From Microbacterium maritypicum (GTDB lineage: Bacteria; Actinomycetota; Actinomycetes; Actinomycetales; Microbacteriaceae): a DNA stretch of 64,000 nt. The notes under the pieces were generated by a model that saw only the letters and a list, made by a program, of their open reading frames with translations, did not search any database and was not told where the DNA came from. The stretch spans positions 1,550,001 through 1,614,000 of the forward strand of contig NZ_WAAQ01000001.1 of assembly GCF_008868125.1 (NCBI RefSeq), written 5' to 3'. Both the position numbers and the translations under genes were made by a program. How positions within the stretch are numbered: position 1 is the first letter of the stretch; the number at the start of each line of letters is the position of its first letter. Positions 1-64,000 of the stretch are shown one piece after another.

Positions 1-1216
1 ACAGCCGCAGGGTGCCCGGCCGCACGCCGAGAGCCTCGCGCTCCTCCTCGGTGCGCTGGGCATGACTGGTGGTCCCGGGGTGCAGCACCAGAGAGCGCAC
101 ATCTCCGATGTGGGTCATGTGGGTGAAGACCCGCACATGCTCCACGAATCGGCGTGCCGCAGGGAGCCCGCCCCGCAGAGTGAAGGTGAAGATCGATCCG
201 GACCCGCCCTCGAGGTAGCGTTTGCCGACCTCGTGGTCGGGGTGCGAGGGGAGCCCGACGTAGTCGACGCTCTCGACCTCCTCGTGCCGTTCCAGCCACT
301 GGGCGATCTGCAGGGCGTTGCGAGACTGTCGCTCGACCCGCAGGCCGAGCGTCTCGACGCCCTGTCCGATCAGGAAGGCGTTGAGAGGGGACGGCGATGC
401 GCCGAATCGCGGGGCGACGGATTCGCGGGCGTAGGCGATGCGGGCGCGGCCCCCGTGGCGGGCGAAGACGCTGGGTGCATCCCCCCGGCCGGGGAGGACG
501 AGATGGGGCGCGTTGTGGCCAGCGAGAGCGGCGTCGAAGCGCCCGTCATCGATGATGACGCCGCCGAGCACGGAGCCGTGCCCGGCCAGGAACTTCGACG
601 CGGAATGGACCGCGATCGCCGCGCCGTGCTCGAGAGGGCGCAGCAGTGCCGGCGTCGCCAGCGTGTTGTCGACGATCAGTGGGATCGCGTGCTCATCGCC
701 GACGTCGCTGATGGCGCGGACGTCGAGCACATCGTTGCGGGCGTTGGCGAGCGACTCGGCGAACAGCGCGCGGGTGTTCGGGCGGATCGCCGCCCTCCAG
801 GCATCCGCATCGGCGATGTCGTCGACGAACGTGGTCTCGATGTCGAGTCGAGCGAGGTTGTCCAGGAACAGGCCCCTGGTGCCTTCGTAGATGTGGGTGG
901 ACGACACGATGTGATCGCCCGCGCCGGCGACGGTAAGAAGGGCCGTCGCCACTGCTGCCTGGCCGCTGGCCACGAGCACGGCGTCGGCGCCGGACTCCAG
1001 GGCTGCGAGCTGGCGCTCCACGGCGCGCACCGTGGGGTTCCCTGTGCGGGTGTAGCCGAAGCCGGTGCCGGTGCTGAAGTGGTCGGCCGCGTGATCGAAG
1101 TCGTCGAACTCGAAGCCCGCCGTCAGGTAGATGGGCGTCGCGCGGGAGCTGGCCGTCTCCCGGCTTCTCGCCGCGTGGACCGCGCGGGTGGCGAAGCGGG
1201 CGGTGTCGACGGTCAT
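1..1216 (-). CDS. metY: O-acetylhomoserine sulfhydrylase, 3'-truncated by the window edge
   Basis: PLP-dependent Cys/Met-metabolism enzyme that makes homocysteine from O-acetylhomoserine and sulfide in methionine synthesis. I translated it by hand from the minus strand: it begins MTVDTARFATRAVHAA at 1216 and stays open for about 405 codons to base 1, so the stop is outside the window. The family landmarks are visible: substrate/PLP segment GYTRTGNPTVRAVE, the Schiff-base lysine in HSASKFLAGHG (about K208) and the C-terminal HPGTTSHAQRTEEER. The length already seen fits MetY (about 430 aa) better than the shorter MetB (about 380 aa). It is divergent from the leucine leader and leuCD. A cystathionine gamma-synthase cannot be fully excluded, but the HPGTTSHAQ segment favours MetY. 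Confidence 0.88.
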   Translation of the reverse strand, partial: MTVDTARFATRAVHAARSRETASSRATPIYLTAGFEFDDFDHAADHFSTGTGFGYTRTGNPTVRAVERQLAALESGADAVLVASGQAAVATALLTVAGAGDHIVSSTHIYEGTRGLFLDNLARLDIETTFVDDIADADAWRAAIRPNTRALFAESLANARNDVLDVRAISDVGDEHAIPLIVDNTLATPALLRPLEHGAAIAVHSASKFLAGHGSVLGGVIIDDGRFDAALAGHNAPHLVLPGRGDAPSVFARHGGRARIAYARESVAPRFGASPSPLNAFLIGQGVETLGLRVERQSRNALQIAQWLERHEEVESVDYVGLPSHPDHEVGKRYLEGGSGSIFTFTLRGGLPAARRFVEHVRVFTHMTHIGDVRSLVLHPGTTSHAQRTEEEREALGVRPGTLRL

Positions 1217-1285
1217 GCGGTGCCTCTCGGTCGTTCGGGTGCTCAACAGAGTGTCATGACGGGTCGGAGCACGTCTCAGCGGTGG

Positions 1286-1291
1286 TAATCT
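1286..1291 (+). promoter_or_regulatory. -10 box of the leucine leader (leaderless)
   Basis: TAATCT lies exactly 6 nt before the ATG at 1298, so transcription should begin at or within the start codon. No convincing -35 element is visible. The same TANNNT-N6-start arrangement recurs throughout the window. Confidence 0.6.
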
Positions 1292-1297
1292 GACGTC

Positions 1298-1348
1298 ATG
1301 CGGACCGTGCTCCTTCTTCTTAGGCGCCGCGACGAGACCTCGATCTGA
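1298..1348 (+). CDS. Leucine-rich leader peptide (attenuator), 16 aa
   Basis: The short ORF reads [16 protein letters not shown] and ends in TGA at 1346-1348. It has four consecutive leucine codons (CTC CTT CTT CTT, 1310-1321); CTT is uncommon in this GC-rich sequence. It ends 58 nt before leuC, a leucine-biosynthesis gene. Ribosomes short of charged tRNA-Leu would stall on the Leu run and cover the left arm of the hairpin described at 1327-1365. Leader-peptide control of branched-chain amino acid genes is known in Actinobacteria. That this one regulates leuCD is inference from position and codon content. Confidence 0.7.
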
Positions 1349-1365
1349 GCCCCTCCTCGTCGCGG
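1327..1365 (+). promoter_or_regulatory. Attenuator hairpin between leucine leader and leuC
   Basis: A perfect 10-bp stem pairs 1327-1336 (CCGCGACGAG) with 1356-1365 (CTCGTCGCGG) across a 19-nt loop. The left arm starts 5 nt after the last Leu codon, inside the footprint of a ribosome stalled there. No U-tract follows, so a termination role would be U-independent or the hairpin may act at the level of translation. Confidence 0.6.
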
Positions 1366-1406
1366 AGTCCATCGTGGGCCGAACCGCCAGCCACAGGAGA
1401 CACGCA

Positions 1407-2852
1407 ATGACCACCCCCGCAAACGGTGCCGATTCCGCACGCCGCAGGACTCTCGCCGAGAAGGTCTGGGACGACCACCTCGTCGTCAAGGGCGAGAACG
1501 GCGAGCCGGACCTCATCTACATCGACCTGCACCTCGTGCACGAGGTCACCAGCCCGCAGGCCTTCGATGGCCTCCGCAGCGAAGGGCGGCCGCTTCGTCG
1601 CCTCGACCTCACGATCGCGACGGAGGACCACAACACTCCGACGTGGGACATCGACAAGCCGATCGCCGACCTGACCAGCCGTACGCAGATCGAGACGCTG
1701 CGCCGCAATGCCGCCGAGTTCGGAGTGCGTCTGCACTCGCTCGGCGATGCGGAACAGGGCATCGTGCACGTGGTCGGGCCCCAGCTCGGGCTGACCATGC
1801 CCGGCATCACCGTGGTCTGCGGCGACTCGCACACCTCGACCCACGGCGCGTTCGGCGCGATGGCGTTCGGTATCGGCACCAGCGAGGTCGAGCATGTCAT
1901 GGCCACGCAGACCCTGCCGCTGAAGCCTTTCAAGACCATGGCGATCAACGTCGAGGGCACGTTGCGCCCCGGTGTGACGGCGAAGGACATCATCCTCGCG
2001 GTGATCGCGAAGATCGGTACCGGCGGGGGACAGGGCTACGTGCTCGAGTTCCGCGGCAGCGCCATCCGCGCGCTCTCCATGGAGGGCCGCATGACGATCT
2101 GCAACATGTCGATCGAGGCAGGGGCCCGCGCGGGCATGGTCGCCCCCGACGAGACGACGTTCGCCTACCTCGAGGGTCGCCCGCACGCGCCGAAGGGGCA
2201 GGACTGGGAAGACGCCGTCGCCTACTGGCGCACGTTGCCGACCGATGAGGGCGCGACCTTCGACGCCGAGGTGTTCATCGATGCCGATCAGCTCGAGCCG
2301 TTCGTGACGTGGGGGACCAACCCCGGTCAGGGCAGCTCCCTCTCGGCCGCCGTGCCCGACCCCGCCGAGATCGACGACCCGAATGAGCGCGCAGCCGCGG
2401 AGCGGGCGCTGGAGTACATGGACCTGAAGCCGGGGACACCGCTCAAGGAGGTGCCGGTGGACGCGGTCTTCATGGGGTCGTGCACCAACAGCCGCATCGA
2501 GGACCTCCGGGCGTTCGCGTCGATCATCGAGGGCAAGAAGAAGGCCGACGGCGTGCGCGTCATGGTCGTGCCGGGATCGGCCAGGGTGCGGCTGGAAGCC
2601 GAGGCGGAGGGCCTGGACAAGGTGATCAAGGACTTCGGGGCGGAATGGCGTTTCGCCGGATGCTCGATGTGCCTGGGCATGAACCCGGATCAGCTGTCTC
2701 CGGGCGAACGCTGCGCCTCCACCTCCAACCGCAACTTCGAAGGACGCCAGGGCAAGGGAGGGCGCACGCATCTCGTCTCACCTCTGGTCGCCGCAGCGAC
2801 CGCGATCCGCGGCACCCTGTCCAGCCCGAGCGACCTGACGGAAGGGTTCTGA
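1407..2852 (+). CDS. leuC: 3-isopropylmalate dehydratase, large subunit
   Basis: Catalyses isomerisation of 2- to 3-isopropylmalate in leucine synthesis, with LeuD. The 481-aa protein is an aconitase-family [4Fe-4S] enzyme. The cluster cysteines are visible at about C359 (GSCTNSR) and C419/C422 ([10 protein letters not shown]), and the active-site segment [20 protein letters not shown] is intact. I start at the ATG at 1407 because CAGGAGA lies just upstream and homologues begin close to the LAEKVWDDH segment; an in-frame GTG at 1374 would add 11 unlikely residues. leuD follows after 3 nt, so the two are co-transcribed. Expression is probably set by the upstream leucine leader. Confidence 0.97.
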
Positions 2853-2855
2853 ATC

Positions 2856-3452
2856 ATGGAGAAGTTCACCACTCACACCGGTATCGCCGCTCCGCTGAAG
2901 CGTTCGAACGTCGACACCGATCAGATCATCCCTGCGGTGTTCCTCAAGCGCGTCACCAAGACCGGATTCGAGGACGCGCTGTTCCATGCATGGCGCCAGG
3001 ATCCCGATTTCGTGCTCAACCAGACAGCGTTCCACGGGGCCTCCGTGCTCCTGGCCGGCTCCGATTTCGGCACCGGTTCGAGCCGCGAACACGCGGTGTG
3101 GGCGTTGCGTGACTTCGGCTTCAAAGTCGTGCTGAGCCCGCGCTTCGCCGACATCTTCCGGGGCAATTCGGGCAAGCAGGGGCTGCTCGCCGCGACGATC
3201 TCGGAAGAGGATCTCGAGCGGTTCTGGGCCGAGATCGACCGGAATCCCGGGGTCCAGATGACCGTCGACCTCGAGGCGCGCACCGCCTCGATCGGTGACG
3301 TCCAGGCCGAGATCGGGATCGACGATTACACTAGATGGCGGCTCCTCGAAGGGCTCGATGACATCGGGCTCACGCTGCGCAACGAAGACAAGATCGCGCA
3401 GTTCGAGGCCCGTCGCGAGTCGTGGCGGCCCCGAACCCTTCCCGTTCAGTAG
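2856..3452 (+). CDS. leuD: 3-isopropylmalate dehydratase, small subunit
   Basis: Small (swivel-domain) subunit that completes the LeuCD isomerase. The 198-aa length is normal. Diagnostic segments are [15 protein letters not shown] near residue 20 and the [17 protein letters not shown] loop near residue 70, which carries substrate-contacting residues. The start ATG is 3 nt after the leuC stop, indicating translational coupling. Nothing in the sequence suggests an alternative function; homoaconitase-type small subunits are similar but are not expected beside leuC in this lineage. Confidence 0.97.
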
Positions 3453-3517
3453 ACGGTGGGGGCGGGGGAGCCAGGGGCAACCCGCCCCCGAAATCCGTAA
3501 ATGAAGTGAGGCTCCGA

Positions 3518-4885
3518 ATGACGACACCTGTGCGCGACGCTCTTCCGGACGGAGTCCCTGCACTCACCGGAGACGTCCTCGCCATTCGAGGCGGACGCCC
3601 GCTTCGCGGTCGGGTCGACGTCAAGGGGGCGAAGAACCTGGCGACGAAGGCCATGGTCGCCTCGCTCCTCGGCGAGACCGTGAGCACCCTGCGCGACGTA
3701 CCGGCGATCAGCGATGTCGCCGTCGTGCGCTCGCTGCTCGAGGTGCACGGTGTGCGTGTGTCCGAAGGCGATGAGCCCGGTTCGCTGGTGTTCGACCCGA
3801 GCGACGTGGAATCCGCGCACTTCGAGCAGATCGACGCTCACGCCGGTGCCTCGCGCATTCCGATCCTCTTCTGCGGCCCGCTGCTGCACCGTCTCGGTCA
3901 GGCGTTCATCCCCGACCTCGGTGGATGCCGCATCGGTGACCGCCCCATCGACTTCCACCTGGACGCTCTGCGCAAGTTCGGTGCGATCGTCGAGAAGCTC
4001 CCCAGCGGCATCCGCCTCTCCACGGGGGGAAGCCGCCTGCACGGGGCGAACATCCACCTCCCGTACCCCAGCGTCGGCGCCACCGAGCAGGTGCTCCTCA
4101 CGGCCGTGCGCGCCGAGGGCGTCACGGAGCTGCGCAACGCCGCCATCGAGCCCGAGATCATGGACCTGATCGCCGTGCTGCAGAAGATGGGCGCGATCAT
4201 CTCCTACGAGCCGAACCGCGTCATCGTGATCGAGGGCGTCGAGAAGCTCCGCGGCTACGACCACCGGTCGATCTTCGACCGCAACGAGGCCGCGTCCTGG
4301 GCCTCCGCCGCGCTCGCGACCGATGGCGAGATCTTCGTCGGCGGCGCGAAGCAGCAGGAGATGCTCACCTTCCTCAACATCTTCCGCAAGGCCGGCGGCT
4401 GGTTCGACATCCAGGAAGACGGCATCATGTTCCGTCGCGACGGCGAGATCAAGCCCGTCGTGATCGAGACCGACGTGCACCCCGGCTTCATGACGGACTG
4501 GCAGCAGCCTCTCGTCGTCGCCCTGACTCAGGCGCACGGCCGTTCCGTGGTGCACGAGACCGTGTACGAGAACCGCATGGGCTTCACCGACGCGCTGGTC
4601 AAGATGGGCGCCGACATCGTCGTGCACCCCCGAGGCCTCCAGGACGGTCCGCGTCGTGTTCCGCGTCGCGACCTCGAGCAGGCTGCGGTCATCACCGGTC
4701 CGACGCCGTTGCACGGCGCCGACATCGTGGTTCCCGACCTGCGCGGTGGCTACAGCCACGTGATCGCGGCGCTGACGGCCACCGGCGAGTCGAAGGTGTC
4801 CGGTGTCGACATCCTCAGCCGCGGCTACGAGAAGTTCCTCGCCAAGCTCGACGCGCTCGGCGCCGACTTCGACGTCATCCGGTGA
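3518..4885 (+). CDS. murA: UDP-N-acetylglucosamine 1-carboxyvinyltransferase
   Basis: First committed step of peptidoglycan synthesis: transfers enolpyruvate from PEP to UDP-GlcNAc. The protein has 455 aa in the two-domain EPSP-synthase fold. Recognisable segments are VDVKGAKN near the N-terminus and GGCRIGDRPID, whose Cys (about C137) aligns with the catalytic, fosfomycin-reactive cysteine of E. coli MurA. An open frame extends upstream to 3422, but GAAGTGAGG before the ATG at 3518 and the glycine-rich, non-homologous extension argue for 3518. The stop overlaps the plsC start (GTGA), so murA and plsC are translationally coupled. Confidence 0.95.
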   Translation: MTTPVRDALPDGVPALTGDVLAIRGGRPLRGRVDVKGAKNLATKAMVASLLGETVSTLRDVPAISDVAVVRSLLEVHGVRVSEGDEPGSLVFDPSDVESAHFEQIDAHAGASRIPILFCGPLLHRLGQAFIPDLGGCRIGDRPIDFHLDALRKFGAIVEKLPSGIRLSTGGSRLHGANIHLPYPSVGATEQVLLTAVRAEGVTELRNAAIEPEIMDLIAVLQKMGAIISYEPNRVIVIEGVEKLRGYDHRSIFDRNEAASWASAALATDGEIFVGGAKQQEMLTFLNIFRKAGGWFDIQEDGIMFRRDGEIKPVVIETDVHPGFMTDWQQPLVVALTQAHGRSVVHETVYENRMGFTDALVKMGADIVVHPRGLQDGPRRVPRRDLEQAAVITGPTPLHGADIVVPDLRGGYSHVIAALTATGESKVSGVDILSRGYEKFLAKLDALGADFDVIR

Positions 4886-5646
4886 CCGCGGTGACGTCCC
4901 GGTCATCGGAGACGAAGCGGCCGAGCATCTTCTGGCCGCTCGCCGCGCTGATCATCCCTCCCGTCTCGCTGATCGCGAAGATCCGCGTGAGCGGTGCGGA
5001 GAAGCTGCCGCGCGAGGGATCGTACGTGCTCGCCCCGAACCACTACTCGGAGTTCGATCCGCTCATCGTCGCCGTCGCCGTGTGGCGGTCCGGTCGCGCG
5101 CCGCGCTTCATGGCGAAGGAGAGCCTGTTCAAGGTGCCGGTGCTCGGCTGGTTCCTGCATCGCACCGGGATGATCCCGGTCGCGCGCACGTCGTCGGCGT
5201 CGTCGGCACGGCAGACGATGAAGCAGTCCGAAGAGCTCGTCGAGCACGGTCGGGGCGTGATCGTCTACCCCGAGGGCACGCTCACGCGCGATCCCGATAT
5301 GTGGCCGATGCGCGGCAAGTCCGGCGCGGTGCGTCTGGCCCTCGCCGACGGCATCCCCCTGATCCCGATGGCGCAGTGGGGTACCCAGGCGATCATGGGG
5401 CGCTACCAGAAGGGCCTGAGCCTGTGGCCGCTGCGCAAGCCGGTCAGAGTGCTCATCGGCGACCCCGTCGATGTCTCCGATCTGCGCGAGCGGGCAGGAG
5501 AGCCTGCGGCGCTCACCGAGGCGACGAACCGTCTGATGAACGCGATCACCGCACTCCTCGAAGAGCTGCGCGACGAGAAGGCACCCGCGGAGCGCTGGAA
5601 CCCCGCGAGTCACGGACAGAAGGAGACCGGACGCCTTGACTCCTAA
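4882..5646 (+). CDS. plsC: 1-acyl-sn-glycerol-3-phosphate acyltransferase (PlsC family)
   Basis: Acylates lysophosphatidate to phosphatidate in phospholipid synthesis at the inner membrane face. The 254-aa protein shows the acyltransferase motif I NHYSEFDP (H54 and D59) and motif III YPEGTLTR (E131), with an N-terminal hydrophobic segment (WPLAALIIPPVSLI). The GTG start overlaps the murA stop by 4 nt. Its position directly before gpsA, which makes sn-glycerol-3-phosphate, puts two steps of glycerolipid synthesis together. The exact acyl-donor and substrate preference cannot be read from sequence. Confidence 0.93.
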   Translation: MTAVTSRSSETKRPSIFWPLAALIIPPVSLIAKIRVSGAEKLPREGSYVLAPNHYSEFDPLIVAVAVWRSGRAPRFMAKESLFKVPVLGWFLHRTGMIPVARTSSASSARQTMKQSEELVEHGRGVIVYPEGTLTRDPDMWPMRGKSGAVRLALADGIPLIPMAQWGTQAIMGRYQKGLSLWPLRKPVRVLIGDPVDVSDLRERAGEPAALTEATNRLMNAITALLEELRDEKAPAERWNPASHGQKETGRLDS

Positions 5647-6769
5647 GAGAACCGCTGCGGCCGGGCCGCGGGCCGCGGTCGTAGGATCTGGCAGCTGGGG
5701 AACCACGTTCGGCAAGATCCTCGCCGACGGTGGCGCTCAGGTGACGATGTGGGCTCGGCGCCCGGAGCTGGCCCAGGAGATCAACGAGGCCAAGCGCAAC
5801 TCCCGCTATCTGCCCGGCATCAATCTGCCGCGCACGATGGCGGCGACGCACGAGCTCGCAACCGCTCTGGACGGCGTGGACCAGGTCTACCTGTCGGTGC
5901 CGAGCCAGTCGCTGCGCGAGAACCTGAAGGCGCTGCGGCCGCTGCTCGCCGACAGCGATGCCAAGATCATCAGCCTCATGAAGGGCGTCGAGCGCGGAAC
6001 CGGACTTCGCATGAGCCAGGTGATCCAGCAGGAGCTGCGCTGCGACCCCGATCGCGTCGCCGTGGCCTCGGGGCCGAACCTCGCTCTCGAGATCGCCCGC
6101 GAGCAGCCGACCGCCGCCGTGATCTCCTCGCGCAGTCAGGAGACGGCGGAGATCGTCGCGCGCGCGGCTCGGAACAGCTACTTCCGCACCTTCGTGAACA
6201 CCGATGTGATCGGCACGGAGTTCGGCGGCGTCCTGAAGAACCTGATCGCGGTGGCCATCGGCATCGTCGACGGCGTCGGCTACGGCGAGAACACCAAGGC
6301 GTCGATCATCACCCGCGGTCTCGTCGAGATGACCGACTTCGCGGTGGCGAACGGGGCGCACCCCGAGACGCTCCAGGGGCTTGCCGGACTCGGCGACCTG
6401 ATCGCGACCTGTCAGTCGCCGCTGAGCCGGAACAACACCGCAGGGCGACTGCTCGGTCAGGGCTACAGCTTCCAGGACGTCGTGAAGCAGATGCAGCAGA
6501 CGGCCGAGGGATTGGCCTCCGTTGCGCCCGTCCTGCAGCTGGCGCGCGAGGCCGAGATCGACATGCCCATCGTCGAGCAGGTGAAGATGGTGCTCGACGG
6601 CAAGATGAATCCGCGGGACATCGCACCGCACCTGACGACGGACGACGACACCCCGCAGGGTGAGAGGACCAACCATGGACAAGCAGACGGTGGTGGTGCT
6701 CTTCGGCGGGCGCTCCAGCGAGCATTCGATCAGTTCCGCAACGGCGGGGGGAGTGCTGGGCGCGATTGA
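5636..6769 (+). CDS. gpsA: Glycerol-3-phosphate dehydrogenase [NAD(P)+]
   Basis: Reduces dihydroxyacetone phosphate to sn-glycerol-3-phosphate for phospholipids. The Rossmann glycine motif VVGSGSWGTTFG is near residues 15-26; SLMKGVERGT and the TEFGGVLKNLIAVAIGIVDG region carry catalytic-domain residues. The start is TTG at 5636, preceded by AAGGAGA, and it overlaps the end of plsC. The frame runs to 6769, 95 nt past the ddl start, giving 377 aa against about 330-340 for most GpsA. The C-terminal 32 residues therefore lie entirely in the ddl overlap, have low-complexity character and are probably non-functional. Confidence 0.95.
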   Translation: MTPKRTAAAGPRAAVVGSGSWGTTFGKILADGGAQVTMWARRPELAQEINEAKRNSRYLPGINLPRTMAATHELATALDGVDQVYLSVPSQSLRENLKALRPLLADSDAKIISLMKGVERGTGLRMSQVIQQELRCDPDRVAVASGPNLALEIAREQPTAAVISSRSQETAEIVARAARNSYFRTFVNTDVIGTEFGGVLKNLIAVAIGIVDGVGYGENTKASIITRGLVEMTDFAVANGAHPETLQGLAGLGDLIATCQSPLSRNNTAGRLLGQGYSFQDVVKQMQQTAEGLASVAPVLQLAREAEIDMPIVEQVKMVLDGKMNPRDIAPHLTTDDDTPQGERTNHGQADGGGALRRALQRAFDQFRNGGGSAGRD

Positions 6770-7757
6770 CCGCGACCGCTACGCCGTGATCCCGGTCGGG
6801 ATCACCCGTGAAGGCGCGTTCGTCCTCGAAGACGACGATCCCGCGAAGTTCCCGCTTGACGCGGCGCATCTCCCCGAAGTGGTCGACAACGGCACCCGCG
6901 TGCTCTGGCCGGAGCCGGGCGGTGACCGCACGCTGCGCGTCGTGCAGACGGACGGCACCGTCGAGGGGCTGGGAGAGATCGACGTGGTGCTGCCGATCCT
7001 GCATGGACCGCACGGCGAGGACGGCACCATCCAGGGCTTCTTCGACACGCTGGAGGTCCCTTACGCGGGCGGTGGGGTCCTCGACTCCGCACTCTGCATG
7101 GACAAGCACTTCATGAAGATCGCGCTCGAGGCCTCCGGCATCTCGGTCGCTCCCTGGGTGACGGTGCGCCGCACGGACTGGGATCGCGATGCCGCAGTCG
7201 TGCGTGCGCGGGCCGCGGAGCTGGGCCTGCCGGTGTTCGTGAAGCCCGCACGTGCGGGCTCGAGCGTCGGGGTGTCCAAGGTCGAAGCCGCCGACGAACT
7301 GGACGCGGCCCTGGCCGTGGCCTTCGCCGAAGACGACAAGGTGCTGATCGAGACCGGCGTGAGCGGTCGCGAGATCGAGGTCGCAGTGCTCGAGAGCGCC
7401 GACGGGGTCCGGGCATCTCTTCCCGGCGAGATCGTGCTGACCTCGCGGGGCTTCTACGACTTCGAGGGCAAGTACCTCGGCGGCGACGGGGTGGATGTCG
7501 TGTGCCCGGCCGAGGTGACCGACGCAGAGCTGGCGGCCATCCAGCAGGCGGGTATCCGCGCGTTCGAGGCCGTCGACGGCCGTGGGCTGGCCCGCGTCGA
7601 CATGTTCCTGACGCCGTCGGGCGAGCTCGTGGTGAACGAGCTCAACACGATGCCGGGCTTCACCCCGATCTCGATGTTCCCCAAGTGCTGGGTCGCCTCG
7701 GGCCTGAGCTACGGCGATCTGATCACCGAGCTCGTCGAAGCCGGTCTGCGCCGCTGA
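6675..7757 (+). CDS. ddl: D-alanine--D-alanine ligase
   Basis: ATP-grasp enzyme making the D-Ala-D-Ala dipeptide of peptidoglycan. At 360 aa it is of the DdlA length class. Landmarks are the N-terminal VVLFGGRSSEHSISS, the ATP-grasp loop KPARAGSSVGVSKV and the metal-binding VNELNTMPGFTPISMFPK. I prefer the ATG at 6675, which has AGAGG 8 nt upstream, over an in-frame GTG at 6660. It begins inside gpsA. It faces the DUF3515 lipoprotein gene, with an inverted repeat between the two stops acting as a likely bidirectional terminator. Confidence 0.96.
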   Translation: MDKQTVVVLFGGRSSEHSISSATAGGVLGAIDRDRYAVIPVGITREGAFVLEDDDPAKFPLDAAHLPEVVDNGTRVLWPEPGGDRTLRVVQTDGTVEGLGEIDVVLPILHGPHGEDGTIQGFFDTLEVPYAGGGVLDSALCMDKHFMKIALEASGISVAPWVTVRRTDWDRDAAVVRARAAELGLPVFVKPARAGSSVGVSKVEAADELDAALAVAFAEDDKVLIETGVSGREIEVAVLESADGVRASLPGEIVLTSRGFYDFEGKYLGGDGVDVVCPAEVTDAELAAIQQAGIRAFEAVDGRGLARVDMFLTPSGELVVNELNTMPGFTPISMFPKCWVASGLSYGDLITELVEAGLRR

Positions 7758-7764
7758 GCGCGCG

Positions 7765-7794
7765 GTTCCCCGCGGCGATCAGCTCGCGGGGAAC
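7765..7794. terminator. Bidirectional terminator hairpin between ddl and the DUF3515 gene
   Basis: A perfect 10-bp inverted repeat, GTTCCCCGCG (7765-7774) and CGCGGGGAAC (7785-7794), has a 10-nt loop. It lies between convergent genes and contains the stop codon of the minus-strand gene. There is no U-tract, as is common for actinobacterial terminators. Confidence 0.55.
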
Positions 7795-8261
7795 TCGACG
7801 CGGTCCGTGCACTGTCCGGTCGCGGGCTGGAGCCCGGACTGGATGCTCGCGGAGATCTTGTCGACGATCGCCTGGAAGTCGATCTGCTCGCCGCGGCGGA
7901 TGGTCACCTCGACCGCGGGGTCGCGTCCGAACGTGACCAGCCTCTGACGCTCCTCTTCCTGCTCGAGGACCAACCAGTCGACGCCGCCGAGGGTGGTGCA
8001 CACGAGTGCAGACGGTGCGGGGGGCTCGACACCGCAGCGCAGCACGACGGTGGGGTCGCCCCAGGCACCTGTCGCCTGCGCGTCGGTCCAGACCCGATCG
8101 AATCCGCCGACGGTCTCCGGCAGGAGCACGGAGACGTTCGCGCATGCGGGGTTGTTCGCATCGGCGGCGGGTTCGAGGTGCACGGTGGTCGAGCAGCCGG
8201 CGAGCATCGCGGCCAGGGACACCGCGCCTGCGAGGACAGCGAGGCGACGGGAACGGGGCAT
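7779..8261 (-). CDS. DUF3515 family lipoprotein
   Basis: Predicted secreted lipoprotein of 160 aa. The signal peptide is clear: basic n-region MPRSRR, hydrophobic core LAVLAGAVSLAAMLAGC and lipobox LAGC, giving lipid-modified Cys about residue 23. Three further cysteines in the mature part (NPACANV, LRCGVE, GQCTD) plus LVCTT could form disulfides outside the cell. The C-terminal part (VEVTIRRGEQIDFQAIVDKISASI) resembles DUF3515 proteins, which lie between ddl and thiL in related genomes. Function is unknown. It starts leaderless, 6 nt after a TAGCCT box, and is divergent from thiL with only 23 bp between start codons. Confidence 0.85.
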   Translation of the reverse strand: MPRSRRLAVLAGAVSLAAMLAGCSTTVHLEPAADANNPACANVSVLLPETVGGFDRVWTDAQATGAWGDPTVVLRCGVEPPAPSALVCTTLGGVDWLVLEQEEERQRLVTFGRDPAVEVTIRRGEQIDFQAIVDKISASIQSGLQPATGQCTDRVEFPAS

Positions 8262-8267
8262 GCTTCC

Positions 8268-8277
8268 AGGCTACCTT
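8268..8277. promoter_or_regulatory. Overlapping divergent -10 boxes, DUF3515 gene and thiL
   Basis: On the minus strand TAGCCT (8268-8273) is 6 nt before the ATG at 8261. On the plus strand TACCTT (8272-8277) is 7 nt before the thiL ATG at 8285. The boxes share two base pairs, so both leaderless promoters cannot be occupied together. Confidence 0.55.
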
Positions 8278-8284
8278 TGACAGC

Positions 8285-9280
8285 ATGCCCTCCCGACCCG
8301 ATACCGACGATCCGCGCCTGGGAGATGTGTCCGAGGGGCGTATTCTCCAGGCGATCCTGACCCGGACCCCCGCGGCGTCGCACACGCTGATCGGTCCGGG
8401 CGATGATGCGGCCGTCATCGCCACGCCCTCCGGCTCGGTGGTGGCGACGACAGACACGCTCGTGCACGGTCCCGACTTCCGTCTCGCATGGTCGAGTGGG
8501 TACGACCTCGGCTGGAAGGCTGCGGCGGTGAACCTCGCCGATGTGGCGGCGATGGGTGCCCGCCCGACCGCGCTGCTCGTCGCTCTGGCCGTCCCGCGGG
8601 AGCTGCGTCTGTCGTTCGTCGAGCGCCTCGCCGACGGCTTCCGCGACGCCTGTGCATCTCTCGCGCCCGGATGCGCTGTGGTCGGCGGCGATCTGACGGT
8701 GTCCGACGTGCTGACGGTCGCCGTGACCGCGCTCGGCGACCTGGAGGGGCGTGTCGCGGTGACGCGGAGCGGTGCGCGAGCTGGTGATGTCGTCGCGGTG
8801 GCCGGGGAGCTCGGGCATGCCGCTCGCGGTCTCGCGGTGCTGTTCGGGCGGTTCCGAGACGGAGATGTCCCCGTGCCGGTGGATCCGGCGAAGCTCGCTT
8901 CGGGCGAGAGCGCGGCGCTGGCGGCACAGCTTCGACCCGCACCGCCGATCGGCCTCGGTGCGGTCGCGGCCACGGCGGGCGCCACGGCGATGATGGACGT
9001 CTCCGACGGGCTCGCTCTCGACGCACGACGGATGGCCGCGGCTTCGGGCGTCACGATCGCCCTCGACCGCTCTCTTCTCGGAGGCGACCCGGAACGCGCG
9101 CTGGCGGGGGGAGAGGACCATGCGCTGCTCGCGACGTTCCCCGAGGGAACGCTGCCGCCGGGATTCCGCGTCATCGGTTCGGTTCGGGCTCGCGGAGAAG
9201 AAGACCTGCTCTGCGACGACCTTCCTGTCGACCTCTCCGGGTGGGACCCCTACCGGGACTGGGACTCGGTCGCTGGCTGA
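8285..9280 (+). CDS. thiL: Thiamine-monophosphate kinase
   Basis: Phosphorylates thiamine monophosphate to the active cofactor thiamine pyrophosphate. The 331-aa protein has the PurM/ThiL landmarks: GPGDDAAV near residue 40, VNLADVAAMGARP, VVGGDLT, MMDVSDGLALD and GGEDHALL. An open frame continues upstream, but the ATG at 8285 gives the usual N-terminus (the DVSEGRILQAIL helix) and sits 7 nt from a -10 box, which fits a leaderless start. The 3' end overlaps the convergent rsmD gene by 31 bp. Confidence 0.95.
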   Translation: MPSRPDTDDPRLGDVSEGRILQAILTRTPAASHTLIGPGDDAAVIATPSGSVVATTDTLVHGPDFRLAWSSGYDLGWKAAAVNLADVAAMGARPTALLVALAVPRELRLSFVERLADGFRDACASLAPGCAVVGGDLTVSDVLTVAVTALGDLEGRVAVTRSGARAGDVVAVAGELGHAARGLAVLFGRFRDGDVPVPVDPAKLASGESAALAAQLRPAPPIGLGAVAATAGATAMMDVSDGLALDARRMAAASGVTIALDRSLLGGDPERALAGGEDHALLATFPEGTLPPGFRVIGSVRARGEEDLLCDDLPVDLSGWDPYRDWDSVAG

Positions 9281-9867
9281 TCGAGCCGCTCGGAGTCCTT
9301 CGCCTCCGGGGCAGGTTCAGCCCACCACACTGTGGTGTCGCCGTAGCTCTTCTCGCGGAACTGCTCCAGATTCGCTGCTCCGAAGTCGGGCGGCGTGGAA
9401 CGGCGGGCCCGCTCGACGACCACCACGGCGTCCGCCGACAGCAGCGGAGCGAGCGCGACGAGATCCGCGGTCATGGCGGTGTCGTCGAGATCGTAGGGCG
9501 GATCGGTGAAGACGAGGTCGAAAGGTCCCGTCGCGCGCTGCAGGAACGCGTGCGCGGTGCTCTCGTGGACGCGACCGGGCGGCAGACCGCCCGCCTTGGC
9601 GACGACGGCGGCGTTGCGTCGGACGATGGCCGCGGCCTGGCGTGCGCGTTCCACGAACTCGGCACTCGCCGCTCCGCGGCTGAGCGCCTCGAGCCCGAGG
9701 GCGCCTGATCCGGCGTAGAGGTCGAGCACTCTCGCGCCCTCGATCGCGCTCAGGGATTCCAGCGCGCCGAACAGCGACTCGCGCACCCGATCACTCGTGG
9801 GGCGTGTGCCCGAGCCCGGCACCTCGAGTCGGGCGCCTCGGGCGCTGCCTGCGATGATCCTCGTCAC
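9250..9867 (-). CDS. rsmD: 16S rRNA (guanine(966)-N(2))-methyltransferase
   Basis: Class I SAM-dependent methyltransferase that modifies G966 of 16S rRNA during 30S assembly. The 205-aa protein starts MTRIIAGSARGARL, a typical RsmD N-terminus, has the SAM-binding VLDLYAGSGALGLEALSRG (residues 47-65) and the catalytic DPPY (residues 122-125). RsmD next to coaD is a common bacterial pairing; here recG lies between and is divergent. The C-terminal tail after TVWWAEP is poorly conserved and overlaps the end of thiL. Confidence 0.93.
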   Translation of the reverse strand: MTRIIAGSARGARLEVPGSGTRPTSDRVRESLFGALESLSAIEGARVLDLYAGSGALGLEALSRGAASAEFVERARQAAAIVRRNAAVVAKAGGLPPGRVHESTAHAFLQRATGPFDLVFTDPPYDLDDTAMTADLVALAPLLSADAVVVVERARRSTPPDFGAANLEQFREKSYGDTTVWWAEPAPEAKDSERLDQPATESQSR

Positions 9868-9916
9868 CCGTTCACGATACGACAGCCTGCGTGCCGGCTG
9901 TGTCCGTCGTGTTCCC

Positions 9917-9922
9917 TAGACT
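9917..9922 (+). promoter_or_regulatory. Leaderless -10 box of recG
   Basis: TAGACT is 6 nt upstream of the recG ATG and there is no Shine-Dalgarno sequence. Confidence 0.6.
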
Positions 9923-9928
9923 CGGAGC

Positions 9929-12103
9929 ATGTCGCTCACGCTCGATTCCTCGCTGGAGGATGCGCTCGGTGCGGCGTCTGCCAAGACGCTCGGTCGTGCC
10001 TTCGGCATGCAGAGCGTCGGAGACCTGCTCGCGCACTATCCGCGCCGCTACGCCGACCCGGGCGAGCTCACGCCGATCCGCGACCTGCCCCTCGGAGAGA
10101 CGGTGACCATCGTCGCCGAGGTGCTCTCCTCGAGCTTCCGTCGCATGCGCAACCGCCCCGGTGCCATGGTCGATGTCGTGATCGGCGACGGGATCGGACG
10201 CATGTCGCTGACCTTCTTCGCCAAGAACGCCGGTGCAGCCGAGTGGCGGTCGAAAGACCTCGCCGTCGGACGACGCGGTGTGTTCTCCGGCAAGGTCGGG
10301 GAGTTCAACGGGGTGACGCAGTTCGCGCACCCGGAGTACGAGCTGTTCGACGACGAGGATTCCGCTCGACGCAGTGCCGACGCGCGCGCAGCCGTGCCGA
10401 TCCCGATCTATCCCGCGACTTCGACGATCCAGACCTGGCAGATAGCCAGACTCATCGGTCGCGTGCTCGACGACCTCTCGGAAGCCCCCGACCCGTTGAC
10501 CGCGGAGATCCGAGAACGCGAAGAGCTGCTCACCGCTCGCGAGGCTCTCGAACTGGTGCACCGCCCCCGCACCCGGAACGACATCGACCCGGCCGTGCGC
10601 ACCCTGCGCATGCATGAGGCGCTCACCCTGCAGACGGCGCTCCTCCAGCAGCGGGACGCGATTCGTGCGCTCTCCGCCACGTCGCGGCCTGCGAGCGCGG
10701 GCGGACTGCTGGAACGCTTCGACGCGAGCCTCCCGTACACGCTCACTCCCGATCAGGAGACGGTGGGACGGCAGATCGCCGCTGACCTCATCGGTGCCTG
10801 GCCGATGAACCGTCTTGTTCAGGGTGAAGTCGGATCCGGTAAGACGCTGGTGGCCCTGCGAGCGATGCTGCAGGTGGCCGAGAGCGGCGGCCAGGCCGCG
10901 CTGATCGCCCCCACGGAGGTCTTGGCCGGTCAGCATCTGCGCTCGATCGCCAAGATGCTCGGTCCCGATCTCGCGCCGTTGCTGATGCCGACGCTGCTGA
11001 CTGGTCAGATGCCCGCGGCCGAGCGCCGCAAGGCCGCCCTGCGGGTCGCGTCCGGGCAGGCGCTGATCGTGGTCGGGACCCATGCCCTGCTGGGGGAGAA
11101 GACGACGTTCGCCGACCTCGGTCTGGTCGTGGTCGACGAGCAGCACCGCTTCGGTGTCGAGCAGCGCGAGGCTCTGCGGGCGAAGGGCTCGAGTCCTCAC
11201 GCCCTCGTGCTGACGGCGACGCCGATCCCGCGGACGGTCGCGATGACGGTCTTCGGCGACCTCGACACCTCTGTCATCCGCACTATGCCGGCGGGCCGCG
11301 CCGGCATCGAGTCCTTCGTGGCTCCGCTCGCGGAGCACCCCGGGTGGTTCAATCGCGTCTGGGAGCGGGCCGCGGAGGAGATCGCCCAGGGGCGGCAGGT
11401 CTTCGCGGTGTGCGCGGCGATCGACACGACCAAGAAGACGGCCGAAGCAGGGGAGCAGCCCGCGCTCGCGCCCGAGGGCGCCTCCGGGCCCCGCTGGGGC
11501 GTCGTCCAGCTCGACGAGGCTCTCGCGACCCACCCGACGCTCGGCGGGCTGCGGCGCGCCGTGCTGCACGGTCGTATGCCGTCGGATGAGAAAGACGCCG
11601 TGATGCAGTCTTTCGCCCGCGGCGACATCGACCTCCTCCTCGCCACCACGGTGATCGAGGTCGGCGTCGACGTGCCCAATGCGTCGACGATGATCGTCCT
11701 CGATGCCGACCGGTTCGGCGTCTCGCAGCTGCACCAGTTGCGCGGGCGAGTCGGTCGAGGCGGCGTCCCCGGGCTCTGCCTCCTCGTGACCGAGGCCGAG
11801 GCGGGGTCGCTCGCGCGGGACCGCGTCGATGCCGTCGCCGCGACTCTCGACGGCTTCGCCCTCGCCGAGGTCGATCTGGAGCTGCGCGGTGAGGGTGATG
11901 TGCTCGGGGCGGCGCAGGCGGGCGTCCGCTCCTCCCTCAAGCTCCTCCGCGTCGTCAAAGATGCCGGCCTCATCGCCCGGGCGCGTGAGCTGGCCGAGGG
12001 TATCCTCTCCGCCGACCCCGACCTGGCCGATCACCCGGGCCTTCGCGAGGCGATTGCACGACGTGTGAGCGATGAGGATCGCGCGGCGCTGGCGAAGAAC
12101 TGA
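9929..12103 (+). CDS. recG: ATP-dependent DNA helicase RecG
   Basis: Superfamily 2 helicase that remodels stalled replication forks and branched DNA. At 724 aa it has normal length. In order it shows an N-terminal OB/wedge domain, Walker A GEVGSGKT (residues 299-306), the DEQH box (403-406) with HRFGVEQRE, TATPIPRT, the ATTVIEVGVDVPNAS segment and QLHQLRGRVGRG. The start ATG follows a leaderless -10 box. An insertion rich in Ala/Glu between helicase motifs (around KKTAEAGEQPALAPEGA) looks lineage-specific. coaD follows after 30 bp with its own promoter. Confidence 0.97.
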   Translation: MSLTLDSSLEDALGAASAKTLGRAFGMQSVGDLLAHYPRRYADPGELTPIRDLPLGETVTIVAEVLSSSFRRMRNRPGAMVDVVIGDGIGRMSLTFFAKNAGAAEWRSKDLAVGRRGVFSGKVGEFNGVTQFAHPEYELFDDEDSARRSADARAAVPIPIYPATSTIQTWQIARLIGRVLDDLSEAPDPLTAEIREREELLTAREALELVHRPRTRNDIDPAVRTLRMHEALTLQTALLQQRDAIRALSATSRPASAGGLLERFDASLPYTLTPDQETVGRQIAADLIGAWPMNRLVQGEVGSGKTLVALRAMLQVAESGGQAALIAPTEVLAGQHLRSIAKMLGPDLAPLLMPTLLTGQMPAAERRKAALRVASGQALIVVGTHALLGEKTTFADLGLVVVDEQHRFGVEQREALRAKGSSPHALVLTATPIPRTVAMTVFGDLDTSVIRTMPAGRAGIESFVAPLAEHPGWFNRVWERAAEEIAQGRQVFAVCAAIDTTKKTAEAGEQPALAPEGASGPRWGVVQLDEALATHPTLGGLRRAVLHGRMPSDEKDAVMQSFARGDIDLLLATTVIEVGVDVPNASTMIVLDADRFGVSQLHQLRGRVGRGGVPGLCLLVTEAEAGSLARDRVDAVAATLDGFALAEVDLELRGEGDVLGAAQAGVRSSLKLLRVVKDAGLIARARELAEGILSADPDLADHPGLREAIARRVSDEDRAALAKN

Positions 12104-12121
12104 CGCGTAACCGACGTGCCC

Positions 12122-12127
12122 TAGGCT
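12122..12127 (+). promoter_or_regulatory. Leaderless -10 box of coaD
   Basis: TAGGCT is 6 nt upstream of the coaD ATG, with no Shine-Dalgarno sequence. Confidence 0.6.
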
Positions 12128-12133
12128 GGAACC

Positions 12134-12631
12134 ATGAGCAGCCGGATCGCCGTCGTCCCGGGTTCCTTCGATCCGCCTACGCTGGGTCACCTCGATGTGA
12201 TCAGGCGCGCGGCCGCTCTCTATGACGAGCTGCACGTGCTGGTCGTGCACAACCCGGGCAAAGAGGCCATGCTGCCGATCGCGCAGCGGCTCTCCCTGCT
12301 GGAGAAGTCGATCGCCGACGACGGCATGCAGGGCAACATCGTCATCGGTTCGTGGAGCATGGGTCTCCTGGTCGATTACGCCCGCGATGTGAACGCCGGT
12401 GTGCTGGTGAAGGGCATCCGCTCCCAGATCGACGTCGCGTACGAGTCTCCGATGGCGATCGTGAACCGACACCTCGCCGGCATCGAGACCGTGTTCCTCC
12501 TGCCCGACCCCTCGCACGCCATGGTCTCCAGCTCCCTCGTGCGCCAGGTCGCATCTCTCGGCGGCGATGTGACGCCCTTCGTCCCCTCGGCGGTCGCGGC
12601 GTTCCTGGACACCGGGTCCCGCGGGCTCTGA
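12134..12631 (+). CDS. coaD: Phosphopantetheine adenylyltransferase
   Basis: Transfers AMP from ATP to 4'-phosphopantetheine, the penultimate step of coenzyme A synthesis. The 165-aa nucleotidyltransferase shows [13 protein letters not shown], in which TLGH (T16-H19) is the family's (H/T)xGH catalytic signature. [17 protein letters not shown] and the C-terminal SSSLVRQ (ISSTxIR equivalent) are also present. Length and start match the family. Its own leaderless -10 box suggests independent transcription from recG. Confidence 0.96.
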
Positions 12632-12678
12632 CGCCCTTCCCTGAACGCGCGGTCAGAGCGACCGTGAGCCCTGGCCGG

Positions 12679-12684
12679 TAGCAT
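12679..12684 (+). promoter_or_regulatory. Leaderless -10 box of the yceD-rpmF unit
   Basis: TAGCAT is 6 nt upstream of the GTG start at 12691. Confidence 0.6.
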
Positions 12685-12690
12685 GGAAGC

Positions 12691-13251
12691 GTGCGCTCTC
12701 GAATGAACGGCCCTTTTGTGCTCCCTGCCCGCGACATCGTCCGGCGACCGGGAGAGATGCGCGAACACGAGTTCACCGTCGCTCTCTCCGAGGCGTGGGG
12801 TGAGGGGATCGTGTCGTACGAGGCCGGGTCCGAACTCGATCTCGATGTGCGCTTGGAGTCTGTCCACGAGGGCATCCTCGTGTCGGGAACCGCTGATGCG
12901 GAATACGCCGGCGTGTGCGGAAGATGCCTGATCGACATCACTCGGCCCGTCGAAGTCGAGTTCCAGGAGCTTTTCGCGTATCCTGGTGAGGAAGAAACTG
13001 ACTTCGAGGTTCAAGACGACCACGTGGATCTTGAAACTCTCGTCAGGGATGCGGCCGTACTGGCACTTCCTTTTCAGCCGGTGTGTCAGCCGGATTGCCC
13101 GGGTCTCGACCCGAAAACGGGTGAACGACTGACCGTGAGCACCGGAACGGAGCAGGCCGCTCCCATCGATCCTCGGTGGAGTGCGCTCCAGAACATCACA
13201 GACCAAGACGGCACGGAAGAATCTCGTGCCGCCGAGAAAGAAGAGAGCTAG
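12691..13251 (+). CDS. YceD / DUF177 family protein
   Basis: Member of the YceD family, found upstream of rpmF across bacteria and linked in other organisms to 23S rRNA accumulation. The 186-aa protein has the family's cysteine pattern: CGRCL near residue 74 and CQPDCPGL near residue 133, likely a metal site. The C-terminus is acidic. I use the GTG at 12691 because it lies exactly 6 nt after a -10 box; an ATG four codons on is possible. Only 2 nt separate it from rpmF, so the two are surely co-transcribed. Confidence 0.88.
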   Translation: MRSRMNGPFVLPARDIVRRPGEMREHEFTVALSEAWGEGIVSYEAGSELDLDVRLESVHEGILVSGTADAEYAGVCGRCLIDITRPVEVEFQELFAYPGEEETDFEVQDDHVDLETLVRDAAVLALPFQPVCQPDCPGLDPKTGERLTVSTGTEQAAPIDPRWSALQNITDQDGTEESRAAEKEES

Positions 13252-13253
13252 TC

Positions 13254-13463
13254 ATGGCTGGTAACCCCCCGAAGCGCAAGGTATCCCGTTCGAACACCCG
13301 CTCGCGCCGCGCGCAGTGGAAGGCGGCGCCCGTCGCGCTCGTCAAGACGATCGAGAACGGCCAGGTCGTCTACAGCCGTCCCCACCAGGCGAAGGTCGTC
13401 ACCGACTCGCAGGGCACGGAGCTCTTCCTGGAGTACAAGGGCCGCAAGGTCGCCGACGTCTGA
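13254..13463 (+). CDS. rpmF: 50S ribosomal protein bL32, cysteine-free form
   Basis: Small protein of the large ribosomal subunit, 69 aa. It begins [20 protein letters not shown], the conserved basic N-terminus. The two CxxC zinc motifs of classical bL32 are absent: the region reads [21 protein letters not shown]. It is thus a zinc-independent C-minus form, as known in other Micrococcales. The start ATG at 13254 is 2 nt after the yceD stop. The rnc gene follows at once, continuing the conserved yceD-rpmF-rnc-mutM cluster. Confidence 0.95.
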
Positions 13464-13494
13464 ATCGCGTACGGTGACGGAGGTCCCCGGGGGG

Positions 13495-14166
13495 ATGAGG
13501 CCTCTCCCAGATAAGCTCCGCGTCGATATCGACGCGGAGCTTCTGGAGTTGGCCCTCACCCATCGCTCGTACGCGTACGAGCACGGCGCCATCCCGCACA
13601 ACGAGCGTCTCGAGTTCCTCGGGGACTCGGTGCTCGGTCAGGCCGTCACCGTCATGCTGTTCACCACGCACCCTGATCTCGATGAGGGCGAGCTGGCCAA
13701 GCGACGCGCGAGCGTCGTGTCGACCGTCGCCCTCGCCGAAGTCGCCCGCGGGATCGATCTCGGCAGTCATCTTCTGCTCGGGCGCGGTGAGGAGCAGACG
13801 GGCGGTCGCGACAAGGACTCGATCCTCGCCGACACGATGGAAGCCGTCATCGGGGCCACCTACCTCTCGGCCGGGCCCGAAGCCGCCACAGAACTCGTGC
13901 TGCGTCTGACGAAGCCGCTGCTGGCCGATCCGGAGCGCTATGGCGCCGCGATGGATCCGAAGACCAGTCTGCAGGAGCTCGCCGCCCGTGTCGGTGCGAC
14001 GCCTCCCCGCTACTCGGTGGAAGCGAGTGGGCCTGATCACGACCGGCGGTTCGTCGCCACCGTCATCGTGGGCGATGTGAGCATGACCGGCGCGGGCAGC
14101 AGCAAGAAGACGGCCGAGATGGCTGCGGCCCTCAGCGCCTGGCGCACCCTCAGCGAGCGTGCCTGA
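13495..14166 (+). CDS. rnc: Ribonuclease III
   Basis: Double-strand-specific endoribonuclease for rRNA and mRNA processing. The family signature [16 protein letters not shown] is near residues 36-51 with the acidic catalytic residues (E40, D44), and the second acidic site lies in [12 protein letters not shown]. The C-terminal dsRNA-binding domain occupies about the last 70 residues and ends [17 protein letters not shown] choose the ATG at 13495 since GGAGG (13479-13483) lies before it; the in-frame GTG at 13474 would add 7 residues and is the alternative. The 3' end overlaps mutM by 8 nt. Confidence 0.94.
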
Positions 14167-15022
14167 GCTTCCTGAGGTCGAGGTCGTCCGTGCGGGCCTC
14201 GCCCCGGCTGCCGTCGGATCCCTGATCACCGCGGTGAGCGTGTTCGATGAACGCGCGCTCACGCGGCACGTCGCGGGTGCCGCTGATTTCGTCGGTCTGC
14301 TCGAAGGACGCACCTTCACCGCAGCGTCCCGCCGGGGCAAGTTCCTCTGGCTCCCGCTCGACGACGGCGACTCCGCGCTGATCGCGCACCTCGGGATGAG
14401 CGGCCAGATGCTGCTTCGTGCTCCCGATGCGGGCGCCGAACGCCATGAGCGCGTGCGCATCGGCATCGAGCATCCGACCCACGGCGAACTCGCGATCGTG
14501 TTCGCCGACCAGCGGACCTTCGGCTCGCTGGCGGTGGACGCACTGATCGACGACGCAGGATCGCGGATCCCCACCCAGGTCGCGCATATCGCCCGTGACC
14601 CGCTGGATCCTCGTTTCGATGATCCAGCTTTCCGCGCGGCTCTGGCCACACGGGGGAGCGCGATCAAGCGCGTGCTGCTCGACCAGGGGGTCGTGAGCGG
14701 GATCGGCAACATCTACGCCGACGAGTCGCTGTGGGCTGCGCGCATCCACCCGGAGACACCCGCCGCCAGCCTGTCGACACAGGCCGTTCGCCGGCTGCTC
14801 GCCGAGGTGCGCCTCGTGCTCGCGAAGGCCCTCGCCGAGGGCGGGACCAGCTTCGATGCGCAGTACGTCAACGTCAACGGTCAGGCCGGCTACTTCGCGC
14901 ATTCGCTCAATGCGTACGGACGTCAAGGCGAGCCGTGCCCGCGCTGCGGAGCGCCGATCGTCCGCGAGAGTTTTATGAATCGCGGGTCGCACTTCTGTCC
15001 GCGGTGCCAGCGACGGCCGTGA
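14159..15022 (+). CDS. mutM: Formamidopyrimidine-DNA glycosylase
   Basis: Base-excision repair enzyme that removes 8-oxoguanine and opened purines. The catalytic N-terminus is intact: Pro2-Glu3 in [14 protein letters not shown]. The C-terminal zinc finger has all four cysteines, at about residues 260, 263, 280 and 283. The 287-aa length is normal. The start is GTG, overlapping rnc. Oddly, the last 46 codons occur again, diverged, at 15562-15705, with an unrelated low-GC gene between. The present 3' end may thus be of foreign origin, replacing the native one. Confidence 0.95.
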
Positions 15023-15036
15023 GGAGGTACTGAGGC

Positions 15037-15423
15037 TCAGCCGTTGAGCAGTACCGATGCGATTGTGCTGTCTTTCATCGTTGCGACCGCGTACACTCCG
15101 TCGTCGAAACCATAGGCGAGGGAAACGCTGGGAGCATTCGCCTCTGAATCCCAAACGGCGCTGAGCGAGCTGAGCTCACACCTGGCGAACATGTTCCGGT
15201 CTGCCTCGCAGGGCAGTTCGGCCGCGACTTCGGCATGCAGTAGCGACGGCTCTTTCTGCTGCACGAACGCAAAGGCTGCGCCTACAGCCTGCAGCGCTCT
15301 CTTCGTTTTCTCGTCGTCAAGCGGGCAGTCGAAGATGACGCCGGATGAATATGTGCTGTCAGCGATTTCTATCGTGCAACGGTAGAACGTGGGCCCCAAA
15401 GCTTCGAACTGGAGGTCGGCCAT
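15037..15423 (-). CDS. Hypothetical protein, probably acquired
   Basis: I do not recognise this 128-aa protein. It begins MADLQFEALGPTFYRC, is mildly acidic, has four cysteines (two in the central CEADRNMFARCE segment) and no signal peptide or membrane segment. A leaderless start fits: TAGACT is 6 nt before the ATG. By hand count about 300 bases of it average 59% G+C, well below the neighbourhood, and codon choice is looser. It lies exactly between the intact mutM 3' end and a second mutM 3' fragment, which points to insertion together with flanking mutM DNA. Confidence 0.7.
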   Translation of the reverse strand: MADLQFEALGPTFYRCTIEIADSTYSSGVIFDCPLDDEKTKRALQAVGAAFAFVQQKEPSLLHAEVAAELPCEADRNMFARCELSSLSAVWDSEANAPSVSLAYGFDDGVYAVATMKDSTIASVLLNG

Positions 15424-15429
15424 CGGCTC

Positions 15430-15435
15430 AGTCTA
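15430..15435 (-). promoter_or_regulatory. Leaderless -10 box of the inserted hypothetical gene
   Basis: On the minus strand TAGACT is 6 nt upstream of the ATG at 15423. Further upstream, 15459-15474 forms a GAGGAT-caac-ATCCTC hairpin. Confidence 0.5.
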
Positions 15436-15561
15436 GAGGTCGTCGCCTCGCCTGGTTTGAGGATCAACATCCTCCGTGTAAGGGGCCCTGCGATGTTCGC
15501 GCTTCTCCGGTGGCTCGGACCCATGAGGACAAGCTCGCCAGGTCAACGTGACTAACTGTGC

Positions 15562-15705
15562 CAGTCGGGCTACTTCGCGCACTCGCTCAACGCCTACGGG
15601 CAGCAGGGCAAGCCGTGCTCTCGATGCGGCACCTCGATCGTGCGCGAGAGCTTCATGAACCGGGGTTCGCGCTTCTGCCCGCGGTGCCAGCGGCTGCGCA
15701 CGTAG
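15562..15705 (+). pseudogene. mutM: Remnant of a second mutM 3' end
   Basis: Translation in frame gives [19 protein letters not shown] and on through the four zinc-finger cysteines to RLRT and a TAG stop. It matches the last 46 residues of the intact MutM at about 80% identity in my manual alignment. Weaker similarity may reach back to 15543. There is no start codon or N-terminal domain, so it cannot be functional. Its third-position G+C is higher than that of the intact gene's 3' end. It may be the displaced native end. Confidence 0.85.
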
Positions 15706-15731
15706 AGCGGCTACGCACGTAGAGCGGCTAC
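15698..15731. repeat. 17-bp perfect tandem repeat
   Basis: The unit GCACGTAGAGCGGCTAC occurs twice head to tail (15698-15714, 15715-15731). The first copy contains the stop codon of the mutM remnant; the second overlaps the stop of the minus-strand M23-like gene. It marks the right boundary of the inserted segment. Confidence 0.85.
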
Positions 15732-16588
15732 CCGCGCGGGACCGCGGCGATCATGTGCTGCCCCGTTCCGGGGAGAGCCGCGAGAGGACCGCCCTCGTCG
15801 AGGACGACGTCGGCGAACAGTATCGGTAGGCCTTGAGCCGTCCACGGCGATGCTCTATCCATGAGCTGCGCGTGGACATGCGGTTCACTGCTGTTTCCGG
15901 AGTTCCCACAACGTGCGATCCGGGTCCCGGCGCGTACCGTCTCACCGACCTTCACGGCGACGGACCCCTGCTCCAGGTGAGCCACGGTCGCGAAGTCGCC
16001 GTTCGCCCCGCGGATCGTCACGTGGTTGCCCAAGATGAATCCGGGTCCGCCGAGCTCGCGCACCGCTCCCTCGATCAGCATGTAGGCGATCGCCAACCCG
16101 CTCGATCGGGCTCGATGGTCGCGCCGCCAGTCGGTGGCGCGCACGACGACGCCGTCGATCATGGCGAACACCGGCTCGCCGAAGGCGGGGTACTCCCGCG
16201 CCGGCCGCATGGCGGACCCGCTGCCGAACGACGGGCGGGCGGTGTCGTCGGGTTCGTGCACGAGATCGATGGCGTACGCCTGTCCGTACAGACGGATGCC
16301 GTGGCTGGGAACCTTGGTCGCAGGACTGTTCACGCTCAGCCACCGCCCGGACACCGGAGCCGAGATCGCCACGGCGTCTCTGGTCGGAATCAGGCGTGGC
16401 CCGATGAGGACCAGAAGCACGCAGACCGCCAGCACACCGACCGAGATGACGGCGACGATGCTCCTCGCCTGACGAGCGCCATCGCCCAGGCTGATCCCAC
16501 TGGTGAAGGCGATGGCGACGAGGATGAGAGCGGTGACGCCGTAGAGAGGCCCGCGTACACGGTAGAGGGCGAGCAGAATGCGCCTCAT
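15728..16588 (-). CDS. Membrane-anchored M23-family (LytM-like) protein
   Basis: The 286-aa protein has two predicted N-terminal transmembrane segments (about residues 12-32 and 42-64) and an external C-terminal LytM-like domain. The domain shows GNHVTIRG, AHLEQGSVAVKVGETV, RCGNSGNSSEPHVHAQL with the HxH motif, and YGQAYAIDLV. In that last motif the His normally four residues before the Asp is not seen, so zinc binding may be impaired and the role may be binding or regulation instead of hydrolysis. The start overlaps the stop of the HTH regulator gene (ATGA), so the two are coupled. Confidence 0.8.
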   Translation of the reverse strand: MRRILLALYRVRGPLYGVTALILVAIAFTSGISLGDGARQARSIVAVISVGVLAVCVLLVLIGPRLIPTRDAVAISAPVSGRWLSVNSPATKVPSHGIRLYGQAYAIDLVHEPDDTARPSFGSGSAMRPAREYPAFGEPVFAMIDGVVVRATDWRRDHRARSSGLAIAYMLIEGAVRELGGPGFILGNHVTIRGANGDFATVAHLEQGSVAVKVGETVRAGTRIARCGNSGNSSEPHVHAQLMDRASPWTAQGLPILFADVVLDEGGPLAALPGTGQHMIAAVPRG

Positions 16589-17109
16589 CGTTCTGCTCCC
16601 AGCACGCAGACGAGCAGCGGTACGATGCGTGCGGCCGGCACCTCATAGCTGCCGCGCCCACTCTGGCGCACCCATCCGGCCGACACGAGCTGGCGCAGAT
16701 GATGATGTAGCTGTCCGGTCGTCCCGAGGCCGTCGACGGCGGCGAGCTCCGACGTGGCGTGGGTTCCCGAGACGATATGACGAAGGAGCTCGAGGCGCAC
16801 AGGGTGTCCGAGCGCCGCGAAGACGGATGCGCGTTCCGACCACGTGGCCTCCAGCTGTCCTGCGGTTCCCACGGTCTGCTGCCAGGACACCGGTGCTCCC
16901 GTCGGCAACGTCAGCGCGCCGACGAGCATCACCGCTCCCTCTGTCGTCGAGGCGTCATCGGGGAGGCGCGCCTGCAAGCCGTTCAACGCCCAGAAACCGC
17001 CCTCGTCGAAGGGTGCGCTGTGTGAGACGTGGCGCGTCTGCTCCAGCACTGCCACCCGCTCGGTCAGAGCAAGCAGTGCTTCGCGGAGGTGGGAGATCTC
17101 ATCACTCAT
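16585..17109 (-). CDS. ArsR-like winged-helix transcriptional regulator
   Basis: Predicted DNA-binding regulator, 174 aa. The N-terminus (MSDEISHLREALLALTERVAVLEQ) looks coiled-coil. The middle holds an unassigned segment (FWALNGLQARLP...GALTLPTG), and the C-terminal half has the ArsR-type winged helix: ALGHPVRLELLRHIVSG, then ELAAVDGLGTTGQLHHHLRQLVSAGWV. I start at the ATG at 17109, 6 nt after a near-consensus TATTAT; an upstream ATG at 17127 lies inside the palindrome. It is coupled to the M23-like gene and sits downstream of the ABC genes on the same strand. Autoregulation through the palindrome is likely. Confidence 0.8.
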   Translation of the reverse strand: MSDEISHLREALLALTERVAVLEQTRHVSHSAPFDEGGFWALNGLQARLPDDASTTEGAVMLVGALTLPTGAPVSWQQTVGTAGQLEATWSERASVFAALGHPVRLELLRHIVSGTHATSELAAVDGLGTTGQLHHHLRQLVSAGWVRQSGRGSYEVPAARIVPLLVCVLGAER

Positions 17110-17148
17110 GGTCGAATAATACGTCATTACGTATTATTCGACCATGAG
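17105..17148. promoter_or_regulatory. Perfect 20+20 bp palindrome: operator/promoter of the HTH regulator
   Basis: The arms 17105-17124 and 17129-17148 are exact reverse complements around a 4-bp centre (CATT). The A+T-rich core AATAATACGT stands out against the GC-rich surroundings. The minus-strand half contains TATTAT (17116-17121) 6 nt before the regulator's ATG at 17109, so bound protein would block RNA polymerase. By symmetry the same promoter faces right. Confidence 0.8.
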
Positions 17149-17154
17149 TCGCTC

Positions 17155-18477
17155 TCACACGGTCTGGAAGGAACGCTGCAGCAGTGGGCGCGTGGCCCAC
17201 GTGGTGGCCCAGACCACGCCGATCCCGACCGACACGACGGCGGCGATGGTCATCAGCGAGAGTGGGGCCGTGATGAGCGCGATCCCGACGAGCGGGAAGA
17301 CCAGGACGGCTGCGACCAGCGCCGACCCGATCGCCGTGACCAGCAGAGGCGACATGATCGCGCGACGACGCGCCCGATCCACGGTCTCGATCGGCATGCC
17401 CAGGTGGTGCAGGCTGCGGTGCAGGTCGCGCTGGTCGAGCACATCGGACGCCTGATTGACCCCGACCGACGCCGCGACCATCAGGAACGAGCCGATGAGT
17501 GTGATGATGAGCCCGGTGCGGATGTCGTCGGCGAGGGCGATGTCGGACGCGGCGGCGTCGGCGGTGCTCATCATGTTCAGCAGGGCGACTCCCGTGCCGG
17601 CGAACACGGCCATGAAGCTCGCCATCGCGATGCCTCCGACCTGACGCCAGGCCGCCTTCGGAGAATCCAGCACGATCCGCGCGGCGAGCAGTCGCTCGGG
17701 ACGTTCGGCGCGGCGCAGCTGGCGTCCCGCTGAGACTTTGAGCACCCACGGGCCGACCAGATTCAGCACCGCCAACGCAGCTGCGAACAGCCCGGCGAGG
17801 ATGACGATCGTCATCAACAGGCCGCCGACCGAGGGGAACACCTTGATCAGCACGAAGGCGATTGCGATCGCACCGGCGGCGATCACGGCGCGAATCCAGT
17901 GCACCGGTGGCACATCCGTGCGCGTGCGCACGCCCAGGGGCGAGATGACGACGCGGCGAAGGCCGATGACGGCACTGGTGGCTGCGAGTGCGAGCACGGC
18001 CGCGACGACGATCACGGTCTGCAGCGGCGGAAGGACCACGGCTGCGAACCCGAGTGCTTCGCCCCGGAACAGGATCAGCCCGATGAGAGGGCTGATCGCG
18101 ACATGCCCGATGACACCGGCGAGAGCGCCGACCGCAGCCACGAGCACCGACTCCGCGACGGTGGCGACCGTGACTCCGGCCGGTGACACTCCGAGCAGGC
18201 GGAGGGTGGAGAGCCGCTCGTCTCGCCGACGTGCGGAGAGCCGCGCCGCTGCGCCACCGAGGGACATCAGCGGCACCACCAGCAGGACCAGCGCGATGGC
18301 CGCGAGTGCCTGGTAGAGAGGAGCGATCTCATCCGTCCATCCCCAGAAGGACTGCGCACCTCCGATGACCGTGAGGACCAGCATCGTCACCACGGCGAAG
18401 GCGACCACCGGCAGTGCGAGGACGGTGTTCTGGCCGGGAGCAGGCCGCAGCAGGAGGGCGAGGACGTTGCGGTTCAT
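17155..18477 (-). CDS. ABC transporter permease, FtsX/MacB-like
   Basis: Integral membrane subunit of an ABC exporter, 440 aa, with about eight hydrophobic segments. Examples are VLALPVVAFAVVTMLVLTVIGG near residue 25, AIALVLLVVPLMSLGGAAA, and a final LLVTAIGSALVAAVLVFPLVGIALI. Arg-rich loops such as RLSARRRDERLSTLRLLGVS after a transmembrane helix are typical of FtsX-like permeases. The ATG at 18477 overlaps the ATPase stop by 4 nt; a longer open frame to 18783 is only antisense to the ATPase gene. The substrate is unknown; such pairs often export lipids or antimicrobial peptides. Confidence 0.88.
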   Translation of the reverse strand: MNRNVLALLLRPAPGQNTVLALPVVAFAVVTMLVLTVIGGAQSFWGWTDEIAPLYQALAAIALVLLVVPLMSLGGAAARLSARRRDERLSTLRLLGVSPAGVTVATVAESVLVAAVGALAGVIGHVAISPLIGLILFRGEALGFAAVVLPPLQTVIVVAAVLALAATSAVIGLRRVVISPLGVRTRTDVPPVHWIRAVIAAGAIAIAFVLIKVFPSVGGLLMTIVILAGLFAAALAVLNLVGPWVLKVSAGRQLRRAERPERLLAARIVLDSPKAAWRQVGGIAMASFMAVFAGTGVALLNMMSTADAAASDIALADDIRTGLIITLIGSFLMVAASVGVNQASDVLDQRDLHRSLHHLGMPIETVDRARRRAIMSPLLVTAIGSALVAAVLVFPLVGIALITAPLSLMTIAAVVSVGIGVVWATTWATRPLLQRSFQTV

Positions 18478-19169
18478 GCGGCCACCGCCGACGAGATGAT
18501 GCGTCCGTCGCGCACGGCGACCGTGCGTGTGCAGCGGGCGGCGACGTCGGGATCGTGCGTGACCACGACGAGTGTGCGTCCCTGCCCGGTCGTCGACCAC
18601 AGGAGGGCGTCCATGACCTCGGAGGACGTCGTCGAATCGAGGGCGCCCGTGGGCTCGTCGGCGAAGACGAGCTCTGCGCCGGTAGCCTGAGCGCGGGCGA
18701 TGGCGACGCGCTGGGCCTGTCCGCCGGAGAGCTCGCCGATGCGACGATCCTCCATCCCGGCGAGCCCGAGAGCCGCGAGCCACGACGCCGCGTGCTGCAC
18801 GGCGTCCTGGCGGCGGACGCCGTTGATCATGGACGCCAGCGCGACGTTCTCCACTGCCGTCAGCTCGGGGATGAGAAGACCCTGTTGGAAGACGAACCCG
18901 AACCTCTCGCGACGCAGACGCGAGCGCGCGGACTCGCTGAGCGCGGTCACCTCGACGGGGGCGCCCTCGGCGGGGCGGAAGACGACGCTGCCGGCATCGG
19001 GCGCCGTGATTCCGGCCAGCACGTGCAGGAGCGTCGTCTTGCCGGAGCCGGAGGCGCCCATGATCGCCACGGATTCGCCTCGATGGATCGCCAGATCGAC
19101 GCCGGCGAGAGCGCGCGTGGTCCCGAAGGTCTTGATGAGGGCGTGGGCTTCGATCACGGGAGTGTTCAT
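18474..19169 (-). CDS. ABC transporter ATP-binding protein
   Basis: Energises the adjacent FtsX-like permease. The 231-aa ATPase has Walker A GASGSGKT (residues 38-45), the Q-loop FQQG, signature LSGGQ (147-151), Walker B LVFADE (167-172), D-loop GALDS and the switch histidine in VVVTHD. It belongs to the MacB/LolD-type group by length and by the TLLHVLAGITAPDAGSV region. It is first in the unit ATPase-permease-palindrome-regulator-M23-like protein. Its start is preceded by GAGGCT at the leaderless spacing, lacking the first TA of the usual box. Confidence 0.92.
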   Translation of the reverse strand: MNTPVIEAHALIKTFGTTRALAGVDLAIHRGESVAIMGASGSGKTTLLHVLAGITAPDAGSVVFRPAEGAPVEVTALSESARSRLRRERFGFVFQQGLLIPELTAVENVALASMINGVRRQDAVQHAASWLAALGLAGMEDRRIGELSGGQAQRVAIARAQATGAELVFADEPTGALDSTTSSEVMDALLWSTTGQGRTLVVVTHDPDVAARCTRTVAVRDGRIISSAVAA

Positions 19170-19223
19170 GCTTCCAGCCTCGCCACCCGCCGCGGTGCCG
19201 TCATCGCTCCGGCGGATGACGGT

Positions 19224-19263
19224 GCGGACCCGACGTCATCCCGAAGAATGAGATCGGGTCCGC
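19224..19263 (-). terminator. Hairpin downstream of the GNAT gene
   Basis: The perfect 10-bp arms GCGGACCCGA (19224-19233) and TCGGGTCCGC (19254-19263) enclose a 20-nt loop. It starts 8 nt past the GNAT stop. No U-tract. Confidence 0.5.
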
Positions 19264-19270
19264 GCGCTCG

Positions 19271-20350
19271 TCAGATCATCTTCTGCCAAGCCCCGGCGTA
19301 CGAGACGGGCACGAAGCCGATCGCCTCGTTGATGCTCAGCATCGGCCTGTTCTCCTCCGCATTGAAGGTCGAGACGACGGTGGAGTGCGGCATCAGCTCG
19401 CGCCAGCGAAGCAGGTTCGCGCACTTCACTATCGTCCCCAGACGATGCCCGCGGTGGTCCTTGCGCACCAGGGTGCCGTACTGTTCCGTGACACCGGTGC
19501 GGTCGGCGGCGATGACCAGCTCGTTGTAGGCGACGAGCTCTCCCGTCGGAACGTGCTGTACCGCGACCACGGAGACGGCTTGACCGGAGCTCAGGATCCT
19601 CGCCTCCCGGCGGGCGACGCGATCGGCGTCCCAGCTCTCCTCGGCGAAGTCCATGTCGCCGCTCGGCGCATCCGTCGACAGCCGGGCGAGGACGTCCGCG
19701 AAGCCGTCCCGGAGTTCGGGCGGAGTCGGCATATCCCATTCGAGGACGCGGTAGTCAGGGCCGGCGAACGCGGTCGCGTCCGTCAGCGCTGCGCGCAGGG
19801 GAGCGGGGTCCGCGTGGAGGTCGTACTCGCTGTTGCGCTCGACCTGCTCGAGCACATAGCCGTCGCTCTCGACGAGGTCGGAGAGCGGAGTCGCCGGGAT
19901 CCGTCCCCACTTCGTGCGCGGCACGAGCATGCGCTCAGCGCCCTCCGGACGATGCAGCGTCCAGGTCTGCAGGACGTTTCGATCATGTACCCGCGCCTCG
20001 GCTTCTGCCTGCGCGAGCAGGGCGTCCTCGATGCCCTGCCCCCAGTGTTCGCGCGGCACCAGCAGGTCGAACTCGATCGCGTGAGCCTCATCTTCGAGGG
20101 CGATGTAGATCGTGATCATGCCGACGATCTGCCCGTCGATGCGGGCGACGAACCCCCGGTGGAGTGCGTCTGTCTGGTCCTGCCATCCGGGCAGCATCTG
20201 CTCGGCTGTGGAGGCGAGATCGGGGAGGCCGACCAGTTCATCGCAGATCTGGCGGTTGAGTGCGGCGCAGGCGCGGAAGTCGGCCGCGTCATCGGCGTCC
20301 AGGGAGACCGGCACGATCAGCGGCGTGATCGTCGGTTCGACGGTCGTCAT
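19271..20350 (-). CDS. GNAT-family N-acetyltransferase, two-domain
   Basis: Predicted acetyl-CoA-dependent acyltransferase, 359 aa, apparently with two GNAT folds. The C-terminal one has the acetyl-CoA loop VRKDHRGHRLGTIVKCANLL followed by NAEENRPMLSINEAIGFVPV. The N-terminal one has LLVPREHWGQGIEDALLAQAEAEA, a degenerate loop. The substrate is unknown. I start at ATG 20350, which has AAGGAAAC upstream; the open frame to 20491 is unsupported. It lies downstream of two small ORFs on the same strand and may share their transcript, although a strong hairpin intervenes. Confidence 0.85.
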   Translation of the reverse strand: MTTVEPTITPLIVPVSLDADDAADFRACAALNRQICDELVGLPDLASTAEQMLPGWQDQTDALHRGFVARIDGQIVGMITIYIALEDEAHAIEFDLLVPREHWGQGIEDALLAQAEAEARVHDRNVLQTWTLHRPEGAERMLVPRTKWGRIPATPLSDLVESDGYVLEQVERNSEYDLHADPAPLRAALTDATAFAGPDYRVLEWDMPTPPELRDGFADVLARLSTDAPSGDMDFAEESWDADRVARREARILSSGQAVSVVAVQHVPTGELVAYNELVIAADRTGVTEQYGTLVRKDHRGHRLGTIVKCANLLRWRELMPHSTVVSTFNAEENRPMLSINEAIGFVPVSYAGAWQKMI

Positions 20351-20420
20351 GTGATGTTTCCTTCGTAGGTGTTTCCAGCGGGTGAGCTCCGCGACGGGCG
20401 GAGCAGGGGAGAGGGCCGGC

Positions 20421-20471
20421 GATGGTTCCCCGCCGCCACCCGCACGGAGCAGGCGGGGGTGGGGAACCATC
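20421..20471 (-). terminator. Strong hairpin between the 94-aa ORF and the GNAT gene
   Basis: An 11-bp perfect outer stem, GATGGTTCCCC (20421-20431) with GGGGAACCATC (20461-20471), continues into further G-C pairing inside. It lies about 34 nt beyond the stop of the 94-aa ORF. No U-tract, so a terminator or RNA-stability element are both possible. Confidence 0.5.
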
Positions 20472-20504
20472 GGAGGAGAGACGAGCATCACCGACGCCCG
20501 ATCA

Positions 20505-20789
20505 TCAGCGCATTCCGCGCTGCAGGTCGAACATCAGCAGTGCCTGGGATTCCGCGGCGGAGCGATGACGCTGCTCACCGAGCAGAAGCATGTCTGCCGG
20601 ATCGATGTGCAGGCCGCGGCGCGGACGCCGGGGGCGCTGCGCCCTCTGGAAGAGCCAGAGGCCGATCCGGAGGGAGAGACGATCTGCGAGCGACAGGCGA
20701 CGCAGCTCGTCGGGGCGGGGGATCTGGAGGACCTCGCGGTCCTCGATATCGGGCGGGTGGATGTCGCTGCGATGCAACGTGGTGTTCAC
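20505..20789 (-). CDS. Small hypothetical protein, 94 aa
   Basis: I do not recognise a domain. The GTG at 20789 is preceded by AAGGAACC at good spacing and gives a protein starting MNTTLHRSDIHPPDIEDREV. The middle (LRRLSLADRLSLRIGLWLF) is an amphipathic to hydrophobic helix that might touch the membrane, followed by a very basic stretch (QRAQRPRRPRRG). No signal peptide. It is on the same strand as, and downstream of, a 37-aa ORF with a strong promoter. An upstream in-frame extension to 20897 lacks any ribosome-binding site. Confidence 0.6.
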   Translation of the reverse strand: MNTTLHRSDIHPPDIEDREVLQIPRPDELRRLSLADRLSLRIGLWLFQRAQRPRRPRRGLHIDPADMLLLGEQRHRSAAESQALLMFDLQRGMR

Positions 20790-20885
20790 GATGGTTCCTT
20801 CGAGAGAAAGGCGGTGATGGATGCGGAAGCACCGCACGTCGACCGAGGAAGCGGCCAGGAGCGATGCGGAAGAACGCGGGGCGAC

Positions 20886-20907
20886 GGGGTCACGCAAAAG
20901 TGACCCC
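20886..20907. promoter_or_regulatory. Hairpin between the 37-aa and 94-aa ORFs
   Basis: GGGGTCAC (20886-20893) and GTGACCCC (20900-20907) form a perfect 8-bp stem with a 6-nt A-rich loop. It lies in the 222-nt interval between the two small ORFs and could be an attenuator or an operator. Confidence 0.45.
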
Positions 20908-21011
20908 GCACGCGGGGATGAGCCGTGACCTGGGATGCAGGTCAGCAGACGGGGCGCGGAAGAGCCGACCGGATAGAGCCCACTACGGGCACGGAATCTC
21001 GGGGTGCGGTT

Positions 21012-21125
21012 CTACGAGAGAGCGCTGATGCGGACGCCGGCGGTTACCGAGAACGCGTGGCGCGGCGCGAAGTGCGCGGGCGCGGCGAGGCCAGTGGCCT
21101 GTGCGTTGAGCTGAGTCGTAATCAT
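21012..21125 (-). CDS. 37-aa small ORF with strong ribosome-binding site
   Basis: The ORF encodes MITTQLNAQATGLAAPAHFA and 17 more residues ending in RISALS, with stop TAG at 21012-21014. It is preceded by AAGGAGGT (21131-21138), the best Shine-Dalgarno in the window, and by a sigma-A-like promoter. It has no Cys, Trp or run of one amino acid, so it does not look like a classical attenuator peptide. It may be a regulatory uORF or a small protein in its own right. Confidence 0.6.
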   Translation of the reverse strand: MITTQLNAQATGLAAPAHFAPRHAFSVTAGVRISALS

Positions 21126-21159
21126 CGGTAACCTCCTTTCGTGTGGCGATCCGGACGCA

Positions 21160-21189
21160 ACCGTAGCGAATCCACCGGGCGGGCGTCAA
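21160..21189 (-). promoter_or_regulatory. Promoter of the small-ORF transcript
   Basis: On the minus strand TTGACG (21184-21189) and TACGGT (21160-21165) are 18 nt apart. The expected start of transcription is near 21153, giving a 5' UTR of about 28 nt before the 37-aa ORF. Confidence 0.65.
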
Positions 21190-21288
21190 GCACATGTGGT
21201 CCCGCTCGGCGTGTCGTCTGGTGCTCGAGTTCTCTCGCCGCCCGCGCGGGATAAGGCTGAAACCGCGTGATTCCGGTAGCGTAGCCGC

Positions 21289-21327
21289 GTGATTCTCCCC
21301 GGACGAGCGGTGCCCGCATGCATCTGA
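21289..21327 (+). other. Possible leaderless 12-codon uORF overlapping the smc start
   Basis: TAGCGT (21277-21282) is 6 nt before a GTG that opens MILPGRAVPACI. Its TGA (21325-21327) lies 5 nt beyond the smc ATG (21318-21320), in another frame. A ribosome ending there could re-initiate at smc. Alternatively the -10 box simply serves smc with a 29-nt leader. Confidence 0.4.
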
Positions 21328-24300
21328 AGAGCCTGACTCTCAAGGGGTTCAAGTCGTTCGCGCAGCCGACGAGTTTCGTCTTCGAGCCCGGTGTCACCTG
21401 CATCGTCGGTCCGAACGGCTCGGGCAAGTCGAATGTCGTCGACGCCCTGGCCTGGGTGATGGGCGAGCAGGGTGCGAAGACGCTGCGTGGCGGCAAGATG
21501 GAAGACGTCATCTTCGCCGGAACGTCGACGCGCGGTCCGCTCGGTCGCGCCGAGGTGCAGCTGACGATCGACAACGCCGACGGTGCGTTGCCGATCGAGT
21601 ACGCCGAGGTGACGATCAGCCGCACGCTCTTCCGCAACGGTTCCAGTGAGTACGCGATCAACGGCGAGGGATGCCGTCTCCTCGATGTGCAGGAGCTTCT
21701 GAGCGACTCCGGCCTGGGCCGCGAGATGCACGTGATCGTCGGCCAGGGCCGTCTCGACACGGTGCTCCAGGCGTCTCCGGAGGATCGCCGCGGGTTCATC
21801 GAGGAAGCGGCGGGAATCCTGAAGCACCGCCGACGCAAGGAGAAGACCCTCCGCAAGCTCGATGCGATGGAGACCAACCTCACCCGCCTGAGCGACCTCG
21901 CCGGCGAGATCCGCAGGCAGCTCAAGCCGTTGGGACGCCAGGCCGAGATCGCCCGGGAGGCGCAGACGATCGCTGCGGTCGTGCGCGATGCCAAGGCTCG
22001 TATCTTCGCCGATGACGTCGTCGCCCTGCGCGCCGCCCTCGCGGATCACACGCGCACGGAGCACGAGCGCCACACCGAGCGGCTGGTGCTCTCGGACCAG
22101 GCCGAGACCGTGCGCGCGAGCATCGCGCGACTGGAGCAGGATCAGAATTCCGTCGCCGTCGACGAGGCACGCAGCGTGGCGTTCGGCCTCGAGCAGGTGC
22201 AGGAGCGCATGCGTGGCCTCTTCACGCTCGCGAATCAGCGGCTCGCCCTCCTCGGCACCGAAGACGACGACGCCGCAGTCACCGCGGTCACGGTCACGCA
22301 GGCCACGATCGACGAAGCCAAGGAGGAGATCGATCTGATCTCGGCCGGTCTCGGAGATGCCCAGGATGCGGCGGCAGCGGCCAGCCGCGAAGTGGTGCAC
22401 GCGCGTGCCGAACTCGACACGCTCGACGTCGACATCGCCGAGCAGAGCGCCCTCGTCTCCGCATACGACATGCGGGTGTCGGCTCTGCGCGGAACTGCGG
22501 ATGCCGCCGCATCCGCCCTCGCTGCTGTCCGGGGAGCGGTGCTCCGTCAGGAGAACGCCCTCGAGGCGGCGAATGTGCGCCGACGCGAGGCCGCGCAGGC
22601 CCTCGAGTCCATCGACGACGCGGAGGCGCCCGAAGGAACGGCGGCCGAACACGCGGCCGCCTACGAGAGCGCACAGCGCGCCGCCACGGCTGCGGAGTCC
22701 GAGCGCGAGGCCCTTCGGGAGCGCCTGCACGCCGCCGAGCGCGAAGTCGACTCTCTGACGGCGAAGGCATCGGCTCTGAGCAGCGCGCTCGCATTGTCGG
22801 GTGGCGCTGCCGAGATCGTCAGAGCGGGTGGCAAGGGCGTGCGCGGCCTCGTCGGCGATGCCGTGCAGGTGCGCGCCGGTTTCGAGGCCGCTATCGCCGC
22901 GGTCCTCGGTCCGCTCGCGGAGGGCGTGCTCATCGACACGGCTGCCGACGCTTTCGCACTGGCGATGGATGCAGCGGAGCAGCGGAGGGGCGTGGTCGAC
23001 TTCGTCATCGCTGACGCGTTCAGACCCGACCCGGTACTCCCCGTCGTCGCAGGGGTCACGCCCGCCGTCGACACGGTCACGGCTCCCGACGGCGTGCTCG
23101 GCGTGTTGTCCCATGTGCTGATCGCCGACGATCTGGACTCGGCGCGCGCGGCACGAGCGGCTCTCGATGCGACGGGCGACACCTTCACGACCATCGTCAC
23201 GGTCGCGGGTGAGGTCGTCACGGCCCAGACCTTGCGCACGGGTTCCGGGGGAGAGCGCTCCCGCTTGGAGCTCGCTGCCGAGAGGGACGCCGCGACCGAG
23301 CGGCTCGCCGAGATCCAGATCGTCGTCGACTCGCTCCGCGAAGCGCGCGAGGAGGCGAACGAGGCGGTCGAGACGACCAGACGTCAGGCCAAGGACGCGT
23401 TGCGGGCACTTCGGGAGCACGATGCGGCTCTCGCCACCCACGCCGAGCAGGTCAACCGCGTCACGGTGCGCCACGAATCCGCTGTCGCCGAGTGCGAGCG
23501 CCTCGAGACGGGGCTCGCTCAGGCGCAGTCCGCCGTCGCCGAGGCCGAGGCCAAGGCCGAGTCGGCGAAGGCGGCGCTGGACGACGCGATCTCCGCGCCG
23601 CGTCCCGTGCTCGATGCCTCCGCGCGAGATGGGCTGCTCGAAGCTCTGGAACTCGCACGAGAGGGTGAGGTACGGGCACGGCTCGAGATCGAGACCCTGC
23701 GTGAGCGCGTGCGTGCGGCGCAGTCCAGGGTCACGACCCTGGAGCGGCAGCGCGAGCACGAGAGGGATGCCGCGGCCGAGGCTGCTCGCCGAGCGGTCAT
23801 CCGCCGTGCTCAGCGAGAGGCGGCGTCGGGTGTGGCCGAAGAACTGCCTCGCATCCTCGACTCACTGGATCGCTCGGTCACGGAGGCGCGCCTCGCTCTG
23901 CGCGAGGCTGAAGCTGCGCGATCGGCGCAGAATCAGGAACTCGTCGCCCTGCGCGCGCAGGAGAGCTCTCTTCGGGAGCGGCTCGCCGGGCTCACCGAGA
24001 GCGTGCACGGACTCGAGCTGCAGATCCACGAGAAGAAGCTCCACCTGAACAGCCTTCTCGAGCGCGTCGCTTCCGAGCTGGCTCTCGACGAAGATATTCT
24101 CGTTGCGGAATATGGTCCTGACCAGCTGGTCCCGCGCGATCCGGGCGTGGCGCCGCACGACGGCGATGAGCACACGGATGACACCGCCATACCCTTCGAC
24201 CGTCGCATCCAGCAGCGTCGTCTCGCCGAAGCGGAGCGCAAACTCGCCCAGCTCGGTCGCGTGAACCCGCTGGCACTCGAGGAGTTCGCCGCTCTCGAGC

Positions 24301-24866
24301 AGCGGCACGCCTTCCTCACCGAGCAGCTGGCCGACCTCACCCAGACGCGCCAAGACCTCCTGACGATCATCACCGATCTCGATGAGCGGATGCAGACGAT
24401 CTTCGCCAGTGCCTTCGAAGACACGAAGGAGGCGTTCGGTCAGGTCTTCCCTCTGCTGTTCCCCGGTGGGACAGGGAGCATCTCGCTGACGGACCCCGAC
24501 AACATGCTGACGACGGGCATCGAGGTGTCCGTCCGGCCGGTCGGGAAGAAGATCGAGCGCCTCTCCCTCCTCTCCGGCGGGGAGCGGTCGTTGGCGGCCG
24601 TGGCGCTGCTGGTCGCGATCTTCAAGGCGCGGCCGAGCCCGTTCTACATCCTGGACGAGGTCGAGGCCGCTCTGGACGATGCGAACCTCGGCCGGCTGCT
24701 CACCGTCTTCGAGCAGCTGAGGGAGAGCTCGCAGCTGCTGGTCATCACGCATCAGAAGCGCACCATGGAGATCGCCGATGCGCTCTACGGCGTCTCGATG
24801 CGCCAGGACGGCGTCTCGGCGGTCGTGGGGCAGCGTGTCGGAGATCGAGCGGCGGCGGCCGTTTAG
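21318..24866 (+). CDS. smc: Chromosome segregation protein SMC
   Basis: Condensin ATPase that organises and segregates the chromosome with ScpA/ScpB. The 1182-aa protein has Walker A GPNGSGKS (residues 31-38) and the N-terminal head. Next come a long coiled coil, a hinge around residues 500-640 and a second coiled coil rich in Arg/Glu/Ala. The C-terminal head carries signature LLSGGER (about 1085) and Walker B YILDEVEAALDD. No Shine-Dalgarno is clear before the ATG, which is the first start in this frame; the overlapping uORF may matter. ftsY follows, as is usual. Confidence 0.97.
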   Translation: MHLKSLTLKGFKSFAQPTSFVFEPGVTCIVGPNGSGKSNVVDALAWVMGEQGAKTLRGGKMEDVIFAGTSTRGPLGRAEVQLTIDNADGALPIEYAEVTISRTLFRNGSSEYAINGEGCRLLDVQELLSDSGLGREMHVIVGQGRLDTVLQASPEDRRGFIEEAAGILKHRRRKEKTLRKLDAMETNLTRLSDLAGEIRRQLKPLGRQAEIAREAQTIAAVVRDAKARIFADDVVALRAALADHTRTEHERHTERLVLSDQAETVRASIARLEQDQNSVAVDEARSVAFGLEQVQERMRGLFTLANQRLALLGTEDDDAAVTAVTVTQATIDEAKEEIDLISAGLGDAQDAAAAASREVVHARAELDTLDVDIAEQSALVSAYDMRVSALRGTADAAASALAAVRGAVLRQENALEAANVRRREAAQALESIDDAEAPEGTAAEHAAAYESAQRAATAAESEREALRERLHAAEREVDSLTAKASALSSALALSGGAAEIVRAGGKGVRGLVGDAVQVRAGFEAAIAAVLGPLAEGVLIDTAADAFALAMDAAEQRRGVVDFVIADAFRPDPVLPVVAGVTPAVDTVTAPDGVLGVLSHVLIADDLDSARAARAALDATGDTFTTIVTVAGEVVTAQTLRTGSGGERSRLELAAERDAATERLAEIQIVVDSLREAREEANEAVETTRRQAKDALRALREHDAALATHAEQVNRVTVRHESAVAECERLETGLAQAQSAVAEAEAKAESAKAALDDAISAPRPVLDASARDGLLEALELAREGEVRARLEIETLRERVRAAQSRVTTLERQREHERDAAAEAARRAVIRRAQREAASGVAEELPRILDSLDRSVTEARLALREAEAARSAQNQELVALRAQESSLRERLAGLTESVHGLELQIHEKKLHLNSLLERVASELALDEDILVAEYGPDQLVPRDPGVAPHDGDEHTDDTAIPFDRRIQQRRLAEAERKLAQLGRVNPLALEEFAALEQRHAFLTEQLADLTQTRQDLLTIITDLDERMQTIFASAFEDTKEAFGQVFPLLFPGGTGSISLTDPDNMLTTGIEVSVRPVGKKIERLSLLSGGERSLAAVALLVAIFKARPSPFYILDEVEAALDDANLGRLLTVFEQLRESSQLLVITHQKRTMEIADALYGVSMRQDGVSAVVGQRVGDRAAAAV

Positions 24867-24909
24867 CGGATCGAACCGCCTCGCGCGGAGCATCCACCCG
24901 CGCAACCCG

Positions 24910-24915
24910 TAGGCT
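24910..24915 (+). promoter_or_regulatory. Leaderless -10 box of ftsY
   Basis: TAGGCT is 6 nt upstream of the ATG at 24922, which favours that start over the GTG at 24919. Confidence 0.6.
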
Positions 24916-24921
24916 GGAGTG

Positions 24922-25794
24922 ATGGCGGAGAAGTCCTGGTCTCTTGGTCGCGCACTGCGCGGCATGTTCGTCAAGCCCACCATCGATGAGACGACCTGGG
25001 AGGACCTCGAAACGGCTCTCATCACAGCCGACTTCGGACCTGACATCAGCGAGCGCGTCGTCGACGAGCTGCGCGCGAAGGTCGAACGGTACCGCACTAC
25101 CGACCCCAAGGACCTTCAGCGCATGCTGCGGGAGACCCTCGAGGAGCACTTCGCCAAGTTCGACACGACGCTGAAGCTCACGGAGCGTCCCGCTGTCGTG
25201 CTCGTCGTCGGTGTCAACGGCGTGGGCAAGACGACGACGATCGGCAAGTTCACGAAGTTCCTCCGCGGCTATCAGCGCAGCGTGGTCGTGGGCGCGGCCG
25301 ACACCTTCCGCGCGGCAGCGGTCGAGCAGCTCGCGACGTGGGCGCAGCGCGGCGGGGCCGCGATCGTGCGTCCGCAGCAGGAGGGCCAGGACCCGGCATC
25401 CGTCGCCTTCCAGACGGTCGAGTACGCCAAGCGTGAAGGCATCGAGATCGCCATCATCGACACGGCGGGGCGTCTGCACACCAAGGGCGGCCTCATGGAT
25501 GAGCTCTCGAAGGTCCGGCGCGTGATCGAGAAGCAGGCCCCGATCAGTGAGGTGCTCCTCGTGCTCGATGCCACCACGGGCCAGAACGGCGTGATGCAGG
25601 CCGAGGCTTTCCTCGAGCACGCCGGCGTCACCGGACTCGTCCTCACCAAGCTCGACGGCTCTGCCAAGGGCGGCTTCGTGCTGGCCGTGCAGGAGCGCAC
25701 CGGGATCCCGGTCAAGCTGCTCGGCCAGGGCGAGGGTATCGACGATCTGACCGGTTTCACCCCCCATGTGTTCGTCCAGTCATTGGTCGGTTGA
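24922..25794 (+). CDS. ftsY: Signal recognition particle receptor FtsY
   Basis: SRP-receptor GTPase that docks the ribosome-SRP complex to the membrane. At 290 aa it has only a short region before the N domain, without the long acidic A domain of E. coli; this is common in Actinobacteria. The G domain shows GVNGVGKTTTIGK, DTFRAAAVEQL, DTAGRLHTKGGLMDEL and TKLDGSAKGG. The partner SRP protein gene ffh lies 3 kb downstream. The start is leaderless, 6 nt after TAGGCT. Confidence 0.97.
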   Translation: MAEKSWSLGRALRGMFVKPTIDETTWEDLETALITADFGPDISERVVDELRAKVERYRTTDPKDLQRMLRETLEEHFAKFDTTLKLTERPAVVLVVGVNGVGKTTTIGKFTKFLRGYQRSVVVGAADTFRAAAVEQLATWAQRGGAAIVRPQQEGQDPASVAFQTVEYAKREGIEIAIIDTAGRLHTKGGLMDELSKVRRVIEKQAPISEVLLVLDATTGQNGVMQAEAFLEHAGVTGLVLTKLDGSAKGGFVLAVQERTGIPVKLLGQGEGIDDLTGFTPHVFVQSLVG

Positions 25795-25838
25795 TGACGG
25801 GACTACCGCAGTGAGCACGAGGCTGGTTTCATAGCGTT

Positions 25839-26339
25839 ATGGCGATCGAACACGACTACTTCGGACTCCTGTCCTCGGGTCCCGACGGCTCGATCTTCTG
25901 GTCGGAGACCGTGGAGCTCGGCGACCAGAGCGTCACCGTCGATCTGACCGCGCCGGATCAGGACGACGTGTCCTCCGATGCGCTCGACATCGCCGCGTCG
26001 CTCATCGCGGGCTTGGAGAGCGTCGACGACACCGCCCGGCGGGGCATGCTCGCCGAAGTCGACGACCGCACCAGTGAGGTGACCGAGTACATCCTCCAGC
26101 AGCAGGAGACGTACGGCGATGACCTTCCCGACGTCCTCGTCGACGTGTCCGGCGATGCGGCGGTCGACATCATCCGTTCGCTGCGCCTGATGAGCATGAC
26201 CATCCTCGCTGATGAGCACGGAGGATCCGAGCCCTTCGCGGTGCTCGAGTACGCCCTCGACGACAGCTCGACGGACGACGTGCTGCTGGTGAACCTCGGC
26301 TCGGACGGCAGCGTGCAGTCCGTCATGAGCGCGGACTGA
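25839..26339 (+). CDS. Hypothetical protein, DUF2004-like
   Basis: Acidic 166-aa protein beginning MAIEHDYFGLLSSGPDGSIFW. It is probably cytoplasmic, as there is no signal peptide or membrane segment. The SLIAGLESVDDTARRGMLAEV and VTEYILQQQETYG segments recall DUF2004-type proteins, but I cannot confirm the family by eye. There is no clear Shine-Dalgarno; TAGCGT ends only 1 nt before the ATG, too close for a leaderless start, so the promoter is unclear. It converges on lipA, with a small CCCGGA-gcgcg-TCCGGG hairpin between them. Confidence 0.75.
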   Translation: MAIEHDYFGLLSSGPDGSIFWSETVELGDQSVTVDLTAPDQDDVSSDALDIAASLIAGLESVDDTARRGMLAEVDDRTSEVTEYILQQQETYGDDLPDVLVDVSGDAAVDIIRSLRLMSMTILADEHGGSEPFAVLEYALDDSSTDDVLLVNLGSDGSVQSVMSAD

Positions 26340-26346
26340 GCAACAC

Positions 26347-26363
26347 CCCGGAGCGCGTCCGGG
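26347..26363. terminator. Short hairpin between convergent genes (DUF2004-like and lipA)
   Basis: CCCGGA (26347-26352) and TCCGGG (26358-26363) pair around a 5-nt loop between two stop codons. It is short and has no U-tract. Confidence 0.35.
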
Positions 26364-27353
26364 TCAGACGGCCTGGGCGAAGCCGAGGTCTGCGCTCTCC
26401 GCGATGTGCGACAGATGAGCGGGGATCTCGCGACCCTTCGACACCATCGACTGCGCCCACAGCCGCCCGGCCCGATACGAGGACCGCACCAGGGGGCCCG
26501 CGAGGACGCCGAGGAAGCCGATACGCTCCGCCTCCTCCTTGAACTCGACGAACTCCGCGGGCTTCACCCATCGCGAGACCGGGAGATGACGAGGTGAGGG
26601 ACGCAGATACTGCGTGATCGTGATGATGTCGCATCCGGCGTCGTGCAGGTCGTTCAGCGCCTGGACGACCTCTTCCGGCTCCTCACCCATCCCGAGGATG
26701 AGGTTCGACTTGGTGATCAGCCCCGCGTCTCGCGCCTGGGTGAGCACGTTCAGCGACCGCTCGTAGCGGAAGGCGGGACGGATGCGCTTGAAGATACGGG
26801 GCACGGTCTCGACGTTGTGTGCGAACACCTCGGGGCGGGCGTCGAAGATCTGGCCGAGGAATGCCGGATCGGCGTTGTGCTCGTTCGCGAGCAGCTCGAC
26901 CCCGGTGTTCGGATTGAGCTCGTGGATCTTGCGCACCGTCTCGGCGTTGAGCCATGCTCCGGTGTCTGGCAGGTCGTCGCGCGCCACGCTCGTCACGGTC
27001 GCGTAGCGCAGGTTCATGCGGACCACGCTCTCGGCGACACGACGCGGCTCATCGGTGTCGTAGTCGGCGGGCTTCCCGGTGTCGATCTGGCAGAAGTCGC
27101 ACCGGCGCGTGCACTGAGAACCGCCGATGAGGAAGGTCGCCTCCCGGTCCTCCCAGCATTCGTAGATGTTCGGGCAGCCGGCCTCCTGGCACACCGTGTG
27201 CAGATCCTCGCTCTTCACGAGGGAGTGCAGGGCCGTGTACTCGGGGCCCATCTTCGCCTTGGTCTTGATCCACTCCGGTTTGCGCTCGATCGGCGTCTCG
27301 GCGTTGCGGATCTCCAGGCGCAGGAGCTTGCGCCCCTCGGGTGCGGCGGTCAT
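26364..27353 (-). CDS. lipA: Lipoyl synthase
   Basis: Radical-SAM enzyme that inserts two sulfurs into protein-bound octanoate to form lipoyl cofactor. Both iron-sulfur sites are visible: the auxiliary cluster cysteines C55, C60 and C66 ([12 protein letters not shown]) and the radical-SAM triad C81, C85 and C88 (CTRRCDFC). RSSYRAG near the C-terminus carries the serine that ligates the auxiliary cluster. The 329-aa length is normal. Its ATG overlaps the stop of lipB by 4 nt, so lipB-lipA form an operon. Confidence 0.97.
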
Positions 27354-28003
27354 GCGGTGGCTCCTGTCAGCTCAGTGGTCGCGTACTCGGCCAGGAAGGC
27401 GCGGGTGACGGCGTCGACGAGGTCGAGCGGGGAGACGGCGGAGCCGGCCACCTCGCTCACCGTCGTGACCCCGGCGTCGGTGATCCCGCACGGGATGATC
27501 CCGCGAAACCCGGTCAGCGAGTTGTCGCAGTTGATGGCGAAGCCGTGCATCGTCACTCCCTGTTGCACGCGCACCCCGATCGCTGCGACCTTGTCTTCGG
27601 AGAGCGGTCGGCGCACCCAGACGCCGCTTCTGCCGTCCACCTGATAGCCGTCGACGCCGAACGGGCGCAGCACATCGATGAGCACGCGCTCGAGCCGACG
27701 CACATGGGCGACGACATCGATGGGCTCGACGAGGCGGACGATCGGATATCCCACGAGTTGCCCGGGGCCGTGCCAGGTGATCTTGCCGCCGCGGTCCACG
27801 TCGATCACGGGAGTCCCGTCCTGTGGGCGCTCCTGCGGTTCCGTCCGCTTTCCCGCGGTGTACACCGCCTCATGCTCGAGGAGGATCAGTGTGTCCGGAC
27901 GTGTACGTCCGACGACATCGGCGTGGATACGGCGCTGAAGATCCCATCCGTCCAGGTACGGTACGGGCGTCGGAGCGAATCCAGGGGTGAGGATCTCGAG
28001 CAT
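27350..28003 (-). CDS. lipB: Octanoyl-[acyl-carrier-protein]:protein transferase
   Basis: Moves octanoate from ACP to the lipoyl domains, the step before LipA. In the 217-aa product the catalytic dyad is visible as K138 ([10 protein letters not shown]) and C172 (IIPCGI), with [10 protein letters not shown] near residue 78. I start at ATG 28003 since AAGGAAAG lies upstream; the open frame to 28045 adds 14 unsupported residues. It is the first gene of the lipB-lipA operon and is divergent from the TetR regulator gene. Confidence 0.96.
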
Positions 28004-28090
28004 CGCAGAACCGCTTTCCTTGAGTAAATGGACTGGGAACAACAATACCCCTCCGCACTGCCGACGGCGTCGTCGTGGTGGTCCTCGCGG

Positions 28091-28096
28091 TAGCGT
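28091..28096 (+). promoter_or_regulatory. Leaderless -10 box of the TetR gene
   Basis: TAGCGT is 6 nt upstream of the ATG at 28103. Confidence 0.55.
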
Positions 28097-28102
28097 GAGG
28101 GC

Positions 28103-28687
28103 ATGAGTTCCCCTGGCAGGGCCGGTCGCCCCAAGGCGTCTTCGCGAGAGACGCTCGCAGAAGCTGCGTGCGAGCTCTTCCTCGAACGCGGATACGACGC
28201 CACGTCAGTCGCTGACATCACCCAGCGCGCCGGCGTCAGCCGATCCAGCTTCTTCAACTACTTCGCGTCGAAGAGCGACGTGCTGTGGTCGGGTGTCGAC
28301 GAGCGCATCGGTCAGGCCATCGCTTCTCTCGAGCGGCTCGACAGGGCAGCGACCGGGGACGAGGTTCGCGACATCCTGCTGCGTGTGGTGCACGACTTCG
28401 CCCCTGATCCGCTCGCGCTCGCTCTTCGGAACGCTCGGGCGATGGGGTTGGAGGACGAGCTCGTCCGCGACACCGGACTCCGCCTCGCCCGCCTGTCCAC
28501 GGCGGTGTCGCGTGCGGCGTCCGCCGCCGGGGTCGATGTCATCCGCGCCGATATCCTGGGGGCCGCTCACGCGGCGGCGGTGCTGTCATCCTTGCGGGTC
28601 TGGGCGGAACAGGGAGCCGGACGCGGCACTCCCGAGACCGTCCTCCGGGAAGCGCTGGGGACGATCCACGACCTGCCCTGGTCCTGA
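28103..28687 (+). CDS. TetR/AcrR-family transcriptional regulator
   Basis: DNA-binding repressor-type protein of 194 aa. The N-terminal HTH is clear: [45 protein letters not shown] (about residues 19-62, quoted in part as [13 protein letters not shown] and [12 protein letters not shown]). The remainder is a helical ligand domain with no recognisable specificity. It is divergent from lipB and just upstream of ffh, and neither is an obvious target. It may control itself or a distant gene. Confidence 0.9.
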
Positions 28688-28738
28688 GTCCGCACGGCGC
28701 TGAGCAACCGGCCTCCGCTCGCGTAGAATCAGAGCACC

Positions 28739-30304
28739 ATGGCTACATTTGGCACGCTCTCCGATCGGCTCACCGAGACCTTCCGCAATCTGCGCACGAA
28801 GGGAAAGCTCACCGCGGCCGACGTCGACGGCACCGTGCGCGAGATCCGACGCGCCCTGCTCGACGCCGACGTCGCGCTCGTGGTCGTCAAGGAATTCACG
28901 GCGAAGGTGCGCGAACGCGCCCTCGGCGACGAGGTCAACAAGGCGCTGAACCCAGCCCAGCAGGTCGTGCAGATCGTCAACGAGGAACTCGTGCAGATCC
29001 TCGGCGGAGAGCAGCGTCGTCTGCAGTTCGCGAAGACCGCGCCGACCGTGATCATGCTCGCGGGCCTGCAGGGCTCCGGTAAGACCACCTTCGCAGGCAA
29101 GCTCGCCAAGCAGCTCGAGGGTGAGGGGCACACGCCGCTGCTCGTCGCGGCTGACCTCCAGCGCCCGAACGCGGTCACCCAGCTCCAGGTCGTCGCGGAG
29201 CAGGCCGGCGCATCTGTCTACGCACCGGAGCCGGGCAACGGCGTCGGCGATCCCGTGAAGGTGTCGCGTGACGGCGTCGAGTACGCGCGACGGCAGCAGC
29301 ACGACGTCGTGATCATCGACACCGCCGGCCGTCTCGGCGTCGATGCCGAGCTCATGAAGCAGGCCGCCGACATCCGCAAGGCTGTGAACCCGGATGAGGT
29401 CCTGTTCGTCATCGACGCGATGATCGGTCAGGACGCCGTGAACACCGCCAAGGCGTTCCAGGAGGGTGTCGACTTCACCGGAGTCGTGCTGTCGAAGCTC
29501 GACGGCGACGCCCGCGGTGGCGCCGCACTCTCGGTGGCCTCCGTCACCGGCCGCCCGATCATCTTCGCCTCGACGGGCGAGCGTCTCGAAGACCTCGAGC
29601 CGTTCCACCCCGACCGTATGGCGAGCCGCATCCTCGACCTCGGCGACATCCTGACCCTCATCGAGCAGGCGCAGCAGGCCTTCGATGAGGAAGAGGCCAT
29701 GAAGATGGCCGAGAAGCTCGCGACCGAGGCCTTCACGCTCGAGGACTTCCTCGACCAGCTTCAGCAGATGAAGAAGATGGGCTCGATGAAGAAGATGCTC
29801 GGGATGCTCCCGGGCATGGGGCAGATGAAGCAGCAGCTCGAAGATTTCGACGAGCGTGAGATCGACCGCACCGAAGCCATCATCCGCTCGATGACGCCGG
29901 GCGAGCGACGCAACCCCAAGGTCCTGAACGGATCACGCCGTCTGCGTATCGCACGCGGATCCGGAATGACGGTCACCGATGTCAACCAGCTCGTGCAGCG
30001 CTTCGAGCAGGCCGCGAAGATGATGAAGACCGTTGCTCGTGGCGGCACCCCCAACATTCCCGGTATGGGGGCCGTTCCCGGCATGGGGCGTCCCGGTGCA
30101 TCTTCCAAGCGCGGCAAGAAGGCCAAGTCCTCCGGCGGCTCCCGCTCGGGAAACCCCGCCAAGCGCGCGGCCGAGAATGCGGGGATCGCGTCATCCGCGA
30201 CGCCCACCGGTTCCGGTTCCGGGTTCGGCCTCGGCGGCGGAGCGGCGAAGGCTCCGAGTGAGGCGGACCTCGCGGAGATCCAAAAGCTCTTCGGTAAGAG
30301 CTGA
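28739..30304 (+). CDS. ffh: Signal recognition particle protein Ffh (SRP54)
   Basis: GTPase that binds signal sequences on nascent chains and hands them to FtsY. The 521-aa protein has an N domain, G domain (GLQGSGKTTFAGKLAKQL, DTAGRLGVDAEL, SKLDGDARGGAAL) and the Met-rich M domain (MKKMGSMKKMLGMLPGMGQ). The C-terminal tail is unusually long, rich in Gly/Ser/Lys. A -10 box TAGAAT lies 9 nt before the ATG. It converges with the EamA gene, and the junction AAGAGC-tga-GCTCTT around its stop can form a short hairpin. Confidence 0.97.
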   Translation: MATFGTLSDRLTETFRNLRTKGKLTAADVDGTVREIRRALLDADVALVVVKEFTAKVRERALGDEVNKALNPAQQVVQIVNEELVQILGGEQRRLQFAKTAPTVIMLAGLQGSGKTTFAGKLAKQLEGEGHTPLLVAADLQRPNAVTQLQVVAEQAGASVYAPEPGNGVGDPVKVSRDGVEYARRQQHDVVIIDTAGRLGVDAELMKQAADIRKAVNPDEVLFVIDAMIGQDAVNTAKAFQEGVDFTGVVLSKLDGDARGGAALSVASVTGRPIIFASTGERLEDLEPFHPDRMASRILDLGDILTLIEQAQQAFDEEEAMKMAEKLATEAFTLEDFLDQLQQMKKMGSMKKMLGMLPGMGQMKQQLEDFDEREIDRTEAIIRSMTPGERRNPKVLNGSRRLRIARGSGMTVTDVNQLVQRFEQAAKMMKTVARGGTPNIPGMGAVPGMGRPGASSKRGKKAKSSGGSRSGNPAKRAAENAGIASSATPTGSGSGFGLGGGAAKAPSEADLAEIQKLFGKS

Positions 30305-30310
30305 GCTCTT

Positions 30311-31225
30311 TCAGCGCGGCGCTGTGAGAGACGGCGACACCGTCGCCTGCATGCTTCGAGCGTGAGGTGGCTTCGGCCGCGAGACGAGCTGTCCCAGTAC
30401 CAGAGCGCCGAGGGTGAGCACGAACCCGGTCGCCTGCAGCGGCGTGAACCGCTCGCCCGAGATCAGCACGCCCAGGACCGTCGCGACGATGGGGGAGAGC
30501 AGGGCCAGAAGGCCCGGAGCGATCACCGGCAGCTGCTGCACACCGCGGAACCACAGCGTGTAGGCGACGATCCCCCCGGCGGTGGCCAGCCACAGGTATC
30601 CGAGGGCTGCACCGCCGTCGATCGTCGCCGGCACGCCCTCGACGATCAGCGTGAGCGGCAGCAGCAACAGGCCGCCCGCGCTGAGCTGCCAACCGGCGTA
30701 GGACACGGGGCCCACCCCGACGGGACGGCCCCAGCGCTTGGTCAGGATCATCCCGACACCCGTCGCCGTGACGCCCCCGAGGGCAGCCAGGATTCCCCAG
30801 AGGTCGAGCTCAGCGGCGGGCCCCAGGACCACCAGAGCCACTCCTCCCGCGCCGACGGCCGCTGCGGCAGCGGTGAGCGGTCGGATCCGTTCGTGCAGCA
30901 CGAGGGCTCCGAGCGCCAGGACGATGAGCGGCTGTGCACCGGCGACGGCGGCGGCGACGCCTCCCGGGAGTCGCTCGGCGGCGAGGAAGAGCAGCGGGAA
31001 GAAGGCGCCGATGTTGAGCGCTCCGAGTGCGAGAGACTTCCACCACCAGGAGCCGTGGGGGAGTCGACGACTGATGAGGACGGCGAGCAGCCCCGCGGGG
31101 AGTGAACGGAGGAGCCCCGCGAACAGCGGATGGCCGGCGGGAAGCAGATCTGTGGTGACCAGGTAGGTGGTTCCCCAGGCGATGGGGGCGAGGGCGGTCG
31201 ACAACACCAGTGTCAGGCGGTTCAT
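30311..31225 (-). CDS. EamA-family (DMT) transporter
   Basis: Predicted ten-helix drug/metabolite exporter of 304 aa, with two EamA repeats. The first contains APIAWGTTYLVTTDLLPAG and the second VTATGVGMILTKRWGRP with PVIAPGLLALLSPIVATVLGVL near the C-terminus. The substrate (amino acids, metabolites or drugs) cannot be assigned. I start at ATG 31225, within the usual N-terminal distance of the first helix. It is divergent from a LysR regulator, the standard arrangement for a regulator controlling a neighbouring exporter. Confidence 0.9.
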   Translation of the reverse strand: MNRLTLVLSTALAPIAWGTTYLVTTDLLPAGHPLFAGLLRSLPAGLLAVLISRRLPHGSWWWKSLALGALNIGAFFPLLFLAAERLPGGVAAAVAGAQPLIVLALGALVLHERIRPLTAAAAAVGAGGVALVVLGPAAELDLWGILAALGGVTATGVGMILTKRWGRPVGVGPVSYAGWQLSAGGLLLLPLTLIVEGVPATIDGGAALGYLWLATAGGIVAYTLWFRGVQQLPVIAPGLLALLSPIVATVLGVLISGERFTPLQATGFVLTLGALVLGQLVSRPKPPHARSMQATVSPSLTAPR

Positions 31226-31303
31226 GCTTCCAGCCTGCGTCCGCCAAGTCGATGAGTCCAACGCATGGTTGTCACGTCATCGATGAACCCACATCATGGA
31301 AGC

Positions 31304-32212
31304 ATGGAACTCCAGCAGCTTCGCTATGTCGTGGAAGTCGCCGACACTCTGAGCTTCACCCGAGCGGCCGAGCGGTGCTTCGTCACGCAATCGGCGTTGA
31401 GTCACCAGATCGCATCGCTGGAGCGAGAACTCGGTCGTCGATTGTTCGTCCGATCCAGCCGGAGCGTCCGCCTGAGTGAAGCCGGGGCGGCGTTCGTCGC
31501 CCACGCGCGCATCGCGCTTCGTGCCGCGGAGGAGGCGAAGGCGGACGCTGCCGCCGCCGACGGTGTCGTGGAGGGCACGCTCCGGATCGGTGTGATCCCG
31601 ACGGTGACCGCCGTCGATGTGCCTGCGCTGCTCGTCACGTACCGTGCGGCGCATCCTCGGGTGCGAGTGGAACTGCAGGTCGGCAACAGCGACACCCTCA
31701 CGACGAAGCTCCGCAGCGGCGAACTCGACGTGGCCCTGCTCGGTTTGCGTGAAGGGGTGCCGCCGAAAGGTGTCGCCTCACGCGTGCTCTCTCGTGAGCG
31801 CCTCGTCGTGGTGTTCCCGCCGGGGCATCCACGGGGCGGCTCGAGTGCTGTGGAGCTCTCGGACCTGGCCGGGATGACCTTCGCCGACTTCCCGGCCGGC
31901 ACCTCCGGCCGTGCGCAGAGCGATGGCGCCTTCCTCGCGGCGGGGCTGAGCCGTGACGTCGCGTTCGAGGCCGATTCGGCGACCCTCATCCTCGGTCTGG
32001 TCGAGGCGGGCCTGGCAGTGACCCTTCTCGCACCGGGGACCGTGGCCCGCTCTGCGGCGCACGTGGTCACAGCCCAGGTGCACGGCGGCCCGGTGCGCGT
32101 GGAGTACCTCGCTTGGGACGCTGCGGCAGCGCGTCAGGTCGCTCGAGCATTCGTCGCGGTCGTGGATGCCCTCGTGGATGCCCCGCATACGACGAGGCGG
32201 GTCCGGAGATGA
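31304..32212 (+). CDS. LysR-family transcriptional regulator
   Basis: 302-aa regulator with the LysR winged HTH at the N-terminus (MELQQLRYVVEVADTLSFTR, then AERCFVTQSALSHQIASLE) and a periplasmic-binding-type effector domain (GTLRIGVIPTVTAVDVPALL and so on). It is divergent from the EamA exporter gene across 78 bp. That interval contains the direct repeat TCGATGA (in aagTCGATGAgtcc and caTCGATGAac), a possible binding site. It most likely regulates the exporter; the effector is unknown. Confidence 0.9.
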   Translation: MELQQLRYVVEVADTLSFTRAAERCFVTQSALSHQIASLERELGRRLFVRSSRSVRLSEAGAAFVAHARIALRAAEEAKADAAAADGVVEGTLRIGVIPTVTAVDVPALLVTYRAAHPRVRVELQVGNSDTLTTKLRSGELDVALLGLREGVPPKGVASRVLSRERLVVVFPPGHPRGGSSAVELSDLAGMTFADFPAGTSGRAQSDGAFLAAGLSRDVAFEADSATLILGLVEAGLAVTLLAPGTVARSAAHVVTAQVHGGPVRVEYLAWDAAAARQVARAFVAVVDALVDAPHTTRRVRR

Positions 32213-32229
32213 ACTCCGAACCCGCCTCG
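32193..32229. terminator. Bidirectional terminator between the LysR gene and glpK
   Basis: Arms 32193-32208 and 32214-32229 pair over 16 bp with one mismatch on the plus strand, which is a G-U wobble in the glpK transcript. The LysR stop codon sits in the 5-nt loop. Confidence 0.6.
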
Positions 32230-32241
32230 CACTGAAGACGA

Positions 32242-33756
32242 CTACTTCACGTCGTCGTCGACCCAGTCCATCGACTTCGTGATCGCCTTGCGCCACAGAC
32301 GAAGCTGACGGTCGCGTTCGGCTTCCTCCATCGACGGCTCCCAGCGCTTGTCCTCCTGCCAGTTGGCAGAGAGGTCGTCGAGACCGTTCCAGAACCCGAC
32401 CGCGAGTCCCGCGGCGTAGGCCGCACCGAGTGCCGTGGTCTCGGCGACGACCGGCCGAACGACCGGAACACCGAGGACATCCGCCTGGAACTGCATGAGC
32501 GCGTCGTTCGCGACCATGCCGCCGTCGACCTTGAGCTCGGTGAGGTCCACGCCGGCGTCCGCGTTCACGGCGTCCAGCACATCACGCGTCTGGAAGGCGA
32601 CGGCCTCGAGCGCTGCGCGAGCGATGTGGTTCTTGTTCGCGTAGCGTGTGAGACCGACGATCGCGCCGCGGGCGTCCGGACGCCAGTACGGAGCGAACAG
32701 ACCCGAGAATGCGGGCACGATGTACACGCCGCCGTTGTCCTCGACCTTCTCGGCCAGCTCCTCGACCTCGGGGGCCGACGAGATGATGCCGAGCTGGTCG
32801 CGCAGCCACTGGATCAGGGACCCGGTGACCGCGATGGAGCCCTCGAGCGCGTAGTGCGTCGGCTGGTCGCCGAGCTTGTAGCCGACGGTCGTGAGCAGCC
32901 CGTTCTTCGAGTGGACGATCTCCTCGCCCGTGTTGAAGATCAGGAAGCAGCCGGTGCCGTAGGTGTTCTTGCTCTCGCCCTTCTGGAACGCCGCCTGACC
33001 GAAGGTCGCCGCCTGCTGGTCGCCCAGGATGCCGGCGATCGGCGTCTCGCGCAGCAGGGAGGAGTCCTCCGCGGCACCGTAGACCTCGGAGGAGGAGCGG
33101 ATCTCCGGCATCATCGAGCGCGGCACGCCGAACGCTTCGAGGATGTCGTCGCGCCACTCGAGCGTCTCGAGGTCCATGAACATCGTCCGCGAGGCGTTGG
33201 TGACGTCGGTCACGTGCACACCGCCGTCGACACCGCCCGTGAGGTTCCACAGCACCCAGCTGTCGGTGGTGCCGAAGATCAGGTCACCGGCTTCGGCCTT
33301 CTCGCGTGCGCCGTCGACGTTCTCCAGGATCCAGGCGATCTTGGTACCAGAGAAGTACGTCGCGAGCGGCAGTCCGACGATGGGCTTGAACCGCTCGACT
33401 CCACCGTCCGCAGCCAGACGGTCGACGATGTCCTGCGTGCGCGTGTCCTGCCACACGATCGCGTTGTAGGCGGGCTTCCCGGTGGTCTTGTCCCACACGA
33501 CCGCGGTCTCGCGCTGGTTGGTGATGCCCACCGCCGCGATGTCGTGACGGGTGAGGTCGGCCCGGCTGAGGGCCAGACCGATGACCTCCTGGACGTTGCG
33601 CCAGATCTCGGAGGCGTCGTGCTCGACCCAGCCGGCCTTCGGCAGGATCTGCTCGTGCTCCTTCTGACCCGTCGCGATGATGCTGCCCTTCTTGTCGAAG
33701 ATGATCGCGCGGCTGGAAGTCGTTCCCTGGTCGATGGCGAGGATGTAGTCAGCCAT
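32242..33756 (-). CDS. glpK: Glycerol kinase
   Basis: Phosphorylates glycerol to sn-glycerol-3-phosphate with ATP. The 504-aa FGGY-family protein shows the N-terminal [15 protein letters not shown], the substrate segment [22 protein letters not shown] and [13 protein letters not shown]. The ATG at 33756 has AAGGAGAA upstream and matches the family start; the frame to 33861 is spurious. It is last in the glpD-glpF-glpK unit. GlpK product feeds GlpD, and GlpF supplies glycerol, so this is a complete uptake-and-oxidation pathway. Confidence 0.97.
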
Positions 33757-33782
33757 TGTGTTCTCCTTTGAATTCAGGTCGT

Positions 33783-34535
33783 TCAGGCGAGGTGCAGCAG
33801 GACGGGCGCTGCGGCGGCGGCGAGTGCACCACCGATGAACGGACCGACCACCGGCACCCACGAGTAGGACCAGTCGCTGGAGCCCTTGCCCTTGATCGGG
33901 AGGATCGCGTGAGCGATGCGCGGACCGAGGTCACGAGCGGGGTTGATCGCGTAGCCGGTCGGACCACCGAGGGAGGCGCCGATCGCGACCACGAGGAGCG
34001 CGACGGGAAGCGCGGTGAGCGGTCCGAGGCCTCCGGGCGTGCCGACCTCGATGTCGCCGTAGTCGGCGAACGCGAAGATCACGAAAACGAGCACGAAGGT
34101 GCCGATGATCTCGGTGACGAGGTTCCAGCCGTAGGAACGGATCGCGGGGCCGGTGGAGAAGACGCCGAGCTTGTTGGCCGCCTCCGGCTCCTCATCGAAG
34201 TGCTGCTTGTACGCGAGCCATACGACGATCGCACCGAGGATCGCTCCGACGAGCTCCGCGGCCGTGGCTGTGAGGAACATGACGAAGCTGATCTTGCCAG
34301 CCAGCAGAAGGCCGATACCGACGGCCGGGTTGAGGATCGCACCGGAGTACGCGGAGACGAGCACACCGGCGAAGACCGCGAGGCCCCATCCCCAGTTGAC
34401 CATCAGGAAGCCGCCGCCGAAACCCTTGTTCTTGGCGAGGGCGACGTTGGCGACGACACCACATCCGAGCAGGATCAGCATCGCTGTGCCGACCAACTCG
34501 GAGAGGAAGTAGAGACCGAGATTCACATCAGCCAT
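33783..34535 (-). CDS. glpF: Glycerol uptake facilitator (aquaglyceroporin)
   Basis: Membrane channel of the MIP family, 250 aa, six helices plus two half-helices. Both NPA motifs are intact (residues 69-71 in LNPAVGIG and 198-200 in INPARDLG). The Asp after the second (D202) is the usual mark of glycerol facilitators as opposed to strict aquaporins. It lies between glpD and glpK, 26 bp from glpK, with a strong hairpin between glpD and glpF. It has a normal Shine-Dalgarno (AAAGG) before the ATG. Confidence 0.95.
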
Positions 34536-34556
34536 GTCTTCTTTGACCTTTCTTGT

Positions 34557-34582
34557 GTGTCGGGGCCCCTCTGCCCCGACAC
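34557..34582 (-). promoter_or_regulatory. Intra-operon hairpin between glpD and glpF
   Basis: GTGTCGGGG (34557-34565) and CCCCGACAC (34574-34582) form a perfect 9-bp stem with an 8-nt loop. It is 46 nt beyond the glpD stop. It may partly terminate transcription, setting a lower level of glpFK, or protect mRNA ends. Confidence 0.55.
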
Positions 34583-34627
34583 TTTATGGGAGTTGCGCCG
34601 CGAGGAGGGCGGCAGTCCGAGACCCCG

Positions 34628-36337
34628 TCAGCCGCGGGTGCGGGACGGGATATCGAGTCCGTGTCGTTCGTTCAGCAGCTGGCGCGTCTGATCGAGCTCG
34701 GCGTCGTGGCGCGAGCGATCCCAACCGAGCATCGGCGCGAGGGCGTCGGCGATCTCGTCGAGGACCTCTGCGTTCGCGCCGCCGGTGAAGGCGATGCTGG
34801 TGCGACGGAGCACGACGTCTTCCAGGCGTGCCACCATCTCGTTCTGCACCATCCACTCGAGCTCGCGCGTGGAGAGGTCGCCGCCGGCGAGCGGTGCGTC
34901 CGTGCCCTGCTCGACATACTCCCAGACCTGAGCGGCGCGGGTACCGTAGCGGGCGAGAAGCTGATCGGCGCGAGCCCCGGCTCCGGGCAGGTTCTCCTGG
35001 ATCCAGATGCGCTTGGCCTTCTCGGTGCGCGGGAATTCGCGACCGCCGCCGATGGCCCGTCCGGCGGTGGAGACGGTCCTGGTGCGCTCGATGAGGCCGA
35101 GCACGACGTCGGACAGCGACTCACCGAGGGCGCGGAAGGTCGTCCACTTGCCGCCGACCAGGCTGACGAGAGGGACAGCCCCCTTGTCGTCGACCTCGAT
35201 GCGGTAGTCACGCGAGACGAAGCCGGGAGCGGTGTCCTCGTGGCGCGGGAGCGGGCGGATGCCGGAGAACTTGTAGACGATCTGGTCACGCGCCACGGGA
35301 ATCGTCGGGAACACGTGATGGATCAGGTCGAAGAAGTAGTCGACCTCCTCCTCGGTGCACACGGGGACCTCGCGAGGGTCGGCGTCGATGTCGGTGGTGC
35401 CGACCAGGACGCGCCCCTTGAGCGGGTAGATGAGCACGATGCGCCCGTCGGAGTGCTCGAAGAAGATCTCGCGTCCCTGCGTCGCCTCGAGCAGCTCGGG
35501 GTGATCGAGGACGATGTGCGACCCCTTGGTGCCGCCCATGAAGCGGGTGTCGGTGCCCAGCGCATCGTTGGTCAGGTCGGTCCAGGGACCGGAGGCGTTC
35601 ACGACCACGTCGGCCTGCACGGTGAACTCCGTGCCGCTCTCGCGGTCGCGGAGCACGACCTTGTCGCCGTCACGGGCGATGGCCTCGACGTAGTTGAGGG
35701 CATGCGCTCCGGGGTGCGCCGTGCGCCCGTCCTGCAGGACGTCGAGGGCGAGCCGCTCCGGGTCGTGCATCGAGGCGTCGTAGTAGGTCGCCGTGTACTT
35801 GATCTTCGGGTCGAGCGACGGCAGCTCGGCGAGAGACTTCTTACGGCCGAGGAAGCGATGCCGGGGAACCATCCCGCCGTCACGCGAGAACGTGTCGTAG
35901 ATGGTCAGGCCCACCTTGATGAGGAAGGCGCCGCGCTCCTGGGGCTTGCCGCTCTTGTGCGTCAGGAACCGCAGGGGAGCGGAGAGGATGCCCGAGAAGG
36001 TCGAGTAGATCGGGATCGTCGTCTGCAGCGGCTTGACGTAATGCGGGGCGATCTTGAGAAGCCCGTTGCGCTCCTCGACCGACTCGCGCACCAGGCGGAA
36101 CTCACCGTTCTCGAGGTAGCGGATGCCACCGTGGATCATGTGGCTCGACGCGGCGGATGCCCCGGAGGCGAAGTCCCCCCGCTCGACCAGCACGACATCG
36201 ACGCCCTGGAGTGCCAGGTCGCGGAAGGTGGAGATGCCGTTGATCCCACCACCGATGACGAGGACGCTGGTGCGTCCGGATTCACGGACGGCGCGGATCT
36301 CTGCGCGCTCCGCTGACGAGTGTGTCGAATCGATCAT
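34628..36337 (-). CDS. glpD: Glycerol-3-phosphate dehydrogenase (FAD-dependent)
   Basis: Membrane-associated flavoenzyme that oxidises glycerol-3-phosphate to dihydroxyacetone phosphate, passing electrons to quinone. The 569-aa protein has the FAD-binding VLVIGGGINGISTFRDLALQG near residue 20, VLVERGDFASGASAASSHMIHGG, and FSGIRPLPRHEDTAPG in the second half. I start at ATG 36337; the open frame to 36493 runs into the divergent regulator's promoter. It is the first gene of glpD-F-K. GlpD is the catabolic counterpart of the biosynthetic GpsA encoded at 5.6-6.8 kb. Confidence 0.97.
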   Translation of the reverse strand: MIDSTHSSAERAEIRAVRESGRTSVLVIGGGINGISTFRDLALQGVDVVLVERGDFASGASAASSHMIHGGIRYLENGEFRLVRESVEERNGLLKIAPHYVKPLQTTIPIYSTFSGILSAPLRFLTHKSGKPQERGAFLIKVGLTIYDTFSRDGGMVPRHRFLGRKKSLAELPSLDPKIKYTATYYDASMHDPERLALDVLQDGRTAHPGAHALNYVEAIARDGDKVVLRDRESGTEFTVQADVVVNASGPWTDLTNDALGTDTRFMGGTKGSHIVLDHPELLEATQGREIFFEHSDGRIVLIYPLKGRVLVGTTDIDADPREVPVCTEEEVDYFFDLIHHVFPTIPVARDQIVYKFSGIRPLPRHEDTAPGFVSRDYRIEVDDKGAVPLVSLVGGKWTTFRALGESLSDVVLGLIERTRTVSTAGRAIGGGREFPRTEKAKRIWIQENLPGAGARADQLLARYGTRAAQVWEYVEQGTDAPLAGGDLSTRELEWMVQNEMVARLEDVVLRRTSIAFTGGANAEVLDEIADALAPMLGWDRSRHDAELDQTRQLLNERHGLDIPSRTRG

Positions 36338-36402
36338 CGTCGACCCTCTCTTCCTTACTTGCCAACCAGCATCGACCTGTGTGGCATCCCGCGCAAGCCC
36401 AC

Positions 36403-36416
36403 TGCACATATGTGCA
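36403..36416. promoter_or_regulatory. Operator palindrome between glpD and the SorC-type regulator
   Basis: TGCACATATGTGCA is a perfect 14-bp palindrome, 24 bp before the regulator start and 65 bp before the glpD start. It is the only strong symmetric element in the intergenic region and is AT-richer than its surroundings. Confidence 0.6.
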
Positions 36417-36440
36417 AGGATCGGGGTGGAGGAGGATGTC

Positions 36441-37412
36441 ATGGTCGGTGCAAGTGCGGAATCCCGCGACAGCAAGCTGATCGCGGCGCTCACCGCCGCG
36501 CAGCTCTACTACATGCAGGACAAGACGATGGAGGTCATCGCGAAGGAGCTCGGCACCTCGCGGTCCTCGGTCTCGCGTCTTCTGAGCTTCGCGCGGGAGA
36601 GCGGTCTGGTGGACATCCGGATCAATTCACCCCTGGAGCGTCTGGGCATGCTCGAGCACAGGATCCGCGATCGGCATCGCGTCGCCGCTCACGTCGTCCC
36701 GATGCCGGAGATCCTCAGCGAGGTCGAGCGGCTCGAGCGCGTCGCGCTGACAGCCGGACGGCTGCTGTCGCAGTTCGTCGACTCGAACATGGTCATCGGC
36801 GTCGCATGGGGATCGACCATCAGCGCCGTGAGTCGCGGGCTCACGCAGAAGGAGACCCACAACACCACCTTCGTGCAGCTCAACGGCGCCGGCAATACCC
36901 AGACGACGGGAGTCGAGTACTCCAGCGACATCCTGCAGCGGTTCGGCAGCGCCTTCGGCGCGCAGGTGCAGCAGTTCCCGGTTCCGGCATTCTTCGACGA
37001 CCCCGCCACGCGTGAGGCGATGTGGCGGGAGCGGAGCACTCGCCGTGTTCTCGACCTGCAGGCGAAGATGGACGTCGCGGTGTTCAGCCTCGGCTCTCCC
37101 GCCGCCGAAGTACCGAGCCGGGTCTATGTCGGCGGATATCTCGGGCGCGACGACTACCGCAGCCTGCGGGAGGATCACGCGATCGGCGACGTCGCGACGG
37201 TGTTCTTCCGCTCCGACGGGTCGTGGCGGGACATCCGGGTCAACGCGAGGGCCACGGGGCCGGGTCTTGACCGTCTCCGCCGAGTTCCTCGTCGCGTGTG
37301 CGTCGTGTCCGGGATACCGAAGTTGGTCAGTCTTCGCGCGGCCCTGGCCGCGGGACTCATCACGGACGTGGTCCTGGATGAGGGTCTCGCCAGGCGCCTC
37401 GTCGAGGACTGA
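36441..37412 (+). CDS. SorC/DeoR-type sugar-binding transcriptional regulator
   Basis: 323-aa regulator with an N-terminal HTH (LTAAQLYYMQDKTMEVIAKEL followed by GTSRSSVSRLLSFARESGLV, about residues 15-55). Its C-terminal sugar-phosphate-binding domain shows VIGVAWGSTISAVSRGL, QLNGAGNTQTTGVEY and AGLITDVVLDEGLARRLV. That domain in SorC-family proteins binds phosphorylated sugars or polyols. The divergent position from glpD makes glycerol-3-phosphate a plausible effector, which is inference. Start chosen at ATG 36441 with GGAGGA upstream; a GTG at 36426 is possible. Confidence 0.88.
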   Translation: MVGASAESRDSKLIAALTAAQLYYMQDKTMEVIAKELGTSRSSVSRLLSFARESGLVDIRINSPLERLGMLEHRIRDRHRVAAHVVPMPEILSEVERLERVALTAGRLLSQFVDSNMVIGVAWGSTISAVSRGLTQKETHNTTFVQLNGAGNTQTTGVEYSSDILQRFGSAFGAQVQQFPVPAFFDDPATREAMWRERSTRRVLDLQAKMDVAVFSLGSPAAEVPSRVYVGGYLGRDDYRSLREDHAIGDVATVFFRSDGSWRDIRVNARATGPGLDRLRRVPRRVCVVSGIPKLVSLRAALAAGLITDVVLDEGLARRLVED

Positions 37413-37424
37413 TCACTGCACCGG

Positions 37425-38576
37425 CTACGGCTCCTCGGTGGAGGATTCGGGTCCTGAGCGGAACTCGCGGATCAGATGCTGTACCACCGCCGAGAGTTCG
37501 CCACCAGCCGCATCCGCGACCGCCAGCTGACGCGCATAGCTCGCCCCGCCCTCGAGGATCGTGGCGATGCCGCCGAACTCCCGACCGCAGCCGAGCTCGA
37601 CGGCGGTCGGGGTGAGGGCTTCGAGTGTCTCCGCGAGATGCTCGCGCACAGGTCGCTGGGTGCCGGCCGCATCGACGATCACTCTCGCCTCCAGTCCGTA
37701 GCGCGCCGCGCGCCACTTGTTCTCGCGATGGAACCAGGCGGGAAGCTCCGGAAGGGTCTTGCCCTCGTCGAGCTGGCGTGAGAAGTCCTCGACGAGGACC
37801 TGCACGAGCGCCGCGACCGAGGCGAGCTCCGGCAGCGTGGAGAGTCCGTCACACGCGCGGACCTCGATCGTCCCCCAGCGAGGTGCCGGGCGGATGTCCC
37901 AGCGCACCTCGGTGGCATCCGCCATCACGCCGGTTCGCACCATGTCGTCGAGGTATGACTCGTACTGCGACCAGTCGTGCAGGGGCCACGGGAGTCCCGC
38001 GGTCGGCAGCTGCTGGAACACCAGCGCGCGGTTGGAGGCGTAGCCGGTGCGCTCACCCGCCCAGAACGGGCTCGAGGCGGCGAGCGATTGCAGATGGGGG
38101 AGGAACCCGGCGAGAGCGTTGATGATGGGGAACACCTTGCGCTGGTCCTCGACGCCGATGTGGACGTGGATTCCCCAGATCATCATGTTCCGCCCCCACC
38201 ACTGGGTGCGCTCTATCAGGGTGTGGTACCGCGACTTGTCGGTGACCTGCTGGTCGAACCACTGCGCGAACGGGTGGCTTCCCGCCGAGAGCAGCTCGAC
38301 TCCTGCCGGGTCGGTCGCCGCACGCACCGCGGTGATGGCGTTCGCGATGTCGTCGACCGCATGGGCGACCGAGTCGCCGATGCCGCTCGTGACCTCGATC
38401 GTGTTCGTGAGCAGTTCGCCCGTGACCGTGTGGCGCTCATCGGCGCTCTCGGCTTCGAGGGCTGCGAGCAGTTCGGGCGCACGTCCGACGAGATCACCGG
38501 TCGCGGGATCCGCGAGCATGATCTCCCATTCGAGGCCGACGGTGGACCGGGCCGAGGAGGCGAACTCGAGCTTCAC
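37425..38576 (-). CDS. YbdK-type carboxylate-amine ligase (glutamate-cysteine ligase family 2)
   Basis: Member of the GCS2 family, 383 aa from this start. The N-terminal [37 protein letters not shown] and [18 protein letters not shown] are family hallmarks. E. coli YbdK has weak glutamate-cysteine ligase activity, but Actinobacteria use mycothiol, so the true substrate is uncertain. Two in-frame GTG starts exist (38582 and 38576). The second lies exactly 6 nt after CAGACT, matching the leaderless spacing seen elsewhere, so I prefer it. It converges with the SorC-type regulator gene, 12 bp apart. Confidence 0.9.
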
Positions 38577-38659
38577 CCGCACAGTCTGGCACGGGCGAGG
38601 CGCGACACGGCAACGGTCGTTTCGCCACGTTTCGCGCCTGGCGCGCGCTTCTGGCAGAA

Positions 38660-38700
38660 TAGAGGGTCGGACGACCTGCTCGACCCTCTATCCAGCAGGT
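38660..38700 (+). promoter_or_regulatory. rpsP 5'-leader with alternative hairpins
   Basis: Stem A pairs 38660-38669 (TAGAGGGTCG) with 38681-38690 (CGACCCTCTA), 10 bp. Its loop holds ACCTGCT (38674-38680), which also pairs with AGCAGGT (38694-38700), 7 bp. Both lie about 90-125 nt before rpsP, downstream of an AGAAT-containing -10-like region. A regulatory leader is inferred. Confidence 0.5.
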
Positions 38701-38786
38701 GTCCACACTCATTTGAGCTTCCGCCGGGTGTGCACCCCACTCTCCAGGCGATCAGTTCGTTTCCTTCCACACAATTCAGGAGAATC

Positions 38787-39215
38787 GTGGCTGTCAAGAT
38801 TCGTCTCAAGCGCCTGGGCAAGATCCGTGCGCCGTACTACCGCATCGTCGTCGCCGACTCGAAGACCAAGCGCGATGGTCGCGTGATCGAGGAGATCGGC
38901 AAGTACCACCCCACCGAGGAGCCCTCGTTCATCGAGGTCGACTCCGAGCGTGCGCAGTACTGGCTCTCCGTCGGCGCGCAGCCGACCGAGCAGGTCGCCG
39001 CCATCCTCAAGATCACGGGCGACTGGGGCAAGTTCAAGGGCGACAAGGACGCCAAGTCCACGCTCAAGGTCAAGGAGCCCAAGGTTCCGTTCGAGATCGA
39101 CGCCGCCAAGAAGTCCGTCGTGAAGCCCAAGGCCGAGAAGAAGGTGGAGGCCCCCGCTGAGGAGGCTCCCGCCGCTGCCGAGGCCGACGCGGCTCCCGCC
39201 GCCGACGCAGAGTAA
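38787..39215 (+). CDS. rpsP: 30S ribosomal protein bS16
   Basis: Small-subunit ribosomal protein, 142 aa. The conserved core is the first 85 residues: [51 protein letters not shown]. The rest is a Lys/Pro/Ala/Glu tail ([20 protein letters not shown]) typical of high-GC Actinobacteria. The start is GTG at 38787 with CAGGAGAA upstream; the frame upstream is open but belongs to the leader. It heads the rpsP-khpA-rimM-trmD cluster. Confidence 0.96.
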
Positions 39216-39221
39216 TCCGTC

Positions 39222-39452
39222 GTGCTCGCCGCCGCGCTCGAACACATCGTCAAGGGGATCGTCGATCACCCGGAGGATGTCCGTATCAACGAGTCCACAT
39301 CGCCGCGAGGCGACCTCCTCGAGGTGCGTGTGCACCCCGATGACCGTGGACGCGTGATCGGGCGCGGCGGCCGCACCGCGAAGGCCCTTCGCACTCTCGT
39401 CAGCGCGCTCGCTGACGGGCGTCGGGTCCGTGTCGATGTCGCGGACGACTGA
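39222..39452 (+). CDS. khpA: KH-domain RNA-binding protein
   Basis: 76-aa single KH domain protein related to KhpA, which with KhpB binds many RNAs in Gram-positive bacteria. The RNA-binding GxxG loop is GRGGRTAKALR, about residues 47-57. It begins at GTG 39222, 6 nt after the rpsP stop, and is followed by rimM 1 nt later. The location between rpsP and rimM is strongly conserved, which supports a role in ribosome biogenesis or RNA metabolism. Confidence 0.9.
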   Translation: MLAAALEHIVKGIVDHPEDVRINESTSPRGDLLEVRVHPDDRGRVIGRGGRTAKALRTLVSALADGRRVRVDVADD

Positions 39453-39453
39453 C

Positions 39454-40053
39454 GTGGTGGCGAAGGACCGCAACCAGGGCAAGAACCAGCTGCGTGTCGG
39501 GCGCCTCGTCAAGGCGCACGGACTCAAAGGCGGGCTCAAGCTCGAGCTTTACACCGACAACCCCGAGGGACGATTCGTCCCCGGTGCCGGTTTCACGTTG
39601 CAGGTGCCAGAGGCATCTCCGTGGCACGGCAAGGAGATCACGGTGCGCGAGTACCGGGTCATGAACGGCAATCCCGTCGTCTTCTTCGACGACGTCGAGG
39701 ATCGCGACGCCGCAGACAGCCTCGTCAGGGCGATCCTCTGGATCGACCAGGACGTCGATGAGGTCGAGGACGATGCGTGGTTCGACCACCAGCTCGTCGG
39801 CCTCGATGTCGTGCGCGACGACACCGTCGTCGGCCGGGTCGTACGCGTGGAGCACTTTCCCGCGCAGGACCTCCTCATCGTCAAGGCCGGGGAGAACGAG
39901 GTCATGGTGCCGTTCGTCTCCGCCATCGTCCCGACGGTCGATGTCCAGGCAGGGCGCGTCATCGTGACCCCGCCCCCCGGACTCTTCGAAGAGCTTCCTG
40001 ATGCTGCGGACGCGGAGCCGCAGACGCCCTCGGACGCCGAAGCGGCCGAGTGA
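39454..40053 (+). CDS. rimM: Ribosome maturation factor RimM
   Basis: Assists 30S head assembly and binds uS19. The 199-aa protein has the N-terminal RimM barrel (LRVGRLVKAHGLKGGLKLELYTD, residues 10-32, of which VGRLVKAHGLKG is diagnostic). A PRC-barrel follows (WFDHQLVGLDVVRDDTVVGRV and DLLIVKAGENEVMVPFV). I start at GTG 39454, one base after the khpA stop; GTG 39457 is equally possible, and 39430 would overlap khpA. The C-terminal tail is acidic. Confidence 0.93.
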   Translation: MVAKDRNQGKNQLRVGRLVKAHGLKGGLKLELYTDNPEGRFVPGAGFTLQVPEASPWHGKEITVREYRVMNGNPVVFFDDVEDRDAADSLVRAILWIDQDVDEVEDDAWFDHQLVGLDVVRDDTVVGRVVRVEHFPAQDLLIVKAGENEVMVPFVSAIVPTVDVQAGRVIVTPPPGLFEELPDAADAEPQTPSDAEAAE

Positions 40054-40060
40054 GCGCTGA

Positions 40061-40066
40061 TACGGT
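40061..40066 (+). promoter_or_regulatory. Leaderless -10 box before trmD
   Basis: TACGGT is 6 nt upstream of the trmD GTG start, so trmD may be transcribed separately as well as from the rpsP unit. Confidence 0.5.
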
Positions 40067-40072
40067 TCCCCC

Positions 40073-40792
40073 GTGCGCATCGACGTCCTCTCCATCTTCC
40101 CGTCCTACTTCGACGGCCTGACGCTCTCCCTGCTCGGGAAGGCCCAGGAATCCGGCCTGATCGACCTCCGTGTCCGGGATCTTCGGGACTGGACCTCGGA
40201 TCGGCACCGCACGGTCGACGACACCCCCTACGGCGGCGGCGCCGGCATGGTGATGAAGCCCGAGCCGTGGGGTCTCGCCCTCGATGAGATCGCCGGGTCG
40301 TCCGAGGGAGCGACCACCGAGCGACCCACCATCATCTTCCCGTCGCCCGCTGGTGAGGTGTTCACGCAGAAGACCGCGCGAGCGTTGGCGACCCGGGAGC
40401 ACCTCGTCTTCGGCTGCGGCCGTTACGAGGGCATCGACGAGCGGGTGTTCGAGTACGCCTCGGACCTGGGAGAGGTGCGACTGATCAGCCTCGGCGACTA
40501 CGTCCTCAACGGGGGAGAGGTCGCGACGATGGCGATGATCGAGGCCATCGGCCGGCTCATCCCCGGGGTCGTCGGCAACCCGGAGAGCCTGGTCGAAGAG
40601 TCGCACGAAGACGGTCTTCTGGAGTACCCCTCGTACACGAAGCCCGCATCGTGGCGAGAGCGTTCCGTGCCGGATGTGCTCCTGAGCGGGAACCATGGCG
40701 CGATCGCCTCCTGGCGCCGCGGGCAGCAGATCGAGCGCACGAAGCGGCGTCGTCCCGATCTCCTGCCCGGTGACGAGACGTCCCCTGTCTGA
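40073..40792 (+). CDS. trmD: tRNA (guanine(37)-N(1))-methyltransferase
   Basis: SPOUT-class enzyme that methylates G37 next to the anticodon and prevents frameshifting. The 239-aa protein has the knotted SAM-binding region: [27 protein letters not shown] and the preceding [13 protein letters not shown]. The C-terminal domain holds [16 protein letters not shown]. It starts with GTG. In many bacteria rplS follows trmD directly; here four genes intervene. Confidence 0.97.
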
Positions 40793-40828
40793 TCGAAGCC
40801 GAGAGCCGATTCCGTCACCCAGAAGGCG

Positions 40829-41422
40829 TCAGAGCATCCGCTCCGAGCCGCCGTCGATCTCGAAGACCACGCCGTGCGGATGCCGGAGTCCGAGGGCGTT
40901 CGATGCGTCGAGGCCCCGCAGTTCCGCCCGCAGCATCCGTCCGATCATCTCGTGGCTCACCAGCAGCGGCGCACCCTCCGAAGCCCACCCGCAGGCGCTG
41001 AGTGCCTTTCGCGCCCGTGCCCTGGCCTGCGCATAGCTCTCCCCGCCGGGGAACGCCCAGCCGTAGCGATTCGCGGCCCGCTCTTCCCTCGCCGTCGGGT
41101 ACGCCGCCTCGATCTCGTCCCAGGTCAGGCCCGCCAGCTCCCCGTGGTCCAGCTCCGCGAGCTCGGGGACTTCGATCAGCTGCGCTCCGACCCGCTCGGC
41201 GATGATGATCGCGGTCTGCATCGCCCTGCCGAGAGGGCTGGAGCACACGGTGAGGACCCCGCGGTCCGCGAGGAGATCCGCGATGGCATGCGACTGTGCG
41301 ACGCCCTCGTCGGTGAGAGGCGAGTCGAGCTGACCCTGCAGGCGATGTTCGACGTTCCACACCGTCTGACCGTGCCGAGCGAGCAGCAGACGCTCCGGCA
41401 CGTGACGATCCTGCGGAATCAT
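40829..41422 (-). CDS. Histidine phosphatase family protein
   Basis: Phosphoglycerate-mutase-like phosphatase, 197 aa. The catalytic motif LARHGQT is near residues 14-20 (R16, H17), and LVSHEMIGRML carries the second catalytic histidine. The GESYAQARARARKAL region also fits the family. The substrate cannot be told; such proteins act on sugar phosphates or phosphorylated metabolites. The ATG at 41422 gives the usual spacing to the RHG motif; the longer frame to 41548 would overlap the divergent methyltransferase gene. Confidence 0.88.
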   Translation of the reverse strand: MIPQDRHVPERLLLARHGQTVWNVEHRLQGQLDSPLTDEGVAQSHAIADLLADRGVLTVCSSPLGRAMQTAIIIAERVGAQLIEVPELAELDHGELAGLTWDEIEAAYPTAREERAANRYGWAFPGGESYAQARARARKALSACGWASEGAPLLVSHEMIGRMLRAELRGLDASNALGLRHPHGVVFEIDGGSERML

Positions 41423-41498
41423 GGACTCAGGATCGCATACCGCGCCCCTTCGCATACCGCGCCCCTTCTGGTCTCGCGGTGTCGCGACGCGCCGCTGA

Positions 41499-41504
41499 TA
41501 GCGT
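41499..41504 (+). promoter_or_regulatory. Leaderless -10 box of the methyltransferase gene
   Basis: TAGCGT is 6 nt upstream of the ATG at 41511. Confidence 0.55.
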
Positions 41505-41510
41505 CGAGCC

Positions 41511-42242
41511 ATGCCTGAACAAGCGCTCGCCCGGTCGTTCGAGAGCATCGGCGACGATTACGACCGATACCGTCCCGGCTTTCCCGATGAGGCGGCAACG
41601 GTGATCGTGCCGGCCGCCGTGGATGCGGCGTTGGATCTGGGCGCAGGTACGGGCAAGTTCACGCGACTGCTCGTCGCTCGCGCACGACGCACCTACGCCG
41701 TCGAACCGTCGGAGCGCATGCTCGACGTTCTGAGGTCCACGCTCCCCGGAGTGGAGGCGTTGGTCGGCACCGCCGAGCGCATCCCTCTGGTGGATGCGTC
41801 CGTTCAGGTGGTCACCGTCGCCCAGGCCTTCCATTGGTTCGACCGGGGCCCGGCGTGTGCCGAGATCTCACGCGTGCTGGTCCCCGGAGGAACACTCGGG
41901 CTGCTGTGGAACCGCGCGGATCCGGAGTGCGCCTGGGACCGGGACTGCCATCGCATCGCGCATCCCGCCGCCGCCGACGCCTCGACCGACAGTGCGGACG
42001 AGGAGCTTCCCGGATTCGAGCTCGTTCTTCGAACCCAGCTCCGCTGGACGGAGCCCATCTCCCGAGAGCTTTACCTTCGCCGATGGACGACCGTCAGCAG
42101 TGTTCTCATCGCCGATGAATCGACGCGCACCCGCATGCTGGGCGACATGGAGACCGTGCTCGACGAGTCGGAGCAGACCCGTGAGCGAGACCTGTTCGAC
42201 CTTCCGCACATCACCGAGATCTACGTCTATCGTCGCGCCTGA
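41511..42242 (+). CDS. Class I SAM-dependent methyltransferase
   Basis: 243-aa methyltransferase with motif I ALDLGAGTGKFTRLL near residue 40, acidic loop EPSERM, and the post-motif region QAFHWFDRGPACAEISRVLVPGG (HWF is typical of UbiE/YcgJ-like enzymes). The N-terminus (FESIGDDYDRYRPGFPDE) also fits this group. The substrate is unknown. It is divergent from the phosphatase gene and converges with map. It has its own leaderless promoter. Confidence 0.88.
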   Translation: MPEQALARSFESIGDDYDRYRPGFPDEAATVIVPAAVDAALDLGAGTGKFTRLLVARARRTYAVEPSERMLDVLRSTLPGVEALVGTAERIPLVDASVQVVTVAQAFHWFDRGPACAEISRVLVPGGTLGLLWNRADPECAWDRDCHRIAHPAAADASTDSADEELPGFELVLRTQLRWTEPISRELYLRRWTTVSSVLIADESTRTRMLGDMETVLDESEQTRERDLFDLPHITEIYVYRRA

Positions 42243-42269
42243 GTTCTGCGGATAGGGGAGTGGCGCAGC

Positions 42270-43052
42270 TCAGTCGACGCCGAGGAACGACCGATCCGTC
42301 AGGATGATCGGCCCCTCGTCCGTGATCGCGATGGTGTGCTCCGAGTGCGCTCCGCGGGAGCCGTCAGCGCTGCGCAGCGTCCATCCATCGGGGTCGGTGA
42401 CGAGTTCATCGGTCGTCGCGAGGAACCAGGGCTCGAGCGCGAGAACCAGACCGGACCGCAATGGGAAGCCTCGGCCGGCGCGGCCGTCGTTGGGGACGTG
42501 GGGGTCTCCGTGCATCGTGCGTCCGACGCCGTGTCCACCGAAGTCGGTGTTGATCGAGTACCCCTCACCGTGCGCGACAGCGGCGACGGCTGCGGAGATG
42601 TCGCCGATGCGGTTGCCGACCGTGGCGGAGTCGATCGCCGCGGCCAGTGCACGCTCGGTGGTGTCGATGAGCCGGAGGTCCTCTTCGCGCGCTGATCCGA
42701 CGACGAACGACACCGCGGAGTCGGCGACCCAGCCGTCGACCGCGACCGCGAAGTCGAGGGTGACGAGGTCGCCGTCGCGCAGGGTGTAGTCATGGGGGAG
42801 CCCGTGCAGCACCGCGTCGTTGACCGAGGTGCAGATGACCTTGCCGAACGGACTCGCCCCGAAGGAGGGGTGGTAGTCGATGTAGCAGGACTCCGCTCCT
42901 GCCTTGCGGATCATGTCGTGTGCGCGGCGATCGATCGAGAGGAGATTCGTCCCGACCTTCGTCTCATCGCGCAGCGTCGCCAGCGTCTCGGCGACGAAGC
43001 GTCCTGCTGCGCGCATCTCATCGATCTCGGCAGGGGTGCGCAGTTCGATCAT
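42270..43052 (-). CDS. map: Type I methionine aminopeptidase
   Basis: Removes the initiator methionine from nascent proteins. The 260-aa metallopeptidase shows its ligands: two Asp in LDFAVAVDGWVADSAVSF, His in FGGHGVGRTMHGDPHVPN, and Glu in LALEPWF and SEHTIAI. The N-terminus (MIELRTPAEIDEMRAAGRFV) is standard for the family. GAGAGGAC precedes the ATG at 43052, and the open frame to 43787 is a shadow of the membrane-protein gene. It is divergent from that gene. Confidence 0.95.
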   Translation of the reverse strand: MIELRTPAEIDEMRAAGRFVAETLATLRDETKVGTNLLSIDRRAHDMIRKAGAESCYIDYHPSFGASPFGKVICTSVNDAVLHGLPHDYTLRDGDLVTLDFAVAVDGWVADSAVSFVVGSAREEDLRLIDTTERALAAAIDSATVGNRIGDISAAVAAVAHGEGYSINTDFGGHGVGRTMHGDPHVPNDGRAGRGFPLRSGLVLALEPWFLATTDELVTDPDGWTLRSADGSRGAHSEHTIAITDEGPIILTDRSFLGVD

Positions 43053-43149
43053 CGGTTGTCCTCTCGTCCTTTCCATTCTCCCTGATCCCACGCCTCGGGA
43101 TCCCCGACCGCTGTCAGCGAACACCCGGACATGGGAACGGACGGCGTCG

Positions 43150-43155
43150 TACGAT
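43150..43155 (+). promoter_or_regulatory. Leaderless -10 box of the small membrane-protein gene
   Basis: TACGAT is 6 nt upstream of the ATG at 43162. Confidence 0.55.
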
Positions 43156-43161
43156 CTGAGC

Positions 43162-43650
43162 ATGTGGTTGCGACAGGCCTTCTTCCGCTGGCTTCTTCCG
43201 GCGGCGTTCCTGCTGCCGCTGTGGCTTCTCATCGGGTGGGGCGTCTTCCAGGGAGGATGGTCGATCCTCTGGGTGCTGCTGATCGCGATGCCCTCGGTCT
43301 TCCTCGGCCAGCTTCTGCTCACCCTCCTGACGCGCTCGCGTCCCTCGGTCCGCATCGAACGGGCGGTCTCCTGGTGGGACGTCGCGGGATTCACGGTCTG
43401 GAACGGGTTGACGATCGCCGTCGGGTTCTTCATCGACGGGGCGTTCCCATGGTTGCTCACGGGTGCCATCGTCGCCGGTATCGCCCTGATCTGGTTGCAG
43501 CTGTGGCAGCTGTGGAACGAGGCGAAGGGGAGCGGAGCGCGTCTGCGAGAGACCATCACCTGGTCGACGATTCCGACGGTGGATGAGCCGGCACCGCCCA
43601 CGCGTGCCCACGAGGTCATCGTGGTGCGGGAGACCGATAGTCGCGACTGA
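43162..43650 (+). CDS. Small integral membrane protein, unknown function
   Basis: 162-aa protein with four hydrophobic segments: LLPAAFLLPLWLLIGWGVF (about residues 10-28), WSILWVLLIAMPSVFLGQLL, FTVWNGLTIAVGFFIDGAF and WLLTGAIVAGIALIWLQL. The C-terminal 40 residues are hydrophilic. Similar proteins in this lineage carry the loose label MFS transporter permease, but it is far too small for an MFS carrier. The start is leaderless. It lies between map and rplS. Confidence 0.8.
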   Translation: MWLRQAFFRWLLPAAFLLPLWLLIGWGVFQGGWSILWVLLIAMPSVFLGQLLLTLLTRSRPSVRIERAVSWWDVAGFTVWNGLTIAVGFFIDGAFPWLLTGAIVAGIALIWLQLWQLWNEAKGSGARLRETITWSTIPTVDEPAPPTRAHEVIVVRETDSRD

Positions 43651-43660
43651 CGTCGGCGTT

Positions 43661-43689
43661 TTGGCCGGGCGTCGCATCCATGGCAGAAT
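43661..43689 (+). promoter_or_regulatory. rplS promoter
   Basis: TTGGCC (43661-43666) and CAGAAT (43684-43689) are 17 nt apart. The resulting 5' UTR is about 125 nt, long for this genome, and could hold translational control. Confidence 0.5.
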
Positions 43690-43819
43690 GGGTGTTTGTG
43701 CTGTGACCGGTTCTGCCACAGGGGAGCCCGCGGACGCTTGAGCGCCGTACAGTTCAATCCTTTTCTTGTTCCTTTGAATACATGCATGCGACCTGTGGCG
43801 GGTGCAGAGAGAGACGATC

Positions 43820-44167
43820 ATGCAGATCCTCGACGCCGTCGATGCGGCTTCCCTCCGTTCGGACATCCCGGACTTCTTCCCCGGCGACACTGTCAAGGTG
43901 CACGTCAACATCACCGAGGGCAGCCGCTCTCGTATCCAGGTCTTCCAGGGCGTCGTCATCGGCCGTCAGGGCGACAGCGTGCGCGAGACCTTCACGGTCC
44001 GCAAGATCAGCTTCCAGGTCGGCGTCGAGCGTACCTTCCCGGTGCACTCCCCGGTGATCGACCACATCGAGGTCGTCACCCGCGGTGACGTGCGTCGCGC
44101 GAAGCTCTACTACCTCCGCCAGCTGCGCGGCAAGAAGGCGAAGATCAAGGAGAAGCGCGACCGCTGA
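43820..44167 (+). CDS. rplS: 50S ribosomal protein bL19
   Basis: Large-subunit protein at the 30S-50S interface, 115 aa. It shows the characteristic [20 protein letters not shown] and [14 protein letters not shown] in the first half, then [20 protein letters not shown] at the end. I use ATG 43820 (GAGAGAGACG upstream) since GTG 43802 adds six residues with no homology. It has its own promoter and a strong terminator after it, so it is monocistronic, separated from the signal peptidase gene. Confidence 0.96.
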
Positions 44168-44183
44168 GTCGCAGCCTCTCCAC

Positions 44184-44219
44184 AGCACCCCGGGACACGA
44201 TGTCCCGGGGTGCTTTGTT
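44184..44219 (+). terminator. Intrinsic terminator of rplS
   Basis: AGCACCCCGGGACA (44184-44197) pairs with TGTCCCGGGGTGCT (44201-44214) over 14 bp with a 3-nt loop, followed by TTGTTC. It is one of the best terminators in the window. Confidence 0.9.
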
Positions 44220-44284
44220 CTCCCTGCGGTGTGCGAACCTAGATACCGTCGCCGCACGACGGCGCTTGATCGTGAAGGAACCTG

Positions 44285-45010
44285 ATGACTGAATCCCCGT
44301 CCGCGCCCACGTCCAGAAGACGTCGCGGGTTCCTGGTCTTCCTTCGTGACGTCCTGGTGATCGTCGTGATCGCCGCGCTGGTCTCCTTCGTCGTCAAGAG
44401 TTTCGTCGTCCGTTCGTTCTACATCCCCTCCGCGTCGATGGAACGCACGCTGCTGATCAACGACCGCATCCTGGTCGACGAGCTCACGCCCCGCTGGACG
44501 GATTACGAGAGGGGCGACGTCGTCGTCTTCAAGGACCCGGGCGGGTGGCTCGACGGGCAGCCGCAGACCCCTGCGCAGCCGCCGCTGGTCGAAGCTGTCG
44601 ACTGGGTGCTGAATTTCGTGGGCATCTCCGCCACCGACTCGCAGGACCATCTCGTCAAACGCGTGATCGGTCTGCCCGGCGATCATGTCGTCTGCTGCAA
44701 CGCGCTCGGTCAGATCACCATCAACGGCGCGCCCATCGATGAGCTCAGCTACCTCAACCTCCCGCCCGGCGACACTGCTGCCTCGAACGAGCCCTTCGAC
44801 GTCGTGGTGCCCGAGGACTCGGTGTGGCTGCTCGGGGACAATCGCGACCGTTCGCGCGACGCCCGCGCGCACCAGGACCTCCCCAGCGGCGGCTTCGTCC
44901 CGATGGGGAACATCGTGGGCAAGGCGTTCCTCACGACCTGGCCGTTGGACCGGCTGGGGCCGATCGACGGTCATCACGAGATCTTCAACGGCGTTCCGGC
45001 TCCGGAATGA
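44285..45010 (+). CDS. lepB: Signal peptidase I
   Basis: Membrane protease that cleaves Sec and Tat signal peptides. The 241-aa protein has an N-terminal transmembrane segment (DVLVIVVIAALVSFVVKSF, residues 22-40), the catalytic Ser51 in IPSASMERTL and Lys125 in HLVKRVIGLPGD, and the late GDNRDRSRDAR box. The start ATG has AAGGAACC upstream. Its stop overlaps the rnhB start (ATGA). The promoter is probably the TAGATAC region near 44240. Confidence 0.95.
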   Translation: MTESPSAPTSRRRRGFLVFLRDVLVIVVIAALVSFVVKSFVVRSFYIPSASMERTLLINDRILVDELTPRWTDYERGDVVVFKDPGGWLDGQPQTPAQPPLVEAVDWVLNFVGISATDSQDHLVKRVIGLPGDHVVCCNALGQITINGAPIDELSYLNLPPGDTAASNEPFDVVVPEDSVWLLGDNRDRSRDARAHQDLPSGGFVPMGNIVGKAFLTTWPLDRLGPIDGHHEIFNGVPAPE

Positions 45011-45666
45011 CCGTCGTCGCGCCGAAGCTGACTCTCGAGCGCCGGCTCCTCGGCGAGTGCGAGCTGATCATCTCTCTGGACGAGGTCGGTCGGGGTGCAC
45101 TCGCCGGACCGGTCGCCGTGGGAGCTGCAGTGATGGATGCCGCTGGTGCTCGCCGTCGAGTGCCCGACGGGCTGCGGGATTCCAAGCTCGTGACGGAGCT
45201 GCGCAGGCCCGAGGTCGCTGCGCGCGCGGCGGCGTGGGTGCAGGCGTCCGCTGTCGGGTGGGCGAGCGCGGCGGAGATCGATGAGGTCGGCATCATGCGG
45301 GCGCTCGGTCTCGCCGCGTCGCGGGCGGTTCAGGCCGTCGCCGATCAGGGCGCGGCGCTCGACGGTGCTCTCGTCCTGCTCGACGGCAATCACGACTATC
45401 TGTCGAAGGTGCATCCCGCCCCGCTCCGGGTGCGTCCGGTGGTCAAGGCCGACCGGGACTGCGCATCGGTCTCGGCGGCATCCGTGATCGCGAAGGTCGC
45501 GCGGGACACATACATGACCGAGCTCCACGAGACGCATCCCGCGTATCAGTGGGATCGCAACAAGGGCTACGCCAGCTCCGCGCATCGCGACGCGATCCGG
45601 ACTGTCGGGCTCTCCCCGCACCACAGGGCATCCTGGGCGATCGCGGACGTGCCCACCCTGTTCTGA
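45007..45666 (+). CDS. rnhB: Ribonuclease HII
   Basis: Removes RNA from RNA-DNA hybrids and misincorporated ribonucleotides. The 219-aa protein has the catalytic D25-E26 in SLDEVGRGALAGPV, further acidic residues in VLLDGNHDYL and VKADRDCASVSAASVIAKV, and GYASSAHRDAI near the C-terminus. The ATG overlaps the lepB stop by 4 nt, so the open frame further upstream is not used. It is part of the conserved rplS-lepB-rnhB cluster. Confidence 0.95.
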   Translation: MTVVAPKLTLERRLLGECELIISLDEVGRGALAGPVAVGAAVMDAAGARRRVPDGLRDSKLVTELRRPEVAARAAAWVQASAVGWASAAEIDEVGIMRALGLAASRAVQAVADQGAALDGALVLLDGNHDYLSKVHPAPLRVRPVVKADRDCASVSAASVIAKVARDTYMTELHETHPAYQWDRNKGYASSAHRDAIRTVGLSPHHRASWAIADVPTLF

Positions 45667-45738
45667 GCGGATCGCACCGGCCGTGCCCGAGCGGTCGATG
45701 ACGCGCCGCGGTGCCTGCGACTCTAGGATGGAGACATC

Positions 45739-46065
45739 ATGGATGAGGAAGCCTTCGACGACTACGACCGCGAGCTCGAGCTGGCACTGTTCCGTGAGTA
45801 CCGGGATGTGGTGTCGCAGTTCCAGTACGTCGTGGAGACCGAACGCCGGTTCTACCTGGCCAACGAAGTCAATGTCGTCCGTCGGGACACCGAGCATGAC
45901 TTCTACTTCGAGATCTCGATGACCGACGTCTGGGTGTGGGACATCTACCGTGCCGATCGCTTCGTTAAGGCTGTGCGCGTGCTGACGTTCAAGGACGTCA
46001 ATGTCGAGGAACTGCAGCGCCGGGAGTTCGAGCTCCCGCAGGAGCTCTCCCTCGACGGCGAGTGA
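45739..46065 (+). CDS. DUF2469 family protein
   Basis: 108-aa acidic protein, very highly conserved in Actinobacteria and usually next to rnhB and yraN, as here. It begins MDEEAFDDYDRELELALFRE and has the aromatic-rich DVWVWDIYRADRFVKAVRV. No membrane segment or catalytic motif is visible, and function is unknown. A -10 box TAGGAT lies 9 nt before the ATG. A GNRA-loop hairpin follows at 46132-46151. Confidence 0.92.
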   Translation: MDEEAFDDYDRELELALFREYRDVVSQFQYVVETERRFYLANEVNVVRRDTEHDFYFEISMTDVWVWDIYRADRFVKAVRVLTFKDVNVEELQRREFELPQELSLDGE

Positions 46066-46131
46066 CGGTTCCTCTCGGCCCGCCGCCTTCGCACGCCCTC
46101 CACACGATCTCGGAGAGCTGACTTCTCCCCA

Positions 46132-46151
46132 GATGCCGCGGAAGCGGCATC
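46132..46151. terminator. GNRA-loop hairpin between the DUF2469 gene and yraN
   Basis: GATGCCGC (46132-46139) and GCGGCATC (46144-46151) form a perfect 8-bp stem capped by GGAA. It is probably a terminator; no U-tract. Confidence 0.5.
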
Positions 46152-46193
46152 GAATCGCTCCTTTCGGAACGCACCCCGCGTGATGCTGGGCAC

Positions 46194-46556
46194 ATGGCAG
46201 CGAAGGATGAACTCGGAAGAGCAGGCGAAGAGCGCGCCGCACAGCATCTGACGGGCAACGGGTACACCGTGCTCGCGCGGAACTGGCGGTGCGCGCAGGG
46301 AGAGATCGACATCGTCGCCGCGCGCGACGGTCATCTCGCTGTGGTCGAGGTCAAGACGCGACGGACGACCGCCTACGGCCACCCGTTCGAGGCGATCGAC
46401 GCCCGTAAGCGACGTCGGCTGTGGCAACTCGCGCAGGCATGGGTCGCGGAGAATCCGGAAGCCGCCCGCGGTCGACGTGTGCGACTCGAAGCCATAGGCA
46501 TCATCGGACCGGATCCGTCCTCCGGCGCGCTCGAGCATCTCGTGGACATCGCATGA
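46194..46556 (+). CDS. YraN / UPF0102 family nuclease-like protein
   Basis: 120-aa protein with the restriction-endonuclease-like core: GEERAAQHLTGNGYTVLARNW, then GEIDIVAARDGHLAVVEVKTR. The D, E and K residues of the latter match a PD-(D/E)xK nuclease site. Its function is not established, although association with DNA uptake and processing genes is common. The stop overlaps the yifB start (ATGA), forming a yraN-yifB-dprA operon. Confidence 0.92.
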   Translation: MAAKDELGRAGEERAAQHLTGNGYTVLARNWRCAQGEIDIVAARDGHLAVVEVKTRRTTAYGHPFEAIDARKRRRLWQLAQAWVAENPEAARGRRVRLEAIGIIGPDPSSGALEHLVDIA

Positions 46557-48082
46557 CCACCGCGCGCACCTGGGCGGTCGCTCTCACCGGAGTCGACGGG
46601 CATCTGGTCGAGGTCGAGGCCGACATGTCGAATCAGACTCCCGAGTTCCGCATCATCGGGCTGCCGGACAAGTCGCTGGGCGAGGCCGTCCAACGCGTGC
46701 ACAACGCCTGCAAGAACGCCGGATTGGACCTGCCACGGCGACGACTCACGGTGAACCTCTCACCGGCGAGCCTTCCCAAGCACGGGGCCGGATTCGATCT
46801 GGGGATAGCCATGGCCTGTCTCGCTGCCGGCGGATCCATCGATGCGCGTTCGATCGCCGCGACGGTCCATATCGGCGAGCTCGGCCTCGACGGCAGGGTC
46901 CGTCCCGTTCCCGGCGTGCTTCCCGCAGTCTTCGCCGCGGCGCGAGCCGGATTCGAGACGGTGATCGTGCCTCGGGGCAACGAAGCGGAGGCGCGGCTGG
47001 TTCCCGGCGTCGAGATTCGCGCGGCAGCCTCTCTCGCCGAGGTGGCCGTCTGGCATGGCGCCGATGTCGAGGCGCCCGATGTGGAGGCCGTCGAAATCGC
47101 ATCGGCCGCGCACAGTCGGGGCGACAGCCTCGACCTGGCCGATGTCGTGGGTCAGGACGACGCTGTGGACGCACTCGTGGTCGCAGCAGCCGGTGGTCAT
47201 CACATGCTTCTGAGCGGCCCCCCGGGAGCGGGGAAGACGATGCTCGCCCGCAGGCTCCCGGGGATCCTGCCCGCACTCGAGGAACAGGAAGCCCTCGAGG
47301 TCGCGTCCGTGCGCTCGCTCAGCGGAGAGGCGGTCGTAGCTCTCGATCCGCTTCCGCCGCTCGAAGCGCCGCATCACAGCGCGTCGGTCGCCGCTCTCGT
47401 CGGCGGCGGATCCCGTACGGCGAGACCGGGAGCGATCGCGCGGGCGCACCGCGGCGTGCTGTTCCTCGATGAAGCCGCCGAGTTCTCGCGCGTCGCGCTC
47501 GATGCGCTGAGACAGCCGCTCGAGTCGGGGGTGATCGAGGTGCATCGAGCAGGATTCACCGCCATTTTCCCCGCCCGTTTCCAGTTGCTCCTCGCGATGA
47601 ACCCCTGCCCGTGTGGGAATCATGGTGTTCGCGGTGCCGAGTGCGTCTGCCCTCCCATGTCGATCAGGCGATACTCCACTCGGTTGTCCGGACCGCTCCG
47701 TGATCGCATCGACATCGATCTGCAGGTGAACCGTGTCGCCGCATCGCGAGCGATGGCGGGCAAGAGAGGCGATCTCTCCACGGCGCAGGCGCGTGATCGT
47801 GTCGCTGCCGCTCGGGCGCGGGCAGCCTCACGATGGAACGGAACCCGCTGGCGTCGTAACGGCGATGTTCCGGGCACGTGGTTGCGACAGGGACCGCACC
47901 GGCTGCCTGCGGTGACGCGCTCTCCCCTCGATCGCGCGCTGGAGCGCGGGGCTCTCACGCTCCGTGGCTACGACCGGGTTCTGCGCGTCGCCTGGACGAT
48001 GGCGGATCTGGCGGAGATCGAGCGGCCGGGCATCGACGAGATCGGACGCGCACTGCACCTTCGACGGGGGCTGCCGCGATGA
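46553..48082 (+). CDS. YifB family Mg chelatase-like AAA ATPase (ComM)
   Basis: 509-aa AAA+ protein. The N-terminal domain (ALTGVDGHLVEVEADMSNQTP and IIGLPDKSLGEAVQRV) resembles a Lon-type fold. The ATPase core has Walker A SGPPGAGKT near residue 221, Walker B GVLFLDEAAEF, and NPCPCGNHG with clustered cysteines (CPCG and CVCP). ComM relatives help branch migration during natural transformation. It overlaps dprA, another transformation-associated gene, consistent with a DNA-processing role. Confidence 0.94.
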   Translation: MTTARTWAVALTGVDGHLVEVEADMSNQTPEFRIIGLPDKSLGEAVQRVHNACKNAGLDLPRRRLTVNLSPASLPKHGAGFDLGIAMACLAAGGSIDARSIAATVHIGELGLDGRVRPVPGVLPAVFAAARAGFETVIVPRGNEAEARLVPGVEIRAAASLAEVAVWHGADVEAPDVEAVEIASAAHSRGDSLDLADVVGQDDAVDALVVAAAGGHHMLLSGPPGAGKTMLARRLPGILPALEEQEALEVASVRSLSGEAVVALDPLPPLEAPHHSASVAALVGGGSRTARPGAIARAHRGVLFLDEAAEFSRVALDALRQPLESGVIEVHRAGFTAIFPARFQLLLAMNPCPCGNHGVRGAECVCPPMSIRRYSTRLSGPLRDRIDIDLQVNRVAASRAMAGKRGDLSTAQARDRVAAARARAASRWNGTRWRRNGDVPGTWLRQGPHRLPAVTRSPLDRALERGALTLRGYDRVLRVAWTMADLAEIERPGIDEIGRALHLRRGLPR

Positions 48083-49275
48083 TCGACCTGCTGCTGGCCG
48101 AGTCCGAGATCAGCGATCTCGCGCGTCGCATCCATCCGGGGGAGAACCCGGAGGAGTGCATCGCGCGCGCCGCGTGGACGGTGATCGCTGAGCCTGGTGA
48201 CGCGGTGGCCGGTGCACTGATCCAGTCGGCGGGAGCGGTGGAAGCCCTCGCGCTGGCCGTCGGAGATTCCTCATCGCTGCTCGCACCGGGCGGTGCGAGC
48301 GGCGCCGCGTCGCGCGCACTCCGCGAGGGACGCGCTCGATGGCGCACGCGCGCAGACCCCCTTGCGGTGGGCGCTGCTCTGCGCAGCGCTGCCGACGTCG
48401 ACGCACAGCTCGTGATCCCCGGTGACGTGGCGTGGCCGGCTGCTCTGGAAGACCTCGGTCCCCACGCTCCGAGCGCGCTCTGGGTGCGAGGCCGTCCCGA
48501 ACTGCTCACCCGCGAACCTCGCGTGTCGATCGTCGGTGCGCGAGCATCCAGCGGCTACGGCGAACACGTCGCGACAGAACTGGCCGGTGATCTCGCTGCT
48601 ACCGGGGCGGTGATCGTCTCGGGCGGTGCCTACGGGATCGATGGTGCAGCGCATCGAGCGGCTCTCGGTGTACAGGGTGCGACCATAGCGTTTCTCGCTG
48701 GGGGAGTGGATCGTGCCTACCCGGCCGGACATCAGTCGCTCCTGAGGCGAATAGCGGAGGAGGGGGCGCTCGTGAGCGAGCCGCCCTGCGGCGCGGCGCC
48801 CACGAAGTGGCGGTTTCTTGCGAGGAACCGTCTGATTGCGGCGCTCGGGCACGCGACGGTCGTCGTCGAGGCAGGGTGGCGCAGCGGATCATTGAACACC
48901 GCCGGTCACGCGGCTGCTCTCGGTCGCCCTCTGGGCGCTGTCCCCGGGCCTGTGACCTCGGCTTCTTCGGCCGGATGTCATCGTCTCCTGCGCGAGTATG
49001 ACGCGCAATGCGTCACCTCAGCCCGGGAGGTGAGAGAACTGCTCGGCTCGCTCGACGACGGATACGAGCAGGGAGCGCACGTCCGGGAGTCGAGCCATAC
49101 CCGTGTTCTCGACGCCCTGGGAACCAGGTCGCGACTACCGATAGATGAGGTGGCCCGTCGCTCTGGTTTGTCGCCGGATCGCGTCCGGGCGGTGCTCGGC
49201 CTCCTGCACCTGGAGGGGGACGTCGCACTCGACGGCGGGGGGTGGTATCGAGCGCCCGCGTCCCCATCGCGCTGA
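48079..49275 (+). CDS. dprA: DNA-processing protein DprA
   Basis: Loads RecA onto incoming single-stranded DNA during transformation. The 398-aa protein has the Rossmann-like DprA domain in the middle: SIVGARASSGYGEHVATELA, SGGAYGIDGAAHRAAL and the later FLARNRLIAALGHATVVVEAG with GSLNTAGHAAALGRP. The C-terminal winged helix (LPIDEVARRSGLSPDRVRAVL) is also present. It starts at ATG 48079, overlapping the yifB stop. xerC follows after 62 bp. Confidence 0.95.
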   Translation: MIDLLLAESEISDLARRIHPGENPEECIARAAWTVIAEPGDAVAGALIQSAGAVEALALAVGDSSSLLAPGGASGAASRALREGRARWRTRADPLAVGAALRSAADVDAQLVIPGDVAWPAALEDLGPHAPSALWVRGRPELLTREPRVSIVGARASSGYGEHVATELAGDLAATGAVIVSGGAYGIDGAAHRAALGVQGATIAFLAGGVDRAYPAGHQSLLRRIAEEGALVSEPPCGAAPTKWRFLARNRLIAALGHATVVVEAGWRSGSLNTAGHAAALGRPLGAVPGPVTSASSAGCHRLLREYDAQCVTSAREVRELLGSLDDGYEQGAHVRESSHTRVLDALGTRSRLPIDEVARRSGLSPDRVRAVLGLLHLEGDVALDGGGWYRAPASPSR

Positions 49276-49337
49276 CTGCCGGGCATCTCGACGGCGAGGC
49301 TGCCTGAGACATCTCGGGAGCGGTGCAAGCTGGAGTC

Positions 49338-50240
49338 ATGGATCTCGCGACCGCGGTAGACGAGTTCGCCGATCACCTGGAGCGGGTGCGTCGGCTGTCT
49401 CCCGCGACCGTGAAGGCCTATCGATCCGACCTGCGCGACCTCGACGCATCGGCAGGGGGCGTCCCGCTCGAAGCCGTCGATTTGGAGGTTCTGCGGGATT
49501 GGCTCTGGCGTGCGACGCAGCGGGGTGATGCGCGATCGACGCTGGCGCGGCGGGCGGCCACGGCCCGATCGTTCTTCAGCTGGGCGCAGGAGCGCGCCCT
49601 CATCGCCCATGACCCGAGCCTGCGTCTGGTCGCGCCGAAGAAGGGGAGGACGCTCCCGACGGTCGCCTCACGAGACGCGATGTCTGCGCTCCTCGACACG
49701 CTCCGCGCCGCGGCCGAGGAGGGGGACGCGCTCGCGCTGCGGGACCACGCGATTCTCGAACTGCTGTACGGCTCCGGTATCCGCGTCTCGGAACTGTGCG
49801 GATTGGACATCGACGACCTCGATCTCGATCGCGGCACTGCGCGCGTGCTCGGTAAAGGAGCTAAGGAGCGCGTGGTTCCCTACGGCTCGCCCGCGCGGGA
49901 CGCGCTCACCGCGTATCTGACACGCGGAAGGCCGGTTCTCGTGGCCAGGTCGCGGACGTTCACCGCCGCAGTGATCCTCGGAAGCCGGGGGGCGAGAGTG
50001 GGACCGCGCACCGTGTACGAACTCGTCGCACGTGAGCTCGCTCCGATCGTCGGCACGGAGACGATCGGCCCTCATGCCTTGCGGCACACCGCTGCCACGC
50101 ACCTTCTCGACGGTGGAGCCGATCTCCGGGCCGTGCAGGAGATCCTCGGACACGCGAGCCTCGGAACGACGCAGATCTACACACATGTCTCCACCGAGCG
50201 GCTGACTGCGACCTATCGGCTCGCCCATCCGCGGGCGTGA
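49338..50240 (+). CDS. xerC: Tyrosine recombinase XerC
   Basis: Resolves chromosome dimers with XerD. The 300-aa recombinase has the N-terminal SAM-like domain (DEFADHLERVRRLSPATVKAY) and a full catalytic set: R149 (GSGIRVSEL), a lysine in LGKGAKER, H246 and R249 (PHALRHTAATH), H272 (GHASLGTTQIYTH) and Y281. I start at ATG 49338; CAAGCT lies 6 nt upstream at the leaderless position but lacks the TA. Its position after dprA is typical, which favours XerC over an element integrase. Confidence 0.94.
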   Translation: MDLATAVDEFADHLERVRRLSPATVKAYRSDLRDLDASAGGVPLEAVDLEVLRDWLWRATQRGDARSTLARRAATARSFFSWAQERALIAHDPSLRLVAPKKGRTLPTVASRDAMSALLDTLRAAAEEGDALALRDHAILELLYGSGIRVSELCGLDIDDLDLDRGTARVLGKGAKERVVPYGSPARDALTAYLTRGRPVLVARSRTFTAAVILGSRGARVGPRTVYELVARELAPIVGTETIGPHALRHTAATHLLDGGADLRAVQEILGHASLGTTQIYTHVSTERLTATYRLAHPRA

Positions 50241-50265
50241 GCCGGCGTCTCCCGCGCACCTTCGC

Positions 50266-50805
50266 TCAGCGTGCGAGGCAACACGGGAGAAGCACGGCGC
50301 GAGGAACCTCGCCGAAGAAGAGCATGGGGTTCACGTAGTCGCCGTTGCGTCGAACACCGAGGTGCAGTGCGCCGGGTGAGGTGTGTCCGCCCACGTCGAC
50401 GAATCCGATCTCCTCGCCGGAGACCACGACGTCACCCGGAACCAAGGGGGAGCGAAGCGGTTCGAATGTGGTCACCAGTCCATTCGCGTGTTCGATGGTG
50501 AGGATCGGGCGATCCACCACGGTGCCGCGGAAGGCGACGGTCCCGTCGGCCGGAGCGGACACCACCGCGCCGACGGATGCGCCGAGATCGACTCCGCGAT
50601 GCCCGGCTCCGTACTCGTGCGCGGGGGCGCGATAGGGCTCCAGTACCAGGCGCGGGCCGGCCAACGGCCAGCTCCAGTGGGCCCCGTCGGTGTCGTCCGG
50701 CGGCGGGGCTCCGGTCGCGCCGGCGCTGGCCGACGGGGATGAGGGCGAGGCAGCGATGAGGAACGCCATCAGCAGTGTGGAGACGGTTCTGGTCGATACG
50801 CGCAT
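50266..50805 (-). CDS. Secreted M23-family metallopeptidase-like protein
   Basis: 179-aa exported LytM-domain protein. The signal peptide is [20 protein letters not shown] with an AxA-type site (SASA-GATG). The domain shows [21 protein letters not shown], containing the zinc HxxxD, and [15 protein letters not shown]. The usual HxH is A-L-H here, so the first histidine is missing, as in an actinobacterial subfamily. It may bind or weakly cut peptidoglycan. ATG 50805 gives a normal signal; ATG 50826 is the alternative. It converges with xerC. Confidence 0.85.
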
Positions 50806-50923
50806 GGCAGGAGTCTCGTCGCTCATACACGGTCGTTCGCGTACGAAGCGACGTCGGGGCCACCTCTGCGGGACAAGTCAGGCAGGCGAGCGTGAGTGCA
50901 GGGTCAGTGGACGCGCGATCCTG

Positions 50924-50954
50924 TATGCTGGGGGAGCACCTCGAAATCGAGGTG
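50924..50954 (+). promoter_or_regulatory. rpsB promoter -10 box and first leader hairpin
   Basis: TATGCT (50924-50929) is a likely -10 box. Just after it CACCTCGA (50937-50944) pairs with TCGAGGTG (50947-50954). The leader up to rpsB is about 175 nt and contains a second small hairpin, CCGATC-atcc-GATCGG, at about 51047-51062. Confidence 0.5.
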
Positions 50955-51109
50955 ACTACGCGTGCCCAAAGCGATTCAGATCGCGGCATCCATTCCCACA
51001 GGTCCTGTTCTTCGAGCGGGCGGGCGTGAGCCGGGCACCAGGAAGTCCGATCATCCGATCGGCTTGCAACCTCAACGGCGCAGGAACGCGCCAGAACAAG
51101 GAGACGACC

Positions 51110-52060
51110 ATGGCTGTGGTCACCATCCGCCAGCTGCTCGACAGCGGCGTGCACTTCGGACACCAGACCCGTCGGTGGAACCCGAAGGTCAAGCGCTTCA
51201 TCCTCACGGAGCGCAGCGGCATCCACATCATCGACCTGCAGCAGTCGCTGGGGTACATCGACAAGGCCTACGACTTCGTCAAGGAGACCGTCGCCCACGG
51301 TGGAACGATCCTCTTCGTCGGCACCAAGAAGCAGGCGCAGGAGATCCTCGCAGAGCAGGCGACCCGTGTCGGCCAGCCCTTCGTGAACCAGCGCTGGCTC
51401 GGTGGACTCCTCACCAACTTCCAGACGATCTCCAAGCGTCTCGCTCGCATGAAGGAGCTCGAGGAGCTCGACTACGAGACCCCGGCGAACAGCGGCTTCA
51501 CGAAGAAGGAGCTGCTCCTCAAGAAGCGCGAGCTCGACAAGCTGCACAAGTCGCTCGGCGGTATCCGCAACCTCACGAAGACGCCGTCTGCCATCTGGGT
51601 CGTCGACGCCAAGCGCGAGCACCTCGCCATCGACGAGGCCAAGAAGCTCGGCATCCCGGTGATCGGCATCCTCGACACGAACGCCGACCCGGACGACTTC
51701 CAGTACCCGATCCCCGGCAACGACGACGCGATCCGTTCCGTCTCGCTGCTGACGCGCATCATCGCTGACGCCGCGGCCGAGGGCCTGCAGCAGAAGCACA
51801 ACCCGGAGACGGGTGACGCCGAGCCGCTCGCCGACTGGGAGAAGGAGCTCCTCGAGACTCCTGCCCAGGAGGTTCAGGAGTCCGCTGACGCCGCCGAGGT
51901 CGTCACCGCAGATGACGCTGCCGCCGTCGTCGAGACGCCCGCCGCCGACGAGACCGCTGCCGACGAGGCCGGTGCTGAGGCTCATGACGAGGCGATCGCC
52001 GCCGCTTCCGGTGAGGAGACCGCTGAGGTCGCCGCCGCCGAAGCTGCTGACGCCAAGTAA
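51110..52060 (+). CDS. rpsB: 30S ribosomal protein uS2
   Basis: 316-aa small-subunit protein. The conserved core spans about 230 residues: [49 protein letters not shown], and [20 protein letters not shown]. The remaining 80 residues are an acidic Ala/Glu/Asp tail common in Actinobacteria. AAGGAGA precedes the ATG. The long leader may mediate autoregulation, as known for rpsB in other bacteria. tsf follows after 42 nt. Confidence 0.97.
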
Positions 52061-52102
52061 TCCCCTCGTACACACACCTAACGAAGCAAGGAGCCACCAC
52101 AC

Positions 52103-52930
52103 ATGGCCAACTTCACCATCGCTGACCTCAAGGCGCTGCGTGAGCAGCTCGGCACCGGAATGGTCGACACCAAGAAGGCGCTCGAGGAGGCCGACGGAGA
52201 CGTCGCGAAGGCCACCGAGATCCTGCGTCTCAAGGGTGCGAAGGGCAACGCGAAGCGCGCTGACCGCTCGACCAGCGAGGGACTGATCGTCGCTCGTGAG
52301 CAGGATGGCGCTGTGACGCTCATCGAGCTCGCATGCGAGACCGACTTCGTCGCCAAGAACGAGCGTTTCATTGCGCTGGCCGACAAGGTCGCCGACGCCG
52401 CAGCAGCAGTGAAGGCCGACTCGGTCGACGCTGCCCTCGCCGCGACCGCTGGCGACAAGAGCGTCGAGCAGGTCATCTCGGAAGAGGCTGCGATCATCGG
52501 CGAGAAGGTCGAGCTGCGCCGGGTGCGCACGATCACCGGCGACAAGGTCGAGGTCTACCTGCACCGCACGAGCAAGGACCTGCCGCCGCAGATCGGCGTC
52601 GTCGTCGCCTACTCGGGTGACGACGCGGAGACTGCGCGCAGCATCGCCCAGCACATCTCGTTCGCCAACCCGTCCTACCTGTCGCGTGAGGACGTTCCTG
52701 CCGACGCGGTCGAGAAGGAGCGCGAGATCGTCACCGAGATCTCTCGCAACGAGGGCAAGCCGGAAGCGGCTCTCCCGAAGATCGTCGAGGGCCGCGTCTC
52801 TGCGTTCATCAAGCAGGTCGCCCTGCTCGAGCAGGACTACGCCAAGGACAACAAGCTCTCTGTCGCCCAGGTGGCGAAGGACGCCGGTATCACCGTGACG
52901 GACTTCGCGCGCTTCAAGGTCGGCGCGTAG
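52103..52930 (+). CDS. tsf: Elongation factor Ts
   Basis: Nucleotide exchange factor for EF-Tu. The 275-aa protein shows the signatures [22 protein letters not shown] (N-terminal domain; LRxxTGAGMMDCKKAL equivalent) and [15 protein letters not shown], and ends in the standard C-terminal helix. AGGAG lies before the ATG. It is co-transcribed with rpsB and followed by a strong terminator. pyrH is transcribed from its own promoter just beyond. Confidence 0.97.
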
Positions 52931-52937
52931 CAACGTC

Positions 52938-52972
52938 GAAGGGGTTCGGATCGCGAAGATCCGAACCCCTTC
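52938..52972 (+). terminator. Terminator after rpsB-tsf
   Basis: GAAGGGGTTCGGATC (52938-52952) pairs with GATCCGAACCCCTTC (52958-52972) over 15 bp with a 5-nt loop. A short T-rich stretch follows. Confidence 0.85.
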
Positions 52973-52990
52973 TTCATGCCCACAAGGCAC

Positions 52991-52996
52991 TATCTT
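52991..52996 (+). promoter_or_regulatory. -10 box of pyrH
   Basis: TATCTT lies 28 nt before the pyrH ATG. The leader contains GAGAGG as a Shine-Dalgarno. It begins only about 20 bp past the tsf terminator. Confidence 0.5.
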
Positions 52997-53024
52997 GAAT
53001 CGGGACGAGAGGACACACCCACCC

Positions 53025-53741
53025 ATGACTGAACGCACCGGACGCCGCCGCGTCCTTCTCAAGCTCTCCGGAGAGGCATTCGGAGCGGGGCAGCTGGGCG
53101 TCAGCCCCGATGTGGTGTCCCAGATCGCGCGCGACATCGCGGCCGCCGTCGACCGCGTCGAGGTCGCGATCGTCGTCGGTGGGGGCAACTTCTTCCGCGG
53201 AGCCGAGCTGAGCCAGCGCGGTATGGACCGCGGACGCGCCGACTACATGGGCATGCTGGGCACGGTCATGAACGCCCTCGCGCTGCAGGACTTCCTGGAG
53301 CAGGCCGGAGCCGCCACCCGCGTGCAGTCGGCGATCTCGATGACGCAGGTCGCCGAGCCGTACATTCCGCGTCGCGCCGAACGCCACCTCGAGAAGGGCC
53401 GCGTCGTCATCTTCGGTGCCGGTGCAGGCCTCCCGTACTTCTCCACCGACACCGTCGCCGCGCAGCGCGCGCTCGAGATCGGTGCGGACGAGGTGCTCGT
53501 CGCCAAGAACGGCGTCGACGCGATCTACACCGCCGACCCGAACAAGCACGCCGACGCGGAGCGCATCGAGCGCGTGACCTATCGCGACGCCCTGCAGCGC
53601 GGTCTCAAGGTCGTCGACTCCACGGCGTTCAGCCTGTGCATGGACAACAGCATGGACATGCGGGTGTTCGGCATGGAGCCGGCGGGCAATGTGACCCGTG
53701 CGCTTCTCGGCGAGCCGATCGGAACCCTCGTCACCGCCTGA
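53025..53741 (+). CDS. pyrH: Uridylate kinase
   Basis: Converts UMP to UDP; a hexameric amino-acid-kinase-fold enzyme. The 238-aa protein shows [51 protein letters not shown] and [20 protein letters not shown], all diagnostic. I use ATG 53025 with an upstream GAGAGG; the ORF start at 52995 would include the leader. frr follows with its own -10 box, so pyrH and frr are adjacent but partly independent. Confidence 0.97.
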
Positions 53742-53773
53742 GCGTGTGACACGGCGGAGACGACTTCGCCCGA

Positions 53774-53779
53774 TAGAAT
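53774..53779 (+). promoter_or_regulatory. -10 box of frr
   Basis: TAGAAT lies 30 nt upstream of the frr GTG, leaving a short leader with ATAGGAG as ribosome-binding site. Confidence 0.5.
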
Positions 53780-53809
53780 TTGCAGAACACCCCGACGATA
53801 GGAGTCACC

Positions 53810-54364
53810 GTGATCGCGGACGTCCTCGCTGAAACCACCACTCGTATGAACCGGGCGGTCGAAGCTGCCAAGGAGGACTTCTCCACGGTGCGCACCGGTC
53901 GTGCGAACCCGCAGATGTTCCAGAAGGTCCTCGTGGACTACTACGGCACTCCCACCCCGATCGCGCAGCTCGCTTCACTGGCGAACCAGGAGGCACGCAC
54001 GCTCATCATCACGCCGTACGACAAGTCGGCGCTGAAGGCGATCGAGCAGGCCATCCGCGATATGCCGAACCTCGGTGCCAATCCCACGAACGACGGCAAC
54101 CTCGTTCGCGTGACGATGCCGGAGCTCACGGCGGAGCGTCGCAAGGAGTACGTCAAGCTCGTCAAGACCAAGGCCGAGGACGCGAAGGTCCACGTCCGCG
54201 GCATCCGTCGCAAGGCGAAGGACGAGCTGGACGCGCTCAAGAGCGAGCTCGGCGAGGATGAGATCGCGCGCGGCGAGAAGGAGCTCGACGTCCTGACGCG
54301 TCAGCACGTCGATCTCATCGATGACGCGCTGAAGCGCAAAGAGGCAGAACTCCTCGAGGTGTAG
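53810..54364 (+). CDS. frr: Ribosome recycling factor
   Basis: Splits post-termination ribosomes together with EF-G. At 184 aa its length is normal. It shows the family segments [35 protein letters not shown] and the C-terminal [16 protein letters not shown] start at GTG 53810, which is preceded by ATAGGAGTCACC; a TTG at 53780 would lie in the leader. cdsA begins 5 nt after the stop, so frr-cdsA are probably co-transcribed. Confidence 0.97.
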
Positions 54365-54369
54365 TCAGG

Positions 54370-55515
54370 ATGTCTGACGAAACGCGAGATGCCGAGGACG
54401 ACAAGCCGTTCACGCGTCACGACGCGCACGACGGCCTGCCGTCCGACAGCGTCCCGCTCGGGGACGAGGCATTCCCGTCCTTCGACGCCGCCGCCGTTCC
54501 TCCGCGCCCCCCGTTGCCGGTTGCTCCGGATGGGTCCGCAGCGAGTCACGTCGCTCCATTGGACACGGCGGATCACAATGCGATCCGCGAGCAATGGCGT
54601 GCGGCGCGGGATGAGCTGGGCACCCATGTCTCCCACGCGCGCGACCAGCTCGACCAGGCGAACGAACGCATCAAAGAGCGTACGGGGCGGGATCTGATCC
54701 TCGCGATCCTGATCGGTCTCGCGTTCGGCGCTGCGCTGCTCGGATCGCTGCTGTTCCTGAAGGTGCTGTTCGTGCCGTTCGCCCTCGCGGCCGCACTGCT
54801 GGGAGTCTACGAGCTCTCCAGAGCACTGCGGAGCTCCGGCCGGCGGGTGGACGTGGTGCCGCAGCTGATCGCAGCCGCCTTCCTCGTGCTGTCCGCCTAC
54901 TTCGCCGAGCCCTGGCTGTGCTGGGTCATGCTCTTCGTCTCGGTGGCTTTCGTCATCGTCTGGCGCCTCATCGCACAGATGGTCGAGAGGGACGGCCGTA
55001 CCTACGGCGACGTGCTCGCCGACGCGGTGATCAGCGGCTTCGTCCAGGTGTACGTGCCCTTCCTCGCAGGCATCGCGCTCATCCTCCTCAAGCAGGAGGG
55101 TGGACAGTGGTGGGTGCTCGGGTTCATCGCGATCGCCGTCGCCGCCGATACGGGCGCCTATGCTGCGGGCCTGGCGTTCGGACGTCACCCCATGGCACCG
55201 AAGATCAGCCCGAAGAAGACCTGGGAGGGCTTCGGCGGTGCCGTCGTCGCCTCACTCGCGGTGGGTGTGGTGCTGGCGCTCTTCCTCCTGGAGCTGCCGT
55301 GGTGGTGCGGACTGATCTTCGGCGCGTCTATCCTCTTGTCCGCGACGCTCGGAGATCTCGGCGAGTCGATGCTCAAGCGCGACCTCGGCATCAAGGACAT
55401 GAGCTCCTGGCTGCCGGGGCACGGCGGGCTGCTCGACCGTCTCGACAGCATCCTGCCCTCGACGATTCCCGCGCTCTGCCTGTACTTCCTCTTCTCTCCT
55501 TGGGTGGTTCTGTGA
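54370..55515 (+). CDS. cdsA: Phosphatidate cytidylyltransferase
   Basis: Makes CDP-diacylglycerol, the branch point of phospholipid synthesis, from phosphatidate (product of PlsC) and CTP. The 381-aa protein has a hydrophilic N-terminal extension of about 105 residues, absent from most homologues. About eight transmembrane helices follow. The CDP-alcohol signature is near the C-terminus (KKTWEGFGGAVVASLAVGVV, then DLGESMLKRDLGIKDMSSWL and GHGGLLDRLDSI). The stop overlaps the start of the next gene. Confidence 0.95.
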   Translation: MSDETRDAEDDKPFTRHDAHDGLPSDSVPLGDEAFPSFDAAAVPPRPPLPVAPDGSAASHVAPLDTADHNAIREQWRAARDELGTHVSHARDQLDQANERIKERTGRDLILAILIGLAFGAALLGSLLFLKVLFVPFALAAALLGVYELSRALRSSGRRVDVVPQLIAAAFLVLSAYFAEPWLCWVMLFVSVAFVIVWRLIAQMVERDGRTYGDVLADAVISGFVQVYVPFLAGIALILLKQEGGQWWVLGFIAIAVAADTGAYAAGLAFGRHPMAPKISPKKTWEGFGGAVVASLAVGVVLALFLLELPWWCGLIFGASILLSATLGDLGESMLKRDLGIKDMSSWLPGHGGLLDRLDSILPSTIPALCLYFLFSPWVVL

Positions 55516-56093
55516 TGAACGATGACGAGCTCGACGTGCAGACGACACAGGCACCGCCTGCGTTCGCGGTCACTTCCGGACGCGTGCGCGGGTATCACCG
55601 TGCGGCCGTGGACACCTTCCTCTCGTCGGCTCGCCGCGCGTTCGAGACGGGCGGTGATGAGCTCACCGCTGAGGATGTCCGCACCGCGTCGTTCCCCCTC
55701 GTGAAGGGCGGTTACGTGGTCGCCGACGTCGACGCGGCACTGGGCCGGGTCGAGGATGCCTTCGCGGCGCGCGAGCGCGATCGCGTGGTGCGCACGCAGG
55801 GAGCGGGCGCCTGGGTCGAACAGGCCAGAGCAGATGCGCAGGTCATCCTCGACCATCTCGCCCGCCCGCGCCGACACCGCTTCGCTCGGACCGGAGTGCT
55901 CACCTTCGGCTACCGTCTCGACGAAGTCGACCATGTATCGACGCGCATCGTGCGGTACCTCCGCGACGGCGATCCGTTGACGGCCGAGCAGTTGCGCTCG
56001 GCGGCGTTCCGCATGCAGCGCGGCGGGTATCGCGAAGAGCAGGTCGACGCGCTCCTCGACGCGACGATCGACGTGATTCTGGCTGTTCGCTGA
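55515..56093 (+). CDS. DivIVA-domain-like protein
   Basis: 192-aa cytoplasmic protein with two repeats of a motif like RxxGYxxxxVDxFL. The first is SGRVRGYHRAAVDTFLSSAR and KGGYVVADVDAALGRVED. The second is FGYRLDEVDHVSTRIVRYL and RGGYREEQVDALLDATID. This resembles the DivIVA-associated domain that recruits proteins to curved membranes, but it lacks the long coiled coil. Function is unknown. It starts at ATG 55515, overlapping the cdsA stop by one base; GTG 55512 is the alternative. Confidence 0.85.
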   Translation: MNDDELDVQTTQAPPAFAVTSGRVRGYHRAAVDTFLSSARRAFETGGDELTAEDVRTASFPLVKGGYVVADVDAALGRVEDAFAARERDRVVRTQGAGAWVEQARADAQVILDHLARPRRHRFARTGVLTFGYRLDEVDHVSTRIVRYLRDGDPLTAEQLRSAAFRMQRGGYREEQVDALLDATIDVILAVR

Positions 56094-56141
56094 GGTTCCT
56101 GATGGTCGATCCAGGCTCTGTTGCGTAGACTGTCCCTCATC

Positions 56142-56834
56142 GTGAACTCCCGAAACGACATGAATCTCGAAAGAAGCGACCTCTCGCCTGTGCCCGCGGC
56201 GAAGGGTGGCGCCGCGCGCGCGGGTGCTCGACGCCGGTCCCGCAGCCGAGGCGTCGTCAGCGTCGTCAGTGCCCTCGCGGTCGTCGGTTTCGCCGGCGCG
56301 TTGGTCGCACCGACCGGAGTGGCACTTGCCGCACCCGCACCCCAGGAGTCGCCGGATTCGGCGTATTCACTCGCACTCGCCGACACGCAGAACTTGACCG
56401 TCACGGTCGAGGGCGCCGCGATCGCGCCCGTCGTGCGCGGCAGTTTCGAGGTGTACGTCAAGCCGAAGCCCGCTCCGGAACCCACCGTCGCGGCTGCGCC
56501 ACGAGGGGGCTCGTCCGGTGGTTCGTCGGGTGGCTCCCTTCCGCCCTACACCGGCGGCGGAGCCCCTGCGGAGTGGATGGCGGCAGCCGGTATCGCGGAG
56601 AGCGACCGGCAGTATGTCGACTACATCGTCTCGCGGGAGAGCGGTTGGAACCCGAACGCGACGAACAAGTCGTCGGGCGCTTGCGGTCTCGTGCAGGCTC
56701 TTCCCTGCAGCAAGGTGCCAGGCAACGGGTATGACCCGGTCGACAACCTTCGCTGGGCGACCGGATACGCCACCGGACGCTACGGCAGCTGGTCGGGGGC
56801 CTACAACTTCTGGATCAACAACCACTGGTGGTGA
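56142..56834 (+). CDS. Secreted lytic-transglycosylase-fold protein
   Basis: 230-aa exported protein. A basic n-region (ARAGARRRSRSRG) leads into VVSVVSALAVVGFAGALVAP and an AxA-type site (ALAAPAP). A Gly/Ser linker (GGSSGGSSGGS) follows. The C-terminal lysozyme-like domain shows the catalytic glutamate in SRESGWNP (about E166), SSGACGLVQALPCSKV and WSGAYNFWINNHWW. It resembles resuscitation/transglycosylase proteins acting on peptidoglycan. The GTG at 56142 lies 10 nt after TAGACT; ATG 56160 is possible. Confidence 0.88.
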   Translation: MNSRNDMNLERSDLSPVPAAKGGAARAGARRRSRSRGVVSVVSALAVVGFAGALVAPTGVALAAPAPQESPDSAYSLALADTQNLTVTVEGAAIAPVVRGSFEVYVKPKPAPEPTVAAAPRGGSSGGSSGGSLPPYTGGGAPAEWMAAAGIAESDRQYVDYIVSRESGWNPNATNKSSGACGLVQALPCSKVPGNGYDPVDNLRWATGYATGRYGSWSGAYNFWINNHWW

Positions 56835-56843
56835 GCAGGCACG

Positions 56844-57131
56844 ATGCCCCGCTCCCGCAGACGCCCTTCGGCGCGCCCTGAGCCCGAAGACTCCTTCGAT
56901 CGTCTTCTCGCCGGCTGGAAGCGCACGGAGACCCGGCGCGGTGGTGAGTGGACCGTGCAGCCCGTGTCCGCGGCGCAGGCGCAGAAGGAGTACCTCTGCC
57001 CCGGATGCGGGCGGGGGATCGAGGCCGGTACGGCACATCTGGTCACCTGGCGCGCAGACGGGGTGCTCGGTGACGCGGCCGACCTCGCCGCACGTCGGCA
57101 TTGGCACACACACTGTTGGAGACTTGCATGA
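56844..57131 (+). CDS. Small zinc-binding-type protein, unknown function
   Basis: 95-aa basic protein. A putative metal site is formed by EYLCPGCGRGIEAGTAH and RHWHTHCW (about C52, C55, H90, C91). The N-terminus (MPRSRRRPSARPEPEDSFDR) is Arg/Pro-rich and probably disordered. Related proteins are often labelled ATP/GTP-binding, with no motif here to support that. It lies 9 nt after the transglycosylase gene and its stop overlaps the hydrolase start (ATGA), so it is translated with the hydrolase. Confidence 0.8.
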   Translation: MPRSRRRPSARPEPEDSFDRLLAGWKRTETRRGGEWTVQPVSAAQAQKEYLCPGCGRGIEAGTAHLVTWRADGVLGDAADLAARRHWHTHCWRLA

Positions 57132-57850
57132 GCATCGAGATCCGAGGACCGCTGGAGCTGCCGGCGCGACGCGAAGACATCGAGCTGAAGACCGCTGACG
57201 GTCTGACGCTGGTCGGAGAGCTCTCCGTGCCGGAGCACGTACCGCCGACAGCGACCCTCGTGACGCTGCACCCGCTGCCGACGGCCGGTGGCTTCATGGA
57301 CTCGCACATCATCCGCAAGGCCGCCGCTCGCCTCCCAGCGCTCGCGGACCTCGCCGTCCTGCGTTTCAACACACGGGGGACCACATCCCCCCGAGGCACG
57401 AGCGATGGCGCCTTCGACGGCGGGGCTGCCGAGAGGCACGACGTCGCGGCGGCCATGGACTTCGTCCGTGATCGCGCGCTTCCGCGTCCCTGGCTTCTGG
57501 GGTGGTCCTTCGGTACCGAACTCGCACTGAAGTACGGCCGGGACCACGACATCGAGGGGATCATCCTCCTCTCGCCGCCCCTCCACCGCGCGACGCCGGA
57601 GGAGGTCGCCGCCTGGGCGGCGACCGGACTGCCCGTGATCGTCCTGGTGCCGGAGCTGGACGACTACCTGCGCCCGCCAGAGGCTCGGGAACGATTCGCA
57701 GCGATTCCGCACGCCACCCTGATCGCGGTGGATGGCGGGAAGCACCTCTGGGTGGGCGAGACGCAGACGCGGCGAGTGCTCACGGAGATCGTGGCGGCGG
57801 TGAATCCCTCAGCCCTGCCTCTCGCGACGCAGTGGCCGGTCGCCGAGTAG
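57128..57850 (+). CDS. Alpha/beta hydrolase (DUF-type, YqjL/BsdE-like)
   Basis: 240-aa hydrolase. The nucleophile elbow is GWSFGTE with S127, an acidic residue lies in PELDDYL (D178/D179) and the histidine is H206 in GGKHLWVG. HPLPTAGGFMDSHI and LRFNTRGTTSPRG form the oxyanion side and are typical of small serine hydrolases that act on unknown substrates. The ATG overlaps the preceding stop by 4 nt. Enzyme class is safe; substrate is not. Confidence 0.88.
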   Translation: MSIEIRGPLELPARREDIELKTADGLTLVGELSVPEHVPPTATLVTLHPLPTAGGFMDSHIIRKAAARLPALADLAVLRFNTRGTTSPRGTSDGAFDGGAAERHDVAAAMDFVRDRALPRPWLLGWSFGTELALKYGRDHDIEGIILLSPPLHRATPEEVAAWAATGLPVIVLVPELDDYLRPPEARERFAAIPHATLIAVDGGKHLWVGETQTRRVLTEIVAAVNPSALPLATQWPVAE

Positions 57851-57897
57851 GCGTCTCCGACGGTGGGATCTATCGGCGCGCTGAGACCGCGCTCGGC

Positions 57898-57903
57898 TAG
57901 TGT
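57898..57903 (+). promoter_or_regulatory. Leaderless -10-like box before the orphan ORF
   Basis: TAGTGT is 6 nt upstream of the GTG at 57910. Confidence 0.4.
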
Positions 57904-57909
57904 GCTCCC

Positions 57910-58152
57910 GTGATGCGCGGGGGCTCCCTGTTCGTCGCCTACCCCGGCCCGGACGATGCTGATGGGGCCGTAGCGGTGGCAGACGATCACGCTGGCGCTC
58001 CGACCTTGCGTGAAGCGGTGAGTACCGTCGACGCGGGAGCTGGAGGGCTGTGGCTCACGGACTACACGCATCTGACGATGGCCGCTCAGTTCGACGACGA
58101 AGCGCCCACTGCCTCGGATCAGAGCTCGTTCATCCGGGGGATGAGCACCTGA
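57910..58152 (+). CDS. Possible small orphan protein, 80 aa
   Basis: I do not recognise it. The frame reads MMRGGSLFVAYPGPDDADGA and continues acidic, ending SSFIRGMST. Third codon positions are G+C-rich, and the start sits at the leaderless distance from TAGTGT, both arguing for a gene. Against this, no homologue comes to mind, and the last 34 bp overlap the convergent transporter gene. Otherwise this 268-bp interval holds nothing else I can support. Confidence 0.4.
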   Translation: MMRGGSLFVAYPGPDDADGAVAVADDHAGAPTLREAVSTVDAGAGGLWLTDYTHLTMAAQFDDEAPTASDQSSFIRGMST

Positions 58153-59180
58153 CGGTAGATGATCAGGATGCTCGCCGCCACGGGGATCGCGATGAGCGCG
58201 CCCAGCAGCCCCAGGAGGCTTCCTCCGGCGAGGGCGGCGACGACGACGACGGCTCCCGGCACCGAGACGGCACGGCTCATGATGCGTGGGGAGATGATGT
58301 AGGCCTCGATCTGCATGTAGATCAGGTAGTAGATCGCGGCGGCGATGGCCGTCGCCGGCGATCCGAGCCCGGGGATCAAGCAGACGAGCACGATGATCGT
58401 CGAACCCGTCAAGGTTCCGACGAGGGGGATGAGCGAGAAGAAGAACGCGATCACGGCGAGGACGGCCGGGAACGGTGCATCGATGATGGAGAGATAGACC
58501 GCACTCAGCACACCGTTGAGGACGCCCTGCGAGACCTGGCCCATGACGTAGTAGCCCACGGAGTCGGTGATCTGCTCGGACAGATCGATGAAGCGGTCGC
58601 GCTTGGACGCCGGGGCGAGCTGGTAGACGGCTCGCTTGAGGGAGGGCGTCGAGGCCGTCAGGTAGATCGTCAGGATGAGCACGATGAACGCGCCGAACAG
58701 GCCACCGAGCACGGCGCCACTGGCGACGAGCACACCCTGGCCGATGGATCCGCCGATCTCCGCGAGATTGCTCGTCAGCCAGTTGGTGATGTAGGTGAAC
58801 ACGTCATCGACGAGCAAGTTCGGGAAGGCGTCCTGGATCCATTCCTTGAGGTCAGGGATCAGGTTTCCTCGCTGCACGATCGCCGAGATCTGGGCGACCA
58901 ACTGGGAGATCTGATCCACGAGCACCGGCAGCACGATGAGTACGATCCCCGCGAAGACACCGAGTACCGCCAGGATCGTCACGAGGACAGCCGCCCAGCG
59001 CGGAAGCCGTCGACGCTCGAGGAACGATACGAGGGGATCGAGGCCCAGACTCAGGAACAGCGCCGTGCCGAGGTACAGCAGCACGGTGGACAGATTCTCC
59101 ACGCTGTTGATCAGCAGGATGCCCAACCCCACGCCGAGCGTCGCCACCAGGGCGGTGCGGAAGGGATTGTGGATCTTCAT
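58119..59180 (-). CDS. AI-2E family transporter
   Basis: 353-aa membrane protein of the PerM/YtqN group, with about eight helices. Segments include FRTALVATLGVGLGILLINS and AAVLVTILAVLGVFAGIVLI near the N-terminus, and the conserved late PLVGTLTGSTIIVLVCLIP and GALIAIPVAASILIIYRQVL. The family name comes from the E. coli quorum-signal exporter, but most members' substrates (ions, other metabolites) are unknown. The ATG at 59180 gives the standard N-terminus; the open frame upstream to 59267 is not used. Confidence 0.9.
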   Translation of the reverse strand: MKIHNPFRTALVATLGVGLGILLINSVENLSTVLLYLGTALFLSLGLDPLVSFLERRRLPRWAAVLVTILAVLGVFAGIVLIVLPVLVDQISQLVAQISAIVQRGNLIPDLKEWIQDAFPNLLVDDVFTYITNWLTSNLAEIGGSIGQGVLVASGAVLGGLFGAFIVLILTIYLTASTPSLKRAVYQLAPASKRDRFIDLSEQITDSVGYYVMGQVSQGVLNGVLSAVYLSIIDAPFPAVLAVIAFFFSLIPLVGTLTGSTIIVLVCLIPGLGSPATAIAAAIYYLIYMQIEAYIISPRIMSRAVSVPGAVVVVAALAGGSLLGLLGALIAIPVAASILIIYRQVLIPRMNEL

Positions 59181-59360
59181 GTGCAGACTCCTCGTGACGG
59201 CTGCAGCAAGATTATCCAGCCGTCCGGCCCCGGCACCGACGACGTGCCGATCCAGCGGGCACTGCACCTGCTCGTGGGCAACACACAGCTGATTTCGCTA
59301 GTCTGAAATGTCGAGTGTTGCGTCGCAGGCAGGTGCCGGTGATGCGTGAGGAGACTATTC

Positions 59361-61346
59361 GTGCGTTTCGTATGGGCCGTGGTGGCCTTCGTGCTGGCTG
59401 CGGTGCTGATCGGTGCGGGGATAGCCCAGCGCACCATCTTCATGGGACCTGACACTCAGAAGACCCAGGTCGAGATCAGCGAACCGGCGCCGTTCGTGCT
59501 CATCGACGGCGATGTCCTCCGCGCGAATCCCGGCGCGCAGACCCTGATCGTTCGCGGACAGGGCGAGATCTTCGGGAGCTACGGTCGGACCGCCGACATG
59601 AAGGCCTGGCTCGCCGACTCCGACTACAACCAGGTCACCCTGAAGAAGAGCGGCGATCTGGCCGTCGAGCATGTCGAAGCGGAGACCGAGGCGAGCGAAG
59701 ACGGCGCGACCGACGCTCCGGATGACGGCGCGACCGAAGCCCCTGTCGACGGCGCGACCGACGCTCCGGCGGAGGGCGATGCCGGTTCCGCAGGGCGCGA
59801 TCCGCGGGGATCCGACCTCTGGCTCGACTCGTTCGACGAAGACAACCGTCTCGTCGCCGACAACATGCAGCTGCCCGAGGGCACGAGCCTGCTGATCGCC
59901 TATGACGGCACCGCTGATGCGCCGGACGACATCGTGGTTTCCTGGCCGCTCGACAACTCGACACCGTGGGCCGGACCCCTCATGGTCGCCGGCGGCATCG
60001 TGCTGTTGCTCGGCCTCATCCTGTACGTGCTCGCGATCCGCCACCAGCGCCGCGGACGCGGACCCCGACGCAAGGGACCCGGCCCGCTGCCCGCGACCGA
60101 GCCGATCGACATCGCCGTGCTTCCTCCGTCGGAGCGTGCGGCGATCGAGGAGTCCGGATCTGCCGTCAGCGCGTCTCCGCCCGAGACCGCCGCACCGGCA
60201 GACGGAGACGTCGAAGAGGCGGAGATCGTGGACGAGAACAAGAATCCCGACGCCAAGACCTCCATGCGCGTGGCGCCGGCCCCTCGGCGACGACGCATGC
60301 TGGCACTCCCGGTTCTGGGGCTCACGGCCATCCTCGCCGCCGGGTGCTCGTCGGATTCCTGGCCGCAGCTGGGGGAGGCCTCGCCCACCCCGTCACCCAG
60401 CCCGACGGTGATCGCCCCGGAGAACCAGAAGCCGCCTGCTGTCACAGAGGCACAGGCCAAGCGCATCCTGAAGTCGCTCGCCGGCACTGTCAGCGAGGCC
60501 GACGCCGCGCTCGATCTCGACCTTCTCTCCACACGCTTCGAAGGACCGGCACTCGCTGCACGGACCACCGAGTACGCACTGCGCACGAAGCTCCCGGACA
60601 CGGTGCCTCCCGCGGCGATCCCGACCGATGACGTCGAGGTGGTGCTCCCGGAGTCGACCGACCAGTGGCCGCGCACCGTGCTCATGCTGTCGAAGACCGG
60701 CGATGACACCGTGCCTCCCGTCGTGTTGACGATGACGCAGGCAGACCCCTGGTCGAACTACAAGGTCTCGAACATCGCCGAGATGTCGGCTGACGCGGTC
60801 TTCCCCGAGGTCGCCGCCGCGTGGCTCGGCACGTCTCTCGTCCCGTCCGACTCCGCATTCCTCACCATCGCGCCCGCCGACCTCGCCGCGACCTTCGCCG
60901 ACGTTGTGGATCAGGGAGAGCAGAGCGAGTCGTACGACACGTTCGACGATCTGGCGCTCAGCTACGCGAAGTCGATCACCGACAGCCGTCAGGCCGTGAT
61001 CCAGGCGCTCGCGGACAAGGGCGCTGCCGATACGTCGAAGGCCGCGTTCGACATGGCCTCGACGACGGACGAGCCCATCTCGATGACGACTCTCGACAGC
61101 GGCGCGATCGTCGCCGTCACCCTCACCGATACCGAGACCGTGACACCGACGGCAGAAGACGTGTCGATCCGTTTCGGCGACAACGCTCAGGCCAAGGCGC
61201 TCACCGACGCGACCGAGTCCGCGAAGGGCGTCGAGACGACTTACGAGTTCCAGCTGTTCTTCTCGGTCCCCGCCAAGGGATCGACGGAGCAGATCCGCCT
61301 CCTGGCAGCACACCAGGACCTCCTGTCCGTGAAGGTGATCAAATGA
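59361..61346 (+). CDS. Membrane protein with an internal lipoprotein signal (possible fusion)
   Basis: Long protein (661 aa) of two parts. Part one has an N-terminal helix (WAVVAFVLAAVLIGAGI), an external region with three 8-residue DGAT(D/E)AP repeats, and a second helix (GGIVLLLGLILYVLAI). Part two starts near codon 313 with APRRRRMLALPVLGLTA, then ILAAGC, a textbook lipoprotein signal with lipobox LAAGC. A predicted external domain follows. An internal ATG at 60264 or 60297 could give a separate lipoprotein. I use GTG 59361 since GAGGAG precedes it; GTG 59346 is possible. No known domain. Confidence 0.8.
   Translation: MRFVWAVVAFVLAAVLIGAGIAQRTIFMGPDTQKTQVEISEPAPFVLIDGDVLRANPGAQTLIVRGQGEIFGSYGRTADMKAWLADSDYNQVTLKKSGDLAVEHVEAETEASEDGATDAPDDGATEAPVDGATDAPAEGDAGSAGRDPRGSDLWLDSFDEDNRLVADNMQLPEGTSLLIAYDGTADAPDDIVVSWPLDNSTPWAGPLMVAGGIVLLLGLILYVLAIRHQRRGRGPRRKGPGPLPATEPIDIAVLPPSERAAIEESGSAVSASPPETAAPADGDVEEAEIVDENKNPDAKTSMRVAPAPRRRRMLALPVLGLTAILAAGCSSDSWPQLGEASPTPSPSPTVIAPENQKPPAVTEAQAKRILKSLAGTVSEADAALDLDLLSTRFEGPALAARTTEYALRTKLPDTVPPAAIPTDDVEVVLPESTDQWPRTVLMLSKTGDDTVPPVVLTMTQADPWSNYKVSNIAEMSADAVFPEVAAAWLGTSLVPSDSAFLTIAPADLAATFADVVDQGEQSESYDTFDDLALSYAKSITDSRQAVIQALADKGAADTSKAAFDMASTTDEPISMTTLDSGAIVAVTLTDTETVTPTAEDVSIRFGDNAQAKALTDATESAKGVETTYEFQLFFSVPAKGSTEQIRLLAAHQDLLSVKVIK
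59700..59771 (+). repeat. Three 24-bp direct repeats coding DGAT(D/E)AP
   Basis: The units at 59700, 59724 and 59748 all begin GACGGCGCGACCGA. They code eight residues each in an acidic linker, and may vary in number between strains. Confidence 0.8.
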
Positions 61347-62266
61347 GTGAGATCTCTCCCGCCGCACTCCGCGGCGCCGTCGACCTGTCCAGCCTGCGCA
61401 ACCGACCGACACCGCCTGCCGACGGCGCGCCTGCTCCCGGGGTCGTCGATCTCGTCGTGGACGCCACCGATGAGACCTTCGGACAGATTCTCGAGCTCTC
61501 GCGTACCGTTCCCGTGGTCGTCGACCTGTGGGCGGAGTGGTGCGGTCCCTGCAAGCAGCTGAGTCCGATCATCGAGAAGGTGACGCGCGAGCTCGGCGGG
61601 CGCGTCTTGCTCGCCAAAGTCGATGTGGATGCGAACCCGCAGCTCGCGCAGAGCTTCCGTGCGCAGTCCATCCCGATGGTCGTGGCCCTCATCGCGGGTC
61701 AGCCGGTGCCGATGTTCACCGGTGCCGTGCCGGAGCAGCAGGTGCGCGACGTGTTCGCGCAGTTGCTTCAGGTGGCGGCGCAGAACGGTGTGACCGGAAC
61801 ACTCTCGGTCGCAGAGGCGGGCACGGAACCCGCGCCTGCTACGGAGCCGGAGCTTCCTCCGCTGCACGCAGAGGCCTTTGCAGCAATCGAAGTCGGTGAC
61901 TACGCGGCCGCCATCAAGGCGTACGAGAAGGCCCTCGCGGAGAACCCTCGCGACGAGGATGCGCTCGCTGGTCTCGGACAGGTGCGTCTTCTCGACCGCG
62001 TGCAGGGGCTCGACCTTCAGTCGGCACGGGCCGCGGCCGCCGAAGCCCCTCTCGATGTCCAGGCGCAGTTCGACGTGGCTGACCTCGACCTCGCCGGCGG
62101 GCACGTCGATGACGCTTTCGGTCGTCTGCTCGACCTGTTCGCGCAGCTCCCGTCCGACCAGCGCGCACCCGTGCGGGAGCGTCTGGTGGAGCTCTTCGGG
62201 CTCATCGGCGCGGAGGATCCGCGTGTGGTGTCGGCGCGCAACCGTCTCTCGTCGCTGCTGTTCTAG
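61343..62266 (+). CDS. Thioredoxin-TPR protein (YbbN/CnoX-like)
   Basis: 307-aa cytoplasmic protein. The thioredoxin domain (about residues 35-140) has the active site WAEWCGPCKQL with C67 and C70, then AKVDVDANPQLAQSF and the cis-proline loop SIPMVVAL. The C-terminal half holds TPR-like repeats (FAAIEVGDYAAAIKAYEKAL, NPRDEDALAGLGQV). Family members act as chaperone-like redox proteins under oxidative stress. The ATG overlaps the stop of the preceding gene by 3 nt (ATGA), so they share a transcript. Confidence 0.92.
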   Translation: MSEISPAALRGAVDLSSLRNRPTPPADGAPAPGVVDLVVDATDETFGQILELSRTVPVVVDLWAEWCGPCKQLSPIIEKVTRELGGRVLLAKVDVDANPQLAQSFRAQSIPMVVALIAGQPVPMFTGAVPEQQVRDVFAQLLQVAAQNGVTGTLSVAEAGTEPAPATEPELPPLHAEAFAAIEVGDYAAAIKAYEKALAENPRDEDALAGLGQVRLLDRVQGLDLQSARAAAAEAPLDVQAQFDVADLDLAGGHVDDAFGRLLDLFAQLPSDQRAPVRERLVELFGLIGAEDPRVVSARNRLSSLLF

Positions 62267-62276
62267 AACAGCAGCG
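62253..62276. terminator. 24-bp perfect palindrome at the stop of the thioredoxin-TPR gene
   Basis: CGCTGCTGTTCT and AGAACAGCAGCG are contiguous reverse complements, with the TAG stop (62264-62266) at the centre. Between convergent genes it probably serves as a bidirectional terminator; it might also be a protein-binding site. Confidence 0.5.
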
Positions 62277-62296
62277 CGGCAGGCGCCGACGCGCGA

Positions 62297-64000
62297 TCAG
62301 CCGTGGCTCACGGTCGGCACGTGGGCGTCGGACTGGTGACGCAGCCAGAGTGTCGACAGCGCGGGCAGCGTCAGAGTGGCCACCGGTGCGGCGCCGTCTG
62401 ACGGCTTCGCGTAGACCAGTCCGAGGTTGCCCGATCCGCGTCCGCCGTAGTCGGCGGCATCCGTGTTGAGCACCTCCTGCCACACGCCCTCCCGCGGAAG
62501 CGCGAGCTGGTACCCGGTGCGCTCCACTCCGGCGAAGTTGCTGATGACGACCAGACGCCCGCCGTGGGCGTCACGTCGTTCGAAGGCGATCACCGTCGGG
62601 TCCCAGCTCGGCGCGCCGAGACGGCTGAAGGACGACGCGTCGTTGTCCCGCTCCCACAGGGGAGCCTGAGCCCGGTACGTGTGGTTCATCACGCCCACGA
62701 AATCCTGCAGCTGGGCATGGGAGGGCTGATCGAGGAGCCACCAGTCCAGCTGCCGTCCCTCCGACCATTCGGCGAGCTGGCCGAACTCCTGCCCCATGAA
62801 GAGCAGCTTCTTGCCCGGATGCCCCCACATGTAGGCCAGATACGCGCGCACGTTCGCCAGCTTGTGCCAATGGTCCCCGGGCATCTTCGCGAGCAGGCTG
62901 CCCTTGCCGTGGACGACCTCATCATGACTGATCGGGAGCAGATAGTTCTCGCCGAACGCGTACACGAACGAGAATGTCATCTCGCCCTCGTGGTGGCCCC
63001 GGTACATCGGGTCCCGCGAGATGTACTGCAGCGAGTCGTTCATCCAGCCCATGTTCCACTTGAAGCCGAAGCCCAGACCGGCGTGATCGGTCGGCGCGGT
63101 GACTCCGGGGAAGCTGGTGGACTCTTCGGCGATCATGAGGATTCCGGGGTGCAGCCGGTACGCGGTGGCGTTGACTTCCTGCAGGAATCGGATCGCCTCG
63201 AGGTTCTCGCGTCCGCCGTGGATGTTCGGCTCCCATTCGCCGGGCTCGCGGGAGTAGTCGAGGTACAGCATCGAGGCGACGGCATCGACGCGGAGACCGT
63301 CGACGTGGAACTCCTTGAGCCAGTACAGGGCGTTGGCGACCAGGAACCCCCGGACTTCGGGGCGGCCGTAGTCGAAGATGAGCGTTCCCCAGTCCTGGTG
63401 CTCTCCGCGGCGAGGATCCGGGTGCTCGTATAGCGGCTGGCCGTCGAAGCGCGCGAGGGCGAAGGCGTCCTTGGGGAAGTGGCCGGGGACCCAGTCCATG
63501 ATCACGCCGATACCCGCCTGGTGCAGCCGGTCGATCAGGTAGCGCAGGTCATCCGGGCTGCCGAAGCGACTCGTGGGTGCGTAGTATCCGCTGACCTGAT
63601 ATCCCCACGATCCGCCGAACGGATGCTCCGCCAGCGGCATGAACTCGACGTGCGTGAAGCCCGCATCGGTCACGTGCTGGATCAGAGGATCCGCGATCTC
63701 GCGATAGCCGAGCCCTTCGCGCCACGAGCCGACGTGGATCTCGTAGATCGACAGCGGCTGGGCGACGGCGTGGGTGGCCGCCCTTCGCGTCATCCATGCC
63801 CCGTCCGACCAGGTGTGAGCGGAGGTCGCGACGAGCGATGCCGTGGCGGGCGGCACTTCAGCGGCCAGCGCCATCGGGTCGGCCTTGAGGATCCACGCGC
63901 CGTCGCGGGTGCGGATCTGGTACTTGTACCTGGTGCCGACCGGGAGTCCCGGGATGAAGATCTCCCAGACGCCGCTGACGCCCATCGAGCGCATTGCGTG
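62297..64000 (-). CDS. glgB: 1,4-alpha-glucan branching enzyme, 5'-truncated by the window edge
   Basis: Introduces alpha-1,6 branches in glycogen. The minus-strand frame stays open to base 64000, so the start and the CBM48 N-terminus lie outside. The GH13 catalytic residues are visible: Asp in [13 protein letters not shown], Glu in [12 protein letters not shown] and the third Asp in [38 protein letters not shown] and the C-terminal domain through [11 protein letters not shown] also match. Its apparent Met at 63994 is internal. Its 3' end faces the thioredoxin-TPR gene. Confidence 0.96.

Follow-up and report, generated by a model that had tools for sequence, protein, structure and literature searches.

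A perfect palindrome in the genome of Microbacterium maritypicum appears to be the autoregulatory operator of a regulator with an ArsR fold: a promoter region of direct-repeat form which, to judge from its sequence and that of its relatives, has turned palindromic in one small lineage. It is found in a window of 64,000 nt (assembly GCF_008868125.1, contig NZ_WAAQ01000001.1, positions 1,550,001–1,614,000 of the forward strand); this is the whole stretch of DNA analysed, and all positions refer to it. The palindrome has 46 bp: two arms of 21 nt around a short loop. A preliminary description of this DNA had recognized the perfect symmetry and the loop CATT, but its limits (17105–17148, arms of 20 nt) have to be extended by one pair on each side. 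It was right in calling the palindrome A+T-rich (37% G+C, compared with 67.6% in the window) and in reading the succession TATTAT-TCGACC-ATG on both strands (Table 1).

Table 1. Position in the window of the palindrome, its putative promoter elements and the surrounding genes
Feature	Position	Strand	Remarks
Palindrome	17104–17149		46 bp, perfect inverted repeat
Arms	17104–17124 and 17129–17149		21 nt each, 100% complementary
Loop CATT	17125–17128
-10 box TATTAT, regulator promoter (predicted)	17116–17121	-	read 17121 to 17116; ATG 6 nt downstream; overlap with box 3; same place in the 89 related loci that passed the TANNNT filter
ATG of regulator	17107–17109	-	read 17109 to 17107
Operator box 3 (ACGT), putative	17121–17124	-	family profile
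Operator box 2 (ACGT), putative	17129–17132	-	family profile; 8 bp from box 3
-35 position	17139–17144	-	TGGTCG, family has TTGnAC; mirror image of CGACCA
Mirrored -10 box TATTAT, predicted rightward (antisense) promoter	17132–17137	+	kept in the three palindrome-bearing genomes
Mirrored ATG	17144–17146	+
103-codon frame antisense to permease 3' end	17144–17455	+	judged not to be a gene
Regulator, 174 aa	16585–17109	-	C-terminal ArsR-type winged helix
Peptidase_M23 protein	15728–16588	-	overlaps regulator stop codon; Pfam match
FtsX-like permease	17155–18477	-	FtsX 24.1 bits, below the cut-off of 25.5
ABC transporter ATPase, presumably of the permease	18474–19169	-

Such symmetry is rare, as had been stated. 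With a mononucleotide model, arms of at least 21 nt with a loop of at most 8 nt are expected 1.5e-6 times in 64 kb and 8.8e-5 times per genome; in five Markov-1 simulations of the window the longest arms had 9–13 nt. The core of the palindrome, AATACGTNATNACGTATT, occurs in one place of the 3.67-Mb genome, even when up to three mismatches are allowed. Fold-back artefacts in amplification can yield perfect symmetry, but the low number expected per genome and the occurrence of imperfect versions at this site in the assemblies MYb66 and MYb62 make chance or an assembly artefact hardly credible. ACGT is its own reverse complement, so that two such boxes already supply the inner 12 bp: it is the outer arms which require an explanation.

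The regulator starts with a long helix, followed by a helix with two strands and by an ArsR-type winged helix at the C-terminal end, which places it among the ArsR-fold proteins. It differs from repressors of the ArsR/SmtB type, such as CzrA, SmtB and BigR, by the extra N-terminal helix and the helix-plus-strands part, by a score of 32.2 bits with the NCBIfam metalloregulator model (curated cut-off 55) and by its single cysteine (residue 168 in the translation). The last feature rules out a paired-cysteine metal site; a site of histidine or carboxylate residues may be present. Foldseek alone gave nothing for the regulator at E 0.001 or better (best 2.8e-3), and the sole match in a library of defence systems was Csa3, with residues 85–156. 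A lectin-like domain in the middle (residues 29–81) was suggested by phmmer matches to 7dc0 (E 0.003) and 4fbr (E 0.0087); it was discarded, as the family profile lists neither of them at E 0.1. An alternative start codon at 17127, within the loop (180-aa frame), was also rejected: it lies upstream of the -10 box, and the start of the relatives aligns with 17109.

Regulator and M23 peptidase presumably form one operon, with the regulator gene first. A relative of the peptidase is found in 43 of 89 regulator loci. Ten proteins downstream of the regulator were tested, out of thirteen picked from loci without M23 (L061, L077, L083, L088, L096, L103, L014, L092, L095 and L015): seven belong to PF00144, two are transglutaminase-like and one matches SecA. 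PF00144 has the serine hydrolase fold of beta-lactamase type. By these matches the pair of regulator and hydrolase recurs, the same family of regulators preceding different enzymes.

The relatives of the regulator suggest how the promoter is built. They were collected in 26 of 295 Microbacterium genomes with E of at most 1e-10 (that of the window included), in 13 of 365 genomes at 1e-40 and among the best 80 of 91 loci from a GTDB scan, which left 102 loci after dropping 6 duplicates. A -10 box of the form TANNNT is found 4–9 nt before an in-frame start in 89 of them; the other 13 did not pass this filter. The distance from box to start is 6 or 7 nt in 88 of the 89, although the conservation of the -10 box itself is partly built in by the filter. 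Such a short distance, kept in the relatives, agrees with the leaderless promoter which the preliminary description had assigned to the regulator. It is also the distance found before ATG or GTG in actinobacterial leaderless promoters, which this one resembles by its C at -1 and T at +2; a passage of PMC4633059 gives these as the context preferred by RNA polymerase. It differs from them by carrying its exact mirror image on the other strand. A consensus promoter scan detected no sigma-70-type site at the palindrome, and TGGTCG is a poor -35 element.

When the 88 loci with enough upstream DNA are aligned on the -10 box, the profile has TTG at positions -23 to -21, together with CG cores at -18/-17, -10/-9, -2/-1 and +6/+7: one every 8 bp. 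Excluding the three palindromic loci, CG is found at box 2 in 65 of 85 and at box 3 in 67 of 85; to the left it recurs after 8 bp in 56 loci and after 9 bp in 12, to the right after 8 bp in 44 and after 9 bp in none. In the family operator, ACGT-like boxes thus seem to form a direct repeat, which extends over the -35 element, the spacer, the -10 box and the leader. Locus L083 has a TACGT box four times in a row, spaced by 8 bp, ahead of its start codon. The usual description of ArsR operators is that of imperfect inverted repeats, from which the 8-bp direct repeat of this family differs. In the explanation that we prefer, and hold as a whole with some confidence, the ancestral operator had three or four CG-core boxes, directly repeated every 8 bp. 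The family pattern does not bear out the idea that the regulator needs complete symmetry: what is conserved in 85 other loci is the direct repeat of CG-core boxes.

We consider it rather probable that the palindrome is the operator and promoter of the regulator/M23-peptidase operon, under autoregulation; that it is the regulator's own operator, as had been proposed, is very probable. RNA polymerase would use the TATTAT box and start at the A of the ATG, giving a leaderless mRNA. ArsR-fold proteins are generally dimers; the regulator, presumably as a dimer, would cover the ACGT boxes which overlap the -10 box and the spacer and keep the promoter shut until a signal arrives. This signal is perhaps related to the cell envelope, which is a guess. 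In its own genome the pattern of two boxes plus -10 has one exact site, with no second one when one mismatch is allowed. With up to three mismatches there are 234 forward matches, fewer than the 275 of the reversed control, so that we claim no further targets.

The long dyad is found in three Microbacterium genomes: that of the window and two others, G126 and G196, which were the only matches with up to three mismatches in 365 genomes of the genus, a set to which the window's genome does not belong. Among 57 relatives of G196 it is present in one, G196 itself. If pairs are counted outward from the midpoint between boxes 2 and 3, all 21 are formed in the window, 16 in G126 and 14 in G196; the value of 14 is also reached in L012, L041 and L066. 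Over the outer 17 pairs, 86 other loci have a mean of 5.5 and a maximum of 11. The difference is clearest in pairs 5–15, where the window and G126 have all 11 and G196 has 9, against a mean of 3.8 and a maximum of 8 in 85 other loci; left halves matched to right halves of other loci never gave more than 9 in 20,000 draws. In a quick tree built from 40 of the 89 regulators, these three group together as a single clade (SH-aLRT 94), beside L033 and L005, both with direct boxes. Since the relatives carry the ordinary one-way form with direct repeats, the palindrome probably derives from it and the symmetry is a late change.

The two arms are not equivalent. In the reading direction of the regulator, the right arm retains the -10 box, leader and start of the family. 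The left arm has TGG instead of TTG, lacks in the window and G126 an ACGT-like box at 8 bp, and resembles a mirror copy of the right arm. The spacing from outer to inner CG is 9 bp on both sides in the window and G126, which is the case in none of the 85 others; in G196 the left spacing is 8 and the right one 9. In one Microbacterium lineage, a mirror copy of the -10 box, leader and start codon has probably taken the place of the upstream part, with the -35 element and the first box. This is close to the inverted duplication of a promoter that the preliminary description gave as its second option, and it fits the comparative data best.

The symmetry might instead have been built by selection, if regulator dimers bind best to the dyad ATANTACGT-N4-ACGTANTAT and the left side was improved by stepwise substitutions. 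We find this doubtful, although several observations agree with it. In G126 both partners of one pair differ from those in the window, so that pairing is preserved. The three left halves (-24 to -13) score below the median when compared with the family profile, but with ranks of 19, 33 and 24 among 85, counted from the lowest score, they are no outliers, and the profile score does not force the conclusion that box 1 was replaced. A locus in another Microbacterium lineage, L012 in genome G085, has a shorter dyad of its own, AATACTACGTA-AG-TACGTAGTATT, with ten successive pairs, while its neighbours in the tree, L008 and L050, have direct boxes. Against selection, this shorter dyad is absent from L128 (genome G340), 92% identical to L012, and the long symmetry extends past the -10 box through the leader in G126 and into the coding ATGAGT in the window, where the relatives have little dyad. 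Mirror copying from right to left most simply accounts for the whole, though three genomes cannot separate copying from selection.

The three palindromic loci also share an unusual neighbour. Of the 102 loci, some of which have little upstream DNA, three have a permease relative immediately upstream of the regulator, and these are the palindromic ones; in L036 a permease relative with 39% identity is found about 660 nt away. The outer end of the palindrome lies about 5–10 nt beyond the permease stop (5 bp in the window). Permease matches were present in 147 of 295 genomes, and the best 30 loci were examined: 27 lack the cassette of regulator and peptidase. In 18 of these 27 at most 82 nt separate the permease stop from the end of an fpg match on the opposite strand; in four the fpg match is 430–1008 nt away, and in five none was seen in the stretch covered. 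In G196 and G126 fpg comes after the M23 gene. The two-gene cassette occupies the gap between permease and fpg, with the palindrome at the junction. The three permeases do not form one clade (AU p 0.0002): the cassette-free G039 and G252 nest with the window and G196, so that a single insertion requires later loss or exchange. No remnant of the regulator or the M23 gene was detected in the stretches of G039 and G252 (one M23 match in L133 has E 0.76).

This gap seems to take inserts repeatedly, for example in L132, L144, L155 and L158. In the window a stranded 3' end of fpg lies beside the M23 gene (15562–15705; the other segment is at 14882–15022). It is native-looking, with 92% identity to G252 and 89% to G039; the 3' end now carried by the resident fpg is more distant, with at best 85.5%. 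Between both ends there is a frame of 128 codons (15037–15423), which was not found in the loci of the relatives compared. It looks like an insertion that swapped the 3' end of fpg.

The position at a junction leads us to a tentative suggestion on the origin of the symmetry. Snap-back synthesis when cassette and permease were joined, in which the inner ACGT-N4-ACGT hairpin of the operator primed a 3' end and the strand was copied back on itself, could have converted a one-way promoter with direct repeats into a perfect two-way promoter-operator in one step. It would now fire antisense into the permease and bury the regulator start in read-through mRNA: the symmetry would be an insertion scar, kept for coupling or insulating the two operons.

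A role in RNA also has to be considered. Read-through mRNA from the permease would form a hairpin of 21 bp, which might end or protect the permease message and bury the ATG of the regulator, so that only the leaderless mRNA, without the left arm, would be translated. In fact a 96-nt RNA of the region folds with -40.6 kcal/mol (z -7.7, none of 200 shuffles as good; a 54-nt stretch folded as DNA gives -23.4), and the long palindrome was found where a permease stop is about 10 nt upstream. However, an intrinsic terminator is not recognized at the site: there is no T run after the palindrome, the stem is not G+C-rich and the scan gave no terminator-like match. Furthermore the hairpin is broken in G196, with 14 of 21 pairs, and the operator boxes alone account for its inner part. 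We regard a main function at the RNA level as unlikely.

Other palindromes are present in the window. One of 30 bp, also perfect, lies inside the frame of rnc (RNase III) at 13513–13542, codons 14–23, with a hairpin of -32 to -34.5 kcal/mol. In eight Microbacterium genomes its codons 16–25 have two codon differences, compared with a mean of 24.4 per ten codons in the whole gene; the first 15 codons are likewise quieter than average, and the centre of the palindrome differs in two of the eight. It is a candidate for a hairpin by which RNase III would cleave the message of its own gene. Another perfect palindrome, of 24 bp (CGCTGCTGTTCTAGAACAGCAGCG, 62253–62276), has no T run.

Returning to the operator-promoter, its arms are exact, and so both strands carry the same -35 position, -10 box, leader and start codon. 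Bacterial promoters that work in both directions and have symmetric -10 elements are known, and as in them the symmetry predicts that RNA polymerase is loaded in both directions. Here it spans all the elements just named, and the predicted starts face outward, 35 bp apart. Each start overlaps the -35 position of the other, so polymerases should exclude each other: the promoter would be used in either direction, one at a time. The mirrored -10 box is TATTAT in the window and G196 and TACTAT in G126. As a prediction, the two-way core promoter of the preliminary description therefore stands.

A second gene is not supported. To the right the preliminary description had noted a frame of 103 codons; on this reading the promoter would serve two leaderless genes, and the frame would encode a real protein. 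The core promoter letters are indeed the same on both strands, and in six of 29 other permease loci the 90 nt upstream of the antisense frame contain an ATG or GTG in frame with it. In addition a 5' ATG is enough for leaderless translation in mycobacteria, as stated in PMC4633059, so that the frame, if transcribed, might be translated. Nevertheless we consider such a gene very improbable. The frame exists, but the mirrored ATG is present in the window alone among the three palindromic loci, a Pfam search with the frame gave no match and 23 of the 29 loci have no such start. The corresponding frame is open in all 30 permease genes, for at least 83 and up to 385 codons, whether there is a palindrome or not, so that its openness says little about a gene. 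A conserved gene is not found on both sides, and nothing that suggests a function was found in the frame, which is probably a by-product of the permease codons. A transcript to the right would run antisense to the 3' end of the permease and serve no real gene.

The palindrome offers a comparative case of change in promoter symmetry, with a one-way 8-bp direct repeat in the relatives and palindromic descendants in three genomes, which stand at a junction of gene insertion. The family pattern defines a testable 8-bp CG-box operator for actinobacterial regulators found beside M23 peptidases and other hydrolases. A natural promoter with the same core in both directions would also be useful for asking what sets the direction of transcription, and whether burial in a hairpin silences a leaderless ATG.
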